From an uncultured Elusimicrobia bacterium (lineage in GTDB: Bacteria > Elusimicrobiota > Elusimicrobia > Elusimicrobiales > UBA9959): a DNA stretch of 64,000 nucleotides. Under the pieces are notes generated by a model that was not told the DNA's origin, made no database searches, and saw only the letters and a program-made list of their open reading frames with translations. The stretch covers positions 1 to 64,000 of the forward strand of contig CAISZM010000045.1 of assembly GCA_903889965.1 (NCBI GenBank). The letters are read 5' to 3'. Below are positions 1 through 64,000 of this stretch, piece by piece. Every line of letters begins with the position of its first letter. Position 1 is the stretch's first letter. A program made the position numbers and the translations under genes.

Positions 1-1163
1 CCGTTGGCGGCGTAAAAGGCGTTCATGTTGTCGAAATAGCCGTAACCGCCGTAGATGAACTTGGCTTCATACCCCAGGTCCCGCATGACCGAGCCCCAGG
101 AAAAAAAATTCCCGTTATCCGGGCGCTTGATTATGGAGGTGCCCGGCAGCGGCGGAATGGAAAGCGTCATGGCCTCCAGCCCGCGCACGGTGCGCGTGCC
201 GGCCGCGTAATATCTCCTGAAGAAAAGGGACCGGGATTCCAGCGCGTCCAGGTTGGGCAGGGTTCCGACGCCCTTGACCGCGCCAAAGGCCCCCATATAT
301 TCCGCGCTGAGACTCTCCTCCACTATCAGCACGACGTTCAGTTTCTTCAGCGGCCCCCTGCCCTTTACGCGGCGGGCTATGTCCATCCCGCTGTCATCGA
401 ATTTCGCCCCCGGCTGCGCCAGGCGGGAGCGCAGGATCTTAAAGGCGGAGGGCATATCGATCGAAGCGTAGAATTTATCGTAAGGCAGCTCGTTATTGAT
501 AAAAGCCGAACCGAAGGAGTAAAGCCCGTTCATGGCAACTTCATTGGCGTATTCGTTCACGGAGACGCGGGACAGTCCGGTATCCAGGAAAAAGAAACAC
601 AAGACGGGGGCGGCCAGGACCGGCAGTGCCCACGCGGCGCGGCGGCGCAGGGGAACGGGCTTGGCGAAACAAAAAGCCAGCCTGCGGCCGAAAAGCCACA
701 GAGTTCCGCCGGCGAGCAGCGCCACCAGCGGCAGCACCACCGGCAGGTTGTAGGATTCGCGTATATTGCCGAGCACCTCGTTCGTGTAGACGAGGTAGTC
801 CACCGCTATGAAATTATACCGGACGCCGAATTCGTAAAAGAAATAGTACTCGGCTGCGAGATTGAAGGCAAGAAGGAAGGCTGAAATAAAAAAAAGGCCG
901 TACATCACTGGGCGGTGCCAGATATGGGCGTATATTTTTTCCGGCACCACAAGCAGATACAGCGCCAGAGCCGCACCGGCGTATAAAAAAGCGGCGCAAT
1001 CGTAAAGGGCGCCGGCGGAGAATATTTTCACCAGCGTCCAGAGCCCGCCGTCCAGGTGCGGCCAGGCCATGACAAGCAGCGTCAGCCTGGTCATCAGGGA
1101 GAAACCGAGGAAGAGCAGGAAGAAATTTAAAAAAAGCCCGCGCCGGTCCTTAAGCATGACCAT
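1..1163 (-). CDS. LTA synthase / sulfatase-family membrane protein (C-terminus beyond window)
   Basis: Reverse-strand translation open from ~1163 to the window edge: N-terminal TM segments, then LNVVLIVEESLSAEYMGAFG and SWGSVMRDLGYEAKFIYGGYGYFDNMNAFY, typical of alkaline-phosphatase-like LTA synthase/phosphoglycerol transferases. Absent from ORF track because it is partial. Confidence 0.85.
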   Translation of the reverse strand, partial: MVMLKDRRGLFLNFFLLFLGFSLMTRLTLLVMAWPHLDGGLWTLVKIFSAGALYDCAAFLYAGAALALYLLVVPEKIYAHIWHRPVMYGLFFISAFLLAFNLAAEYYFFYEFGVRYNFIAVDYLVYTNEVLGNIRESYNLPVVLPLVALLAGGTLWLFGRRLAFCFAKPVPLRRRAAWALPVLAAPVLCFFFLDTGLSRVSVNEYANEVAMNGLYSFGSAFINNELPYDKFYASIDMPSAFKILRSRLAQPGAKFDDSGMDIARRVKGRGPLKKLNVVLIVEESLSAEYMGAFGAVKGVGTLPNLDALESRSLFFRRYYAAGTRTVRGLEAMTLSIPPLPGTSIIKRPDNGNFFSWGSVMRDLGYEAKFIYGGYGYFDNMNAFYAAN

Positions 1164-1200
1164 ATTTTACAATACTTCAACGTGCAGGGGTGCCCGGGGT

Positions 1201-1932
1201 TTACGCCTCGAGCGGTTTGAGACAGGCTGGCGAATCGTTATTGGGGTCGTTCACCACGTCCGACACGCGGTAGCCGTGCATCAGGGAAGAATCGTAGGCC
1301 CGAAGCAGCGGAAGGAGAACTTCAGTGTCGCGGCAGCCGGGATCCAGCCAGAGGGCCTCGTGGCGGCGCTCTAGTATCACCGGCATTCGGTGATGGACCG
1401 AGCGGACGAGCGCGCTGGCCGCGGAGGTTATTATGGCGAAAGTACCGCTTTTTTCCTCGTAGACGCCGGCCATGCCGAACAGGCCGCGGTCGCGCATCTC
1501 GAAACGGTAAGGAGCCCTGCCACCGGCCGAGTTATGCCATTCGTAAAAACCGTCCGCCGGTATAAGGCACCTAGTGCGGTAAAAAGCCGTTCTGAAGGCG
1601 GGCCTGGAGGCTATGCCTTCGGCCCTGGCGTTCATGAAACCTTCCCTTTCCTGCGGCGCAGCGGGCGAGGGGGCCGGCTCCGCGGAGAATTTTTTTTCGA
1701 GGGTGTTTCCGGATGAGAACAGGGGGAGCGGCGACCCGGACACGGAAGGATTGTAAGACCAGGCGGGAATGAAACCCCACTTTAGCAGCTTAAGGCCGTC
1801 GGCACACACCACCGGGGCCCGCGTCCCGGGAGCGATATTAAATCCTGGCGCGGCGTTGAAAGACGGCGGTTTCAGCCCGAACCGTTTAACGACCTCGGCA
1901 AGTTCAAATACACGCGAATATCTGGAACACAT
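1201..1932 (-). CDS. SOS response-associated peptidase (SRAP/YedK/HMCES family)
   Basis: Starts MCSRYS (catalytic Cys2), NIAPGTRAPVV, NARAEGIASRPAFR, RCLIPADGFYEW, HHRMPVIL: SRAP motifs. Confidence 0.93.
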   Translation of the reverse strand: MCSRYSRVFELAEVVKRFGLKPPSFNAAPGFNIAPGTRAPVVCADGLKLLKWGFIPAWSYNPSVSGSPLPLFSSGNTLEKKFSAEPAPSPAAPQEREGFMNARAEGIASRPAFRTAFYRTRCLIPADGFYEWHNSAGGRAPYRFEMRDRGLFGMAGVYEEKSGTFAIITSAASALVRSVHHRMPVILERRHEALWLDPGCRDTEVLLPLLRAYDSSLMHGYRVSDVVNDPNNDSPACLKPLEA

Positions 1933-1948
1933 ATAGGACCGTCGCCTC

Positions 1949-2323
1949 CTAGCTCTTTTCCCCCAGGCGGAGCGCGACCTTGCGTATCTCCGCGGTTAGC
2001 CTGTCGAAATCCACGGGCTTGCGCAGCACCGGGACCGCCGGCGGGATCCCCGCGTCGAACAGGTCGCCGTCCGTGGCGCCCGTGACCATTATGATGGGGA
2101 CTCCGGCCAGGGGCGGGTACATGTCTATCATGGCTATCATGGAGTCGCCGCGCATCTCGGGCATCTGCATGTCGGTTATTATCAGGTCAGGCCGTTTCTC
2201 CACGGCAAGCCGCATAAGCTCGGTCCCGTTCTCCGCGGCCTGCACCTCGTGACCCAGGTCCGAAAGAAAAGCGTTAAGCAGTTCGCGCACCGGTTCGTCG
2301 TCTTCAGCTATGAGTATTCGCAT
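1949..2323 (-). CDS. Single-domain response regulator receiver (CheY-like)
   Basis: MRILIAEDDEPVRELL ... PDLIITDMQMPEMRG ... PIIMVTGA ... VLRKPVD: canonical receiver residues. Confidence 0.93.
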   Translation of the reverse strand: MRILIAEDDEPVRELLNAFLSDLGHEVQAAENGTELMRLAVEKRPDLIITDMQMPEMRGDSMIAMIDMYPPLAGVPIIMVTGATDGDLFDAGIPPAVPVLRKPVDFDRLTAEIRKVALRLGEKS

Positions 2324-2417
2324 AATTTATACCTGTTAGGGATGACCTTCCGACAATTATACTGTTCGTCTCCGATATCGCAAAGAATACTGCTCCGTGC
2401 CGCGTAATTTTCCCGGC

Positions 2418-3311
2418 TCAGACCGCCGCCTTAAGTCGGGCTATCCGCTCTTCGAGAGGAGGATGGGTTGCGAAAAGGGAGAAGAACCCCTTCTTGCCGG
2501 ATATCTTGAGCGTGGCCATGGACTCCTTGCCGGTAAGGTCCGCGTAGGCCGCGGTGCGCCGCAGGCCCTCCAGAGCATCTATCATCTTTTGCCGGCCGGC
2601 CAGGCGGGCGCCGCCTTCGTCCGCGCGGTATTCGCGCAGGCGGGAAAAAGCCGATACAACTATCATGCCAAGCACGCTGAGCGCCATTTCAAGCAGGAAT
2701 ATCACAAGGCGGCGCGGGGCAACGCTGCTCTCGCCGTCGCGTCCGCGATTGGCGATAAAAAAGGCTATAACGCGCGCCAGGAACATGACGAAGGCGTTAA
2801 CTATTCCCTGTATGAGCGTCATCGTAACCATATCGCCGTTGGCTATATGGGACATCTCGTGGCCAAGCACGCCCTCGAGCTGTTCCTGGTCCATGCTCCC
2901 GAGCAGGCCGGCGGAAACAGCCACCAGCGCGCGGCGCCGGCTGGGACCCGTGGCGAAAGCGTTTATCTCCTGGCTGGGGTAGTATCCGACCTCCGGCATT
3001 TTCGGCAAACCGGCGGCCCTGGCCAGGACATACACGGTGTTGACCAGGCCGGCGAGCGCGGGGTCAGAAGTGTTAGGATCGATCACTACCACGCCCATCA
3101 TCCATTTAGCCATCACGCGCGAGAGCGCCAGCGATATGAAGGCTCCGCCCATACCCCAGACCAGGCAGAAGACCATGAGCGATTGGTAGTCTATACCGCG
3201 GGCGCTGAAATAGGCGCCAACGCCCAGCAGGTTCAGGGTGAAAGAAAGCGTTACCAGTATAAGCAGGTTCACCCCCAAAAAAAGACCCACTCTTTTGCTC
3301 ATTGCGAACAT
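2418..3311 (-). CDS. htpX: M48 family membrane zinc metalloprotease HtpX
   Basis: HEMSHIANGDMV (HExxH), FLGVNLLILVTLSF N-terminal TMs, EYRADEGGARLAG; start placed at MFAMSKRVGLFLG. Confidence 0.92.
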   Translation of the reverse strand: MFAMSKRVGLFLGVNLLILVTLSFTLNLLGVGAYFSARGIDYQSLMVFCLVWGMGGAFISLALSRVMAKWMMGVVVIDPNTSDPALAGLVNTVYVLARAAGLPKMPEVGYYPSQEINAFATGPSRRRALVAVSAGLLGSMDQEQLEGVLGHEMSHIANGDMVTMTLIQGIVNAFVMFLARVIAFFIANRGRDGESSVAPRRLVIFLLEMALSVLGMIVVSAFSRLREYRADEGGARLAGRQKMIDALEGLRRTAAYADLTGKESMATLKISGKKGFFSLFATHPPLEERIARLKAAV

Positions 3312-3405
3312 AAAGGCTCCTTGGACGGACGCGGTCACGTATCATGATATTTTATCATTATCACCGCTAATTTTTTTGCTATCATTTTTACAATACGGAG
3401 GACTT

Positions 3406-4311
3406 ATGACAAAAAAGATACACATCATTTCGGCCGTGCTGCTCCTGGCAGGCGCCGTCAACGGCTACTGCGGCGGGAAAAAGATAGTCTGCATAATGGA
3501 CCTGCAGGACAAATCCAACCATAGCTACAGCTGGCGGAACGTAGGCACCGGCATAGGCGACATGCTCGTAACCTCGTTCGCGGACACCAAAAAATACACT
3601 CTTATAGAGCGCGAGAAGCTGGACAAAGTGCTTGACGAGCAAAAGCTGGGCGCTTCGGGCGCGGTAACCGCGCAGACCGCGGCTAAGATAGGCCGCCTGC
3701 TGGGAGCTCATTTCATAATAACCGGCTCGGTCACCGAATTCGGGATCAAAGACAGCAAGATAGGGGTGGGCGGGCTGGAGAAAGTCCTCCCCTTCGGAGG
3801 CGGCGCGAAAATGTCAAAGAACACGGCCCGCGTGGTCATTGACGTGCGCGGCATAGACACCACCTCGGGCCAGATAGTGGCGGCGGCCAAAGGCGAAGGG
3901 ACCAAGTCCAGCGCCGAGTTCTCCGGCAATCTCAGCATAGCCCCCGACTTTGACTTCGGCAAAGATGGTTTCGACGAAACCATCATAGGCAAGGCCGCCC
4001 GCGTTGCTGTGGAAAGCGTGACGGCGGAGCTCACCAAGAGATTCGACGAATCAGGCAGCAGCTCGCTGAAAATAATAAAGGTGGCCGGCAGCCAGATATA
4101 TTTTAACTCCGGCAGCACGGACGGCGAAAAGACCGGCAATGTCTACGGCATTTACCGCGTGGGCGAGGACATGATCGACCCGGACACCGGGGAATCGCTC
4201 GGAGCGGAAGACGAAAAGATAGGCACGGCCAGGGTTATCAAAGTTACCCCGAAATACTCTGTAGCCGAAACAAAGGCCGCGGACGTAAAGAAGACCGACA
4301 TACTCAAGTAA
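3406..4311 (+). CDS. CsgG-like secreted protein
   Basis: Signal peptide; TLIEREKLDKVLDEQKLGASGAVTAQTAAKIGRLLGAHFIITGSVTEFG is CsgG-family-like. Confidence 0.78.
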   Translation: MTKKIHIISAVLLLAGAVNGYCGGKKIVCIMDLQDKSNHSYSWRNVGTGIGDMLVTSFADTKKYTLIEREKLDKVLDEQKLGASGAVTAQTAAKIGRLLGAHFIITGSVTEFGIKDSKIGVGGLEKVLPFGGGAKMSKNTARVVIDVRGIDTTSGQIVAAAKGEGTKSSAEFSGNLSIAPDFDFGKDGFDETIIGKAARVAVESVTAELTKRFDESGSSSLKIIKVAGSQIYFNSGSTDGEKTGNVYGIYRVGEDMIDPDTGESLGAEDEKIGTARVIKVTPKYSVAETKAADVKKTDILK

Positions 4312-4331
4312 ACACGGCGCCGCGAACCTGA

Positions 4332-4362
4332 GGACCCGGGGCAAAACCCCGGGTCCTTTTTT
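4332..4362 (+). terminator. Rho-independent terminator after the CsgG-like gene
   Basis: GGACCCGGGG-CAAAA-CCCCGGGTCC followed by TTTTTT. Confidence 0.9.
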
Positions 4363-4610
4363 CAGGTCCCGCGGCCCGTCCCCCGGCGCCGTTTCGCTTT
4401 TCAGGATGCACCCCGGCTATTTTTTTGCGCCTGGACGCGCCGGCCCTGCAATTCCGGCAGTCCCGGCTGTCGCGGTCTCCAGACGCGGGCGGCGACCAGG
4501 TCCCTGGCCCGGCATGCGGGCCATCCTCGTTTTTTCGGAGACCCACCTGCCAAGCCCGGCTATGCCTTTTATCCCAGGCTCTTTTTCCGGAATATCAGGC
4601 GTTCCATGCG

Positions 4611-4910
4611 TCAGACTCCCGCGCCATCCCCACGCTGACGATGGAATTTTAATCGGCTCCCGCGGACCGGGAGAAAGCCGCAGGGCTCCGACTTGAGCCG
4701 GGAGAATTCTCCCTCGAGGACCTGGTAAAACCTTTTCCAGTTGTTGTGCCCGGCAAAGGCCCTCCTCCCGTACCGGAACTCATGGGTCTCCCCGTCCGCG
4801 GAGAGCGTGACCAGGAGCGACAGGTGTTCGTCCACCACCGAGCATTCTATGCCCTTGTCGGCGTAGAAGTCGATTATCTTTTGCGCAAAAACCGTGCCTT
4901 CACGCAGCAT
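4611..4910 (-). CDS. Small hypothetical protein
   Basis: ORF with plausible composition (MLREGTVFAQKIIDFYADKGIECSVVDEHLSLLVTLSADGETHEFRYG); no family recognised; C-terminus may be atypical. Confidence 0.45.
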   Translation of the reverse strand: MLREGTVFAQKIIDFYADKGIECSVVDEHLSLLVTLSADGETHEFRYGRRAFAGHNNWKRFYQVLEGEFSRLKSEPCGFLPVRGSRLKFHRQRGDGAGV

Positions 4911-5144
4911 AAAACACCCCCTGTTACCGCATTCGGATCTTTAAGTCCCCGCCATTTTCAGGAGGGCCGTTCCTCCCCGGCTTTCCGGTCGAACGTTATC
5001 GTCAGGCGGCCCCCGCTTTATTCCGTAGCGCCGTATCCGCGAGGGCATCCCCCGGGACCGGCAGTATCTTTACCTGAACCATCTTATCCTTTCGACAACC
5101 ATTTCCAGGAGGCGTCTAAAACTATCCTCTCCGGCCCGCCGGCG

Positions 5145-6011
5145 CTAAATTTCCCCGGAACCATGCAGCCTGGTGCTCCTGGCAACGCTGATCTTTATCT
5201 GGCGGTGCTCCGTCTCGTCCTTCGACATGGCGCGGACCGGGAGGTCCATGCCGCCGTCCGGAAGGGCGAAGCGCATTGAAAAAGTGCCGTCGGGGTTCAG
5301 GTTCACCCTCCGGCCGGATACCGTCACGAACGCATCCGGATCCGTGGCGCCGTAAAGTATCAGTTCGCAGTCCGCCGCCAGCCAGAACTTTTTTTCCTCG
5401 GGCCGGGGGGCGCGCGAAGAAAGGGAACTGACGCCCCAGGAGGCGGCCCGCGAAAAAACTGCCCTGAGCATCTCCCAGCGCTGCGCCAGCGACTTAGCTA
5501 CCTCACCGGAACCTTTTCCTATATATTCCACCCCGGATAGCTCGAGCAGCTTGTCGAAATCGGGGGAAACGGAGATCCACTTCTCATCCATAGCTTCGGA
5601 AACGCGGCCCGCAGGCAGGGTTACGATATTGGTCTTTACTATGCCGACAAACCCCCCTTCCGGAGGGACCAGGCCCAGTTCGCAGCAGTAGCTCCCGCCG
5701 CCCTCCGGTACATGGACATACCAGCTGCCGGCCTCGAACCTTACGGGGACGTCGAAGAACCTCCCGTCCTCTGAGCCGGGAGAGGCCATATCCCTGACGC
5801 GCAGGACCTGGCGGCTTTTTTTAAAAATCTCGTCACCATGCTCGCGGGCCAGGCGGGCTTTCGAACCGTCCGTTATTTCCCAGTAGACGAACATCCATTT
5901 ATCGTCCCTGGGCATCAAAGCCGCCATCGTTAAACCGTACCGCTCCGGAAGTTCCCTGGAATCGGCCTCCGGCTGCGCGTTCTTCTCGAGCAATTGACCT
6001 GAAGAAACCAT
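5145..6011 (-). CDS. DUF4912-like protein
   Basis: LPERYGLTMAALMPRDDKWMFVYWEITD ... LRVRDMA ... WYVHVPEGGGSYCCELGLV resembles DUF4912; RBS aaggaga upstream. Confidence 0.75.
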   Translation of the reverse strand: MVSSGQLLEKNAQPEADSRELPERYGLTMAALMPRDDKWMFVYWEITDGSKARLAREHGDEIFKKSRQVLRVRDMASPGSEDGRFFDVPVRFEAGSWYVHVPEGGGSYCCELGLVPPEGGFVGIVKTNIVTLPAGRVSEAMDEKWISVSPDFDKLLELSGVEYIGKGSGEVAKSLAQRWEMLRAVFSRAASWGVSSLSSRAPRPEEKKFWLAADCELILYGATDPDAFVTVSGRRVNLNPDGTFSMRFALPDGGMDLPVRAMSKDETEHRQIKISVARSTRLHGSGEI

Positions 6012-6391
6012 AATCTCTCCTTATATATGGGGCGTGGCTATCACGCCCAGCATAAAATCCTGCCGGCCACGCGGGAGAATTGCCCTCCCCCGAGGCAATA
6101 GAAAGCCAGCCGCAGCATGTGCCCGGATGAACCTCTTTGTGTTGATATTTTTGCGCCAGTGCGGCGGCGCTCCGGGGCGGCGCGCAGCCGCCCTCGTTTA
6201 TTTTTCATCCCCCCCCTTATTCTCTAACCCCTGAGCCGCACCCGTTGAATGCAAAGCCACAAAAGCGCACGGCGCCCTTTCAGTTCAAATTGATTATTAA
6301 CCCACCCCTGAAGTTGTCTGAAAAGACTTTATAAAACTATTTATTAAAAGTCAAACAATAATAAATATCGCAAATATCGCAATTTAAAAAA

Positions 6392-6820
6392 CTATTTAAC
6401 CGGCGGTTCCCAGCTTACGAAGTCTTTTATCAGCGCCTCGGGGATGCGGCAGGGGCGCCCGGTACGGTAGTTTATCCACACCCACATGGTGCGGCCGCCG
6501 CAGACCTGTTTGCCGTCGGAGACCCTGAAGATCTGGTAGTGCCGTTCCGAAGACGCGCGCTCGGCCGTCTCCACCCAGGTGCGCACGCGCACCGTATCGC
6601 CCGGCAGGACGGGCAGCAGGTAATCTATCTCGTGCCGGCGCACTACCCAACCCTCGCCCATAGCTACAAGTTTGTCTATGTCCCAGCCTACAAGGCCCGA
6701 ATGCCTGGTGGCTGCGTCCATGAACCAGTCCAGGTAAATCTGGTTATTGACGTGCCCCAGGCCGTCTATCTCTTCGGGCTTTACCTTATGTTCGAATTCC
6801 AGCGTTTTTGAGACTGCCAT
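6392..6820 (-). CDS. Acyl-CoA thioesterase, 4HBT hot-dog family
   Basis: VKPEEIDGLGHVNNQIYLDWFMDAA ... GWVVRRHEIDYLLPVLPGDTVRVRTWV: 4HBT/YbgC-like. Confidence 0.9.
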   Translation of the reverse strand: MAVSKTLEFEHKVKPEEIDGLGHVNNQIYLDWFMDAATRHSGLVGWDIDKLVAMGEGWVVRRHEIDYLLPVLPGDTVRVRTWVETAERASSERHYQIFRVSDGKQVCGGRTMWVWINYRTGRPCRIPEALIKDFVSWEPPVK

Positions 6821-6821
6821 G

Positions 6822-7991
6822 CTATATGTCCTTTTTTCCGCCGGCGCGGTAAATGGAACCGCGCCCGAATTTTTCCCTTATGGCGTCGATGGCTTTATGG
6901 GCCTTCTCCCGCCTGGCGTCGCCCTCTTCCTCAAAAAGGCCTTCCTTTTCACCGGCGGGCATCAGCCCGGAAACCCTGACGCCGACGAGCCGCACCTTTT
7001 TGCGGCCTCTCTGGAAGGCCGCGTACAGGGTCATTATCTCCCTGCCTATAATATCCGCGTAATTGGTGGCAAAGCTCAATGTCCGGGCCCTGGTATAAGT
7101 TTCAAAGCCCTCAAGCCTTATCCTGAGCGTGACGGTGCGGCCCTTGAAACCGCCCTCGCGCAACCGGGAGGAAACCTTGTCGGACAGCGCCAGCAGGGAC
7201 TCTTTTATCTCCCGCTCGTCCGAGGTATCTTTCTCGAAAGTTATCTCGTTGCCAACGGACCTGGTGTCATAAGTCTCGCGCACCTCGCGCGGATCTTCCC
7301 CTAGCGCCAGTCTCTTAAGGTCCGCGCCGTGGCTGCCCAGGGCGCGCAGTTCCCTGTCACCGGCGGAGGCCAGCTCCCCGACGGTGTTGATGCCGCGGCT
7401 CCGCAGCGCCTCCGCCGTCTTAGGGCCCAGGCCCCAGAGTTTTGAAATATCCAGCGGGGCCAGGAAAGCCACAAGGCCTCCGGGCGGGACCACGACCAAG
7501 CCGTCGGGCTTTTTAAGGTCGGAGGCTATTTTAGCCGCCATCTTCGTGGGCGCCAGGCCTACCGAACAGGTCAGCCCCGTAGCTTCTTTGACCCTGGCTT
7601 TTAAACGGCGGCAGGTTTCAATCGGCCCCCCGAACAAATGCGAGCTGCGCGTTATGTCGAGGAAGGCTTCGTCTATGCTCACTTGCTCAATATCGGGTGT
7701 GAACTCGTAAAAGACTTCGCGTATCCTGGCCGAGGCCTCCTCGTATTTATGGAAGGCCGGCGCGAGGTATATGCCCTCCGGGCAGCGGCGCCAGGCTTCG
7801 GAAATGGGCATGGCCGAGCGCACGCCGAATTTCCTGGCTTCGTAAGAGCAGGTAGACACCACGCCCCGCCCGCGGCCGCCTTTGGGATCGGCCCCGATTA
7901 TGACCGGCTTGCCCTTGAGCGAAGGATCGTCGCGCTGTTCTATGGCCGCGAAAAAAGCGTCCATATCAACGTGCACTATACTTCTGTCCAT
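6822..7991 (-). CDS. dinB: DNA polymerase IV (Y family)
   Basis: MDRSIVHVDMDAFFAAIEQRDDPSLKGKPVIIGADPKGGRGRGVVSTCSYEARKFGVRSAMPISEA; VSIDEAFLDIT. Start set at MDRSIVHVD. Confidence 0.97.
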   Translation of the reverse strand: MDRSIVHVDMDAFFAAIEQRDDPSLKGKPVIIGADPKGGRGRGVVSTCSYEARKFGVRSAMPISEAWRRCPEGIYLAPAFHKYEEASARIREVFYEFTPDIEQVSIDEAFLDITRSSHLFGGPIETCRRLKARVKEATGLTCSVGLAPTKMAAKIASDLKKPDGLVVVPPGGLVAFLAPLDISKLWGLGPKTAEALRSRGINTVGELASAGDRELRALGSHGADLKRLALGEDPREVRETYDTRSVGNEITFEKDTSDEREIKESLLALSDKVSSRLREGGFKGRTVTLRIRLEGFETYTRARTLSFATNYADIIGREIMTLYAAFQRGRKKVRLVGVRVSGLMPAGEKEGLFEEEGDARREKAHKAIDAIREKFGRGSIYRAGGKKDI

Positions 7992-8273
7992 AAGATAAAT
8001 CCTATTAAACATTGCCGCGTTTATCAACACGGGCCAGCGGCCGTGATCCGGCATTCCGGACACGCAAAAAAATGTCTATGTTGCGGCTTTTGGGGACGGG
8101 ATGAAGGGCGCCGCGGGCGGCTTGGCCGGAACTACTTCCGCGCCGCCCCGAAAGTGAAGAGATAGACCAGGGCAAGCCCGGCTATAACCAAAGCCGCCAG
8201 CCTGGCCAGCTTCACAAAATCAAGGCGCGGACAGGTCTTCATCTCTGTTCCGCCTTGCCGCGTCCGGGACGGT

Positions 8274-8648
8274 TCATTCTCTCTTCTCCGGCAGTATCTC
8301 CAGCCAGTAACCGTCCGGGTCCTCTATAAAATAGATCCCCATGGCTTCGTTCTCGAAACAGACGCAGCCCATTTTCTTATGGAGCTCGTGAGCCGCGGCG
8401 AAATCCGCCACGGTGAACGCCAGGTGCACCTCGTTGTCTCCCAGGTCGTATTTTCCCATCCTGGCGCGCAGCCAGGTAAGTTCAAGCGTGTGCGGGGTGA
8501 CACCGTCCGCGAGGAAAACCAGCGTGAAGCTGCCGTCCGCGGCGTTCTTGCGGCGGACCTCCTTCAGGCCGAGGGCATCCTTATAGAACTTAAGGCTTTT
8601 TTTCAAGTCCAGGACGTTGAGATTATTGTGGGAGAACCTGAATTTCAT
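8274..8648 (-). CDS. VOC/glyoxalase-family protein (lactoylglutathione lyase-like)
   Basis: FSHNNLNVLDLKKSLKFYKDALGLKEVRR ... HTLELTWLR ... IYFIEDPDGYWLEILPEK. Confidence 0.9.
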   Translation of the reverse strand: MKFRFSHNNLNVLDLKKSLKFYKDALGLKEVRRKNAADGSFTLVFLADGVTPHTLELTWLRARMGKYDLGDNEVHLAFTVADFAAAHELHKKMGCVCFENEAMGIYFIEDPDGYWLEILPEKRE

Positions 8649-9199
8649 TCGGCCCCCGCGGCAGGCGCCAGTTCCCGGAGGCGCAAACCGTATTCTTCGA
8701 CGGTTATTTTTTTAAGATCTTCCTTTACCAGCATGGGCCGCCCGGGGCCGGAGACCAGCTTGCTGGTCCTAAGGCCGCCTTCGTAGATCTCCCCCGTACC
8801 GGTAGTCTTTTCCCCTGATCTCAGGATGGTCTCGAACGACCAGGAATCAAGACCGGGCCCCTTGAAAATGAGAGAACCGCTAAAAGAGCCGTCCATTGCT
8901 GTAACGTCGAAAGACGGAGTTTTCCCGCGCCGCATGAAACGCGTGACGCCCGCGGCCGGGCTCATGCCCGGAGCGGCGGCCGCCAGCGTGGCGGTTTCAG
9001 TTATAAGCCCGCCTCCTTCCGATATCTCCCGTTTAAGGGCGGCCTCGCCCGAGTTGTAGGGCATCTTCCCGTCCGGGGAATAGAAGTAGATCTTCCCGTA
9101 ATAATAGGCCGCGCCGTCGGCGGCCTTCAGGGCCGCCTCTCCGGAGCAGGCAGCCAGCCCCGCGGCGAGGGTCAGTACTGCCGTTTTAAAAAAATTCAT
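8645..9199 (-). CDS. Putative lipoprotein, unknown function
   Basis: MNFFKTAVLTLAAGLAACSGEAALKA lipobox; internal start of the longer listed ORF; overlaps the VOC gene start by 4 nt. Confidence 0.7.
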   Translation of the reverse strand: MNFFKTAVLTLAAGLAACSGEAALKAADGAAYYYGKIYFYSPDGKMPYNSGEAALKREISEGGGLITETATLAAAAPGMSPAAGVTRFMRRGKTPSFDVTAMDGSFSGSLIFKGPGLDSWSFETILRSGEKTTGTGEIYEGGLRTSKLVSGPGRPMLVKEDLKKITVEEYGLRLRELAPAAGAE

Positions 9200-9323
9200 A
9201 GAACCTCCAGACAAACCAGCTAAGCTTATGTTACAAAATAGGGCTGCCGCAGCCAAAGGCCGCACGCTGGCCGCGGCACGCTTAATTTTATATGCTTCTT
9301 TGATACGTTCCAAGGAGCTAAAT

Positions 9324-9764
9324 ATGAAATATATCCTGATCTCGGCTTTCCTGGCCTGCGCCGCGCCGTCCGTCGCGCAGACACCGGCTCCTGCAGCCGC
9401 CCCAACCACGGCCGCTGGGGTGGATAAGGACATAAGGCTGCAGAGCCCCGACGAACTGGCAAAAACGGCCTTGTGGCTCGAAAACGCGCTGCGGGTCAAC
9501 CCGGCGGACGTCGACCTGAACGTGAAGCTGGGTTTTACATATACGCGCCTGGGTAAGGCCGACGAAGCGCAGAAAGCCTTTGAAAGCGCGGCAAGATTGA
9601 ACCCCAAAAAAGCGATAGCACAGTACATGCTGGGCCTGATATACGAGAAGAAAGGCATGCGGGAACAGGCAATAGCCGCGTGGAAAGCCTGCCTTGAGAA
9701 CGCCTCCGAGCCGGAACTGCGGGAAAAAGCCGTTAAACACCTCAGCAACCTGGCGGCAAAATGA
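9324..9764 (+). CDS. Secreted TPR protein
   Basis: Signal peptide MKYILISAFLACAAPSVAQ; VDLNVKLGFTYTRLGKADEAQKAFESAARLNPKKAIAQYMLGLIYEKKGMREQAIAAW. Confidence 0.85.
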   Translation: MKYILISAFLACAAPSVAQTPAPAAAPTTAAGVDKDIRLQSPDELAKTALWLENALRVNPADVDLNVKLGFTYTRLGKADEAQKAFESAARLNPKKAIAQYMLGLIYEKKGMREQAIAAWKACLENASEPELREKAVKHLSNLAAK

Positions 9765-10399
9765 TAAAAAAAACCGCTTTAGCGCTTCCGTTCCTTTTGC
9801 TCTCCGGCGCCTGCATAACGCCCAAGGTGGCGGTGAATCCCCGCGCGGACTTCTCGGGAATAAAGCGCGTGGCCGTGCTTTCATTCGACGGCCCCAAGGG
9901 CGACTTGGCCGCCGATCTTATGACGCAAAGCCTGCTTGAGCACGGAGCGGACGTAATAGAGCGCCAGCGCCTGGATTCCGTGATGCGCGAGCAATCGCTC
10001 ACCGCTTCCGGCTCTTTTGATCCCGCGACGGCGAAGAAGCTGGGCAAGCTCCTCGGTGTTGACGCCCTGTTCGTAGGCACGGTGGCGGAAAGCACTCCGC
10101 AGACTTCTTACATAGTCAGCCAGTCAAAAAACCCGAGAGTTACCAACGTGACGCAGGTTAACGGAGGCACGGTCTACTCGGAGGGCTCGGTAATGGGCAT
10201 GCCCAACTCGCAGCTGCTCAGCACCACCGCCAATGTTTCTCTCGTCTCGCGCATGGTGGACGTACAGACCGGCTCCATAATGTGGTCGGCTTCCATGTCC
10301 TACGAGGGCTTCGACATCCCGTCCGCCATGTCGGGCATAACCGACGCCTTCATACGCTCCCTGTCGCCGGTCTGGCCGGAACTTTACCACGCGAAATAG
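9761..10399 (+). CDS. CsgG-like lipoprotein
   Basis: Lipobox LLLSGAC; VIERQRLDSVMREQSLTASGSFDPATAKKLGKLLGVDALFVGTVAES; paralogous in motif to the 3406-4311 product. Confidence 0.8.
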   Translation: MIKKTALALPFLLLSGACITPKVAVNPRADFSGIKRVAVLSFDGPKGDLAADLMTQSLLEHGADVIERQRLDSVMREQSLTASGSFDPATAKKLGKLLGVDALFVGTVAESTPQTSYIVSQSKNPRVTNVTQVNGGTVYSEGSVMGMPNSQLLSTTANVSLVSRMVDVQTGSIMWSASMSYEGFDIPSAMSGITDAFIRSLSPVWPELYHAK

Positions 10400-10414
10400 C
10401 CCCGCCAGGGCGCG

Positions 10415-10446
10415 AAAAAGCCGGACGAATTCGTCCGGCTTTTTTT
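10415..10446. terminator. Bidirectional intrinsic terminator between convergent genes
   Basis: AAAAAGCCGGACGAATTCGTCCGGCTTTTTTT perfect hairpin with A and T tracts. Confidence 0.92.
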
Positions 10447-10478
10447 ATCGCTGGCCGCCCGGGAAAAGGTGACGGCCT

Positions 10479-10886
10479 TTAATCCATCAGCCGCTTCTGC
10501 CCCTCGAGTTCCCGGATAGCCTGCACGTCCTGGGTAAACTCCAGGCAGCCTATGTATGTCCCTTCCTCGTCGCGCAACGCGTAAAATTCTATAAAGATCT
10601 TGTGTTTGGGGCCGCCCTTTACCACCTCCAGGTCCACCCAGAAAGAGGCTTTGTCGCGGGAGCCCGACCTCATTTCGGCTATCAGGCGTTCCACCATGGC
10701 CAGGCTTTTTTCGGGATGGCATTGGCGGAAGTTCATGCCGATGGCGGCCATCGGACGCCTGAAGATACGGGTTTCGTGCCTGTTCCAGCCGGCCACTTCG
10801 TCGTTAGCGTCTATAACGGTGATCTCGGCCGGCATGGCCTCTATCATCGCGCTCACCAGCTCCGGGGCCATCCTGTCAAAGAGCAT
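10479..10886 (-). CDS. PAS-domain protein
   Basis: EAMPAEITVIDANDEVAGWNRHETRIFRRPMAAIGMNFRQCHPEKSLAMVERLIAEMRSG ... FIEFYALRDEEGTYIGCLEFTQDVQAIRELEGQKRL; DUF438-associated PAS-like. Confidence 0.85.
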   Translation of the reverse strand: MLFDRMAPELVSAMIEAMPAEITVIDANDEVAGWNRHETRIFRRPMAAIGMNFRQCHPEKSLAMVERLIAEMRSGSRDKASFWVDLEVVKGGPKHKIFIEFYALRDEEGTYIGCLEFTQDVQAIRELEGQKRLMD

Positions 10887-11650
10887 TATCTGGTCGTCGC
10901 TATCTGGAGGTTTATCCCGGTGTCGCTGACGCTCAGGCCGGTCAGGTGCAGGTCGCCCACCAGGTTCGCGGGAACGAACTCGCGCATGATCTTGGACGAC
11001 AAGGTCGCGCGCAGCGTCCAGGAGTCCTTGTCGTACTTCAGGGAAATAACTTCCTCCGCCCTCATCGGGATATGGTGTTCATCCAGCATCTTGTTGACGG
11101 CGGTATCAACGCACTGTATCACCATGTCCATCACCTGTCCCACCAGTTCTTCCTGGCTTACTTCCGGAACACCGGCGCTTTTAGAGGAATTCTCTATCAG
11201 GACGTGGATCTGTACGCGCTGTATCCGTATGGCCAGCGTGTCGCGGGCTTCGACGTAGGGCTTAAGCGTCAGGACGGGGTTGAATATTATACCGCCGGCG
11301 TCCACGGTGATATTGGAGAGCTTCAGGAACTCCCCGGCCCTGCTGACTATCGGGGCGGCGGGGTCTATTACGGTCAGGCGCGGCTTGGAGGGAGGGATCA
11401 TGCCCACCCCGACCTTCATGGCGCTGAATGGCACACGGATGTTCATATCCACGCCTATCATATCATCGTCCGTTGCCGTCTGCGGAGCCGGGGCCTGGAG
11501 ATCAGCCTGGACGGAACTGACGTCGGCGGCCCTCATTGCCCCGAGATCGAAGTCCGAGGCCGCAGCCCTTCCGCCGCAGCGGAGGAACGCGGCCAGCGCT
11601 ATTGCCATCAAGGTGAAAGTTGTTTTCATAAATTTTCTCCGGCGCTTCAC
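10886..11650 (-). CDS. Secreted protein of unknown function (paralog A)
   Basis: Signal peptide, SDFDLGAMRAADV motif, aligns by eye with the next gene (DPAAPIVSR/DPSAPILSR, YDKDSWTLRA/YDRASWTLHA). Confidence 0.7.
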   Translation of the reverse strand: MKRRRKFMKTTFTLMAIALAAFLRCGGRAAASDFDLGAMRAADVSSVQADLQAPAPQTATDDDMIGVDMNIRVPFSAMKVGVGMIPPSKPRLTVIDPAAPIVSRAGEFLKLSNITVDAGGIIFNPVLTLKPYVEARDTLAIRIQRVQIHVLIENSSKSAGVPEVSQEELVGQVMDMVIQCVDTAVNKMLDEHHIPMRAEEVISLKYDKDSWTLRATLSSKIMREFVPANLVGDLHLTGLSVSDTGINLQIATTR

Positions 11651-12948
11651 AGTTCAAAACCGATGCAGACGAGGCCGTTAACTATTTTAAGATCGTTTAT
11701 TACCGCCCCTTTGGCGAAGGAGGGAAGGATCGCGCTATTCTTCAATGTTATCTCCACCGTCTTGTCGTCCAGTTTGCGCGCGGTCATGACTTTAGACAGG
11801 GCCGGGTTGGTAGTAAGGGTATCTATAACCGAGCGTATGACCTTGCCCTGTATCCAGCCGTTGATGAAACCCGGCACGCCTATGCCATAGGCCTGGTCCA
11901 CGTCCACGCGTTCGATGCGCGCCTTTATGGTGTTGGGGGCGGTGACCTCGGGCCTTATCACGACCTTGAAATAAACGTTGGGCTTCAGGAAAACGTCCCT
12001 GGCGTAGATCTTGCCGGCCATCTCAAGGACGCCGTCGGCGCGGAACTTGAGCCCGCCCTCGTGGCCCGCGGGATGCAGCTCGAAATCGGTACCCTTGGTG
12101 AACTGCAGTATAAAGTTGTCCAGCAGGCCGTCCGACACGGCCAGGCTGCTGCCGGGCAGCTGGACAACGGAGGCCGCGGAGCCGGATTTAACGGCGAGGG
12201 AGAAGCCGAGGTCGTCAAAAGTGAAGGCCGTAAGATTTATGTTGCTTATGAGGCCGGGGAGCAGCGGCGCCACGAAACCGGGGGCGATGGCGGCGTGCAG
12301 CGTCCAGGAAGCCCTGTCGTAGGAGAAGGCAAGCACGTCGCCGGCTTTCAGGGGAACTTTGTTGGCGAGGAAGGCTTTGTCCACCGCCTCCAGCACCCCG
12401 GCGCTCAGCTTAGTCATCACCATTTCCATCAGGCCATCCTTGTCCAGCTCTTTGCCCAGAGCGGCCTTGGGACCGAGGACGACATCGGCTTCCACCTTCA
12501 TCACCTTTATGGCCAGCCTGTTATCGCCCTCGAAGAAGGGCTTTATGAACAAGGCGGGCTCAACTTCCATCCCGTTGTAATTGACGGTCACATTGCCGAA
12601 AACTATGGTGTCGCCCTGGCGGGAGAGTATGGGAGCGGAGGGGTCTATGACCTGGAGATAGGCGCCCGACAGGCCGGTGAGACGCTCGCTGATGTCCTTG
12701 AAGGGGAGCCGCACGGTCATGTCCAGGACCGGGGCGGGCATATTGGGAGCCTTGTTTACGGCCGGCGCTTTTGCCGGCAGGACCTGGACAGGGGCCGAAG
12801 CCTGCGCCGCCGGCATCTCTTCCTGCGAGGCTTTAAGGTCGGCCGCACTGAGCGAGTTAAGATCGAAATCCCCTGCGAAAGCCGCGGTGGCGAGTCCAAA
12901 GGCCGCCATTGCCGCGAACATGTATTTTTTTAGATTTGCAGTCTTCAT
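11647..12948 (-). CDS. Secreted protein of unknown function (paralog B)
   Basis: Signal peptide MKTANLKKYMFAAMAAFGLATAAFA, GDFDLNSLSAADL motif; 4-nt overlap with paralog A. Confidence 0.75.
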   Translation of the reverse strand: MKTANLKKYMFAAMAAFGLATAAFAGDFDLNSLSAADLKASQEEMPAAQASAPVQVLPAKAPAVNKAPNMPAPVLDMTVRLPFKDISERLTGLSGAYLQVIDPSAPILSRQGDTIVFGNVTVNYNGMEVEPALFIKPFFEGDNRLAIKVMKVEADVVLGPKAALGKELDKDGLMEMVMTKLSAGVLEAVDKAFLANKVPLKAGDVLAFSYDRASWTLHAAIAPGFVAPLLPGLISNINLTAFTFDDLGFSLAVKSGSAASVVQLPGSSLAVSDGLLDNFILQFTKGTDFELHPAGHEGGLKFRADGVLEMAGKIYARDVFLKPNVYFKVVIRPEVTAPNTIKARIERVDVDQAYGIGVPGFINGWIQGKVIRSVIDTLTTNPALSKVMTARKLDDKTVEITLKNSAILPSFAKGAVINDLKIVNGLVCIGFEL

Positions 12949-13180
12949 GTGAATAGTCTAACACCAAGCCTGCCCTGCCGTAAGTGTCTTAGGGCCTACC
13001 CCCAAAGCCCAAAAGGCCCCCGCCTAGAAAAGCGCCGCCCCTCCGGCAGCAAGACCGCGGAGGCGGATGCAGCTGCCGGGGCGGAGCGGGCTGCCGATCG
13101 GCTGCAGAGCAACCCCATGCCTGAACGCCGGACCAAGTTAGTGCGCCTGACGCCTTTTTATAATTAGTAAAATAGGCGCT

Positions 13181-16123
13181 ATGGCGACATCGAAGAAGCC
13201 GGGCGATTACGAAATAGAATTCGGCGGGTTTGAAAAGCTCATGCCCCACAGGATAAAGAACGTCCTGATGGTGGCCTCCCTCTACGACTCGTTCCTTCTG
13301 GCCGACGACGAACGCCTTAACGAGGCCCTCTTCGGCGAGATGCTGGACTCCTCCCCCCGCTCGGCGCCCAAGATAACCCGCGTACCCACAGCCGCCCAGG
13401 CGCTGAAAAAACTGGAGAAGGGTTCCTACGACCTGGTGATAGCCATGATACAGGTGGGCGAGACGGACATGGCGGATTTCTTCCGCAGCCTGAAGAACGG
13501 CCGCCCCGGGCTTCCGGTGGTCCTGCTTTCTTTCAACATACAGGACATCAAGAACATCCCCGATGAAGCGCGCGAGCTGGCCGACGGCATCTACCTTTGG
13601 AGCGGGGACACGCGCATTTTCTCGGCCATCATAAACATCATTGAGGACGCGCGGAATTTCGAGCAGGACTCGAAGGTGGGCGTACAGGCGGTGCTGCTGG
13701 TGGAAGATAATATAAAATTCTATTCCTCCTACCTGCCGGTGATCTATACTGAGCTGATGAAGCAGACGCAGATAGTGATGGCGGAGGAGCTGAACCCCGC
13801 CAAGAAAATGCTGCGCCTGCGCGCGCGGCCGAAGATACTCTTCTGCAGCACCTACGACGAGGCCTGGGCCGTTTACGAAAAATACAAGAACAACCTTCTC
13901 GGCGTGATAAGCGACATAGAATACCCGAAAGGGGGCGCCTGCAACCCGGAGGCCGGACTTGAACTGACGCGCCGCATAAAATCCGAAAACCCGGATATGC
14001 CGGTGCTGCTGCAGTCCTCCAATTCCAAATTCGCCTCCGAGGCCGGCGCCTTGGGCGCCTCGTTCATGCACAAGGCGGCGCCGGACCTCTCCAGGCAGCT
14101 GCGCGCCTTCATACTGCGGTACTTCGGCTTCGGCGACTTTATTTTCAGCGACAGGAACGGCGCGGAGTTCGCGCGCGCCGCGGACCTCCAGACGATGCTC
14201 AAGCTCCTGAAGGTGGTGCCGCTGGACTGCATACTGTACCACGCCGGCCGCAATCACTTCTCGAAATGGCTGTTCGCGCGCACCGAGTTCGAAATGGCCT
14301 ACAACATAAGGCCTAAAAAGATATCGGAGTTCAGCAACCCCGAGCAGCTGCGCAAGTACCTAATCGAGACGATGCACCAGTTCATCTACCGCACGCAGCT
14401 GGGCACGGTGCTTAAATTCGACCGCAAACTGTTCGACGCCTCCACGCCCTTCGCCAAAATAGGCTCCGGCTCCATCGGCGGCAAGGCCAGGGGGCTGGCT
14501 TTCGTGGATTTCCTGTTGAGCAGGAACGACCTGGAAACACGCTGGCCGGGCGTTACAGTGTCAGTCCCGAACACGGTGGGGATAGCCACGGACGTGTTCG
14601 ATTTTTTCATGGAACAGAACGGCCTGGACTCGCTTATCAGCGAAACCCATACCAACGAGCAGGTGGCCGCCGTTTTCGAGAAGGCGCGCCTGCCGGACTA
14701 CGTGACGCGCGACCTGGAGACCGTTATAGAAAAGCTTGAAGGGCCGCTGGCGGTGCGCTCCTCCTCGCTGCTGGAAGATTCCAAAACACAGCCCTTCGCC
14801 GGGATCTATAAGACGTATATGCTGTCGAACAGCCACCCGGACCCCGCGCGCAGGCTGGAAGAGCTCGAAAGGGCGGTAAAATTCATTTACGCTTCGGTTT
14901 TCTCCTCCGAAGCCCGCGCATACCGCAGGCTTAACCCGCTGATAATCGACGAAGAGAAGATGGCCGTGGTGATACAGCGCGTCGTGGGCAGGCGGTACCC
15001 GGGCGGGCGCTTCTACCCGGCTTTTTCCGGGGTAATGCAGTCCTATAACTATTACCCGGTCCCGCCCCTGGGGGCGGAGGACCCCATAGCGCACATAGCG
15101 CTCGGACTGGGCAAGACCATAGTCGAGGGCTTCAGCGCCCTCAGGTTCTCCCCCTGCCACCCGCAGAACCTCCACCAGTTCTCCACTATTTCCGATTTCC
15201 TGGCCAACTCGCAAAAAAAATTCATCGCCCTTACGAGCGGGGACACGCCCCTGAGCTACGACAGGGAACCGGCGATAGCGGCCTTCGACGTGTCGGACGC
15301 GCAGGCCGACGGTTCGCTCGAGCTGGTGGGATCCACCTACTCCGCGGAGAACGACCGTGTTTACGACGGCATATCCGATCAGGGCCGCAGGCTGGTGACA
15401 TTCGCGCCGATACTTAAGAACGGCGCGCTGCCGCTCACCGATATACTGAAGACCGTCTCCGCGCTCGGCAAGGACGCCATGGCCGGCAACATAGAGATAG
15501 AATTCGCCTGTGATTACGACCCGGGAACCGGGGCGGCCTCCTTCAGCATACTTCAGATGAGGCCGATGGTTTCAAGAAGCCCCGTCAAAAAGGTTACGCT
15601 TAAGGACCTGAAGCGGGAAAAGATACTGTGCCTGAGCGCGCAGGCGCTCGGCAACGGTGTTCACCGCGACATTTCGGATATTATCTATGTCATACCCGAA
15701 GCTTTCGACCAGATGCGGACGCGCGACATAGCGGTCGAGATAAACGAGCTTAACGCGCGCCTGCGCGGCGAAGGGCTCTCTTACCTTATAATAGGGCCGG
15801 GGCGCTGGGGTTCAAGCGACCCGCTGATGGGCATACCCGTGAAATGGAACCACATCTCTAATTCCCGCGTGATCGTGGAAGCCGCCTACGGGGACCTGGC
15901 CGTGGACCCTTCTTACGGCACGCACTTTTTCCACAACGTAACGTCGCTGGGGATAGGCTACCTGACCATAAACGAGGACGGGCCGGACTCCTTCATAAAC
16001 TGGGAACTGCTGAAGACCGGCAAATTGCTGGCTGAAATGAAATACATACGCCACTTGCGCTTTGACGCGCCTCTGGACATACGCATAGACGGCTCGGAGG
16101 GACGCGGCGCCGCGGCTGTATAG
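13181..16123 (+). CDS. Receiver-domain / PEP synthase-PPDK ATP-binding domain fusion protein
   Basis: N-terminus with two receiver-like segments (VLLVEDN ... LLGVISDIEYPKGG ... MPVLLQSSNS), then KIGSGSIGGKARGLAFVDFLL, GPLAVRSSSLLEDSKTQPFAGIYKTYM, ILQMRPMV (PPDK_N features). Confidence 0.85.
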   Translation: MATSKKPGDYEIEFGGFEKLMPHRIKNVLMVASLYDSFLLADDERLNEALFGEMLDSSPRSAPKITRVPTAAQALKKLEKGSYDLVIAMIQVGETDMADFFRSLKNGRPGLPVVLLSFNIQDIKNIPDEARELADGIYLWSGDTRIFSAIINIIEDARNFEQDSKVGVQAVLLVEDNIKFYSSYLPVIYTELMKQTQIVMAEELNPAKKMLRLRARPKILFCSTYDEAWAVYEKYKNNLLGVISDIEYPKGGACNPEAGLELTRRIKSENPDMPVLLQSSNSKFASEAGALGASFMHKAAPDLSRQLRAFILRYFGFGDFIFSDRNGAEFARAADLQTMLKLLKVVPLDCILYHAGRNHFSKWLFARTEFEMAYNIRPKKISEFSNPEQLRKYLIETMHQFIYRTQLGTVLKFDRKLFDASTPFAKIGSGSIGGKARGLAFVDFLLSRNDLETRWPGVTVSVPNTVGIATDVFDFFMEQNGLDSLISETHTNEQVAAVFEKARLPDYVTRDLETVIEKLEGPLAVRSSSLLEDSKTQPFAGIYKTYMLSNSHPDPARRLEELERAVKFIYASVFSSEARAYRRLNPLIIDEEKMAVVIQRVVGRRYPGGRFYPAFSGVMQSYNYYPVPPLGAEDPIAHIALGLGKTIVEGFSALRFSPCHPQNLHQFSTISDFLANSQKKFIALTSGDTPLSYDREPAIAAFDVSDAQADGSLELVGSTYSAENDRVYDGISDQGRRLVTFAPILKNGALPLTDILKTVSALGKDAMAGNIEIEFACDYDPGTGAASFSILQMRPMVSRSPVKKVTLKDLKREKILCLSAQALGNGVHRDISDIIYVIPEAFDQMRTRDIAVEINELNARLRGEGLSYLIIGPGRWGSSDPLMGIPVKWNHISNSRVIVEAAYGDLAVDPSYGTHFFHNVTSLGIGYLTINEDGPDSFINWELLKTGKLLAEMKYIRHLRFDAPLDIRIDGSEGRGAAAV

Positions 16124-16143
16124 AATACCTGCGGGCCCGGACG

Positions 16144-16848
16144 TTAAGGAGAGCGTTTAAACCCGCCAGTTCCCCCGCGCTCAGGTACGCTGCTTGCCGA
16201 TATATTCCAGGCCCGCCCCGTTTGTTCCACGTAAGGAACGGGAAGGCCCCAGACATCCAGCCACAACACGTCCTTTACAAAATATTTGCCGTTTCCCTCC
16301 CCGTCCGCCGCCCTCTCGTCCCCGATACGCCCCCGGGCGGGCGAGGGGTTCCGCTGAGAGCTTTTTAGCAGCATTCCCCGCAGGTCTTCGTCGAAATTAA
16401 GCTTCAGGTCCTCTACAAGCGGAGAAAGCGAGAGGCGCACGCGCTTGCTGTATGCCGCCGGACCCGGGTTCACCCCGGCCTCTCCGTACGGGCCTCCTTT
16501 CTTTTCTTTCACCATTATAACCTGCCAGGGGTTGGTCCTGAAGCCGTAATAGTTCAGGCGGGTATTCTCGGTTATATCCCAGGTGGAAACCGCCCGCGCC
16601 CCCTCGTAAAGCGCGCCCAGCCCCGGCCTGAACGAAGCCAGGTCCGAGAAGTCCCACCTTATGGAATAGTCCAGGCTCACGCGGGAAGACCTGAAGTCTT
16701 TTGAAATATTCAGCATCAGCGGGTTCTGCACCTGAACCGGGGCCGCGGTCGACTGCTTCTGCTCCTGCGCCGAACAGCGGGGCAGCGGAACGCACAGAGC
16801 GCAGACCGCGAGGAAAGCGGGGATTTTATTCCGCATAGGGACGCTCAA
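16144..16848 (-). CDS. Secreted hypothetical protein
   Basis: N-terminal signal sequence; 4-nt start overlap with upstream gene; no family recognised. Confidence 0.6.
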   Translation of the reverse strand: MSVPMRNKIPAFLAVCALCVPLPRCSAQEQKQSTAAPVQVQNPLMLNISKDFRSSRVSLDYSIRWDFSDLASFRPGLGALYEGARAVSTWDITENTRLNYYGFRTNPWQVIMVKEKKGGPYGEAGVNPGPAAYSKRVRLSLSPLVEDLKLNFDEDLRGMLLKSSQRNPSPARGRIGDERAADGEGNGKYFVKDVLWLDVWGLPVPYVEQTGRAWNISASSVPERGGTGGFKRSP

Positions 16849-18071
16849 AAGCCTTCCTTGGTATAGCGCTCCAGCAATTCCCGGGCCAGGCTGCCGCCGG
16901 GGTTAAGCCTGAGCGCCTCGTCGAGAGAGGTTTTAAATTCAGCTTGGAGCCTGGCGGCGTTCCCTAGCCGTTTTCCCTCCACCGCGCGCAGCGCCGCCAG
17001 GTCGGCTGCTTTCAGCGCGTAAACCTCTCCCAGGAACTTGTCGGGTTTGATAAAGGGGATAGCGCTGCCGGCCGGGGCCGCCGCTATCACATCGGCCGCC
17101 TCGTCATACGCCCCGTAGAGAAGCCGCAGGGCCTCCTTGTGCTTTTCGCCCGAGGCGGCGAGGGCGGCCCCCTCCTGAAAATCCGTTTCGGCCAGCTGGC
17201 GCTTCGCGTAAAGCAGGCCCGGGTAACCGTTAAGAGCTCCCCTGTAAAAAGCCCTGGCCTGGGAGTATTCCTTTTTAACCAGCGAGACATTACCCCGCAC
17301 GACCATCTCCACAGAGGCCCTGAAGACCGGGTTGGAAGCCGCCAGGGAGTTAAAATCCGCCGCGCGCCCCAACGCCGGCCCGTCCCGCAGCGCGTCGGCC
17401 GCGGAAACTTCGGCCGCCGAAACAAGGACTTCCGGAGCGCCCCTTTCGAGGGATGGGGATGCTGCGGCCATTTTTTCCGCGGCATCCTTAACGCCCTCAA
17501 GCCTGGCGACCGACGCGGAATAATGCGCCGACTTATCGAAGAAAGCGTCCGGAGTTTTGGCAAGGCTCAGGTAAGCCTCGTTCTCGAGCCACGGCAAAGC
17601 CTGCGCCAGCGCCGCCACCTGGGCGAGCAGCGCGCAGTATTTAACCTGGGGAGTCCCCGAAGCCGCCAGACCCTCGGCCGCCGCCGCCTGGGTCTCAAGG
17701 CCGCCCGTGTCGCCGCGCTCCGCCATGAAATTTATCATGGCTTCCCTGGCGCGCCAGTTATAGGGCCTTAGCGCCAGCATTTTCCCCAGCACGGACGCTT
17801 TCATTTCCGGGGCGCCCGCGAAGCCGCCTTTGGACGCGGCCGCTGAAAGGTCGTCGAGCAGCGCCAGCGCCTGCTCGGAATCAGGCGCGTATGAAACGGC
17901 GCTTTCCATGTCGGAGAACGCGGAGGCCAGCAGGGCCCGGGGAGGGTTATCGGCGGCAAGCGTTTTACGGACCCGGTCGAAATGGTATTCGGCCGCCTTC
18001 TGGCTGAGCATGCCGCAGCCCGAAAGCAAAACCGCCGCCAGCGCCAGCGGCAAGAACCGGGAATTTTTCAT
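16845..18071 (-). CDS. TPR-like lipoprotein
   Basis: MKNSRFLPLALAAVLLSGCGM lipobox; helical repeats (YSQARAFYRGALNGYPGLLYAKRQLAETDFQEGAALAASGEKHKEALRLLYGAY). Confidence 0.72.
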   Translation of the reverse strand: MKNSRFLPLALAAVLLSGCGMLSQKAAEYHFDRVRKTLAADNPPRALLASAFSDMESAVSYAPDSEQALALLDDLSAAASKGGFAGAPEMKASVLGKMLALRPYNWRAREAMINFMAERGDTGGLETQAAAAEGLAASGTPQVKYCALLAQVAALAQALPWLENEAYLSLAKTPDAFFDKSAHYSASVARLEGVKDAAEKMAAASPSLERGAPEVLVSAAEVSAADALRDGPALGRAADFNSLAASNPVFRASVEMVVRGNVSLVKKEYSQARAFYRGALNGYPGLLYAKRQLAETDFQEGAALAASGEKHKEALRLLYGAYDEAADVIAAAPAGSAIPFIKPDKFLGEVYALKAADLAALRAVEGKRLGNAARLQAEFKTSLDEALRLNPGGSLARELLERYTKEGF

Positions 18072-18090
18072 CAGAATTGACCGTTCCTTC

Positions 18091-19119
18091 CTACAAGGTC
18101 CAGTCCAGTATCACCTTTCCGGATTTGCCGGAGGACATTATCTCGAAGCCTTCCTTGAAATCCTTGACCGGGAAACGGTGGGTGATCACCGGCTTTATAT
18201 CCAGGCCGCTCGTGAGCATGGCGCACATCTTGTACCAGGTCTCGAACATCTCCCGCCCATATATACCCTTCAGGAACAGGGCCTTGAATATCACCTGGTT
18301 CCACGGTATGACGGTGTTCGGGGGCAGTATGCCGAGGAGCGCGATCTTCGCGCCCATCTTGACCGCGCCGATCATGTCGTTGAAAGCCTGCGCGCTGCCG
18401 CTCATCTCAAGCCCTACGTCGAAACCTTCGGTCATGCCGAGCTTTTTTTCCACATCCGGAAGCTTTTCCCTGCGGGAATCCACGACGTTCCTGATGCCGA
18501 GCTTGCGGGCCAGATCAAGGCGGTACTCATTGATATCCGTGATGACGACATTGCGGGCGCCAACGTGGTTGGCTATAGCTCCGGCCATTATGCCTATCGG
18601 GCCCGCGCCGGTTATAAGGACGTCCTCACCTATCAGGTCGAAGGAGAGGGCGGTATGGACGGCGTTGCCGAGCGGATCGAGGATGGCGGCCTCATCGTCC
18701 GACACCCCGTCGGGGAGCGGGAAAACGTTCTCCGCCGGCATGCTCAGGTATTCGGCAAAGCAGCCGGGACGGTTAACGCCGACGCCTTTAGTGTTTATGC
18801 AGAGGTGCCGGTGCCCGGCCTTGCAGTTGCGGCAGTGCCCGCAGACTATATGTCCCTCTCCCGAAACGCGTTCGCCGATGAAGTGGCCGCGCACGTTCTT
18901 GCCAAGTTCCGCCACCTCGCCAGCGAACTCATGGCCTACGTGCATGGGCACCGGGATGGTTTTCTGGGACCACTCGTCCCACTGGTAAATGTGTATATCG
19001 GTGCCGCAGATGGCGGTTTTTTTTATCTTTATAAGGACGTCATTGTCGCCTATGACCGGCCGTGGCACATCCTCCAGCCAGAGACCTTTTTCAGCTTTAG
19101 CTTTTACAAGGGCTTTCAT
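18091..19119 (-). CDS. tdh: L-threonine 3-dehydrogenase-like zinc alcohol dehydrogenase
   Basis: [77 protein letters not shown]; highly Tdh-like. Confidence 0.93.
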
Positions 19120-19164
19120 ATGAAGTGGGGCTCCTTAACCGCGTGAAGTTTACCAGAATATTAT

Positions 19165-19215
19165 ACCGCTTTAAAAAGCGAAAGGCCGGGCGCGGGCGGG
19201 ACCCGCGGCGCCGGC
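19165..19215 (-). terminator. Possible intrinsic terminator downstream of tdh or upstream spacer hairpin
   Basis: Reverse strand GGCCGGCGCCGCGGGTCCCGCCCGCGCCCGGCC then TTTCGCTTTTT; bulged GC stem with T tract. Confidence 0.4.
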
Positions 19216-19226
19216 CGCTTTACCGT

Positions 19227-21629
19227 TTATATAACTTCGCTTAAGGCCCGGCGGAAATCATCCGCGCTCGGGAACCTGTCTTCCGGGGCCGGGGCCAGGC
19301 ATTTAGCCACTATGCCGTCCACGGCCCTGGGCAGGCCGGGCATCATGTCCGAGAGCGCTTGGTAGGAACCGCGCATCTTCTGACCGTGGAAATCCGGCCC
19401 CTGGAAAGGGAGCGCGCCGCACAGCGCTTCGTAGAGGCATACGCCGAGAGAGTAAATGTCGGATCCGATTTCGGAAGAACCAAGTTCCTGTTCCGGGGCC
19501 ATGTAGGCCGGCGAACCGACAACTTCACCTTTGGAAAGCCGGGCCATTGACTCCCTGGCGCGCCGCGCCAGGCCGAAATCCATGACCTTCACCTCTCCTT
19601 CTCCGGAAAGCATTATATTTGAAAGCTTCAGGTCGCAGTGCACTACGCTCTTTGAGTGGGCGTAGGCAAGCGCCTTCGCCACGCTGTCGAATATCGGAAG
19701 GGCCTTCTCGGGCGAAATGCGGGTCTCTTTATCCAGCACGCGGTCCAGTGTCAACCCGTCCACATATTCGAACACGAGATAAATATTATCTTCCTCTTCG
19801 AAGATCGTGTAGATCTCCACCACGTTCGGGTGGTGGAGAAGGGCCACGGTACGGGCTTCATCCAGGAAACGCTGCTTTTCAGTGTCGTTGATCTTTATTT
19901 CATCGCCCATCTTCTTGATAGCCACTTCGCGCCCCAGTGACTGATCGGTGGCCAGATACACCACGCCCATCCCGCCCTCGCCGAGCTTGCGCTCTATCTT
20001 GTATTTGCCGGTGGCCACTCCCTCGTAAAAGATCGAAGGGGAAAGCAGGTCGGGGTGGGTTTTGCGCGACGCCGCGTCAGCCGCCGCGCTGCGTGCGGAA
20101 AATATATGCGTAAGCCCCATGGCGATCAGGGTCCCTCCGGAAAGCGTGAAGAGCAGCGTTATCAGGAAGCGCTTCAGCGGGCTGCGCCTATGCCTGCCGT
20201 CGCCTTTCCCCTCCCCCAGGGGCGGCTGGGCCTCCAGATCCGGAACGCGCGATCCATACTGGGCTACGGCGTCCTGGTAACGTACAAGGTAAGCGCCGTT
20301 CAGGGCCGAGGCCTGTTTAAGATCCGCCAGCATCCGCTTGTGATCGCCCTGCTTTTCATAGGCCAGCGCGCGGTTGTACCAGGCGTCAGCGAAATTCGGG
20401 TCCAGATCTATAACGCGGCTGGCGTCCGTTTCGGCGGCCTGGGACTGGCCCTTGCTGTTAAGCGCCCAGGCGCGCATGTTCAAAGCCTCGAGCCTGGCCG
20501 GATCTTTCGCTATCACGAAACTCGTGTCCCGCACCACATCATCGTAGCGGCCCAGGAAGTTGCAGGCGTTGGCCCTTTCAAGATACGCGTCCAGATTGTC
20601 AGGATCCTTCTCTATGGCAAGGCCGGCGTAACGCACCGCGTTCTCGTAATCCCCCAGGCGGCTCTTTGTCAGCGCCGTCTTAAGATAGACTTTTGACCTG
20701 GCCTGGTCGGGGGCCGCCGGGGCCGGAGCCGCACCCGCCGGAGTGCCCGCGCCTGCGCCGCCCTCTACGGCGTCCTCGGCCTGACCGGCGTCGCCGAAAG
20801 CCCGCCGTATCTCTTCCACGGAAGCGACGGATTTGAGCGAAGACGCGCTTTTGCGGCTTTCAAGGAGCGCGGCCAGGACCCTGACGGACTCGTCCTGCGG
20901 ATCTATCTCCACAGCCTTCCGTATGTCTTCTATGGCGCCCTTCCGGTCCTCAAGCGAGGCCCGCGCAAGCGCCCTGGCCCTGTAAGCGTCCGGGTTGGCG
21001 GGATCGAGGGCTATGGCGATCGTAGAGACCTTCCTGGCCATGGAGTAATCCCCGGCCTCGTTATAGGACGCGGCCGCCGAAGCCTGCAAAGAAGGGTTAT
21101 CCGGGTAGGAAGATCTGGCGTTTTCTATGGCGGCAGCCGTCTTTGCCTTATCTCCGGAGTCGGCGGCTACGCGCACCGCCGCCAGCGCGGCTACGGGGTC
21201 GCGCTTTTCACCCCCGCCAGCTTCGGGGCCGCGGGAGGAGCCGAGAGAGGCTATGGAGGTCAGGTCAAAAGCCGCCAGCTGGGAGGCGACGCGCGAATAC
21301 TCTTCTTTCGGAACCAGGTTCTTTCCGGCGGCCCTTTCCAGGGAAGAGAGCATTTCGACTATCTTGCCGCAGTTTTTACCGCGAAAATCCTCAGTTTCGG
21401 CGGCCGTCATCCCGCTCAAAACACGGAGCAGCGCCGCGGCCGAGACCAAGGGGTTCTTAGCCGCGTTCCGGCGGAACAGGCGCACATCGTCCCCGGGGAC
21501 CTGCTGCGCTTCCTGCTGCACCTCCGCGGCGGCAGCCTGCGCCGGTTCCGGCGTCAGGGCGCGCGAGGAGTCCGGCCCGGACGCCTGCAGCAGGGAGAAC
21601 AAGAGAAAAGCTGGAAAGATCTTCCTCAT
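19227..21629 (-). CDS. TPR domain - TM - Ser/Thr protein kinase
   Basis: Signal-like N-terminus, many TPRs, TM FLITLLFTLSGGTLIAMGLTHIF, then YKIERKLGEGGMGVVYLATDQSLGREVAIKKM, HCDLKLSNIML, VMDFGLARR, YMAPEQE. Confidence 0.94.
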   Translation of the reverse strand: MRKIFPAFLLFSLLQASGPDSSRALTPEPAQAAAAEVQQEAQQVPGDDVRLFRRNAAKNPLVSAAALLRVLSGMTAAETEDFRGKNCGKIVEMLSSLERAAGKNLVPKEEYSRVASQLAAFDLTSIASLGSSRGPEAGGGEKRDPVAALAAVRVAADSGDKAKTAAAIENARSSYPDNPSLQASAAASYNEAGDYSMARKVSTIAIALDPANPDAYRARALARASLEDRKGAIEDIRKAVEIDPQDESVRVLAALLESRKSASSLKSVASVEEIRRAFGDAGQAEDAVEGGAGAGTPAGAAPAPAAPDQARSKVYLKTALTKSRLGDYENAVRYAGLAIEKDPDNLDAYLERANACNFLGRYDDVVRDTSFVIAKDPARLEALNMRAWALNSKGQSQAAETDASRVIDLDPNFADAWYNRALAYEKQGDHKRMLADLKQASALNGAYLVRYQDAVAQYGSRVPDLEAQPPLGEGKGDGRHRRSPLKRFLITLLFTLSGGTLIAMGLTHIFSARSAAADAASRKTHPDLLSPSIFYEGVATGKYKIERKLGEGGMGVVYLATDQSLGREVAIKKMGDEIKINDTEKQRFLDEARTVALLHHPNVVEIYTIFEEEDNIYLVFEYVDGLTLDRVLDKETRISPEKALPIFDSVAKALAYAHSKSVVHCDLKLSNIMLSGEGEVKVMDFGLARRARESMARLSKGEVVGSPAYMAPEQELGSSEIGSDIYSLGVCLYEALCGALPFQGPDFHGQKMRGSYQALSDMMPGLPRAVDGIVAKCLAPAPEDRFPSADDFRRALSEVI

Positions 21630-21733
21630 GACGATAAAGGCCGAAGGATACGTTTATCTGCCGACAGATAGAATAAATCCAAGGCCGGGAACTGTCAAGG
21701 CACGGAGCCCCGCGCCGCCGGAGATACGCCGGT

Positions 21734-22213
21734 CTATTTCCCGGACCCGCAGCACTTCTTGTATTTTTGCCCGGAGCCGCAGGGACAGGGGTCGTTGCGG
21801 CCCACGCGGGGCTCGCCGCGGCGGACCGTCTCCACCTTTACGATCTCGCCGCCCTGCAGCACCTCGGGATGCTTCTTCATCCACTTTTTAACTTCTTTAT
21901 CGTCGTTGATATCGACGCCGGCCACCAGCATTTTCCGGTAGATGCCGATCACCAGCGCCCGCATCTGCGGGTCTTTGGCCTGCGCCAGTATCTGCGGGGA
22001 AATACGGTTAAGTTCTTCGGCAAGCTCGTCATCGGTTTTCTCGGCGGGAGACTTCTCCCTGACCGGGGCCGCTGCCGCCTTGAGGTCCTTTGCGGCTGCA
22101 GTGCCGGGGGGTTCCGCCGCCGCGGCCCTGACCGGCGGCTTTTCCGCCGCCGGCGCGGTCTTCACGCCTTCTTCCTTACCGCCCACAATTTTCTTTAAAA
22201 AATCCCATGCCAT
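21734..22213 (-). CDS. SEC-C motif protein
   Basis: C-terminal [23 protein letters not shown]. Confidence 0.9.
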
Positions 22214-22230
22214 GGTTTCATCCTCCCGGT

Positions 22231-23160
22231 TCAGGCCGCTATCTGGGCTTTATCCTTCAGGTAACAGGCCAGCGCGATGGAATGCAGTTTGGTCATTGGC
22301 GAGTCCGTGCGGGACGGCAGTATGACTGGGATATTGGAACCTGCCAGCAGCGTGGCAGACTTCATACCCGCACCGAAGAAGGAGAGGCACTTGTACACCG
22401 GGTTGCCGGAGTCCAGGTTCGGGAACAGCGCTATGTCCGTTTCTCCCGGCACCTGGGCGCCCTTTATGCCTTTTTCCGCGGCAAGTTCCTTGGAGAAGGC
22501 GATGTAAATGTCATAAGGTCCTTCTACCACGCAGTTCTTTATGGAGCCCTCCCTGTTCATCCTGACGAGAGCTTCCGCGTCCAGGGTACTGGGTATGTTG
22601 GGGTTCACCTTTTCCACGGGACAGATCACCGCCACCTTGGGCGTCTCGACGCCCATCATGCGCATCATATCCACGGCGTTGCGCAGGATCTTCGTCTTCT
22701 GGTCCAGCGTGGGGTTGATCATGATGGCGGCGTCCGTGACGGCGAACAGTTTGTGATAATTTGCCAGCTCAAAAAGCACGAGGTGGCTGAGCACGGTGCC
22801 CTCGGCCACCGCGCCGACTTCCTTGCGCAGTATGGCCTTCATGTAAAACTTGGTATCCACCAGACCTTTCACCAGGAAGTCGCCCTTTCCCGCCTTCACC
22901 AGGTCCACGGCCTTATTGCACATCTCGGCGTAGTCGCAGAGGTCTATCAGTTCGAAGATGTCCAGTTTCAAACCGACCTTGGCGGCCATGGCCTCCACCT
23001 GCGCCCTGGGCCCTATCAGCACGCCCCCGGAAATTATCCTGTTATCCACCCCCATCTTGCAGGCGGTAAGCACCTCGTCGTTATTGGCGCCGGGCACGAC
23101 GATACGGTTCGTCTTGCCGCGCACCAGGCTCAAAAGTTCCTCAAAGTTCCTGAATTTCAT
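22231..23160 (-). CDS. ptb: Phosphate butyryltransferase
   Basis: [57 protein letters not shown]; ends ...[15 protein letters not shown]; adjacent to buk. Confidence 0.92.
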
Positions 23161-23194
23161 GTTTTTCCTCCGGAGTAGTATGATTTTAAGCAAA

Positions 23195-24313
23195 TCAATA
23201 GTTCTTTATCTGCCCGGGATGGGCCAGCGCTATCTCGGCGGCCGCGCGCAGCGCTGTCATTTCATCCCCCCCCGGGTAGGAAAGGGTCTGCGCTATCCAG
23301 CCCACGCGCCTTTTCACCTCGGATATGATTATTTTGTCGTAGGCCAGGCCGCCGGTGAATACTATGGCGTCCACTTTGCCCTCCAGCACCGCGGCCATGG
23401 CGCCGATCTCCTTCGAGATCTGGTACGCCATAGCATGCACGGCCTCTTTAGCCTGCTCCCGGGATATCCTGGACGGATCCAGGCCTGAATTGGGCTTAAC
23501 CTCGCCGGTGAGTATGTATTTCTCCAGGGCTATGCAGTCCGAGGTTCCAGTATAGGCGATCAGCCCGCCCAGGCCCTTGACCTTAAGCTTCATATCGGCC
23601 TGCGTATACTTGCCGCTGAAACACATCTTTACCAGTCCTCCGGCCGGCACGCCTCCGGAGCGCTGCGGCGTGAAAGGCCCGTCCCCGTCCAGCGCGTTAT
23701 TAACATCCACCACCCTGCCGCCGCGGTGGGCCCCGACGGATATGCCGCCGCCGCCGTGCATCACGATCAGGCGGCAGTCCTCATAGGGCTTGCCCAGCTG
23801 CCGCGCCGCGTGGCGGCCGACGCGCTTCTGGTTAAGGGCGTGGAAGATGGAAATACGCGGGTTTTCCGGCATACCAGAATATCTGGCTAAAGGGTCCAAT
23901 TCGTCCACCACCACCGGGTCGGCTATAAAAGCTTTCACGCCGTGTATCCCGGCGATGTCCCTGGCTATCAGACCGCCAAGGTTCGAGGAGTGGTCTCCCA
24001 TCAGCCCGCCGCGCAGGTCCGCCAGCAGCTGGCCGCTTACCTCGTAAACCCCGCCCTCTATGGGCTTTACCACGCCGCCGCGTCCTATAACGGCGTGTAT
24101 CTCGCTTGTGTCCACGTTATGTTCTTTGAGCGCCGCCAGCGCCATGCTCCGGCGCAGGTCGAACTGGGCGGTTATCTTTTTGCGCTCGTACGGTTTCATG
24201 TCTTCCGGGCTGTAGCGCACCGTTTTGTGGAACACCTCGGTTTCTCCGCGGAAATAGCTGACTTCGTCCGAAGTGGAGCCGGGATTGATGACGAGTATAT
24301 TGTATTCGGACAT
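23195..24313 (-). CDS. buk: Butyrate kinase
   Basis: ILVINPGSTSDEVSYFRGETEVF; VIGRGGVVKPIEGGVYEVSG; MHGGGGISVGAHRGGRVVDVNNALDGDGPFTPQRSGGVP; FTGGLAYD. Confidence 0.96.
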   Translation of the reverse strand: MSEYNILVINPGSTSDEVSYFRGETEVFHKTVRYSPEDMKPYERKKITAQFDLRRSMALAALKEHNVDTSEIHAVIGRGGVVKPIEGGVYEVSGQLLADLRGGLMGDHSSNLGGLIARDIAGIHGVKAFIADPVVVDELDPLARYSGMPENPRISIFHALNQKRVGRHAARQLGKPYEDCRLIVMHGGGGISVGAHRGGRVVDVNNALDGDGPFTPQRSGGVPAGGLVKMCFSGKYTQADMKLKVKGLGGLIAYTGTSDCIALEKYILTGEVKPNSGLDPSRISREQAKEAVHAMAYQISKEIGAMAAVLEGKVDAIVFTGGLAYDKIIISEVKRRVGWIAQTLSYPGGDEMTALRAAAEIALAHPGQIKNY

Positions 24314-24321
24314 ATTTTCCC

Positions 24322-25482
24322 CTACTTAAAGGTCAGTTGGTACAGGTACGGCGCGTTCTTTTTTTCGAGGGTCAGGAATATGCGCCCGCCGCCCGCGGAG
24401 GCGAAGCCGGGCTGTTCCTTGGCCCCGTAGCAGTAGTCTTCTTTGCGGCAGGAGAACAGCGGCACCCCCCCGCTCCACGGGCCCCACGGATAAGGCGCAC
24501 GACGCGCCGTCACTGAACCGGACTCCGGGTCGAAATAGACGGCCAGGTAGGACTTGAGAAATTCATTGTAGGACACCGAGAACTCATCCGGCATTTTTTC
24601 CATGACCGGCGCGGATTCGGCGCAGTCCCCGCTCCAGGTCCCAGAGGCGGTTTCAACGCTGTAATAGGAATACTTCTCGAGCGACGCCGCGTCCTCCGGC
24701 CTGACGCGCGCCAGGGCCGCGGCGTGCTCGCCGGGGGCCGTCGTCAGGCGGCCGTAAACATAAACCCAGCCGTCCCCGTCCTGCAGCACGGCGGAACCGA
24801 AAGCAGGCTCTATATCGTTCCAGAACGAGTAGTGTTCGCCGTGACGGGCTTTCTGGTAGGGACCGCGGGGATCGTCGGACCAGGCCAAACCCTGGCCTAC
24901 GCGGAAATAATCGTAAGTATCGGGGCCATAGTTGTTCATTATGGAGAAGAACACGTAATACCTGCCCCCGGAGGAGAAGCCGGAGCGCGGCCAGAATTTC
25001 CTGGCCTGGCTGTACTCCTTCATATCGCCGGAAAGAAGCGGCAGCGGCCATTTGTTTTCGTCCGAAACGTAGGACAAAGAACCGGACCCGGCAGGCGCGG
25101 CGCTGCTGACGGACAGAGCCGCTGCGCCGTCCACCACTCCCCATACCGCGGATTGGCCGTCCGCTTTCCTCTCTCCGGTCCAGATATTATTCAAGAACCA
25201 CAAGGTGCGCCCGTCGGACAGGGGCAGGGAATAATTGCCTCCCTGGCCCACCACTGCGCCCGTGGAGGCGGCTTGCGAGAGGAGCGGGGTGCCGCTGGAA
25301 ACCTCGAAAGCGGGGAAAACCGTCTTCTGCTGGGCCATGGCCGGCAGGGCGCAGAGAAAAAGGAGAATCGCCGCGGCATTCGCCGGGGCGGCCGTTCTCC
25401 GGCCGCTTGCCGAAGTTAAGGAGCTTTGTTCAGGCGTGAATTTATCGTCGTACTTTTCAATTTTCATGATGTTCCGTGACAC
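24322..25482 (-). CDS. Secreted beta-propeller-like protein (DUF4185/GH43-like fold possible)
   Basis: Hydrophobic leader AAAILLFLCALPAMAQQ; ALSDGRTLWFLNNIW, WSGDCAESAPVMEKMPDEFSVSYNEFLKSYLAVYFDPESGSVTARRAPYPWGPWS repeats typical of glycosidase-like propellers. Confidence 0.6.
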   Translation of the reverse strand: MSRNIMKIEKYDDKFTPEQSSLTSASGRRTAAPANAAAILLFLCALPAMAQQKTVFPAFEVSSGTPLLSQAASTGAVVGQGGNYSLPLSDGRTLWFLNNIWTGERKADGQSAVWGVVDGAAALSVSSAAPAGSGSLSYVSDENKWPLPLLSGDMKEYSQARKFWPRSGFSSGGRYYVFFSIMNNYGPDTYDYFRVGQGLAWSDDPRGPYQKARHGEHYSFWNDIEPAFGSAVLQDGDGWVYVYGRLTTAPGEHAAALARVRPEDAASLEKYSYYSVETASGTWSGDCAESAPVMEKMPDEFSVSYNEFLKSYLAVYFDPESGSVTARRAPYPWGPWSGGVPLFSCRKEDYCYGAKEQPGFASAGGGRIFLTLEKKNAPYLYQLTFK

Positions 25483-25603
25483 CTTCTGTATGCCGAAAAG
25501 CGGACATGGTGCGGCTTTAATTAAAATTATAATATAATAGAAACCGTACCGTATGCAATAAACGCTTTGGCGCGGGGTATTTCAGTTCGTTCCGGCGCGG
25601 GTC

Positions 25604-28600
25604 ATGACCATGTTCAAAAGAGCGAAGATCATTGGAGCGGCCGCCGCCTGGATGCTGGCGGCGGCTATCCCGGTTCGCGCGGCGCTTCTGAACCCGGTGG
25701 TCACCGCTACAAGCACCGGCAGCGTCAACGTCAGCTGGACACCGGGAACCTCCCCGTACATAGCTGTCATCTCCGCTTCCGCCTCTTTTATCCCGGCGAT
25801 CTCGAGCGGCTCCGCGGCGGCGAACGGCGCGAATTACGCCTCCCTTAACCCCGACACGACTTACTACCTCAAGGTTAAATCTTCGGCCGACCCCGACTCC
25901 CAGTACTCGCAAACCTCCACCGCCACCTGGGCGGCGGCGCCCTCCGGGACATATTTCATCTCCTCCTACTTCACCGCGGAATCATCCGCCACCGCCGGCG
26001 CGCAGATAGGCTGGTCGGTCAACAACAATCCGGAATGGACGGACTACGACCTCGATTACGCCCTCAATTCCTCCTTCACCGGAGCGGCATCTTCCCCCAA
26101 GGGCTACCCCCCGGTAATACTCGGCGGGCTCAACGCCAATACCACTTATTATTGCCACGTCAGGGCCCGCGCCATGAACGGTACGCCCACGGCCTACGCT
26201 CCCGCCATTTCCACTGCGACGCTGGCCCTGAAACTTTCAGGCCTCTCCGACGCAGTATACGAAACCAGCGCCACCGTGACCTGGACGCCGGTTTCGAGCG
26301 CCGTACAGGCGCTCAACTCCGAAGGCTACCGTCTGCTGCTCTCGACCTCGCCGCTTCTTACGCCGCTTACACAGGATGCCTCCGCGCCGTCGGCGGCCGC
26401 CTCTTCTTTCGCCCTGGCCCCGCTCACCCGCAACACTACATATTATTACCGGGCCGGAGCTCTGAACTGGAACGCGGTCCCGAACCTGGGGAACATCAGG
26501 TCTTTCACCACCCTTGCCTCCAAGCCGGAGGATCTGTCAAAAATATCCTTCAGCGACGGCGCGGGGACTCTCGGCTGGACCGCCCTGCCGGCGGGCCCGG
26601 CCAGCGCTTCCGCGCTGGGCTACAGGCTTGAAGCCTCCACGGCGGGCTTCAGCGGCGGTGTTATACTTTCCTCCACGGTATATGGCGTTGCCTTAAGCAC
26701 GCTTACCATCCCCACGCTGGAAGCCAACACCACCTACTATTTCAGAGCCGCCTCCCTGAACAGCGCCTATATCCCGAATTACACCGCCCAGCTCTCCTCC
26801 GTAACGCTCGCGCTGCCGCTCTCTTCCGACCTGGTCTACCTTGACGCCGCCCAGCAGGGCATAACGGTCTATTTTACGCCGATGCAGGCCGCGCCGCAGG
26901 CCTTCGCCTGCGAGGGATACCGCTTTGAAGTTTCGACGGCGCCTTTCGACGAAACCGGCGCCGTCATATCTTCGACCACGTACCAGAGCCAGCTTGGCGA
27001 ACTTACGATAAACGGCCTGAAGCCCAATAAAGATTATTACGCCCGTATAGCCACGCTGAACTGGGAGCGCACGCCGAATTACACCGCGCTGCCGGCGGCC
27101 AGAACGGGCCTGCCGGGCGCCCTTACGGACGCGGCGCTCCAGGCCGTGTGGCAGTCGAGCGCGGCCATAAGCTTCACGCCGAACCCGGCTACGGACGGCT
27201 ACGTCGCCGAAGCCTCAACATACCAGTATTTCAACACGGTGGCGGCCAGTTCCTCCACCTCCGATCCGCTTGCCGCGGGGCTGGTGATAACCGGGCTGAA
27301 CCGGAACACCGTGTATTATTACCGCGCCGGGGCGCTGTTTAACGGAACCACCGTTTATGCCGGCACCTACCCCGACGAACGCTCCACGCTGCCGCTGACG
27401 CTCTCCGGGCTGCAGACATCCGCGGTCTATAACTCCAGCGTCACCGTCTCCTGGACCCCGCTGGCCTCCTCGCCGCAGAACATGACGGCCGAGAAGTACG
27501 TGCTTGAAGCCGCGACCAGCACCGCCTTCAGCCCGGTGCTCTTTTCCTCGTACACCCAAACGATATCTTCCGACCGCCTGGCGCTCACGGGCCTCTCCCC
27601 AAACACCAGTTATTATTTCCGGGCCGGGACGATGAACTGGGAGGATAGAGCGAGTTACTCTTACACCCCCGCGACCTCTACCATGGCGAACCTGCCCCTG
27701 GAGCAGGCGCAGACAGGACTTACGCCGTTCACCATGACCATCAACTGGCTGCCCAATTATAATCCTCCGGACACTCTTTACAGCGTGCGCCTGTCCCCGG
27801 CCTACGATTTTACTTCGGACGTAAGGTCCTCGGCCACCGTTAACGCCTACGCCGCGTTCACGGGACTGGCGCCCAACACGACCTATTACGCCGAGGTCAC
27901 GGCCTACAACCGCCTGAACCGCCCGTCCGCCGCCGTGCCGTTTCCGCCCCTGGCCACGGGCGCCTATGACCCGGACTTTGCCGCTTACGGAGGATCCGAC
28001 GTGGGCATCAGTTCCCTTACGATAAGATGGGGGGCCGGAACCCCGGTCCCCAACCCTGCGGGCACTTTTTACCTGGCCCAGATCTCTTCAAGCCCCGCCT
28101 TTGGCGAACCGCTTTTGTCTTCGTCAACCACCGGCCTTAACGCCTCCTTCGGAGCGCTGGCCTCCGATACCAGCTATTACCTGCGCGTTTCCGCGCTCAA
28201 CCTGACCGGAGTGGCCACCGACCCGGTTTCGCTCGGCACGGCCCTCACCCTTCCCGCTACCGCCTTCATACTAACGCAGGAACAGACCTTCTCCGACATT
28301 ATGACGGACGGCTTCACCGTGCACTGGGCCGCGAACGGCAATTCCACGCACACGATATATAATGTCGGGATCTCAACTTACAACACGGCCGTCTCAGGCG
28401 CCGCCAATCTCGGGGCCTGGAAACTGTCCAGTTCGGCGAGCGTCCAGGGGCTTGCCTGCACTTTCAAAGACCTCTCCACAGGCGCCACTTACTGGGCCTA
28501 TGTTGAGTCCCAGGGCCAGACCGGGATAAAGGCCTACCCGGTGTTTACGGACACCGTAGCCACGCTGCGTTCCGCCAACGCGGGCACGCCGGTATCTACG

Positions 28601-29272
28601 GACACGACCATATCCCTCCTGACGTCATACGGCCTGATGTCCGTGTTCATACCGGCCGGGGCACTGGGCGGTTACACGCAGATAAGCATACACCCCGGAT
28701 CCTCTTTCATGCCTCCGGCTTCGGCCGTCTCCGGCCTTATACCCACCGGAATAGGCCTTGTGGTAGACCACTTCCCCCCCGTACTGGTCATCAATCCGGT
28801 GATCATAACCGTACCTTACAGGCTCTCGGACCTGCCGGCCGGAACGGACAGGACAAGGCTTATACTGGCGCTTTACGACGAAGCCAATGCCGTATGGGTG
28901 CCGCTGCCGTCCACTTCCGACACGGCCAATAACAGGGTCACGGGGCAGACCTGGCACCTGTCCACTTTCCAGATAATGCAGACGCTGCCCGAAACCGGGT
29001 TCTCCGACATAAAGATATATCCGAACCCCTATATGCCCAACTCCGTTTCCGGAGTAATGAGTTTCGCCAACATGCCGCCTTACGCAAGGGTGAAGATATA
29101 CACCTTCCTGGGAGAGCTGGTGCGGGAAGTAAAGGCCGACGTCAACGGCATGGCGCACTGGGACGGCCTCAACAAGGACGGACGCAAGGCGGCCAGCGGG
29201 GTGTACATAGCTTTCATACAGACCAAAGACGGGAAGTCGTCGAAGAGTTTGAAGATAGCGGTGGAAAGATAG
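25604..29272 (+). CDS. Large secreted fibronectin type III-repeat protein with C-terminal FlgD/T9SS-like sorting domain
   Basis: Recurring LxPNTTYYYRAGALNW-type Fn3 strands across >900 aa; C-terminus IYPNPYMPNSVSG...VKIYTFLGELVREVKADVNGMAHWDGLNKDGRKAASGVYIAFIQTKDGKSSKSLKIAVER. Confidence 0.88.
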   Translation: MTMFKRAKIIGAAAAWMLAAAIPVRAALLNPVVTATSTGSVNVSWTPGTSPYIAVISASASFIPAISSGSAAANGANYASLNPDTTYYLKVKSSADPDSQYSQTSTATWAAAPSGTYFISSYFTAESSATAGAQIGWSVNNNPEWTDYDLDYALNSSFTGAASSPKGYPPVILGGLNANTTYYCHVRARAMNGTPTAYAPAISTATLALKLSGLSDAVYETSATVTWTPVSSAVQALNSEGYRLLLSTSPLLTPLTQDASAPSAAASSFALAPLTRNTTYYYRAGALNWNAVPNLGNIRSFTTLASKPEDLSKISFSDGAGTLGWTALPAGPASASALGYRLEASTAGFSGGVILSSTVYGVALSTLTIPTLEANTTYYFRAASLNSAYIPNYTAQLSSVTLALPLSSDLVYLDAAQQGITVYFTPMQAAPQAFACEGYRFEVSTAPFDETGAVISSTTYQSQLGELTINGLKPNKDYYARIATLNWERTPNYTALPAARTGLPGALTDAALQAVWQSSAAISFTPNPATDGYVAEASTYQYFNTVAASSSTSDPLAAGLVITGLNRNTVYYYRAGALFNGTTVYAGTYPDERSTLPLTLSGLQTSAVYNSSVTVSWTPLASSPQNMTAEKYVLEAATSTAFSPVLFSSYTQTISSDRLALTGLSPNTSYYFRAGTMNWEDRASYSYTPATSTMANLPLEQAQTGLTPFTMTINWLPNYNPPDTLYSVRLSPAYDFTSDVRSSATVNAYAAFTGLAPNTTYYAEVTAYNRLNRPSAAVPFPPLATGAYDPDFAAYGGSDVGISSLTIRWGAGTPVPNPAGTFYLAQISSSPAFGEPLLSSSTTGLNASFGALASDTSYYLRVSALNLTGVATDPVSLGTALTLPATAFILTQEQTFSDIMTDGFTVHWAANGNSTHTIYNVGISTYNTAVSGAANLGAWKLSSSASVQGLACTFKDLSTGATYWAYVESQGQTGIKAYPVFTDTVATLRSANAGTPVSTDTTISLLTSYGLMSVFIPAGALGGYTQISIHPGSSFMPPASAVSGLIPTGIGLVVDHFPPVLVINPVIITVPYRLSDLPAGTDRTRLILALYDEANAVWVPLPSTSDTANNRVTGQTWHLSTFQIMQTLPETGFSDIKIYPNPYMPNSVSGVMSFANMPPYARVKIYTFLGELVREVKADVNGMAHWDGLNKDGRKAASGVYIAFIQTKDGKSSKSLKIAVER

Positions 29273-29285
29273 CGTCGGGAGTATT

Positions 29286-30275
29286 ATGAAGGAACGGCGA
29301 ATGGCAAAAAGCGTCTCCAGGCGCGCCGCTTTAGCGGCGTCCCTGCTGCTCTGCACCCTGCCGGCCCGACGGGGCTCGGCGGCGGGAGGCTTTGACTCCG
29401 CCTCCGCCGGCACCACGACCACGCAGTTCCTGGAAGTGGTCTCAGGGGCGCGCGGCGCGGCGCTGGGCGAGGCCTACTCGGCGCTGGCCGACGACGCTTT
29501 TGCGCTTGACTGGAACCCAGCGGGACTGATAAACATAAAAACCAACTCCATGGTTTTCATGCACGCCCCGTACCTCGCCGACACTTTCGTGGACTATTTC
29601 GGCTACGCGGAAACCGCGGGGGACGTGGGCTCCTGGGGAGTCTCCCTGAAGTACATGGATTTCGGGAACCTGCGGCAAACGGATACCAGCGGCATGGACA
29701 CCGGCGCTTTCACTCCGTACGACATGGCTGTCAACGTGGGCTTTGCCTGCTACATAACAGGGTTCAACAGCGACCCCGAGGAGCGCTTCGTGCTCGGAGC
29801 CACGGGGAAGTTCGTCCGCTCAAAGATACTGACGGCGGACAACACGGTGTCGGCGGATATAGGCGTATTGATGCCGTACTTTTTCGACAACCGCTTCCGC
29901 ATCGGCTTATCAGCCCAGAATATAATGGGGACGCTGCGCTACGACAAGGAAGATTCTCCGCTGCCGCTGACTCTTCGCCTTGGGACCGTGACAAAACTGA
30001 CCGAAAAGGTGAATATCACCGCGGACATAGCGGCGGCGCGCGGCAACCTGCCTTACCTGGCCATGGGCGGCGAGGTGAAGATACCGCTCTACGCCGAAAT
30101 GGACATGTTCCTGCGCGCCGGGTTCAATACGCGCGCCATAGCCGACCTGGGCGGCATGAGGAACGTTTCCATGGGCGCCGGCGTCCGCTATACGGACTAC
30201 TGGATAGACTACGCTTTCTCCCCCTTCGGCGACCTCGGCTCCGTGCACCGCATCTCCGCCTCCCTTACGTTCTGA
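29286..30275 (+). CDS. PorV/PorQ family outer-membrane beta-barrel protein
   Basis: TTQFLEVVSGARGAALGEAYSALADDAFALDWNPAGLINI motif; ends in aromatic SLTF beta-barrel C-terminus. Confidence 0.85.
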   Translation: MKERRMAKSVSRRAALAASLLLCTLPARRGSAAGGFDSASAGTTTTQFLEVVSGARGAALGEAYSALADDAFALDWNPAGLINIKTNSMVFMHAPYLADTFVDYFGYAETAGDVGSWGVSLKYMDFGNLRQTDTSGMDTGAFTPYDMAVNVGFACYITGFNSDPEERFVLGATGKFVRSKILTADNTVSADIGVLMPYFFDNRFRIGLSAQNIMGTLRYDKEDSPLPLTLRLGTVTKLTEKVNITADIAAARGNLPYLAMGGEVKIPLYAEMDMFLRAGFNTRAIADLGGMRNVSMGAGVRYTDYWIDYAFSPFGDLGSVHRISASLTF

Positions 30276-30337
30276 TGCGGGCTGAAACCGCGGATAATAA
30301 CTTTTAAGATCCCTACACGACACGGAACCGCAGGTTC

Positions 30338-31582
30338 CTAACTTCCCCTCTCCCTTTTAGCCGTGAGCGGGAACGACATCGCCAGCCAGGCGGCTGAAAA
30401 TATCGCGCCCAGCGACGGGTAGAATCCCGGCGCTATGGAGCCAAGCGCTTTAAGAGCGGAAACGCCGGTAGCGGTCAGCCCCTTGGCGAAGCGGTAGGTA
30501 AAAGCGTCAGCCACCTGCTTGGCTCGATAGCGGGTGTCGTAGGAGAACGGTATATAGAGGGTCTCTTTTGAAGCCCTGAAGATGGAATAATCCATCCCCT
30601 TGAACAGCAGCAAAGCCGCCGAGGCCACGCCCAGCGCCGGGTACAGGAGCAGGAGCAGGCACGTAACTATGTGCACGGCCGGTATGGCGGTCAGTATTCC
30701 CCGCCGCGGTATATAACGCAGCAGCAGCGGGGTCAGCAGGAACTGCATCGAGAACGAAAAGATATTCACGTACATCCAGAAGTGCCCGAAATAAGCGGTC
30801 CGCGCGTCCTTCAGCGGCATAAAATCCTGCACCAGCTGCGTCCAGCGGAAATCCAGCGTAGTGGCGACCACCTGCGCAGCGAAGATGATGAGCGCTATGA
30901 AGAGAACAGTGCGGTTTTCGGCGAGTATGCTCAGGTGCAGGTGGCCTTTCCGGCCTCCGGCCTCGTCGGCGTCCGGTACGGGCTCACCCGCGTTATTATA
31001 GCCCCGCCAGAACAGCGCCGCGGCGGGCAGTATCATAAGGGCCGCGAAAAGCAAAAAGATATCCGTGCCCAGGCTCACCGCAAAGCGCCCCAGGAGGTAG
31101 CCGCCGGTCAGGGAACCAAGCGCCCCCAGGCCCGCCACGGGGCCGTTAAAGACCTTTCCCTCCTCGTCCCGCAGCACGCTGTTTATGAACGACCAGTACT
31201 GCTCGGAGATCACCACCACGTAGGATTCCTTGAACACAAGAAGAAGGAAGACCAGCCACCTGCCGGCCCGGCCGAGGAACAGCCAGACCAGCACAAAAAA
31301 AGCCGCGCTGCCCAGCATCGAAACCACCATGGCTTTTTTAGCGCCGGCGCAGGAGAGCAGGCGCCCGTAGCAGTATATCATCGCCGCCATCATGAACGGG
31401 ACGCAGGCGATGGCGTAAGGTTTAGCCCCCGCCCCGAACTTATCTATAAATATCGATTCGGCCGGCGAGCGGATGAACTCATAACCGCAGAAGAGGAATG
31501 CCGCGGAGAAGCCGGCCAGGAATACGCCTCCGGCCACGTGCCGGCCGCGCTCCGTCTTTAAGGCGGCTAAAAGCGTGCTCAT
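30338..31582 (-). CDS. Polytopic transporter, NTT (ATP/ADP translocase-like) or MFS family
   Basis: ~12 hydrophobic segments; SEQYWSFINSVLRDEEGKVFNGPVAGLGALGSLTGGYLLGRFA resembles Npt1/Npt2-like proteins. Start set at MSTLLAALKTERGRH. Confidence 0.6.
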   Translation of the reverse strand: MSTLLAALKTERGRHVAGGVFLAGFSAAFLFCGYEFIRSPAESIFIDKFGAGAKPYAIACVPFMMAAMIYCYGRLLSCAGAKKAMVVSMLGSAAFFVLVWLFLGRAGRWLVFLLLVFKESYVVVISEQYWSFINSVLRDEEGKVFNGPVAGLGALGSLTGGYLLGRFAVSLGTDIFLLFAALMILPAAALFWRGYNNAGEPVPDADEAGGRKGHLHLSILAENRTVLFIALIIFAAQVVATTLDFRWTQLVQDFMPLKDARTAYFGHFWMYVNIFSFSMQFLLTPLLLRYIPRRGILTAIPAVHIVTCLLLLLYPALGVASAALLLFKGMDYSIFRASKETLYIPFSYDTRYRAKQVADAFTYRFAKGLTATGVSALKALGSIAPGFYPSLGAIFSAAWLAMSFPLTAKRERGS

Positions 31583-31689
31583 AGCGCGCCCTCGGCGGCG
31601 TTTAACATTTTGCGCATCATAGTTCCCCGTTGGTAAATACCCGGTAGTCAGACAGAAAACTGCACGTACAGAAGGAAAAACAGCCGGGG

Positions 31690-31885
31690 GCCGGGCATGG
31701 GGTTGCCCTGGAGCCAATGCCTGCGCAGGTGCCGTAACAGGCGCTATGCGTATCAGACGGCCGCTTTGGGGAGGGGGTGGACTGGGCTTCCAGAGGTTTG
31801 CTACGGACACCGCAGCGCACCCGCTTCGGGGGGAACCGCGCAACGGTTCCTGCGCGGCGGAATGGGCAACCCCATGGCTGGCCCG
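31690..31885 (+). ncRNA. ssrS: Candidate 6S RNA
   Basis: Intergenic ~195-nt rod: closing stem CATGGGGTTGCCC/GGGCAACCCCATG (13 bp perfect), CCCUGGAGCC on the 5' side, 3' strand with GGAACC-GCGCAAC-GGUUCC hairpin followed by CUGCGCGGCGGAAU, similar to E. coli 6S GAACC...GGUUC...CUGCGGCGGCAU. Confidence 0.6.
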
Positions 31886-31909
31886 TACACATGCTAAACC
31901 CGGAAGCTC

Positions 31910-33112
31910 CTAGCATTTAAATTGCCCGTTCTCGTAGATGGTGACTTTTTTTCCGTTCTTCAGGGTCGCGGTCACCTTCTTGTCCTCGGTGTTGATCAGG
32001 TCCCAGTGGACGGCTGAGCTGTTATACCCCAGCGCGGCCTTCTTCCCCGCGGTCAGTTTTGAAATATCGCCGGCGTAGGTATCGGAATAGGAGTCGCCTA
32101 TGGCCACGTGGCAATTGCCGTGCTTCCCGCCGTGGTTCTCGTCGAACAGCGTGTCGGCCATGAACTTGTCTATCCGGGAAAAGCGGCGGTCGGTGAGGGA
32201 ATATTCCCCCAGCCGCGAGGCGCCCTTATCCGTGGCCATTATCTTTTTCACGTACTCGCCGCCTTTTTCGGCGGAGATCTTCACCGCGCTGCCGTTCTTG
32301 AACTCCAGCCGTATCTTTTCGACGTAGTTGCCGCCGCGGAAGGCGGGAAGGTTCGCGAAATAAAAACCGCGGGTGCCGCGCCAGTCCGGGGAGGTGAAGA
32401 TCTCGAAGCTGGGTATATTATGGCCGCTGACGCCAAGGAACTTGCGCATATCGCCCAGCTTCACCTCGAAGTCCATCGACGCCGACTCGGTGCGTATAAC
32501 ATCTATCTTGAGACCCTTGAGCCACGCCTTGATCTCCATCGTATCCCTGTAGATCTGTTCCCACTTTTTAGCCGGGGCCGGCTCGTCGAGGAAGCAGGCT
32601 TTGGCTATCTGTGCCGCGTATTCCTTCACCGGCATCCTGGCCTGTTTAGCCAGTTCCGCGGTGGGATAGGTACACAGCGTCCAGCCGAATTTACCCTTTT
32701 CTTCGTTCGCGGTCATTATGTCGCGCAGCTGCTTGCGGGCTATGGCGACCTGCGACTGGCGCCTGGTATCTATGCCCTTCAGGTGCGTGAGCGAGGCCGG
32801 CGCGTGCACGTAGATATTGCCGTTAACGGCGGCGCTCAATTCCCGCTCGCCGGCGGCTATGAAGGCGCGCTGTTTTTCGTCCGAGAACTCATAAAAATCG
32901 CGTTCGAGCCTGGGGCTTGGCATGAAACGGAATACCACGTTGAACTTTTCCCGCACTAGTTTGCGGTTGATAATTTCGCCCAGTTCGCGGCCCTCCAGGT
33001 CGCAGCGCACCAGCACGGTGTCGTACGCCCTGAAACCGGGACGGGCGGTCTTAAGCCCCCAGATCAGCACATCCGCGTATTTTTCCAGCTGTTTTTTTGA
33101 AAATATTTCCAT
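31910..33112 (-). CDS. Aminopeptidase, M29 family
   Basis: SKKQLEKYADVLIWGLKTARPGFRAYDTVLVRC; GYNSSAVHWDLI; GNCHVAIGDSYSD; M29-like. Start placed at MEIFSKKQ with RBS ggagga. Confidence 0.88.
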   Translation of the reverse strand: MEIFSKKQLEKYADVLIWGLKTARPGFRAYDTVLVRCDLEGRELGEIINRKLVREKFNVVFRFMPSPRLERDFYEFSDEKQRAFIAAGERELSAAVNGNIYVHAPASLTHLKGIDTRRQSQVAIARKQLRDIMTANEEKGKFGWTLCTYPTAELAKQARMPVKEYAAQIAKACFLDEPAPAKKWEQIYRDTMEIKAWLKGLKIDVIRTESASMDFEVKLGDMRKFLGVSGHNIPSFEIFTSPDWRGTRGFYFANLPAFRGGNYVEKIRLEFKNGSAVKISAEKGGEYVKKIMATDKGASRLGEYSLTDRRFSRIDKFMADTLFDENHGGKHGNCHVAIGDSYSDTYAGDISKLTAGKKAALGYNSSAVHWDLINTEDKKVTATLKNGKKVTIYENGQFKC

Positions 33113-33210
33113 ATCATTCCTCCGGTCTCTCTTAGGCTGATCATATCCCAAATTTACGTTCCCCCGTAATGGCGTGGTGCTATCACGCGGGAAGCGGGAG
33201 CCTGGTGTTT

Positions 33211-33978
33211 TTATTTCGAAAAGAAACTCATAGCCGCGGCTGTTTTTGAGGACTGGTCGCCTGCCAATTTTATGCCGCGCACGGCCAGCTCCCTGTGCAG
33301 GGCCTGTATTTTGGCTTCGGTGCCGTCCGCGCCCGCGTTCACGCGGAAAGATATCTCGAAAAAAGAAGGGCCGCCGGCCAGGTCCCAGCGCTCGAAAGCC
33401 AGCGTTCCAAAAACAGGGTGGCTGACCTCCCAGGAATACGACCTTACCGGACCCAGAGAAACCAGCCCTGTCCACACGTCCCCGGCCCAGGATTCCTGCA
33501 GTCCGTTGAAGAGTTTTTTAGGTTTAGCAGTTCCCGAAGCCACCGCGGCCGCGTCTCCGACCGGTTCATCGCCTGTCAGCGAACAGGAGTATACGGAATT
33601 CAGCGGAGTGCGGTCATATTCGCACTTGAAGCCCCCGTCCGAGGAGACCGCCGCCGGTATATAGGACGGCGCGGGCCGCATTTTCACGGTGCTGTCGGCC
33701 TTTTTTTTGCCGGCCCGGGAGCGCAGCACGAGCCCCCTCTTGTACAGCGCCAGGGAGGGAGTGTCGTAGAAGTATATTTCCCTCTCCTTCTCGTCCGGTC
33801 CGAGGCCGTAACTTTTAAGGGCGGCGGCCCAGGAAGAGGCGTCGGCCAGTACTTTATACTCCGTGGTGAATGCGGGACCGGCGCGGCCGTTCAGTCCGGG
33901 TTCGGGTATCGTCCCGGCCGGGCAAAGGGAAGGCGCGGCGAACATCAGGAAGGCGGAACACATAAAGCTCATGCGCAT
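33211..33978 (-). CDS. Secreted CYTH-like domain protein
   Basis: Signal peptide then TEYKV, EREIYFYDTPSLALYKRGLVLRSRAGKKKADSTVKMRP, FKCEYDRT, LAFERWDLAGGPSFFEISFRV in CYTH order. Confidence 0.65.
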   Translation of the reverse strand: MRMSFMCSAFLMFAAPSLCPAGTIPEPGLNGRAGPAFTTEYKVLADASSWAAALKSYGLGPDEKEREIYFYDTPSLALYKRGLVLRSRAGKKKADSTVKMRPAPSYIPAAVSSDGGFKCEYDRTPLNSVYSCSLTGDEPVGDAAAVASGTAKPKKLFNGLQESWAGDVWTGLVSLGPVRSYSWEVSHPVFGTLAFERWDLAGGPSFFEISFRVNAGADGTEAKIQALHRELAVRGIKLAGDQSSKTAAAMSFFSK

Positions 33979-34054
33979 ATTGTACCTCCGGCTGCAATGG
34001 CGGACACCGCATATACCCCGCAGGTCCCCGGGAACAGGCGCGACCGTTTACGCC

Positions 34055-35197
34055 CTACCCCGGGACCTTAAAAGCCGTCAGCATCTCTATTATCTTAGCG
34101 GCCACGTCGCGGGCGGCGTGCGGGCGCGCGTGCTCCGACAGCGCCCGCGATGCGCGGGCCAGGGAACCGGGGCTGGCCATATATTTCCTTACCAGGGGCT
34201 CCAGCTCCCGCGTCGAATCAGCGGTTTCGGCCAGCTTGTGGCGGCCGAGGAAGGCCGAGTTGCGGTCTTCCTGCCCGGGAAGCGGCGAATAGATTATGAA
34301 CGGCTTGGCCATGGCCATAGTCTCCGCCAGGGTGACGCCGCCCGGTTTTCCTATCACCAGGTCGGCCGCCGCGTAGTAAGGCGCGGGCGAGTCGGTAAAG
34401 TCGACGAAGCGGATGAATTTACCTCCGCCGTAAGACTTCTCGGCATGGCGGCAAAGCTTGCGGTTATTGCCGCATAGCACTACCGCCTGGATTTTACCCA
34501 GCAGCGGTTTCAGGGCCAGCGCGGCCGGGAGCAGGTCGCCGAGGCCGCGGCTGCCTCCGGTGATAAGAACCGTGAAGAGCCCCGGCGCGAGTCCCAGGAC
34601 CTTCCTGACGGCCTGTTTTTCCGGCTGGACGCAGGTGAACTCCTTTCGTATAGGTATGCCGGTGATGAAGATCTTTTCCGGGGGCGTCCCTTTGTCCCTC
34701 AGCATGAGGCCGGTGGCTTTCTCGGGCACGAAGTACGCCGCCACGCCCTTCTGGGGCCAATAGGAGTGGGCGCAGAAATCCGTCACCACCGAGAATACGG
34801 GCATGCGCTTGAGCCGCGGATTTTTGGTCATCAGAAGGGACGAAAAGGCCTGCGTGGAAATGACGGCGCGCACGTTCTTCTTTATCAGAAGGTCGGCCAG
34901 TTTCTCCGAGGAAAAGGGCAGTATCGCCTCGCGGAAGGCGCCGGCCGCGAAGGCTACGAAATCGTTGTCGTAGACATAGTCCCAGAGGCCGGGGGTCTTT
35001 TTAAGGAGTTCGAGGTAGGTGCGCGCCACGAAAGGCCCGAAATTGGGATAAACCTCGGAGAGGTCCACCATTACAGGCTCGATTATGCCGGGGGGCAGGA
35101 ACTCGGCCACGGCGCGGGCGGCGGCGCAATGGCCGGAAGGCCTTGAACCATAGAGAAGCGCCACCTTGAGCGGATAGACCTGGCCCGCAGTTTCCAT
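34055..35197 (-). CDS. MGDG synthase / processive diacylglycerol glycosyltransferase-like (GT28)
   Basis: VALLYGSRPSGHCAAARAVAEFLP ... VVTDFCAHSYWPQKGVAAYFVPE ... ITGGSRGLGDLLPAALAL ... DLVIGKPGGVTLAETMAMAKPFIIYSPLPGQEDRN. Confidence 0.9.
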   Translation of the reverse strand: METAGQVYPLKVALLYGSRPSGHCAAARAVAEFLPPGIIEPVMVDLSEVYPNFGPFVARTYLELLKKTPGLWDYVYDNDFVAFAAGAFREAILPFSSEKLADLLIKKNVRAVISTQAFSSLLMTKNPRLKRMPVFSVVTDFCAHSYWPQKGVAAYFVPEKATGLMLRDKGTPPEKIFITGIPIRKEFTCVQPEKQAVRKVLGLAPGLFTVLITGGSRGLGDLLPAALALKPLLGKIQAVVLCGNNRKLCRHAEKSYGGGKFIRFVDFTDSPAPYYAAADLVIGKPGGVTLAETMAMAKPFIIYSPLPGQEDRNSAFLGRHKLAETADSTRELEPLVRKYMASPGSLARASRALSEHARPHAARDVAAKIIEMLTAFKVPG

Positions 35198-35321
35198 ATT
35201 GTGATTATAGCAAAGGGGACGCCGGAGCGGCGGCGCCGCTAAGGGGCGCATGCAGGGAGCTGCCGCGGCTTAAACCATAAAGACCGCGGCGGGCCACTAA
35301 AGCCAAAGCCGGTCCGACGCC

Positions 35322-37298
35322 CTATTTTACGGCGGGCTTCGGAGGAGGCGGGAGCAGACGGGTTATCAAAAAGACGAGCAGCGCCGCGACCGCCGCCAGC
35401 ACGATCCAGAACGCTGCTTTGGAAACAGCCCCTGAAAGTTTTAAACCGCCCCAGCCCTTTTTCCCGCCTTTATCCTCTTCCAGGCTGGCGGCCTGTTTTT
35501 CCTCGCTCAGAAGCTCGGTTTCCACCAGCGAAATATCGTAGGCGGGGTAACCGGCTTCACGGTTCCCGTAATAAAGCCGCAAACCGCCCCCGCCTTTCCA
35601 TTTAAAGATGAGGCGCGAGACGGGATAATACAGTTTAAGATCAGATATCTCCAGCGGTTTATTGTCGCCGTTCTCGACCTCGAGTTCAAGTTCGTCACCG
35701 TAAGGCGCGCCGGGAATTCCCATAGAACAGGTTACCGGCCCGCCCGCGCCGCTATTGCTCCAGACCGCGGAGCCAAGCGGCCGCCTGTAGGCCCGGCCGC
35801 TTTCATCCGAAGCCGTATCGTAAAGCGTCACCCGGCGTTGGAAGACCGTGCCTGGCGCGGCGGCCGTGAGCCGTATAAGCGGGATATTTTTGAAGGGCAG
35901 CTTGATCCTCCATATGGTGACGGGGTAGGCGCCGACCTTTTTTTCCGCGGGAATATCCATTTCCCGTACCGTATAATCCCGGTCCAGGATATAGGGCACC
36001 TGCTTATTATCGCTGACGAGGCGCAAATCGCTCAGGCTGCGTTCGGAACGGGACATGACCCGCAGATCCAGGTCCAGCCCCTGCACTCCGGCGCGCTCCG
36101 CCGAAACGGGGGTACTGTACAGCCATTTTGCCGTGTCGATGGCCCCGCCGAACACATCCAGGTTGGGCAGCGCTTCAGCCTCGGCAAAAGCGGGGTTCTT
36201 TTCCACTTTACCGGCGGCGGGGGCGGAAAAATCTTTGCCTGTCAGGAAGCTCGCAATGCCTGGGAGGTCATAAGTCCTGGCAGGCGCCTGCCTGTTCCCG
36301 AAAAGCAGGCGGTAAACGCCTTCGGACCTGGCCTGGAACACGGCATAGACGGGCGCGTAAACCACCTTAACGGACTTTATATCCAGGGGCTGGCTGTTGC
36401 CGTTGTCCAGGTCCAGCACCATCTCGTCCGTCCCCTGCAGCCGCGCGTAGACCGGCACGTCGGTCCTTGAAGCCGGGGAACCGGAAGCGTCGGTAGTGAA
36501 AATGGCCCCGGAGGCCATGTGTTTCGAGACCAGGCGGCCATCCTCAAGGGACCTGGCCGATACTGAAACCATCCTTGAAAAAAGTTTATCGGAAACCGTC
36601 AATCCCACGGAGAACACGAAAAGGTTCCTGGCCGGCAGCCGTACGGAGAGCCTGCTGAAAGAAGCGTGGTCCTCCCGGGATATTACAGCGCAAGCCAGGG
36701 TTTCGAGCGAGGCCGGAACGCGCGGCAGCACCCTGGCTTGAAGCCCGGTGAACGGCACCGGCGCGGAACGGGAGTCGTCAACCACGACCTTTATATACTT
36801 CGCCGGGACCGGCTTTATGCCGGCGCTCAGGTTCTCACTGTCGCGGTACTGCCTGAACACGGGAACGCCTCCGGCGGAAAGGGTCCAGTTTTTCCCGTCC
36901 ATTGAGACATACACATCCGCCGGTTTTATAAAACCGCCCGCCGGGGTTTCCAGCGTCACGGAATCCACATAGCCGCCCCCGGCGGCCGCGGTCAGAACGG
37001 TCTTGGTTCCCTCGATCCTGCTCTTGAAGTCCGCGAGGTCCCCGGCCATGACCACGGCCGGGCGAACCGCCTCCAGGATATACGGAACTTCCTTGCCGGA
37101 CGCGTCCAGCAGCCGGATGTCCGAAAGGGAAGGCATAGCCTTGTCCAGGACCTCAAGCGGCAGCTTATACTTATAAACTCCGGGGCGGCCGGCCTTTATC
37201 TCCTGGTAGTACTTCCAGGCGGGCGGGACGCCCGGCTGCCCGGCGATAATATTCGCCGGGAACAATAAAACGGCCGCCGAAAGAAAAAAAGCTCGCAT
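35322..37298 (-). CDS. DUF3999-like membrane-anchored periplasmic protein
   Basis: Signal peptide, AGRPGVYKYKLPLEVLDKAMPSLSDIRLLDASGKEVPYILE, C-terminal TM; adjacent to DUF2339-like gene, as DUF3999 genes often are. Confidence 0.75.
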   Translation of the reverse strand: MRAFFLSAAVLLFPANIIAGQPGVPPAWKYYQEIKAGRPGVYKYKLPLEVLDKAMPSLSDIRLLDASGKEVPYILEAVRPAVVMAGDLADFKSRIEGTKTVLTAAAGGGYVDSVTLETPAGGFIKPADVYVSMDGKNWTLSAGGVPVFRQYRDSENLSAGIKPVPAKYIKVVVDDSRSAPVPFTGLQARVLPRVPASLETLACAVISREDHASFSRLSVRLPARNLFVFSVGLTVSDKLFSRMVSVSARSLEDGRLVSKHMASGAIFTTDASGSPASRTDVPVYARLQGTDEMVLDLDNGNSQPLDIKSVKVVYAPVYAVFQARSEGVYRLLFGNRQAPARTYDLPGIASFLTGKDFSAPAAGKVEKNPAFAEAEALPNLDVFGGAIDTAKWLYSTPVSAERAGVQGLDLDLRVMSRSERSLSDLRLVSDNKQVPYILDRDYTVREMDIPAEKKVGAYPVTIWRIKLPFKNIPLIRLTAAAPGTVFQRRVTLYDTASDESGRAYRRPLGSAVWSNSGAGGPVTCSMGIPGAPYGDELELEVENGDNKPLEISDLKLYYPVSRLIFKWKGGGGLRLYYGNREAGYPAYDISLVETELLSEEKQAASLEEDKGGKKGWGGLKLSGAVSKAAFWIVLAAVAALLVFLITRLLPPPPKPAVK

Positions 37299-37308
37299 GC
37301 CCTCTCCT

Positions 37309-39345
37309 TTAAACCGCGTCCTTGCCGCCCGCTGCGCCGGCCTGGCCTTTTTCCCCGGCGAGGTACTTTTGATATAGGAACGAGACCAGTATCAGTATGA
37401 CCGCCGTCACCATAAAAGCCGCTACCCTGTAAAGCTGGCTCAGGCTCCAGACGTCGTGAAGGAACAATTTCAGTATCGCCGCGGCAAAAATACCCATACT
37501 GGCCTTCCTGGCGGAAACGGAGACGTTTTTTATGCCGAAACCGAACAGCAGCGCGGCGAAAAACGACCAGCCGAGCGTGTAAGCCAGGTCCCGCGCCACA
37601 TTGCCGGAGAATTGGAAAGTGAGCGCGGCGCCGGTGCTGAAGTAGTCGGCTATTTCGATATTCATCAGCAGGAACAACAGCGCGGCCCCGCAGGCCAGCA
37701 GGACGCTTTTCACTATGAACCCTTTTATTTTCTCCTCTTGCGGGCGCCAGAGAGAAGCCGCCGTGAACATCGCGGCCGCCGCCGTCAGATACGTGTAAAG
37801 ATACCAGTTCAGTATGGGGATCGCCTGCCGCGGGTGATACGAGAATACCGCGCCGTTAAATGTCAGCCGGACAAAACTTATAAGGAGAAGAACGTATCCC
37901 CATTTCTTCAGCCCTTCGTGCGGGACCCGCCCGAAGAGCCAGACAAGGGCGGCGCCCTCAAGCGCCCAGCCGAGCGTTATCCATTCCTTGTCGAACTGCA
38001 GCGGGAAGATGAGCGTAACGAAGAACAGCGAAACGCCTCCGGCCAGGGCCAGCCTGAAATCCTGAACCTCGGAGACGGAAGATCTGCGCTTTATCACATC
38101 GCAGAGCAACAGGGCATACAGCGCGGCGAAAGCCGCCGGCAAAAAACCGATGAAGTCATTGCCCATAGCCCTGGACACCACATCATGTATCGGTATAAAG
38201 AAAAGCAGGCCCGAGACGGCCGAAGTGAACCAGGCCGGCTTTGAATCAAGGAAATTCTTCCTGAATATTAAAGGGAAGGCGGTAAAGACCAGCAGGTATG
38301 CCGCGTACCAGGTAAAAGGCGCCAATGCCCGCGCCGGTTCGAAGCTGACCGCGTGCCAGGTGACCGCCAGCAGGAAAGATCCGCCGAGCGCCGCCACGGC
38401 CAGCGGGCCCATGGAATACATCCGCGCGAAAGCCAGCATAACGAGCGACATAAGCATACCGAAACCCAGGATCATCGACGGGTCTTCCGGTTTCAGTTTT
38501 ATAACTGCCGTCATTATCAGCAGGTACGGCGATACGGCCGTGAAGTATGGCAGGAGTTTCACCATACCCTCGTTCTTCGCCCCGAAACTGACGGCGCCCT
38601 CTTTCATTATCCTGATCAGATATACCCCGATTGCCAGGAAAACCACCGTGAAAAGAGCGAACACGCACATCAGGCCGCCCAGCGTCGCCATCTGGTCTAT
38701 CTTGGACAGCCACACAAAACCTCCGGCCACGGTAAGCACGAGGCACGCCAGGGGTATCCAGAGGGTCAGCACAAGGAAGCCGGCCACCAGGCCGAAGATA
38801 TCCATCAGAAGCACCACGGGCCAGAACAGGAACGAAACATAAGTCTGCTTTAGCATCGCGACCAGCACCAGCGCCAGTCCCAGAAGCGGGTAGATCCCGG
38901 CGAAAACCAGCTCCCCGCGCTTTTCCCCCCTCAATTTCCAGGTCACGACCGGTATTGCGGCGTTGAGGGCCGCGAATACCAGGTAGACCGCGAAAGCCGT
39001 ACCAAGCAGGTTGGGACTCAGGTCGTTAATGCTCCAGGTCGCTATGGCCATGAACACAAAAAGAGAGGCGATCCCCTGCCAAAGGACGAAGTAGCGGCTT
39101 TTGTACGCGTGCCAGGAGAAAAGCGCGTTAATCGACAGGAGCAGGGTGAAGAGGATGCCGGGCCTGGAGGCCAGGTCGCCGGTGGCAAGCAGGGAAGCTG
39201 TAAACAGTATGGAGAACAACAGGAACAGCCCGCAGGGCCGCCCCGTCTTTTTTTCCTCTATGGAATAGGAAGGCGAGAGAAATATTACGGCTGAGGCAAA
39301 AGCGGCGAAGAGAGCGATTATAGCGGAGCCGTCAGGACCCTGGAG
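37309..39345 (-). CDS. DUF2339-like polytopic membrane protein, C-terminal part (frame-shifted from 39318-40262)
   Basis: From GPDGSAIIALFAAF onward it is a continuous multi-TM protein; residues N-terminal to that in the listed ORF are non-membrane, Arg/Pro/Gly-rich, out-of-frame translation. Confidence 0.7.
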   Translation of the reverse strand, partial: LQGPDGSAIIALFAAFASAVIFLSPSYSIEEKKTGRPCGLFLLFSILFTASLLATGDLASRPGILFTLLLSINALFSWHAYKSRYFVLWQGIASLFVFMAIATWSINDLSPNLLGTAFAVYLVFAALNAAIPVVTWKLRGEKRGELVFAGIYPLLGLALVLVAMLKQTYVSFLFWPVVLLMDIFGLVAGFLVLTLWIPLACLVLTVAGGFVWLSKIDQMATLGGLMCVFALFTVVFLAIGVYLIRIMKEGAVSFGAKNEGMVKLLPYFTAVSPYLLIMTAVIKLKPEDPSMILGFGMLMSLVMLAFARMYSMGPLAVAALGGSFLLAVTWHAVSFEPARALAPFTWYAAYLLVFTAFPLIFRKNFLDSKPAWFTSAVSGLLFFIPIHDVVSRAMGNDFIGFLPAAFAALYALLLCDVIKRRSSVSEVQDFRLALAGGVSLFFVTLIFPLQFDKEWITLGWALEGAALVWLFGRVPHEGLKKWGYVLLLISFVRLTFNGAVFSYHPRQAIPILNWYLYTYLTAAAAMFTAASLWRPQEEKIKGFIVKSVLLACGAALLFLLMNIEIADYFSTGAALTFQFSGNVARDLAYTLGWSFFAALLFGFGIKNVSVSARKASMGIFAAAILKLFLHDVWSLSQLYRVAAFMVTAVILILVSFLYQKYLAGEKGQAGAAGGKDAV

Positions 39346-40262
39346 GGTGAGAAGTACTTCCCGAACCACGCCGTCTGCATAAAGCCGGTGCCGATAAGGC
39401 AGAGCGGCAGCAGGAAAGTCCAGCCGGTGCGGAGCATGGTGGCGGCTACGCCCGCGTCCAGGAGCAGGATATAACCGAACAGGGCCGCAGGCCTGTCCGA
39501 AAGATCGGCGAAGAATATAGGGGTAAAAAATCCGCCGATAACAGCGAGGAGCGCCACATACTCGGAATCCATCCGCACCGACAAAAGAAAAGACGCGGCC
39601 GTTACCAGAGACATAAGCACGAACGCCGTGCCCGGATCCATAAAATGGTAGACCTCGCACGCCGCGAAGATGGCCGCGTAAAGGATAGGAACCCCGGCCG
39701 CGCAGAGAGCGCGCGCCGTGACCGCAAAACGGCTTTCTTTAAGGAAGAGGCCGGTGCCGATACAGGCGCCGCCAAGAATAAAGCTCAGCGTGACCCTTAC
39801 CATAGGGCTTATGAGGCTGTGCTCTATGGAATATTTGACAAAGAATCCCGCCCCAAGGAACAGGGCGAAACCGCCTATCCAGGAGAAAAGCTTGATCCCG
39901 GTGAACCGCTCCCAGTCAATAACGGGTTTTAGATCTTTTGTATCCGGGAGGGGCTGGTTTATTCCCTCGGCCATAAAGGGTGCCGGCGCGGGCTCCGCCG
40001 CGGGGATCGCAGGCGGCTCAGGCGGCGTTACGAATTCGGGGGCGAGAGGGGCCGGCGCTATGGTTTCTGCCGGAGCTTTTTGAGGCTCTTCTTTTTTATC
40101 CTCCGCCTTCAGGGCGGCGGGGCTGAACGTTTCGAGTTTTTCACGCAGGCCCGACAACCCTTTCTCCAGCCTTTGCAGCCTGCCGGACTGCTTTGCCAGA
40201 TATACGGCCATACCGGCTAAAACCAGGAATGTGAAAAAGTCCATGTATCCTCCCTCCGACAC
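39318..40262 (-). CDS. DUF2339-like polytopic membrane protein, N-terminal part
   Basis: N-terminal TM + coiled coil + Pro/Ala linker + PVIDWERFTGIKLFSWIGGFALFLGAGFFVKYSIEHSLISPMVRVTLSFILGGACIGTGLFL; ends abruptly inside a multi-TM region. Confidence 0.8.
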   Translation of the reverse strand: MSEGGYMDFFTFLVLAGMAVYLAKQSGRLQRLEKGLSGLREKLETFSPAALKAEDKKEEPQKAPAETIAPAPLAPEFVTPPEPPAIPAAEPAPAPFMAEGINQPLPDTKDLKPVIDWERFTGIKLFSWIGGFALFLGAGFFVKYSIEHSLISPMVRVTLSFILGGACIGTGLFLKESRFAVTARALCAAGVPILYAAIFAACEVYHFMDPGTAFVLMSLVTAASFLLSVRMDSEYVALLAVIGGFFTPIFFADLSDRPAALFGYILLLDAGVAATMLRTGWTFLLPLCLIGTGFMQTAWFGKYFSPSRVLTAPL

Positions 40263-40351
40263 CCTGCTGTTAAAAGCTGCGGTGTTCCGCCGCCGCTCAT
40301 ATAATCCCGGACAGGGCGAGCTGCCTTACGGAAGAAAAAAACCGGCGCGTC

Positions 40352-40930
40352 CTACTGCTTAAGGTCCTGGAAAGCCCTGTTGGAAACGGCCTGCAGCCTG
40401 CCGGCTATCCTGTGATAGATATGCTGGAACAGGCGGCGGACGGGGTCGTCCACTATGGTCCAGGCAGCGGACAAAGGCCACCATATCATCCACGCCATAA
40501 TGCGGGGTTTTTCATCCACAACCGACGGCGGTATAGCCTTCAGACCGGCGGCCTTGAACACCGCCGCCCTTTCGTTATCCGCCAAGGCCCCGAAAGACTC
40601 CGCCTTCCAGCCGTTCTGCCTGCCCAGGATGACGCGCAGTTCCTCGCATTGACGCGCTTTACCATAGACATAAAACCGCCACTTTACCATAGCCCAAAGC
40701 GTTCCGCCAGCGAGATAAAGGGCCGCCAGGCAAAGGGTCCGGGCAGGATGGAGGACCATCCAGGGGAAAGGGTTCAGATTACCGAAATAAAAGAGCAGGC
40801 CCAGATAAACTATGATCACAAAGCTCGCCCCGCCCGCGGTACTGGACTCCACGCAAGCTATCGCCCAAAGGGCGAAGATCACCGTTACTATCCAAAACCA
40901 CGTACATCCAAAGGCAAGCGCATGTTCCAT
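40352..40930 (-). CDS. Membrane protein of unknown function
   Basis: Several TM segments and PLSAAWTIVDDPVRRLFQHIYHRIAGRLQAVSNRAFQDL C-terminus; resembles small membrane proteins of large phages (recollection, unverified). Confidence 0.65.
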   Translation of the reverse strand: MEHALAFGCTWFWIVTVIFALWAIACVESSTAGGASFVIIVYLGLLFYFGNLNPFPWMVLHPARTLCLAALYLAGGTLWAMVKWRFYVYGKARQCEELRVILGRQNGWKAESFGALADNERAAVFKAAGLKAIPPSVVDEKPRIMAWMIWWPLSAAWTIVDDPVRRLFQHIYHRIAGRLQAVSNRAFQDLKQ

Positions 40931-41014
40931 TTTAAATTCCTCTCCTCGTCAATTTCCGGGCGGCATACTCCGCAAAACGCGCCGGCCCGCCCGCAGGCAT
41001 TTCCGGCTTTGCTC

Positions 41015-44000
41015 CTATTCCAGGCTCGCCCCGGCTGCCTTCAGGAGTTTTGCAGCGGCATACTGCTTCGCCCTTATCGCCAGCTGCATGGGGGTTTCCC
41101 GCTGCGAACCGCCCGCCGCGTTAAGATCGGCCCCCGCCTTTACCAGCTCTTCCAGGATCTCGTTAAACCCGGTCTCAATTGCCAGATGCAGCGCAAGTTC
41201 GCCGTTGGCACTCTCCTCGTTTACGTCCACGCCCCTGGCTAGCGCCTCTTTCGCCTTCGCGAGGTCCTTTGTTTTTATAGCGTCAAAGAGGCTCTTCGCC
41301 ACATTCGGGTCCGTGTTGACGTTGAGCTTCGCGAGTATTTCCGCGGCGGCCTTGTTGGCCACGGAGTGATATTTGGAAGAGTTTATTATCTCTTCCTTGC
41401 CATACCTCAGGTCCGCCCCGGATTTAAGGAGCTCAAGGGCCGCTTCGAAATGCGACATCCTGACCGCGAAAGCGAGCGGCGTTTCCGAGCTGTTGGTCTG
41501 GATATTGGCGTCCGCTCCGGACCTTATAAGCTCCCGCACTACTTCCACGCACCCCCCGGAGGCGGCCAGATGCAGCGGCGCGTAGCCGTTATCGGGCCTC
41601 TTCGAGTTAACCTGGGCGCCGGCTTTGATAAGAGCGGCCAGCACCGTAATTTTATCCGCCGCGGCTGCCCTGTTGGCGGAAACTATAGTGTGTATGGGGA
41701 GGGTCGGCGTATACTGGTTGCCGCAGTAGTTGGGATCCAGGCCCGAAGCGATTATCTCCAGCATCTTCTCGGTGTCGTTCGTGGAGCAGGCCGATTCGAA
41801 GCGCTTATATAAAGCCTTCTTGACCGAGTCGTCGGCGACCTTGACTCCCAGCTTCACAAGGATAGCCGAGGCCTCGGCGTCGCCCCGCTGCTCTACGGCG
41901 CCCTTCAAATAGGTTATCGCGCTCTTATTTTCCCCAAGCTCGGCGCCCGCTCCTATAAGCAGCTTGATGAGGACCAGGTCCTGCCGCCCTACGGCCTCGG
42001 CTAGCGGCGTCCTGCCGGCGTTGTTCTTTATATTAGGTCCCGCGCCTTTTGACAGCAGTTCTTTCGCTATTTCAGCGGAGCCGAGGGACGCCGCCATGTG
42101 GAGCGCCGTGTCGCCGGATTCCGGGTCCTGCATATCAAGGTCCCCGCCCAAAGCTAAAAGATCGCGCACCTTGCTCAGGTCGTTCCCCTTTATAGCCTCG
42201 AACAGCTTTCCTACGCCCTTGACCGCCGACATTATCTCTATGGCCCTGGGGTTGCCGCGGAGCGCGGCCTGCGAGAGGACGCTCCTGAGGTCTCCGGACT
42301 TGATCTCGTATTTACATCCCCGCCGTATGAGCTCCAGCACTATATCGGAGCTGCCCGCCCTCACCGCGAAATCTATCGGAGCCTCGCCCGCGGAGGTCCG
42401 CTTGTCCTTATCCGCGCCCTTATCGATAAGCGCGTTAACGGATCCAAGGTCCCCTTTTACGCAGGCATAGTGCAGCGGCGTCAGGCCGTTCAAGTTCGCC
42501 TCGTCCGCTTTTGCGCCGCAGCCGAGCAGGCGCACTATACCATCGGGGTAACCGTTGCCGGCGGCCGCGTGGAGCGGGGTATCCCCCGCGTCGTCCTTTA
42601 CATTGACGTCGAGCCCCGCCGAGACAAGTTCGGACACGGCTTCTAGCTTCTTTTGCGCCGTAGCGGCGTGCAGGGCCGTGGCGCCGGTTTTATTCCTCGA
42701 GTTTATGTCGGCCCCGGACTTTACGAGTTCCTTTACGACTTCCACCGACCCGCTGCCGGCCGCGATCTCGAGCGGCGAAGCGCCGTTATTGCTTTTGGCG
42801 TTCACTTTTGCGCCGGCCGCTATCAGGGCTCTTATCGTGCCGAGGTCGCCCATCTGGCACGCCGTGTGCAGAACGGTATACCCCTCGTTGTTAGCCGCGT
42901 TCACGTCGGCCCCGGCCTGTATGAGTCCCGGCACCTGGTCGAATTTCCCGAACGATATCACCCTCGCGAGCTGGCTGAAGCCCTGCGCGTCCGCCGCGCC
43001 CGTGTTAGCGCCGGCCTTTGAGAGCTCCTGAGCCATTTCACCGTCGCCCAGCTCGGTGGCCATCTGGTAAGCGGTGTAGCCTTCGTTCGTTTTCGCGTTC
43101 ACGTCGGCGCCGGATGCCAGGAGTTCCTTAGCCGCGTCGATGCGCCTGAAGGCGACAGCCTTGTGAAGGGCGGTAATGCCAGCGTTGTTCCTCGCGTTCG
43201 CGTCGGCCTTGGCGGACAGCAGTTCTTTGATCACGGAAAGGTGCCCGTTTTCGGCTGCCAGCATCAGCGGCGTATAGCCTTCGGGGCCGGGCAGGTTCAT
43301 ATCCGCGCCCGCTTTTATCAGCGCCTTAAGAAAGTCGAGCTTGCCGCCGGCGGCGGCCCATAAAGCCGTAGTGGAGGTGCCCTGGTTCCTGACATTAGGG
43401 TCCGCCTTTCCATTAAGCAGGGCGGTGAATATGCCCAGGTCGCCCACCAGGGCAGCCGTGTACAATACCGAAAGCTGGTCGGCCGGTGAGACGTGGTTCA
43501 CGTTGGAACCCGCCCTTATAAGTTCCTCGCAGACCTCGAGGTGCGCCGCGCGTACTGCGCCGTACAGCGGGGTGTTGCCGTTGGAGGTCCTCGAATTCAC
43601 GTCCGCGCCCGCCTTCAGGAGCTCCTTTACCACGGGCAGCCGCCCGTTGAACGAGGCGTAGAAAAGGGGCGTCCGCATCTCCTTCCCGCCCAGGTTCACT
43701 TCGGCCTTAGCCTTAAGAAGCTCGCTAACAATCTCCAGCGAGCCGTTCTCCGAGGCGATGTGCAACGGGGCTGTATTTTCGGCGTCGAGCGTGTCCGGGT
43801 TCGCCCCGGATGACAGCAAAAGTTTCGCTATCGCTGGTTTTTGGGCCCGTGCCGCCAGATGCAGCGGCGTAAGGCCGGCGGAGTCTTTCGCGTTGGGATC
43901 CGCTTTCGCGTTCAGCAGGACTTCGACGGCCTCTTTCGAACCGGAGACTGCGGCGAAATGCAGCAGTGTGCCGCCGTTTTTATACCTGCGGTTGATATCG

Positions 44001-44584
44001 AAGCCGGCCCTTACGAACTCAAGGACGGCTTCGGGATGGTTATGCGATGCCGCGGAGTACGGCGGGGTTTCGTTCGCCCCGTTCGACGCGTTCATGTCGG
44101 CGCCCTTGGCAAGGAGCTCCTTTATAACCTCCAGATGCCCGCCCGTGGCCGCCTTGTGCAGCGGGGCGTCGCCTGACGAGTTCCGGGAGCAGGCGTCGGC
44201 GCCCCGCGACAGCAGCTCGCGTACGGCGTCGAGATGGCCATTTTCCGAGGCGCGGTGCAGCGGCGTCGCGCCGGCAACGTCGGTTGCGCCCGCCTCGGCC
44301 TTCATATCGAGCAGCAGTTTTATAACCTCGAGGTTCCCGCGCATGGCGGCTATATGCAGCGGGGTTTCCCCCGCCGAGTTCTTCTGGCTGACGCTCGCGC
44401 CCTTCTCTAAAAGTTCTTTTGCAACTTCCGTAGTCCGGTTATACCCCGCAAAATGGAGGGCAGTGTTACCGAGCGGGCCCCTTGCCGTTATATCGGCGCC
44501 GTTCGCCAGAGCTTCCTGCACTTTGCCAAGAAGCCCCTCTTTCGCGGAGTTCAACAAAAGCTGGTTCAGTTCCTGCTTATCCAT
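41015..44584 (-). CDS. Giant ankyrin-repeat protein (1189 aa)
   Basis: Tandem ~33-aa repeats GxTPLHxAAxxGxxEVxKELLxxGADVNAxxxx over almost the whole length. Confidence 0.97.
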   Translation of the reverse strand: MDKQELNQLLLNSAKEGLLGKVQEALANGADITARGPLGNTALHFAGYNRTTEVAKELLEKGASVSQKNSAGETPLHIAAMRGNLEVIKLLLDMKAEAGATDVAGATPLHRASENGHLDAVRELLSRGADACSRNSSGDAPLHKAATGGHLEVIKELLAKGADMNASNGANETPPYSAASHNHPEAVLEFVRAGFDINRRYKNGGTLLHFAAVSGSKEAVEVLLNAKADPNAKDSAGLTPLHLAARAQKPAIAKLLLSSGANPDTLDAENTAPLHIASENGSLEIVSELLKAKAEVNLGGKEMRTPLFYASFNGRLPVVKELLKAGADVNSRTSNGNTPLYGAVRAAHLEVCEELIRAGSNVNHVSPADQLSVLYTAALVGDLGIFTALLNGKADPNVRNQGTSTTALWAAAGGKLDFLKALIKAGADMNLPGPEGYTPLMLAAENGHLSVIKELLSAKADANARNNAGITALHKAVAFRRIDAAKELLASGADVNAKTNEGYTAYQMATELGDGEMAQELSKAGANTGAADAQGFSQLARVISFGKFDQVPGLIQAGADVNAANNEGYTVLHTACQMGDLGTIRALIAAGAKVNAKSNNGASPLEIAAGSGSVEVVKELVKSGADINSRNKTGATALHAATAQKKLEAVSELVSAGLDVNVKDDAGDTPLHAAAGNGYPDGIVRLLGCGAKADEANLNGLTPLHYACVKGDLGSVNALIDKGADKDKRTSAGEAPIDFAVRAGSSDIVLELIRRGCKYEIKSGDLRSVLSQAALRGNPRAIEIMSAVKGVGKLFEAIKGNDLSKVRDLLALGGDLDMQDPESGDTALHMAASLGSAEIAKELLSKGAGPNIKNNAGRTPLAEAVGRQDLVLIKLLIGAGAELGENKSAITYLKGAVEQRGDAEASAILVKLGVKVADDSVKKALYKRFESACSTNDTEKMLEIIASGLDPNYCGNQYTPTLPIHTIVSANRAAAADKITVLAALIKAGAQVNSKRPDNGYAPLHLAASGGCVEVVRELIRSGADANIQTNSSETPLAFAVRMSHFEAALELLKSGADLRYGKEEIINSSKYHSVANKAAAEILAKLNVNTDPNVAKSLFDAIKTKDLAKAKEALARGVDVNEESANGELALHLAIETGFNEILEELVKAGADLNAAGGSQRETPMQLAIRAKQYAAAKLLKAAGASLE

Positions 44585-44698
44585 TTTATTTCCTCCCGAG
44601 GGGACCTGTTACGGTGAAAACTCAATCGTCAAAACGCCGGCCCGGCAGCGGCCTTTAGCGGGCACTGCCGGGCCGAGGCCAGAACTCAGGGAAGGCCC

Positions 44699-45082
44699 TT
44701 ACTTTCCCTTCAATGCCTTGATCACTTCGATATTGCTCTGCCCCATCGCCACTTCCATGACGGTCTTCCCGTCGGAATTCTTGGCGTTCAGGTCGGAGCC
44801 GGCCTTTACGAGCTCCTTTATTATCGCGATATTGTCCCTGTAGACCGCGTGCAGGAGGGCCGTCTGGCCGCAGGTGTCCTGCGCCTTGACGTCAGCCCCT
44901 TTTGCGAGGAGGGCCTTTATAGCCTCCAGCTGGTCATAATTCGCGGCCAATATAAGCGCGGTCTTGTCCATGTCGTCCGATTTTGCGTTCACGTCCGCGC
45001 CCAATTCCAGCATCTCGTTGATCTTCTCGAGGTCGCTGGACTTGGCAGCCTCAAAAAGCCCGTTTTCAAGTGCGTTACTCAT
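44699..45082 (-). CDS. Small ankyrin-repeat protein
   Basis: NGLFEAAKSSDLEKINEMLELGADVNAKSDDMDKTALILAANYDQLEAIKALLAKGADV; paralogous to the next gene's N-terminus. Confidence 0.94.
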   Translation of the reverse strand: MSNALENGLFEAAKSSDLEKINEMLELGADVNAKSDDMDKTALILAANYDQLEAIKALLAKGADVKAQDTCGQTALLHAVYRDNIAIIKELVKAGSDLNAKNSDGKTVMEVAMGQSNIEVIKALKGK

Positions 45083-45101
45083 TTTTTTCTCCTCGACCGC
45101 T

Positions 45102-45740
45102 TTAACTTAGGTTGTACAGTGCCCCAAGGAACTCGGGGCAAAGATCCAGGTCGCGCAGGGTTACCGCGCTTATGCAGCCGAAAGGTACGAACATGGAGAG
45201 GCCTGGGCCGCTCACGCTGCCCGCAGCCAGCGTCAGCATGCTCTTCTCAAAATTTAAGCCCGCGATAACTCCCGTAAGAGGCGCCCCGGATGACAAATAC
45301 AGCGTTATCTGCGGAATGGCCACGCTTCCGGATAATTTGCGGGAACCCAGGGCCCGGCCGTATACCTCAAAGATCTTTTGGAAGCTGCCGGGCTTTAACG
45401 CCGCCAGGCGGTCCTGAGCCGGGGTGCCGGCCTTCAAGCCGGTGTCCGCGCCTGCCCGGGACAATTCCTCCGCCAGGGCCTGATGATCGCCCGACAACGC
45501 GGCGGCATACGCGGTTCCCCCACCCAGGTCGACGGCATTGAGGCCGGCGCCCCTGGAGATCAGGAACTTGACCGCCCCGGCCTGGTTATTTTCCACGGCG
45601 ATCATTAGCGCGGTCTTGTCGAAACAAGCTCCCGAGGCGGCGTTAATGTCCGCCCCGAGGTCCAGCATTTCGGCCATCTTTTCCAGATCGCCGTCCCGTG
45701 CCGCCTCGAAGAGGCCGATGTCAGGAGTATTGTTGGTCAT
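45102..45740 (-). CDS. Ankyrin repeats plus C-terminal conserved domain shared with 45743-46054
   Basis: N-terminal Ank repeats; C-terminus LKPGSFQKIFEVYGRALG...LYLSSGAPLTGVIAGLNFEKSMLTL...MFVPFGCISAVTLRDLDLCPEFLGALYNLS. Confidence 0.88.
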   Translation of the reverse strand: MTNNTPDIGLFEAARDGDLEKMAEMLDLGADINAASGACFDKTALMIAVENNQAGAVKFLISRGAGLNAVDLGGGTAYAAALSGDHQALAEELSRAGADTGLKAGTPAQDRLAALKPGSFQKIFEVYGRALGSRKLSGSVAIPQITLYLSSGAPLTGVIAGLNFEKSMLTLAAGSVSGPGLSMFVPFGCISAVTLRDLDLCPEFLGALYNLS

Positions 45741-45742
45741 TT

Positions 45743-46054
45743 TTAAGGGATATTTCCGAGCGCCGCTGAAAACTCCGGGCAGAGGTCCAAGCCGGAAAAA
45801 CCAATGGCGATTATGGCGTCGAAAGGTATGACGCTTGCTAAACTGTGCCGCCCCTCATCGCTGCCCAGAACCATCACCAGGCGCATCTCAAAGTTAACGT
45901 TTGAAATGGCCCCCGTAATGCCTGCGCCGTTCGCGAGGAGGAATGTCAGCAAAGGCAGCTTGAGCCCGGGGTTGGCCGCATGTTTTTTCCGCACCTGGCA
46001 ATACGCTTCAAAGACCCGGACGAAATCTTTAGGCTTCAGATCTGCTGTTGTCAT
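45743..46054 (-). CDS. Stand-alone small domain protein, paralog of the preceding C-terminal domain
   Basis: LKPKDFVRVFEAYCQVRKK...LTFLLANGAGITGAISNVNFEMRLVMVLG...SVIPFDAIIAIGFSGLDLCPEFSAALGNIP. Confidence 0.85.
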   Translation of the reverse strand: MTTADLKPKDFVRVFEAYCQVRKKHAANPGLKLPLLTFLLANGAGITGAISNVNFEMRLVMVLGSDEGRHSLASVIPFDAIIAIGFSGLDLCPEFSAALGNIP

Positions 46055-46185
46055 AGGGCGCCCCGGGCATTGCTCGAAATCGTCTTACTCTTTAAATTAC
46101 GACCCCGCACGGAAAATAAATAGTACTAAAAATAACATTATAATCCTAGCGCAGAACGCCCTCTTTGACACGACGCTGAAACCGG

Positions 46186-46435
46186 CCTGGCTGCCGCCCA
46201 GTCCCGCCTGCAGCCAGGACCCCCGGGCGGGGGTTTGCCGTGCCGGTATTCGAAAGTGTAGAATTAATCCGGATCCTGCATTTTGAAGCAACTTCCATGG
46301 AGTTAGATAAAGCGAACATGTATTTGCAGGATCCCCCGCAGCAACGGGTCGAGCACCAGGCGCCATGCGGGGTAAGTTTCAGCTAAAACTTACCGGCTTA
46401 ACAGCCGGCAAGGACCCCTCCGCCCTCGTGTGCGG
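46186..46435 (+). ncRNA. Candidate structured RNA / 5' leader of glycosyltransferase gene
   Basis: Seven consecutive inverted repeats in a 250-nt intergenic region, including 10-bp GGATCCTGCA/TGCAGGATCC (46271-46334) and 8-bp GGTAAGTT/AACTTACC (46371-46394); TATAAT at 46139-46144. Confidence 0.55.
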
Positions 46436-46446
46436 TTAAAGGAACT

Positions 46447-47682
46447 ATGTTCAAAGCCATTCCGGTCGCCATATCCAACCTGCCTCAGGTTTTATTGTTC
46501 CTCGCGGGTATATTTTACCTGCTGCTCAGCCTGAGGGGTTTCTGGACCGGACGAAAGCCCTCCCGCACAGCACCTTGCCGCCGCTTCGCCCTGCTTATGC
46601 CGGCCTACAACGAGGAAGCGGTGATAGGCTTCGCCGTAGAAAGCCTGACCAAGCTTAAATACCCGCGTGAACTATTCAAGATCTTCGTGGTGGCCGACCA
46701 TTGTACCGACGACACGAAAAGCATAGCCGCCGCGGCCGGCGCCACGGTACTGGACCATTCCGGCCCCGGCCTTAAGGCCGGCAAGGGAAGGGCCCTGAAA
46801 TGGGCAGTCGCGCAGATACTGGAGGCCGGCGGCTTTGACGCCTTCTGCTACTTCGACGCCGACTCGCTGGCGCACCCTGATTTCCTCGAAGCGGCAAACA
46901 ATCACCTGGCCGAAGGCGTGCAGGCCCTGCAGGGCCGCCAGCTGGCAAAGAACACGAACAACCTGCTGACCAGGATCCTGGCCTCCGGCCACGTCGTTTC
47001 CAACAGGTTCTTCCAGCTGCCTAAACAGGCCCTCGGCCTTTCCGCCACGCTGCACGGCAAAGGGATGTGTTTCACGGCCCTGATCGCCCGGCACTTCCCC
47101 TGGGACGAAACCTGCCTGACGGAAGACATAGAGATGCAGATGCGCCTGATACGGCACGGCGTCCGCATAGGCTGGGCGCGGGACGCGGTGGTGTACGACG
47201 AGGAACCGGAAACGATCCGCCAATATGTGCGCCGCAATATACGCTGGACCAGCGGCTCGCTCGATACCACCCGGAGGCACCTGTGGGCGCTTTGCTCCCG
47301 CGCGTTCCGCCTCGGCGACCTTAAAGCCATGGAGGCCGCCATTTACTGCGCGCAGACCTACCGCCTGGCTATAATTCCCCTGCTGGCCGCGGTTATCTGG
47401 CTGACCCGGGATTCCTTCAATCTTTTTATCTGGCTCTATTACCGGATGCCGGGAGACACCTACCTTATGAAGGCCCTCGTGATGCTGCCGCTGTCATTAT
47501 ATCCGGCCGCGGCCATCCTGATGGAACGCGCAAGCCCGGACCTCATGTTCGCCTACCTGCTCCAGCCTCTGCTGGGAGTATTCAGGGTTCCGGTCTTCAT
47601 CGGCGGGATATTCAGGGGAAGGGAATTCTGGGGCCGGACGGAGCATACCAGCCGCGTAGCCATAGCCGACCTGGTGGACTAA
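46447..47682 (+). CDS. Family 2 glycosyltransferase (membrane, processive-type)
   Basis: FALLMPAYNEEAVIGFAVESL, VVADHCTDDT, AFCYFDADSLAHPDFL, TEDIEMQMRLIRHG, RRNIRWTSG (QxxRW-like), C-terminal TMs. Confidence 0.93.
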   Translation: MFKAIPVAISNLPQVLLFLAGIFYLLLSLRGFWTGRKPSRTAPCRRFALLMPAYNEEAVIGFAVESLTKLKYPRELFKIFVVADHCTDDTKSIAAAAGATVLDHSGPGLKAGKGRALKWAVAQILEAGGFDAFCYFDADSLAHPDFLEAANNHLAEGVQALQGRQLAKNTNNLLTRILASGHVVSNRFFQLPKQALGLSATLHGKGMCFTALIARHFPWDETCLTEDIEMQMRLIRHGVRIGWARDAVVYDEEPETIRQYVRRNIRWTSGSLDTTRRHLWALCSRAFRLGDLKAMEAAIYCAQTYRLAIIPLLAAVIWLTRDSFNLFIWLYYRMPGDTYLMKALVMLPLSLYPAAAILMERASPDLMFAYLLQPLLGVFRVPVFIGGIFRGREFWGRTEHTSRVAIADLVD

Positions 47683-47712
47683 CCGGGTCCTCACCTCAAA
47701 AAAAGATACAAG

Positions 47713-48831
47713 TCAGGGATATCGGTTACTGACGATCCTGCTGCCGGCTATTATATCATGCCAGGTGCGCTTGTCCTTCTCCCAGATAGCCCAGACGTAG
47801 CCCAGCAGGCCGAACAGAGAAACCAGCGAGAAGAAAGCGCGCAGGAAAGCCTTGTCGGCGGTCAGCGGGCCGCCGGAGGAAAAATCAACCGCCTTCAGTT
47901 TGAAGATCTTCATGGCCGGCGTGGCCCCGAAGCGCCAGAGGAATATCCCGCAGTACAGCGCCCAAAAAAGCATTTTCAGAGGGGCGTGCTTAGCCCCGGA
48001 ATTTTGGAGGCCGGTGTCCCAGCCGGCGGACTTGGTTTCGACACGTTCCAAAACGGGACTGGATCCTCCGTCGTCTACGGTCACTTTTTTCAGGATAATA
48101 TCCTTGGCGCCCGCCTTATCCTTTACCTCCCACCTGGCGCGGGGGCCGCAGGACTGCAGGCCGAGGGTGTTCATGATTATCAGGATTATGACCATATCGG
48201 TCAACAGGGAGCCCAAACGGCGCCAGAAACCGGCACGGTACGGGGCGGGCTGAGGCGTTCCGAAGGTCGGTGCAGCGGCGGCGGCTGTTTCTCCCGGAGA
48301 CTGCGCCCCGACCGGGGTTTCGCGCAGCACCCGGAAAACCTTTATCTTTTCCGGGATGCCCTTGAACTGGCGGTAACCTATCTCGCTCGAGGGCACTTCC
48401 TTTTTGTTCATGGACAGGTAGACGGCCTCGGTGAAGAAGACCTCGCCCGCCTCGGCTATGCTTTCAAGGCGCGAGGTTATGTTGACCGCGTCGCCGTAAA
48501 TATCCCCGTCTACATCCACAGATACTTCGCCCGCGTTGATGGCGATGCGTATCTCTATCTTTTCTTCCTGCGGCTTGTCGGAGTTGTGCGCTTTCAGGAC
48601 GTCCTGTATCTCCACGCCGCAGATCACCGCGTCGGTAGGACTGTTAAAAGCGACCAAGAACGCGTCGCCTATCGTTTTGACGAGGCGGCCGCGGAACTTT
48701 TCTATCACCGGCAGCACCAGCTCGCGGTGCCTGGCAAGGAGTTCCTGGGTTTCCGCCCTTGAAAAGGCCGAGGTCTTCGAGGTGAAGCCCTTGATATCCG
48801 TGAGCATTATAGTGATGTGCCTGGTTTCCAT
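47713..48831 (-). CDS. Class III adenylate/guanylate cyclase domain fused to RDD membrane domain
   Basis: ITIMLTDIKGFTSKTSAFSRAETQELLARHRELVLPVIEKFRGRLVKTIGDAFLVAF...DAVNITSRLESIAEAGEVFFTEAVY; C-terminus YRAGFWRRLGSLLTDMVIILI ... DKRTWHDIIAGSRIV (RDD). Confidence 0.9.
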   Translation of the reverse strand: METRHITIMLTDIKGFTSKTSAFSRAETQELLARHRELVLPVIEKFRGRLVKTIGDAFLVAFNSPTDAVICGVEIQDVLKAHNSDKPQEEKIEIRIAINAGEVSVDVDGDIYGDAVNITSRLESIAEAGEVFFTEAVYLSMNKKEVPSSEIGYRQFKGIPEKIKVFRVLRETPVGAQSPGETAAAAAPTFGTPQPAPYRAGFWRRLGSLLTDMVIILIIMNTLGLQSCGPRARWEVKDKAGAKDIILKKVTVDDGGSSPVLERVETKSAGWDTGLQNSGAKHAPLKMLFWALYCGIFLWRFGATPAMKIFKLKAVDFSSGGPLTADKAFLRAFFSLVSLFGLLGYVWAIWEKDKRTWHDIIAGSRIVSNRYP

Positions 48832-48873
48832 TTGTCCTCAGCTTTCCAGCGGGCCGCGCGGCCCCATGCCCCG

Positions 48874-51516
48874 CTAAACCTTGATCCTTTTATCTATGAC
48901 CCTGCGGATCTTGCCTGTGCGCTGGATTCTCTCTATGGAGTTCGGCTTCAGCACCTCTATCTCCGGCTTGTCCAGCCACTTCATCCGCACGCTCTCATGC
49001 AGGTCCGCGCAGTGCCCCTCGATCTCGCCCCATAACAGCTCCGCCAGCTCCCCGGCTTTAGCCAGCGCCCCGGTCGTTTTCACCTCGACGCGTATCTTCA
49101 GCATATCCCGGTGGCCTTTCTTATCTATAACGACCTGGAAATTAAAACCGAGATCCGGCACCTTACCCAGCGCGTTCTGGATGTCGTTCACGAACAAATG
49201 CGCGCCTCCTACGTGGATCCTGTCGTCGCAGCGCCCGAGTATCTCGAACAGCGGCTCCTTCCTGCCGCAGCCGCAGGGCTTCATCAGCCACCGCCCCAGG
49301 TCACCAACCCTGTAACGGATGATCGGCATATGCTTCTTGGAGAGCCCGGTAACCACCAGTTCGCCGACTTGTCCCTTCCCCACCGGCGCCATGGTATCCT
49401 GGTCTACGAATTCTATGAACTGGCTGAAAGCGAACAGATGATGCTGCCCCTTGACGCAGGCCGGGCACTGGAACCCCACCACCCCGGCGTCCGCGGTTGC
49501 ATAGCCCGCCGAGCGGACATCCGCGCCCGGGAAAACGCCTTTAAGGAATTTCACCATTTCGGAGCCCACATACTCCCCGCCGTAAAAGATCTTCTTCACG
49601 TGAAGTTCGTACTTGCCCTTGTTCGCCTTCACGAACTCGGCCAGCTTCACGAGAAAGGACGGCAGCCCTATGACCGCCGTAACCTTAAAATCTTCGAGGT
49701 ACCCGGCGATATTTTCGAGAGGGAGGTTGCTTCCCACCGGAACCGAGATAGCCTTGGTATAGGAGATGGCTTTCTCCACGGACAGCCAGCTGGACCAGAG
49801 GTTCCCGGCTATAAAAAGGTTAGCTATAACGTCCTTCTCGTCCAGGCCCGCCGCCTCCAGCGTGTAAGCCAGCACCCGGCAGGTGTGGTCATATTCGTGC
49901 TGGTCGTAAAAAACATATTTTGGCTGGCCCGTGGAGCCGCCGCTCGCGAAGAAGATGCCGCGCTGAACCTTGGAGGTCAGCAGGTCCGCGCTGTCCGGAG
50001 GGGTATTCTCCAGTACGTGGTGTTTTTCCAGAAAAGGCACCGTCTGGAAATCCGCTATGGTAATTATCCTCGGCACGTCCTTAAAATGCCGCTTGTAGAA
50101 CGGGCTGCGGGCCCGCGCGTGCTCCACCAGTTCGCTGATACGGTCCAGCTGCGAGGGCTTTTCCTCTATCGGGACCCAGTTGACAAGGGACAGCATCGGG
50201 AAGATCCCGTCGTGCGGGGAGCCGTTGGCCTCCTCCAGCATCTTCCCCAGCTTCACCACCCGCGATATCCCCGCGGGCCCCAGGGTCTCTAGCACCTTTT
50301 TGCGCTCTATCGAGCCGCCCACGCCGACCGTCTGTATGTAGCCGCGCAGGGGCATCAGCAGCGCCTTTACCTGCTCAAGAGTTTCCACGGTCTTCACGTA
50401 CAACACCCGGTTCAGAGGCGAAACGCGGTACACCGGGTCCTTCTCGTAAATGACGGTCCAGTGCGTGGAGGGGGCCGAGCTTTCATATGACGCGTTGCCG
50501 AGCGCCGCGTCCACGCGCGCGAGCTCCCTGGCCCTGGTTATCTCCACCTGTTCGTCCGGAGAAAGGCGGCCCTGCGGCAGTTCTTCCGCGAGTTCGGCAA
50601 AATGTTTTTTCGCCGCCTTAAGGAAATCGGCCGCAAGCGCCTTGTGTTTCCCCGCCGGCGCGATAAGGTAAAGAGTGTGCAGCGAGGAGCAGGCCGCCTG
50701 GTCCCAGAGCGAGGCGTCCAAAGCGGCCCTGCGGGCCACGGCGTCAATGCCCTCGTATTCTATGCAGCTTTCAAAAACTACGCCGACGCTGGTCTTCGGG
50801 CCGAAGCCCTCCACGCGCACGTCTATGGGAGCTATCTTCCTGTAGGCCTGCACCGCGTCGTAGCCTCCCCACACGAAAACCGCGTTGACGTTCTTCACCG
50901 CGGCTTCTTCCAGTTCCTGCCTGCCCCCCTTCCAGCTTACCACAGCGGCCGACCCGGCAAGCGCGCCGCGCTCATCGACCTCTTTCAGCGCGTCCATGAA
51001 AAGATTTATAAAGTTGGAGCCCGATGAGGACAGCTTGACGATATTCACGTTCTTTGTGAGGAACCCTATTACCAGCGAGTCCAGTATACCCAGGAACACG
51101 TTTCCGGCGCCCACGTGCAGCACCACGCCCCTGGGCAGCGCGCGCACCAACCCGTCGTATCCGCGGCGCTCGACCGGGGCCTCGAGCGCGTAGGGAAGGA
51201 ACAGCTCCATGTTCATGCGCTTCATCAGGGTCTTTCTGTCGAGGATCTCAGGCACGATATCCAGGCTCTTTTCTATGACCGGTCCGGAAAAAGTTATGTG
51301 CCGCTTAAGATGCTCCAGCGCCGCATGACGATATTTTCCGCCCTTCTCAAAAAGCGCGCCGGCCCTGGACAGCGTTTCGGCAATGTAATCGCGGGGGACC
51401 CCGCGCATCAGCGCGCTGGCCTCCTGCGCCCTCCGGCCGACCTCTTCAATTTCAGCCGGGGTCCACGAGGTCTTATCCAGACTTTCCCCGAAAAGATAGG
51501 TATTATGTATTTTCAT
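48874..51516 (-). CDS. LuxC-like acyl-CoA reductase fused to PaaK-like (phenylacetate-CoA ligase family) AMP-binding domain
   Basis: N-half: GVVLHVGAGNVFLGILDSLVIGFLTKNVNIVKLSSSG, DASLWDQAACSSLH (LuxC). C-half: HARARSPFYKRHFKDV, FFASGGSTGQPKYVFYD, GELVVTGLSKKHMPIIRYRVGDLGRW, ILGRCDDRIHVGGAHLF (PaaK). Confidence 0.9.
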   Translation of the reverse strand: MKIHNTYLFGESLDKTSWTPAEIEEVGRRAQEASALMRGVPRDYIAETLSRAGALFEKGGKYRHAALEHLKRHITFSGPVIEKSLDIVPEILDRKTLMKRMNMELFLPYALEAPVERRGYDGLVRALPRGVVLHVGAGNVFLGILDSLVIGFLTKNVNIVKLSSSGSNFINLFMDALKEVDERGALAGSAAVVSWKGGRQELEEAAVKNVNAVFVWGGYDAVQAYRKIAPIDVRVEGFGPKTSVGVVFESCIEYEGIDAVARRAALDASLWDQAACSSLHTLYLIAPAGKHKALAADFLKAAKKHFAELAEELPQGRLSPDEQVEITRARELARVDAALGNASYESSAPSTHWTVIYEKDPVYRVSPLNRVLYVKTVETLEQVKALLMPLRGYIQTVGVGGSIERKKVLETLGPAGISRVVKLGKMLEEANGSPHDGIFPMLSLVNWVPIEEKPSQLDRISELVEHARARSPFYKRHFKDVPRIITIADFQTVPFLEKHHVLENTPPDSADLLTSKVQRGIFFASGGSTGQPKYVFYDQHEYDHTCRVLAYTLEAAGLDEKDVIANLFIAGNLWSSWLSVEKAISYTKAISVPVGSNLPLENIAGYLEDFKVTAVIGLPSFLVKLAEFVKANKGKYELHVKKIFYGGEYVGSEMVKFLKGVFPGADVRSAGYATADAGVVGFQCPACVKGQHHLFAFSQFIEFVDQDTMAPVGKGQVGELVVTGLSKKHMPIIRYRVGDLGRWLMKPCGCGRKEPLFEILGRCDDRIHVGGAHLFVNDIQNALGKVPDLGFNFQVVIDKKGHRDMLKIRVEVKTTGALAKAGELAELLWGEIEGHCADLHESVRMKWLDKPEIEVLKPNSIERIQRTGKIRRVIDKRIKV

Positions 51517-52679
51517 AACATCGTAGCCGCGCTTATGGCGCAGCCTTTCAATTTCTTCACCCCGGCGCGGCCGTGTATTTCAAGCACAGGTCCCGGCAGG
51601 CCGCAGCGGCAGCGTTCGCGCACCAGCCCGAAGTCGGAAGAAAGCACGGAGAGAGAAGGGTAGCTGGACAGGTAAGGAGTTATGAACTGCAGCAGGCCTT
51701 TTTTGCCGTAGCCCAGCGGCGCGAGCGTGCCGGGGTGACGGACTATCACCCGGCCATAATTGGGAATGTGAAAATTGCCGAGCCGGCAGTCGACATACGG
51801 CACTCCGTGCTCGACCATTCCGAACAGGTCCCGGACATTTTCCGCGGGTATGCCGAGTTTATCGGCCAGGACCTTGCGGTAGATCTTCTTGTCCATGGCC
51901 TCGTCCGACATCGTTTTCCATCCGCCGCCGGTAACGACGCTTGAGGCGGGGTTAAGGCGCGGGTAGCGGCCGAACCGTTTTTTAAATTCTTCGGTCAGTT
52001 TAAGGGCGAAGGCCGGAAACCCCACAAGGCGGACCAGGCCCCCCGCGTCCTCGAACTTTTTCATGGCCGAAACGGCGCCCTCTATATCGAAATAAAAATC
52101 ATTCCTGGACTTGCTCCAGCGGAAGGTGTAGAAGATCTCCCCTTTTTTGGTGAAACCGCTGAGCAGCTTGTCGGTCCAGGCGGTGCCCAGGTCCACGGCC
52201 ACTTCGGGGTCGTAGGTGAAACAGATATAGTCGTGCGCGCGCTCGTCCGTAAGGCGGAGGCCCTCGAACACTTTCCAGGCCATGCGGCGTACACGCATCA
52301 GGGATCCCCTGTCCAGCTGCATGCGGCTGCGCTGCCCGGAGGTGCCGCTGGACTTCAATTCCAGGACTATTTTGGAATAGGGCAGGGTGGTGAGATCGCG
52401 CTCCTTAAGGGCGGCCACGAATAAAAAGGGGATATTTCGCATGTCGCGCTCGGACCTTACCGAGGCCGGGTCGAAGCCCTCGGCTTTGTAAAGCGCCTTC
52501 AGCACAGGGGCCCGGCGTCCCTGGTAAGCCAGCGCGGCGCGCATGGCGGCACAGAAGGCCCTGGAGGTCTTCGGCGAGTACTCGAAAGCCGGCGTCTCGA
52601 ACAGTGCGTCCATCGGCGCGCGGCTCTTCAGCGGCTTGTAAAAGGGCGGAAGGCTGTTTTCCACTGATAGGTCTGCCAC
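51513..52679 (-). CDS. LuxE-like acyl-protein synthetase
   Basis: LELKSSGTSGQRSRMQLDRGSLMRV ... GFPAFALKLTEEFKKRFGRYPRL ... SSVVTGGGWKTMSDEAMDKKIYRKVLADKLGI ... LFGMVEHGVPYVDCRLGNFHIPNYGRVIVR. GTG start with AAGGAG RBS; 4-nt overlap with LuxC-PaaK gene. Confidence 0.88.
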   Translation of the reverse strand: MADLSVENSLPPFYKPLKSRAPMDALFETPAFEYSPKTSRAFCAAMRAALAYQGRRAPVLKALYKAEGFDPASVRSERDMRNIPFLFVAALKERDLTTLPYSKIVLELKSSGTSGQRSRMQLDRGSLMRVRRMAWKVFEGLRLTDERAHDYICFTYDPEVAVDLGTAWTDKLLSGFTKKGEIFYTFRWSKSRNDFYFDIEGAVSAMKKFEDAGGLVRLVGFPAFALKLTEEFKKRFGRYPRLNPASSVVTGGGWKTMSDEAMDKKIYRKVLADKLGIPAENVRDLFGMVEHGVPYVDCRLGNFHIPNYGRVIVRHPGTLAPLGYGKKGLLQFITPYLSSYPSLSVLSSDFGLVRERCRCGLPGPVLEIHGRAGVKKLKGCAISAATML

Positions 52680-52801
52680 AGCTGTCTCCTTAACCGGGTC
52701 AATCAAGAAAATTACCGCTTCAGGCCGAGGCACAAGCGCCGCATGCGCCCCCTGGCACTCCCGCCGCCTGAACCCGCGCCTTGCGGCGGGCAAAACAGAT
52801 C

Positions 52802-54007
52802 TTACTTTTTTACCCCTGGCTCGTCCTTAAAGACCAGCTCTATATAATTCTCCCTCCACAATTTAAGGTACTCGCGGAGGAAATTCTTGTAGAGGGAGAT
52901 TATCTTGACGTTCCTGAAATCCAGCACGTCGAAAGTGCGGGAGAAAGCGATACAGTCATACCTTTTTTTCCCCACCTTTTTCACGCAGGGGAAGTAGGCG
53001 CTGGGAATATAGCGGGCATCCAGCGCGTCGCGCTGTATGTGCGGCGAATAGGCGTCTATGATGACCTCTATATAGGCCATGTCCATATCGCTGACCTTGC
53101 GCGCTATGCTCTCCAGCACAACGGCGAAGCTCTTCTCGTTGGTGACGCCGCCCACCACCACGCTGTACTTGTCCTTCTGGTTATAAGTCAGGTACACCTC
53201 GGTGCCCTGGTCCGGGGTCACAAGTATAAGGTTCGGTTCGTGAAAAGGCATCGAGATGTGCTCGAAGAAGCTGTTGTTCTTCGTTTTGCGCCAGCGGTTC
53301 TTTACGAAATTCGGCGCGGTGATGACCTCGAAATTAAGCAGCGGTATGCGCTGCTTGTGGTCGCTGTATTCGCATTTCACGTCTTTCACCGCCGGCTTGT
53401 CCAGGTTGACCTGCCTGCGCACTATATCGTAAAAAGGCTCGACCTCGGGGATAAGGCGCGTGCGTTGCCGGCGCAAAGCCAGCGCCCGTTCCGTCAAATA
53501 ACCGGTAAGGCAGTGCGTCTCGTTGTCGTGCACCTTGTGGGTGTTGGGGAAAATGCCGAGTTTAACAAAACCCAGGCTCTCCGTGAGCTTCTGTGGAGCG
53601 TAGTTGGCTGTGCGGGTGGTGGCGTAAACAAGGTCCACCAGGTCCTTATTGTGAGTAATGTCGTCCAGGACCAGCTTCATCATGGTATAGGCGAGGTCCA
53701 GCTTGCGGTATTCCTGGCTGACCACGGCGCCGAAAGCCTTGGAGATGCGGTTCGTTAGGTCCACCGCGTAAACCAGGCTGCCGACCACGCGGCCCTGGCA
53801 CTCCGCCACTATCCAGCAGTAATCGTCGTGTTCTATGGCGCTGCGCATGCGCTCTTTATCGGTCACTATCGGAACGGAGTAGGTCCCCCCGTAGACCTCC
53901 ACGTAGAGCATCTGTATGCGGCGCATGTCCTGCAGCCTGGCGAGGCGGATAATGATATCCGGCTTCCCCTCGCTCTTTATTATCTTTTCTATCTTTTTAT
54001 GGGCCAT
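52802..54007 (-). CDS. GNAT-family acetyltransferase with extended C-terminal domain
   Basis: IRLARLQDMRRIQMLYVEVYGG ... GRVVGSLVYAVDL ... GAVVSQEYRKLDLAYTMMKLVLDDI ... PQKLTESLGFVKLGIFP. Confidence 0.85.
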   Translation of the reverse strand: MAHKKIEKIIKSEGKPDIIIRLARLQDMRRIQMLYVEVYGGTYSVPIVTDKERMRSAIEHDDYCWIVAECQGRVVGSLVYAVDLTNRISKAFGAVVSQEYRKLDLAYTMMKLVLDDITHNKDLVDLVYATTRTANYAPQKLTESLGFVKLGIFPNTHKVHDNETHCLTGYLTERALALRRQRTRLIPEVEPFYDIVRRQVNLDKPAVKDVKCEYSDHKQRIPLLNFEVITAPNFVKNRWRKTKNNSFFEHISMPFHEPNLILVTPDQGTEVYLTYNQKDKYSVVVGGVTNEKSFAVVLESIARKVSDMDMAYIEVIIDAYSPHIQRDALDARYIPSAYFPCVKKVGKKRYDCIAFSRTFDVLDFRNVKIISLYKNFLREYLKLWRENYIELVFKDEPGVKK

Positions 54008-54114
54008 ACGCTCCCCGTAACCCTCGCCTTGTTGCGGTCAGTCTAATATTATAATATATTGGGCACGGCGGCCTGTTCACAAAGAGCGCGACGCCACGCT
54101 GTACCGGCTAAAAA

Positions 54115-55014
54115 ATGAAAAAGCAAAACCTCCTGATACTGCTTGCGGCCCTGTCCGGGCTATGCGGGTGCGCCTCCTTCAACTCGGGTGATATACGGGT
54201 GGAGCGCAGCGCGGCGCGGGCCATGCTGGAAGACCGCGGAACGGTTCCGTTCTCTGAAATCCAGGTTTCATGGCAGAATTTCCCTTACCGCGCAGCTACG
54301 GATTCCATAGGCGAAGGCTCCTTCTCCAACCCGAAAAAGATCATGCCTGTTCCCGTGCCGGGCGGGGACTCCGCCGAGTTCGCGCGCAAGGCCCGCGAGA
54401 TATTCTCCGCGGCCGGGCTATATGACAAGGCCAAGGGACGCGGGGCTCTCAGGCTGAAACTGACCTCCTTCGGCAGGTGGACCTACAGCGATCTTTTCGG
54501 TTCCTACCTGGTAGACACGGGTTTTATCTTCATCATCCCCTCTTCACTGCGGGTCAACTACCAGCTGACGGCCGATTTCGCTACCTCCACCGGCACGATA
54601 AGAGTGGAAGAGATAGCCCAGAACAAGACGACTTTTCACATATTGATGGCCCCGCTTTACCCCTTCTTCGCTCCGGGCCCGCGCGAGAACGGCCTTCTTA
54701 AGCAGCTGCTCTGGCGGACGGCCTCCGACACCTACGCGCGCCTGAAAGCGGCCGGCGGAGTTCCCGTGGCGCTCCCGGCGCAGCAGCCCACGCCCCCCGA
54801 AAGGGCGGTGCTGCCGTCCCCGCCCATGACTCCCGACAAATCCTGGCTTCCTGGCAAGCCCCTGGAGTCGGAGCCGTACCCGGCGCAGGAGCCGCCTTCA
54901 GCGGAACCCCCCTCCGAGCAAAATACCCCGGCAGCGCCGGTATCACAAACCGCGCCGGACAACCGGCCCGTGAATATAGAACCGGCGCCGGCGGACGAAA
55001 CCCCGGACGATTGA
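54115..55014 (+). CDS. Putative lipoprotein with Pro-rich C-terminus
   Basis: MKKQNLLILLAALSGLCGCASFNSGD lipobox; C-terminal P/A/E-rich tail. Confidence 0.75.
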   Translation: MKKQNLLILLAALSGLCGCASFNSGDIRVERSAARAMLEDRGTVPFSEIQVSWQNFPYRAATDSIGEGSFSNPKKIMPVPVPGGDSAEFARKAREIFSAAGLYDKAKGRGALRLKLTSFGRWTYSDLFGSYLVDTGFIFIIPSSLRVNYQLTADFATSTGTIRVEEIAQNKTTFHILMAPLYPFFAPGPRENGLLKQLLWRTASDTYARLKAAGGVPVALPAQQPTPPERAVLPSPPMTPDKSWLPGKPLESEPYPAQEPPSAEPPSEQNTPAAPVSQTAPDNRPVNIEPAPADETPDD

Positions 55015-55020
55015 CCTGCC

Positions 55021-55065
55021 GGGCGATAAAAAAACCCCGCCGCAAGACGGGGTTTTTTATCGCCC
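55021..55065. terminator. Bidirectional intrinsic terminator between convergent genes
   Basis: GGGCGATAAAAAAACCCCG-CCGCAAGA-CGGGGTTTTTTATCGCCC. Confidence 0.95.
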
Positions 55066-55078
55066 TGAGCGCGCAAAC

Positions 55079-55717
55079 TCAGGCCGCTGCCGGCTGCGCC
55101 GGGCCGAACTTTTCCCTTTCCCTGCGATGGGCCTTTAAATCGACGAAGATCTTCAGCCCTATGAACAGCGGCAGCACGGCGCCGGGGTCGCGGAACACCA
55201 AAGAGACGAAAGCGCCCAATATTATCGTCAAATGCATCACCACTATCCGCGAATAGGGCTGCTGCATGCACTGCGCCGAGGAAACCCGGAAACGCTCCCC
55301 TCCCCTCAGATAGTTGAAATAGAACGACATGCCATGGCTCAGGAACAGGGCGGCCGCGGCCCAGCGCACACTGTAAAGCATCTCCCGCACATCTATAGCT
55401 CCGCCTTTAAACCCGCCCAGCACCACCCCGAAAAGAAAAACCCCGTGGCCGGCCATGAACCCGCCGAAATGCAGCGTAAAAAAGCCGGCAAGCAGGCACT
55501 TCGCCACGATGGGCATCCCGCCGGGGAAGACGCAGCCGGACTTACCCGGATCCGGGGGCCCGGCCGCCAGTATTATCCTGAAGATATTGAAGAAGCCGAT
55601 GATCCCGGTTTCAAGCCAGTAAAGCGTCAGCACTTCCCTGAGGTTCCAGAACCCGCCCGCCACAAGCAAAAAAGGTATCAGGTTGGCGCCGAGCAAAGCC
55701 CAGGTGGGAGCGCTCAC
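55079..55717 (-). CDS. DUF6498-like membrane protein
   Basis: LTLYWLETGIIGFFNIFRIILA plus several TMs (LHFGGFMAGHGVFLFGVV). Confidence 0.68.
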   Translation of the reverse strand: MSAPTWALLGANLIPFLLVAGGFWNLREVLTLYWLETGIIGFFNIFRIILAAGPPDPGKSGCVFPGGMPIVAKCLLAGFFTLHFGGFMAGHGVFLFGVVLGGFKGGAIDVREMLYSVRWAAAALFLSHGMSFYFNYLRGGERFRVSSAQCMQQPYSRIVVMHLTIILGAFVSLVFRDPGAVLPLFIGLKIFVDLKAHRREREKFGPAQPAAA

Positions 55718-55720
55718 GGC

Positions 55721-56206
55721 TCAGTTTCCCGGTTCGGATTTGCCGCCGTCATCCGCCTGTTTTTCCGGGGCTGTTTTGCCGGACTCCGCCGGGGCCGGCG
55801 CCTCGGCCGGGGGGAGCCGCCCGAGGGCCTCTTTAGCGTCGTCCAGGTAAACGCTTTCGGGGTTTTCGCTTATGAATTTTCCTATAGCGGCGCGCCCTTC
55901 CGGGACTTTCCCGTCCACCACCAGCTGCACCGCTTCGGCCAGCTGCTTGCGCTCCGCCTCAAGCTTCTTGCGGGCGGCCTCGGAAACTCCGCCTTTCCAA
56001 TAAATGGCCCTGGGATTGTTATCCTGCAATTCGCCGCGCACGGCGGCCACCGAGGAAACCCTGTTTTTCGACTCCAGCTTCTTCTCCACCTTGGCCCTCA
56101 GGCTCTTGAGCATGATGGAATACCAGTTTTTCCAGTCGCCTTTGTCGGCGGCCTGGACGGCGTTAAACGCGAACAACATCGCCAGCGCAATAAGAATTTT
56201 TTTCAT
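55721..56206 (-). CDS. Secreted hypothetical protein
   Basis: Signal peptide MKKILIALAMLFAFNAVQA; charged helical body; Pro/Ala-rich tail. Confidence 0.7.
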   Translation of the reverse strand: MKKILIALAMLFAFNAVQAADKGDWKNWYSIMLKSLRAKVEKKLESKNRVSSVAAVRGELQDNNPRAIYWKGGVSEAARKKLEAERKQLAEAVQLVVDGKVPEGRAAIGKFISENPESVYLDDAKEALGRLPPAEAPAPAESGKTAPEKQADDGGKSEPGN

Positions 56207-56235
56207 AAGCCTTCTCCTTCCGGCCCGCAGTCCGT

Positions 56236-59200
56236 CTATTTCAGCAGCTTTTCCCCCGCGCTCCTGGCGGCGGGGTCTATTTTAGCGGCCCTGTCGACAA
56301 AAGCCCTGACATCGTCGTTCCTGCCCAGCTTGTCGGACACCCTCGCCAGATTAAGCCAGATGTCGGCGTCGTACGGGTCCGCCTTTACCGCGTCGAAATA
56401 GTACTTTTTCGCCTCTTCGTATTTTTCCTGCGCAAAGGCGACGTTCCCCAGGTTGTTCAGGGCGGCCGGGTTGAAGGGTTCCTGCCCGAGCACTTCCCCG
56501 AAATATTTTACCGCGGCTTCGGACTCCCCGCGCTGCGCGGTCAGGATACCCAGGTTCAGGTTGGCGTCCACGTCGCCAGGGTTTTCAAGAAGTATCCTGC
56601 CGTAGTATTCCTTGAAATAGTCGTAACGCGCCTTGAGCATGGCCGCGGCCGCCTCTTTCACGCGGGCCGTGAATTTAGCCTTGTCCGGGTAGCTTTCCGG
56701 CTCCGTTTCAGGAAGGGTGACCGGCTCGAATTCCGCCCAGGCGTCCCTGACGTCTATAACGCGCGCCTCGTCCCCGGACCTGCGGTACAGGTCGGCCTCG
56801 TGCTTAACGGCTTCGTAGAAATCATCTCCCACGAGGGTGGTTTCAAGGCCCACCCACCAGGTATTATTGTGCTTTATCAGGTACTCTTCCGGTATGCCGA
56901 CATCGCGGGCATCGGAAGAACCCGTGTCGAACATCATGGCTATGTGCGCCGGGTAGTCGAGCAGCGCCGTGCGCACGCCCGCCGCCTCAAGTATCGAGGA
57001 AAATAGCGCCGTCAGGTCGTCGCAGTCGCCGCTCCTGAGCTTCAGGGTATTGCGCGGGAACTGCACGGTGTCCAGCACCGCCCCGCCGGAAGACTTGATC
57101 ACCGCGTAAGGGTTGACGGGGTCGGCCAGGTAGCTTAAACCGTATTCCCCGAGCGCCTCCCACACCATCAGCGCGGTAAGGGTGTTCTCATTGAGGAAAG
57201 AAACCTCGTCCTGGAATTTACCTTTCTCGTTCAGGGCATAGCGGCTGAAACCGAACACCGGCGTATCCTTGGGGGTTATGAAGTTGGCGAGTCGCTGGGG
57301 CTTATCCCAGATTATCGCGTTCTTGGAGAGCACCTTAACCGGCTTGTTCAGGGTGGAGGTCTTCTCCTCGCCGTCCTGGTACCAGGAGACCGTGAGCTGG
57401 CTCTGTATCGGGGTGTCCTCGGTCGTATTGAGGATGCGGTTGTTCAAGGTGGCCTTCAGATCCACGTCGACGGTTTGGCCGGCCGGCAGTTCTTTCACTA
57501 CCATGTCGGTGGGGAAATCCATAAAGTCCTTCAGGTAGAAGGAGACTTTCACGTTGCTGAACGCGGTATCGGTGTTATTGCGCACCGCTATGCGGCCTAT
57601 CGGCTTGTCCAGGTAGTACTTGTAGTTGGACGAGAAGATATAATTAAGCTCCACCGGGATTATCTCCACGGGGGGCGCGTTCTTCGAGGGCTGGTCCGGG
57701 AGCGCTGCGGCCGCGGCCGGAGCGGCGGCGGGAGCTTCGCAATATACCGCGACCGCCGGGGAGAGCTCCCCGGTGTCGCCGTTCACGGACACCCCGGCCA
57801 CGCGGTAGTAGTAGGTGGCTCCGGCGGCCAGGGAGGGATCTTCGTACGCCGGGGCTGAGGACTCCCCCGCCTGGCGGTATTCGCCGTCTTCCGAGGCGGC
57901 GCGCAGGACCGAGAACTTGCCGAGCCAGGGATTTTTCCCGGACTCCCAGGATAGCTTCACGCTGCCGCCCTGCGCGGAGGCGGTCAAACCGTACGGCGCC
58001 TCCAGAAGATAGGACAGGTCGAACGCGGTTATGCGCCCGCCTTCGAAATCGGAGATGTAAAGGCGGTTGTCGCGCACCGCGAGGGCGCGGGGGTCTGACA
58101 GTTCGCGTTCGCCCCCGCCGCGGGCGAAGAAGCTGCCGGTCATGGCGCCGTTCTCGTCGAACACCTTGACGCTCGAGGCGCCGCGGTCAAGAACATAAAA
58201 ACCGTTTTTTCCGTCGTAGGCGATACCCGCGGGATCGGCCAGTGTCCCGGAATCGTCCCAAACGCGCAGGAACTTGCCGTTGGCGTCGGTAACTATCACC
58301 TTTTTAAGCACGGAGTCGAGTATGTACAGGTTCCTGTTCTTGTCGCAGGTTACCGCTATCGGCTTCTCGAGCGCTATATTGCCGAGCTGGGGTCCCACCG
58401 TGAAAAGAAAGACACCTTCGGAATTGAAAGCCTGCAGCCGCTTGTTGCCGGTGTCCGCCACGTATATCACGCCCTTGCCGTTCACCGCCACGCCGGAAGG
58501 CGAACTGAACTGCCCCTCCTTCCCGCCGCCGCTCAGAAAATCGGCTTTGGCGCCGAAAGCGTTGGAGAAAGCCCCGGAGGAATCCAATATCTGCAACCGG
58601 CCGTTGCCCGTGTCCGCCACGTAGATCATGTCTTTCGAGTCGGCCGTCATGCCGGAAGGGTTCTTGACCTGGCCCTGCTGGTCGCCGTAGCGCATGACGG
58701 TTTTTTTCCCGCCGGCCGGATCGAGCAGCACGGCCTCGCGCGTCTCGGGCAGCCAGGCCGCGGCCGAACCGTCGGAACGCACGGCGAAAGCCTGCGCCCT
58801 GACCGCGAATTTTGCGGACGGCCCTTTAAGATTAAGCCTTCCGACCGGCCCGGTCATGACTAGAAGCGGCCCGGCCGCTTCCCCCTCCAGCTTCATTATG
58901 GTGACTTTCTTGCCGGCCTCGTCCACCAGGTAAAGCTCTCCGCCCGCGCCTATAGCCACGTCGCAGAGCTTCAGGAACTCGCTCCTGCCCTTGCCCTTGG
59001 TGCCGAAAGTCCCGGAGACGTCGCCGTTCCCCTTTATCTCGCGGATCTTCCCTTCCCTGGAACTGGCTATGTATAGCATCCCGTAGGGGTCCACAGCTAT
59101 GCCGTCGTTGGCGAAATTGAACTCCATGACCTGCTTGCCGGAGCGGTCGTACTTGGCCACGTAACCCTGGTCAGGGTAGGAAACATAGATGAAGCCGGCA

Positions 59201-59718
59201 CCGTCCACGGCTATCCTGCCCGGGGCGAGCTTGACACCGCCGGGGCCGCGCACCGGGAAGCCGTAAAGGAAGATCCCGTCCGAATTGTAAACCTCAACGC
59301 GGGAGTTGCCGGTGTTGGAGACATAAACCCTTGAATCCGGCCCGAAAGCCACGCCCCGCGGCTCGTCCAGCTGCCCCCCGGCCGCGAAGGTCCAGAGGAG
59401 CGATGCGTCGGCGTCCAATACCGCTATGCGGGAATTGCCGGAGTCAGCGACATATACGCGGCCGCCTCCGCAAGCGAGCGCCCCCGGCTCCTTCAGCGGG
59501 GTGGAAGATCTTTTTAGCAGTTTGCCATCCGGGTCAAAAACCAGTACCGCGTTGGCCTTCGAATCGGCCACGTACACCCGCCCGCCCGCCCGCGCCGCCG
59601 CGGCCGGCTTCAGGAAAGCAGGGTCCGCTATCTGACCGGCTAGCTGCAGCTGCTCGTAAGCCGACGCCCCTGACGCCAGCAGCATGAATATTGAGGAAAA
59701 AACGATAGTACGCTTCAT
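56236..59718 (-). CDS. Secreted NHL-repeat / Fn3 / transglutaminase-like / TPR multidomain protein
   Basis: Repeated GVAVNGKGVIYVADTGNKRLQAF NHL units, Fn3 (PYGLTASAQGGSVKLSWESG), transglutaminase-like LRSGDCDDLTALFSSILEAAGVRTALLDYPAHIAMMFD, C-terminal TPRs. Start at MKRTIVFSSIFMLLASGASA. Confidence 0.9.
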   Translation of the reverse strand: MKRTIVFSSIFMLLASGASAYEQLQLAGQIADPAFLKPAAAARAGGRVYVADSKANAVLVFDPDGKLLKRSSTPLKEPGALACGGGRVYVADSGNSRIAVLDADASLLWTFAAGGQLDEPRGVAFGPDSRVYVSNTGNSRVEVYNSDGIFLYGFPVRGPGGVKLAPGRIAVDGAGFIYVSYPDQGYVAKYDRSGKQVMEFNFANDGIAVDPYGMLYIASSREGKIREIKGNGDVSGTFGTKGKGRSEFLKLCDVAIGAGGELYLVDEAGKKVTIMKLEGEAAGPLLVMTGPVGRLNLKGPSAKFAVRAQAFAVRSDGSAAAWLPETREAVLLDPAGGKKTVMRYGDQQGQVKNPSGMTADSKDMIYVADTGNGRLQILDSSGAFSNAFGAKADFLSGGGKEGQFSSPSGVAVNGKGVIYVADTGNKRLQAFNSEGVFLFTVGPQLGNIALEKPIAVTCDKNRNLYILDSVLKKVIVTDANGKFLRVWDDSGTLADPAGIAYDGKNGFYVLDRGASSVKVFDENGAMTGSFFARGGGERELSDPRALAVRDNRLYISDFEGGRITAFDLSYLLEAPYGLTASAQGGSVKLSWESGKNPWLGKFSVLRAASEDGEYRQAGESSAPAYEDPSLAAGATYYYRVAGVSVNGDTGELSPAVAVYCEAPAAAPAAAAALPDQPSKNAPPVEIIPVELNYIFSSNYKYYLDKPIGRIAVRNNTDTAFSNVKVSFYLKDFMDFPTDMVVKELPAGQTVDVDLKATLNNRILNTTEDTPIQSQLTVSWYQDGEEKTSTLNKPVKVLSKNAIIWDKPQRLANFITPKDTPVFGFSRYALNEKGKFQDEVSFLNENTLTALMVWEALGEYGLSYLADPVNPYAVIKSSGGAVLDTVQFPRNTLKLRSGDCDDLTALFSSILEAAGVRTALLDYPAHIAMMFDTGSSDARDVGIPEEYLIKHNNTWWVGLETTLVGDDFYEAVKHEADLYRRSGDEARVIDVRDAWAEFEPVTLPETEPESYPDKAKFTARVKEAAAAMLKARYDYFKEYYGRILLENPGDVDANLNLGILTAQRGESEAAVKYFGEVLGQEPFNPAALNNLGNVAFAQEKYEEAKKYYFDAVKADPYDADIWLNLARVSDKLGRNDDVRAFVDRAAKIDPAARSAGEKLLK

Positions 59719-59897
59719 TTGTACTGCCTCCCCGTACCGCGGTTGCTCCGAAGCTTTTATTCTATTATATTTGGCGCCGGTTTTTCCCCGGGCGCCCATA
59801 ATTTTATCTTATGGCCTTTTAAGCAGAACGCCCTTGCCTTAAGCGCTCCTAATATCTTACGATAGATTTTATTCCGCATACTTGAGGGAGCATTATA

Positions 59898-60581
59898 ATG
59901 GACTTTACTTTCATCAAACGCCTTATCACAACCTCCATCGGCAGAAAGGCCGTGATGGCCGTTTCCGGGCTTCTCCTGGGCGGCTTCATGCTGATCCACC
60001 TGGCGGAAAACCTTCTGCTGCTCAAGGGCGAGATGGCGTACAACGGCTGGGTAGACCTCCTGCTCTCGAACCCGGTCACGCCGCTGCTTGAAATAGGCCT
60101 GCTCCTGCTGTTCTCCGCGCACATAATTACCGGGGTCTGGGTCAGGGTGGAAGATTTTATGAACGCGCCCCGCGGCTACGAGGCCCGCAAATGGCAGGGA
60201 GGCCGCACCATAGGCTCGGCCACGATGCTCTACACCGCCGCGGCCATACTGGCGTACCTGATCTACCACATGATCACTTTCCGTTTCTCGGACCACTCCA
60301 TGGGCCTCTACCAGATGGTCACCACCGCTTTCCGCGCCCCTCTTTTCACGGCTATCTATATAGCGGGCTCGGCGGCGCTGGCCCTTCACCTGAGCCACGG
60401 CATGCAGAGCGCCTTCCAGACGCTGGGCGTGACCCACCCTAAATATACCCCCCTCATAAAAGCGGGCGGACTCCTGGTGGCGCTGGCCATGACGGGTTTC
60501 GCCATGATCTCCCTGTACTATCTCCTGGGCATAGACCTGAAGATGGCGCAGGCCGGCTACACGATGGTAGTGATAAAGTAA
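59898..60581 (+). CDS. sdhC: Succinate dehydrogenase/fumarate reductase cytochrome b subunit (b558 type)
   Basis: KAVMAVSGLLLGGFMLIHLAENLLLLKG, LFTAIYIAGSAALALHLSHGMQSAFQTLGV; followed by sdhA/sdhB. Confidence 0.94.
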   Translation: MDFTFIKRLITTSIGRKAVMAVSGLLLGGFMLIHLAENLLLLKGEMAYNGWVDLLLSNPVTPLLEIGLLLLFSAHIITGVWVRVEDFMNAPRGYEARKWQGGRTIGSATMLYTAAAILAYLIYHMITFRFSDHSMGLYQMVTTAFRAPLFTAIYIAGSAALALHLSHGMQSAFQTLGVTHPKYTPLIKAGGLLVALAMTGFAMISLYYLLGIDLKMAQAGYTMVVIK

Positions 60582-60605
60582 CTGAAAATAGTTTTTGGAG
60601 GCACA

Positions 60606-62519
60606 ATGAAACTCGACGCTCAGATCCCCCCAGGTCCGATAGAAAAGAAATGGGATTCGCATAAGTTCAACCTGAAACTGGTCAATCCCAACAACCGCCG
60701 CAAGTTCGACATTCTCATCATCGGTTCGGGGCTGGCAGGCGCCTCCGCCGCGGCCTCGCTGGGCGAACTCGGCTATAACGTGAAGGTATTAACCCTGCAC
60801 GACTCGCCCCGGCGCGCCCACTCCATAGCGGCACAGGGCGGCATAAACGCGGCCAAGAACTATCCCAACGACGGAGATTCCGTCTGGCGGCTTTTCCACG
60901 ACACGGTCAAGGGCGGCGACTACCGCGCCCGCGAGGCCAACGTTTACCGCCTGGCCCAGGTTTCCAACCAGATAATCGACCACTGCGCCGCCATAGGCGT
61001 ACCCTTCGCGCGCGAGTACGGCGGGACTCTCTCCAACCGCTCGTTCGGCGGGGCGCAGCTCTCGCGCACTTTCTACGCACGGGGCCAGACGGGGCAGCAG
61101 CTGCTGCTGGGCGCTTATTCAGCCATGATGCGCCAGGTGGCCGCGGGCACCGTCACGGTGCTGCCGCGCCGCGAAATGCTGGACGTGGTGGTAAAGAACG
61201 GGCGGGCCCGCGGCATAACGGCCCGCAACCTGGTGACCGGCGCCCTGGAGGCCTACTCGGCTCACGCGGTGCTGCTGTGCACCGGCGGCTACGCCAATGT
61301 TTTCTACCTTTCCACCAACGCGGCTTCCTGCAACGTGTCCGCCGCCTGGGCCGCCTACAAGAGGGGAGCCGGCTTCGCCAACCCCTGCTTCACGCAGATA
61401 CACCCCACATGCATCCCCCGCTCCGGCGAACACCAGTCCAAGCTCACGCTCATGAGCGAAAGCCTCCGTAACGACGGACGCGTCTGGGTGCCGAAGACCA
61501 AGGGAGACCACCGCCCCCCGAACGACATACCCGAGGAGGAGCGCGACTATTTCCTCGAACGCCGCTACCCCGCGTTCGGCAACCTGGTGCCGCGCGACAT
61601 AGCGTCGCGCGCCGCGAAGACCGTGGTAGACTCAGGTTTCGGCGTAGGGCCGACCGGACAGTCGGTTTACCTGGACTTCCGCGACTCTATACAGCGAAAG
61701 GGCGAGAACAAGATCAGGGACGAATACGGCAATCTGTTCGATATGTACTACCAGATAACCGACGAGAACGGGTACAAGGCGCCCATGCGCATCTACCCCG
61801 CGCCGCATTACACCATGGGCGGGCTGTGGGTGGATTACAACCTGATGACCACGATACCGGGACTGTTCGCCATGGGAGAGGCCAACTTCTCGGACCACGG
61901 CGCCAACCGCCTCGGGGCCTCGGCCCTGATGCAGGGCCTGGCCGACGGATTCTTCATAGCCCCGTCCACCGTAGGCGGCTACCTGGCGGCCGGCAAGTTC
62001 GAAGCCGTTTCGGTCGGGGAACGCGAGTTCTCCGATTCAGCGAAACAGGCGCAGGATAAGATCAACCGCCTGATATCGATAAAAGGCAAAAAAACCCCCT
62101 CTGATTTCCACCGCCAGCTGGGCAACGTGATGTGGAACGACGTGGGCATGGCCAGGAACGAGGCCGAGCTGAAGAAGGCGCTTAAAAAGATACCGGCCAT
62201 ACGCGAGGAATTCTGGACGAACGTGACCGTGTCCGGAGTGGACAAGGACTTCAACCAGACGCTGGAGAAGGCCATGAAGGTGGCGGACTTCCTGGAATTC
62301 GCCGAGCTGTTCGTGAAGGACGCCCTTGAGCGCAGGGAATCCTGCGGCGGCCATTTCCGCGAAGAATCCTGCACCGCCGAGGGCGAGGCCAGGCGCGACG
62401 ACGCAGCCTTCTCCCACGCCTCCGTCTGGGAATACCAGGGGGAAGACAGGGAAGCTGCGCTGCACAAGGAAACCCTCACGTTCGAACACATAAAGATGGC
62501 CGAACGCAGTTATAAGTAG
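60606..62519 (+). CDS. sdhA: Succinate dehydrogenase/fumarate reductase flavoprotein subunit
   Basis: [99 protein letters not shown]. Confidence 0.97.
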
Positions 62520-62557
62520 CGCGGGAGCTCCCGCCGGATATATCCGAGGAACCAACT

Positions 62558-63322
62558 ATGAAAGTTAAACATTTCAGCGTGACGGTGCGCGTGTGGCGCC
62601 AGGCCGGCCCCCAGGAACCCGGGAGGATGGTCTCATACCAGGTAAAGGACGTCTCCCCGGACATGTCCTTTTTAGAGACTCTGGACATCCTGAACGACGA
62701 CCTTATAAAGAACGGCGAGAGCCCGATAACCTTCGAAAGCGACTGCCGCGAGGGCATATGCGGCTCCTGCGGACTTGTGGTCAACGGCGACGTGCACGGG
62801 CCGGACGAGCACTCGACCGTGTGCCAGCTGCACATGCGCAGGTTCAGGGACGGGGATGTAATTACGGTGGAACCCTGGCGTGTAAAGTCCATGCCCGTCA
62901 TCAAGGACCTCGCCGTGGACCGCTCCGCGCTGGACCGCCTGATGGCGGCCGGCGGATTCATCTCGGTGAACACCGGCGCCGCCCCGGACGCCAATTCGAT
63001 ACCGGTCGAGAAGGACAAAGCGGAGGAGGCCATGGACTCGGCCGCCTGCATAGGCTGCGGGGCCTGCATCGCATCCTGCCCCAACGGCGCCGCGATGCTT
63101 TTTACCGGCGCGAAGATCTCCCAGCTCGCCCTCCTCCCCCAGGGCGGCCCCGAAAGGGCCGAACGGGCCCTCAACATGGTGGCCGCCATGGACAAAGAAG
63201 GCTTCGGCAACTGCACCAACGAGTACGAATGCGAGGCCGTCTGTCCCAAGAACGTAAAAGTTTCGAACATAGCCAGGATGAACCGGGAATTCCTGATCGC
63301 TAACCTGTTCTCGAAGCGCTGA
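62558..63322 (+). CDS. sdhB: Succinate dehydrogenase/fumarate reductase iron-sulfur subunit
   Basis: [65 protein letters not shown] cluster ligands. Confidence 0.97.
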
Positions 63323-63353
63323 GAGGTCTTTAAGCGGCATCCGCGGAGGGCTT

Positions 63354-64000
63354 ATGCCTGAATTCAAGTACAGCGAGTTATTCCAGCTGCCGAAGACATC
63401 GTCCAAATTCCGCCTGCTTTCCAAAGAAGGCGTTAAGCTGACGGAAGCCGGGGGCAGGGAAATACTGGAAATAGCCCCTGAAGCGCTGGTTAAACTGGCC
63501 CGCGAAGCCGTGCGCGATGTATCCTTCCTGCTGCGCCCCGCGCACAACGCGCAGGTGGCGGCCATATTCGCCGACCCGCAAGCCTCGGAGAACGACAAGT
63601 TCGTAGCCTTCTGCCTGCTGGACAACGCGGCCATCTCGGCCCGCTTCGAACTGCCTTTCTGCCAGGACACCGGCACCGCCACCGTGGTGGCTAAGAAAGG
63701 CGAGCAGGTCTGGACCCGTTCGAACGACGAAGAACTGCTTTCCAGGGGAATTTGGGAAACCTATACCGGCGAGAACCTGCGCTATTCGCAGACGCTGGCG
63801 CTGGACATGTACAGGGAGAAGAACTCCGGCGACAACCTTCCGGCCCAGATAGATATATACGCAAAGCCGGGCCTGTCGTACGATCTCCTCTTCGTCACCA
63901 AGGGCGGAGGCTCCGCCAACAAGACCATGCTTTACCAGGAGACCCGGGCCACGCTGACCCCGGAAAGGCTCAAACCTTTCCTGACGGAAAAGATGAAGTC
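63354..64000 (+). CDS. Class I fumarate hydratase, N-terminal part (runs off window)
   Basis: [71 protein letters not shown]. Confidence 0.9.

Follow-up and report, generated by a model that had tools for sequence, protein, structure and literature searches.

We analysed a 64-kb window (the whole stretch of DNA studied here) from an Elusimicrobiota genome of 2.2 Mb that is 90% complete. Three neighbouring minus-strand genes in it encode a GNAT-type acyltransferase, a LuxE-like ligase and a LuxC-PaaK fusion, and all three lie where a first-pass annotation of the window had placed them. Their features are as follows.

48874..51516, minus strand: LuxC-PaaK fusion, 880 aa, ATG start (Pfam/NCBIfam domains, orthologues, predicted fold)
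50176..51336, minus strand: LuxC-type (acyl-CoA/acyl-protein reductase) domain, residues 61-447 (PF05893, E 4e-68; alignment to 7xc6)
50689-50691, minus strand: codon of the predicted LuxC catalytic Cys276 (alignment to LuxC of PDB 7xc6)
48886..50154, minus strand: PaaK-type adenylate-forming domain, residues 455-877 (Pfam; PDB 4r1l, E 6e-38)
51513..52679, minus strand: LuxE-like acyl-protein synthetase, 388 aa, GTG start (PF04443, E 3e-33; orthologues and ribosome-binding site)
51540-51542, minus strand: codon of the predicted LuxE acyl-acceptor Cys (residue 418 of the long reading frame, 380 of the short one)
51513..51516, minus strand: ATGA stop/start overlap of the LuxE and fusion genes (conserved in many orthologues)
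52802..54007, minus strand: tandem-domain GNAT acyltransferase, 401 aa (PF00583, E 1e-5; predicted fold; PDB matches)

GC content by codon position supports a coding role for all three genes and not for the open reading frames on the opposite strand. The middle gene is LuxE-like, as first described, with a corrected start: orthologue starts and a Shine-Dalgarno sequence (AAGGAG) place it at the GTG at 52679 and not at 52793, and a longer LuxE reading frame extending to 52793 is unlikely. The four-nucleotide overlap with the fusion gene, also described earlier, is kept in most close orthologues, the others having gaps of 34-178 nucleotides. Downstream, on the same strand and separated from the fusion gene by 42 bases, lies a gene for an adenylate/guanylate cyclase domain fused to an RDD membrane domain (47713-48831); it is not conserved beside the operon in relatives, and we rejected it as an operon member. 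The flanks offered no usable clues to the pathway, being either housekeeping genes (for example, coaBC and panC) or unshared. Elsewhere in the window, three neighbouring reading frames (41015-45740; 1189, 127 and 212 aa) appear, from their translations read by eye, to be a tandem group of ankyrin-repeat proteins.

The fusion carries on one intact reading frame the two domains named for it in the first-pass annotation: a LuxC domain (PF05893) is followed, after a short linker, by a PaaK-like adenylating half composed of AMP-binding (PF00501, E 3e-12) and AMP-binding_C_2 (PF14535, E 1e-10) domains. That annotation had allowed that the fusion might be an artefact hiding a stop codon between the domains. 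We rejected both an assembly and a frameshift artefact, as the window's gene has no such stop and the protein is found at full length in many independent assemblies, numbering in the dozens. By alignment, Cys276 is the counterpart of the cysteine in the DQxAC motif of Photobacterium LuxC (7xc6), and every row of the fusion alignment has it. The PaaK half retains the ATP loop (SGGSTGxPK) and the RYRxGDLG, GRCDD and C-terminal RTGK motifs, all invariant across the aligned fusions, together with a group of cysteines and histidines that presumably bind zinc. These residues (Cys684, His692-693, Cys748 and Cys750) occupy positions common to PDB 4r1l. The predicted fold (mean pLDDT 86, pTM 0.65) is confident for each domain and less so for their arrangement.

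The LuxE-like protein aligns to the LuxE chain of 7xc6 through the C-terminal KGC, the cysteine of which is invariant in the 26 rows of the alignment. The roles of the LuxC and LuxE cysteines, established for the lux enzymes, are carried over to the present proteins by alignment. Among the profile matches of the LuxC half are aldehyde dehydrogenases (ALDHs), the superfamily to which LuxC belongs, and it could be argued from this that LuxC runs in reverse here, as an aldehyde-oxidising, acyl-CoA-forming catabolic enzyme, with PaaK and LuxE handling acids. We consider this very improbable, given that two ATP-dependent acid activators and the LuxE acyl-cysteine point to reduction, and that no catabolic genes are linked to the operon in the loci compared.

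The third gene had been described as a GNAT with a long C-terminal extension. The GNAT assignment stands, and the extension appears to be another GNAT-like domain: the predicted model (pLDDT 88) has an N-terminal GNAT half (residues ~17-170) followed by a GNAT-like half (~227-358), the latter recognised by how its secondary-structure elements are ordered in the model. PDB fold matches mostly have TM scores by target of 0.65-0.80. The probable CoA-binding loop reads RKxDLA in the window's clade, with D in place of the G of the canonical loop. To place this protein relative to the other two, we searched LuxE and GNAT profiles in 196 genomes of the window's class and counted strong hits. LuxE was found in 58 genomes, the GNAT in 59 and both in 57, and 41 of 66 GNAT copies lie within 500 bases of LuxE (kinship among the genomes ignored in both counts). 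In addition, the Streptomyces GNAT family matches just four of 72,556 plasmids, all four of which carry the fusion. This co-occurrence and adjacency across genomes supports the GNAT as part of the LuxE/fusion system and led us to reject a chance neighbourhood of the three genes. Of the earlier suggestion that the GNAT-like enzyme uses or modifies the product, the part supported is its membership of the system.

At least eight bacterial phyla contain the gene set, two-part enzyme included. Among named relatives, the best matches to the fusion come from Elusimicrobia metagenome-assembled genomes (81-85% protein identity). Within the phylum Elusimicrobiota, the fusion query finds a match at some level in 106 of 295 genomes. 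Almost every member of the window's family has a full-length fusion, even where the genome is only 1.6-2 Mb, and more divergent full-length fusions occur in other Elusimicrobiota families. Outside the phylum, the fusion was found in Armatimonadota, UBP9, Muiribacteriota, Wallbacteria, Riflebacteria, Bdellovibrionales, Bacteriovorax, Streptomyces and Salmonella plasmids. At E <= 1e-60, the fusion has matches in 68 of the 129 genomes sampled from the Bacteriovorax class (Bacteriovoracia), nearly all across both domains. The same threshold gave matches in 23 of 199 Streptomyces genomes, one of them to the LuxC half only, so that the fusion is present, patchily, in about one in nine of the sampled genomes of this genus. 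One conjugative IncF plasmid of Salmonella enterica (L084:8560-14318) encodes LuxE, LuxC-PaaK, PaaK and a different GNAT; recombinase genes flank this group on either side, and a Tn3 transposase gene lies upstream of it. E. coli genomes gave no DNA-level match to the Salmonella version, and phages gave PaaK-like pieces only, with no fusion.

Separate trees for the two halves of the fusion, LuxC and PaaK, resolve three matching clades, each corresponding to one operon type; support is strong for clades II and III, and moderate at the base of clade I in the LuxC tree. Clade I, which includes the window, has the three-gene core GNAT-LuxE-fusion, with neither an exporter nor a second PaaK. Clade II has a secreted protein, PaaK, a GNAT-like protein, LuxE, the fusion, an MFS exporter and the GNAT; the first of these genes (L050:3244-4263) encodes a secreted-looking protein with a weak match to the protein-glutaminase family PF18626. 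Clade III comprises MFS, GNAT, LuxE, the fusion and a second PaaK. The three-gene form is also found in the Bacteriovorax class (L144, L145). In the Streptomycetaceae (Streptomyces and Streptantibioticus), the order PaaK-MFS-GNAT-LuxE-fusion is constant in 11 of 11 loci and the flanks are not common to the eight genomes compared; this five-gene cassette thus looks self-contained.

Further fusions and splits involve the same activities. One Armatimonadota genome (L099:7069-11013) has a genuine triple fusion, with LuxE, LuxC and PaaK on one reading frame of 1314 aa, and LuxC and PaaK are adjacent separate genes in two Pseudobdellovibrionaceae, an arrangement that looks like a later split because both nest inside clade III. 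Taken together, the triple fusion and the adjacent separate genes indicate that the three activities are tied together. A second apparent LuxE-fusion reading frame, of 1218 aa (L039), was rejected: its upstream part is not LuxE-like, and the LuxE match ends by the four-nucleotide overlap. Tight coupling of LuxE to the fusion does not appear to be obligatory, as unrelated genes lie between the two in some relatives: NicO/DUF1007 (L033:3424-4901), a DNA methylase (L080:10953-11828) and a phosphonate-binding protein/DUF362 (L040:10574-12684).

These genes very probably activate a carboxylic acid and reduce it to an aldehyde, judging from their domains and motifs. The first-pass annotation had counted two acid-activating modules and one LuxC reductase in the operon, and the LuxE, PaaK and LuxC domains are indeed all present with intact motifs. 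In lux chemistry, an acid and ATP give an acyl-AMP, the acyl group passes to a LuxE cysteine and then to a LuxC cysteine, and reduction with NAD(P)H releases the aldehyde. Beyond the observed gene structure, catalytic residues, linkage, distribution, fusions and splits, we infer the direction of the reaction, the order of its steps, the substrates and the product as follows. The three genes would be the core of a compact biosynthetic cassette free of PKS and NRPS. LuxE would adenylate a carboxylic acid and take the acyl group onto its C-terminal cysteine, from which it would pass to Cys276 of LuxC for reduction by NAD(P)H to the aldehyde. The fused PaaK may activate the same acid, or another one, as acyl-AMP or acyl-CoA beside LuxC, and the tandem GNAT may transfer an acyl group, most simply from a CoA thioester made by PaaK, to an amine on either the substrate or the product. 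The product would most likely belong to the small N-acylated aldehydes or alcohols, and the versions with an MFS pump would export it. One speculative scheme would use every part: reduction of the carboxyl group of an N-acyl-amino acid, by analogy with ArgA-ArgB-ArgC.

This full reading, in which an ATP- and NAD(P)H-dependent LuxE-to-LuxC reductase works with a PaaK ligase and an N-acyltransferase of its own towards a small N-acylated aldehyde or alcohol, is the one we prefer, and we hold it to be about as likely as not. The domain matches and intact motifs support it, as does the fact that LuxC and LuxE are chains of one solved entry (7xc6), both of which are matched here. The triple fusion and adjacent separate genes, the pairing of GNAT with LuxE, the constant gene order in Streptomycetaceae and the GriC/GriD precedent discussed below also speak for it. 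It is weakened by the presence of both LuxE and PaaK, one of which seems redundant for a single acid, by the lack of an exporter and a second PaaK in the window's operon, by the genes inserted between LuxE and the fusion in some relatives, and by the D in the GNAT loop of the window's clade.

The exporter-less window version, kept in nearly all family members, even those with genomes of 1.6-2 Mb, as would be expected for a cell component, is also what a supply of fatty aldehydes or alcohols for membrane or surface lipids (ether lipids or wax esters) would predict, the GNAT then acting on the head group of a lipid; moreover, the LuxC and LuxE of luminous bacteria use long-chain fatty acids. Set against this are the MFS exporters of clades II and III, the patchy occurrence in Streptomyces and, in the loci compared, the lack of any conserved lipid, ACP or glycerol-acyltransferase gene adjoining the operon, and we judge a lipid role to be unlikely.

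Going beyond the small N-acylated product proposed above, the operon versions could represent one widespread, undescribed, carrier-protein-free pathway (LuxE, LuxC-PaaK and tandem GNAT, with or without a second PaaK and MFS) to an exported N-acylated aldehyde or alcohol, acting as a natural product or signal; Elusimicrobiota, Bdellovibrionota and Streptomyces would have this pathway in common, and Salmonella plasmids would carry a close variant of it. We offer this only tentatively, as somewhat more doubtful than not. If true, a self-contained set for an aldehyde- or alcohol-type metabolite, made without PKS, NRPS or carrier proteins, would exist in at least eight phyla and could escape searches keyed to PKS/NRPS, and the fusion would be a natural one-chain acid activator and reductase of interest for biocatalysis. 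With the five-gene cassette present in Streptomyces species, the question can be put to a direct test in a genus that grows in culture.

Each component family is known. The first-pass annotation knew of no characterised LuxC-PaaK fusion, and we found no account of the fusion or of a LuxE/LuxC/PaaK/GNAT cluster in the open-access literature, which is weak evidence of absence; the fusion is nevertheless far from rare (22 of 199 Streptomyces genomes over both domains, and about half of those in the Bacteriovoracia). As far as that literature shows, the cassette is widespread yet uncharacterised.

Among known systems, the C-terminal half of the fusion resembles the PaaK phenylacetate-CoA ligases (4r1l, 2y27), its nearest relatives by profile, with motifs kept over about 420 residues. 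It differs in being fused to LuxC and in scoring 147.9 against the TIGR02155 equivalog cut-off of 646.3 bits. A parallel by domain type, an acid activator with a partner reductase, is the grixazone pair GriC and GriD, which we take to be PaaK-like and LuxC-like, respectively. The part of the source available to us describes AMP-binding GriC and GriD as reducing an aryl acid to the aldehyde (PMC10179220, citing Suzuki 2007); the likeness is drawn from that description and not from sequence. An activator and a reductase acting on an aryl acid, as envisaged in the first-pass annotation, are therefore not new in themselves, being known as separate proteins, and that part of the source mentions no LuxE-like partner or tandem GNAT. 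With this precedent, and with a PaaK related to phenylacetate-CoA ligases fused to LuxC, PaaK alone might feed LuxC with an aryl acyl-AMP or acyl-CoA, leaving LuxE as an alternative loader or acting elsewhere. We think this rather unlikely, though the strongest of the competing explanations: where the locus is complete, LuxE almost always stands next to the fusion; it has kept its acyl-cysteine and is itself fused in the Armatimonadota protein. The constant pairing and retained cysteine make LuxE unlikely to be dispensable.

Carboxylic acid reductases (CAR; A-T-R) differ in having a carrier (T) and an SDR-type reductase domain, both absent here in Pfam/NCBIfam scans. In an Aeromonas flagellar glycosylation island, where their role has only been inferred, luxE, luxC and an AMP-dependent synthetase likewise occur together, but as separate genes and with ACP, ketoreductase and sugar genes (PMC7874193). 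As first noted, luciferase is lacking, with no PF00296 match in the 90% complete genome (controls matched), and LuxD was found neither at the locus nor in a genome search whose controls likewise gave none. The NCBIfam equivalog cut-offs for LuxC (116.9 against 750 bits) and LuxE (87.8 against 550 bits) are not reached. The present genes share with the luminescence LuxC-LuxE pair (7xc6) a LuxC with the DQxAC cysteine and a LuxE with the C-terminal KGC acyl-cysteine; unlike that pair, they have a PaaK domain fused to LuxC and a dedicated GNAT.
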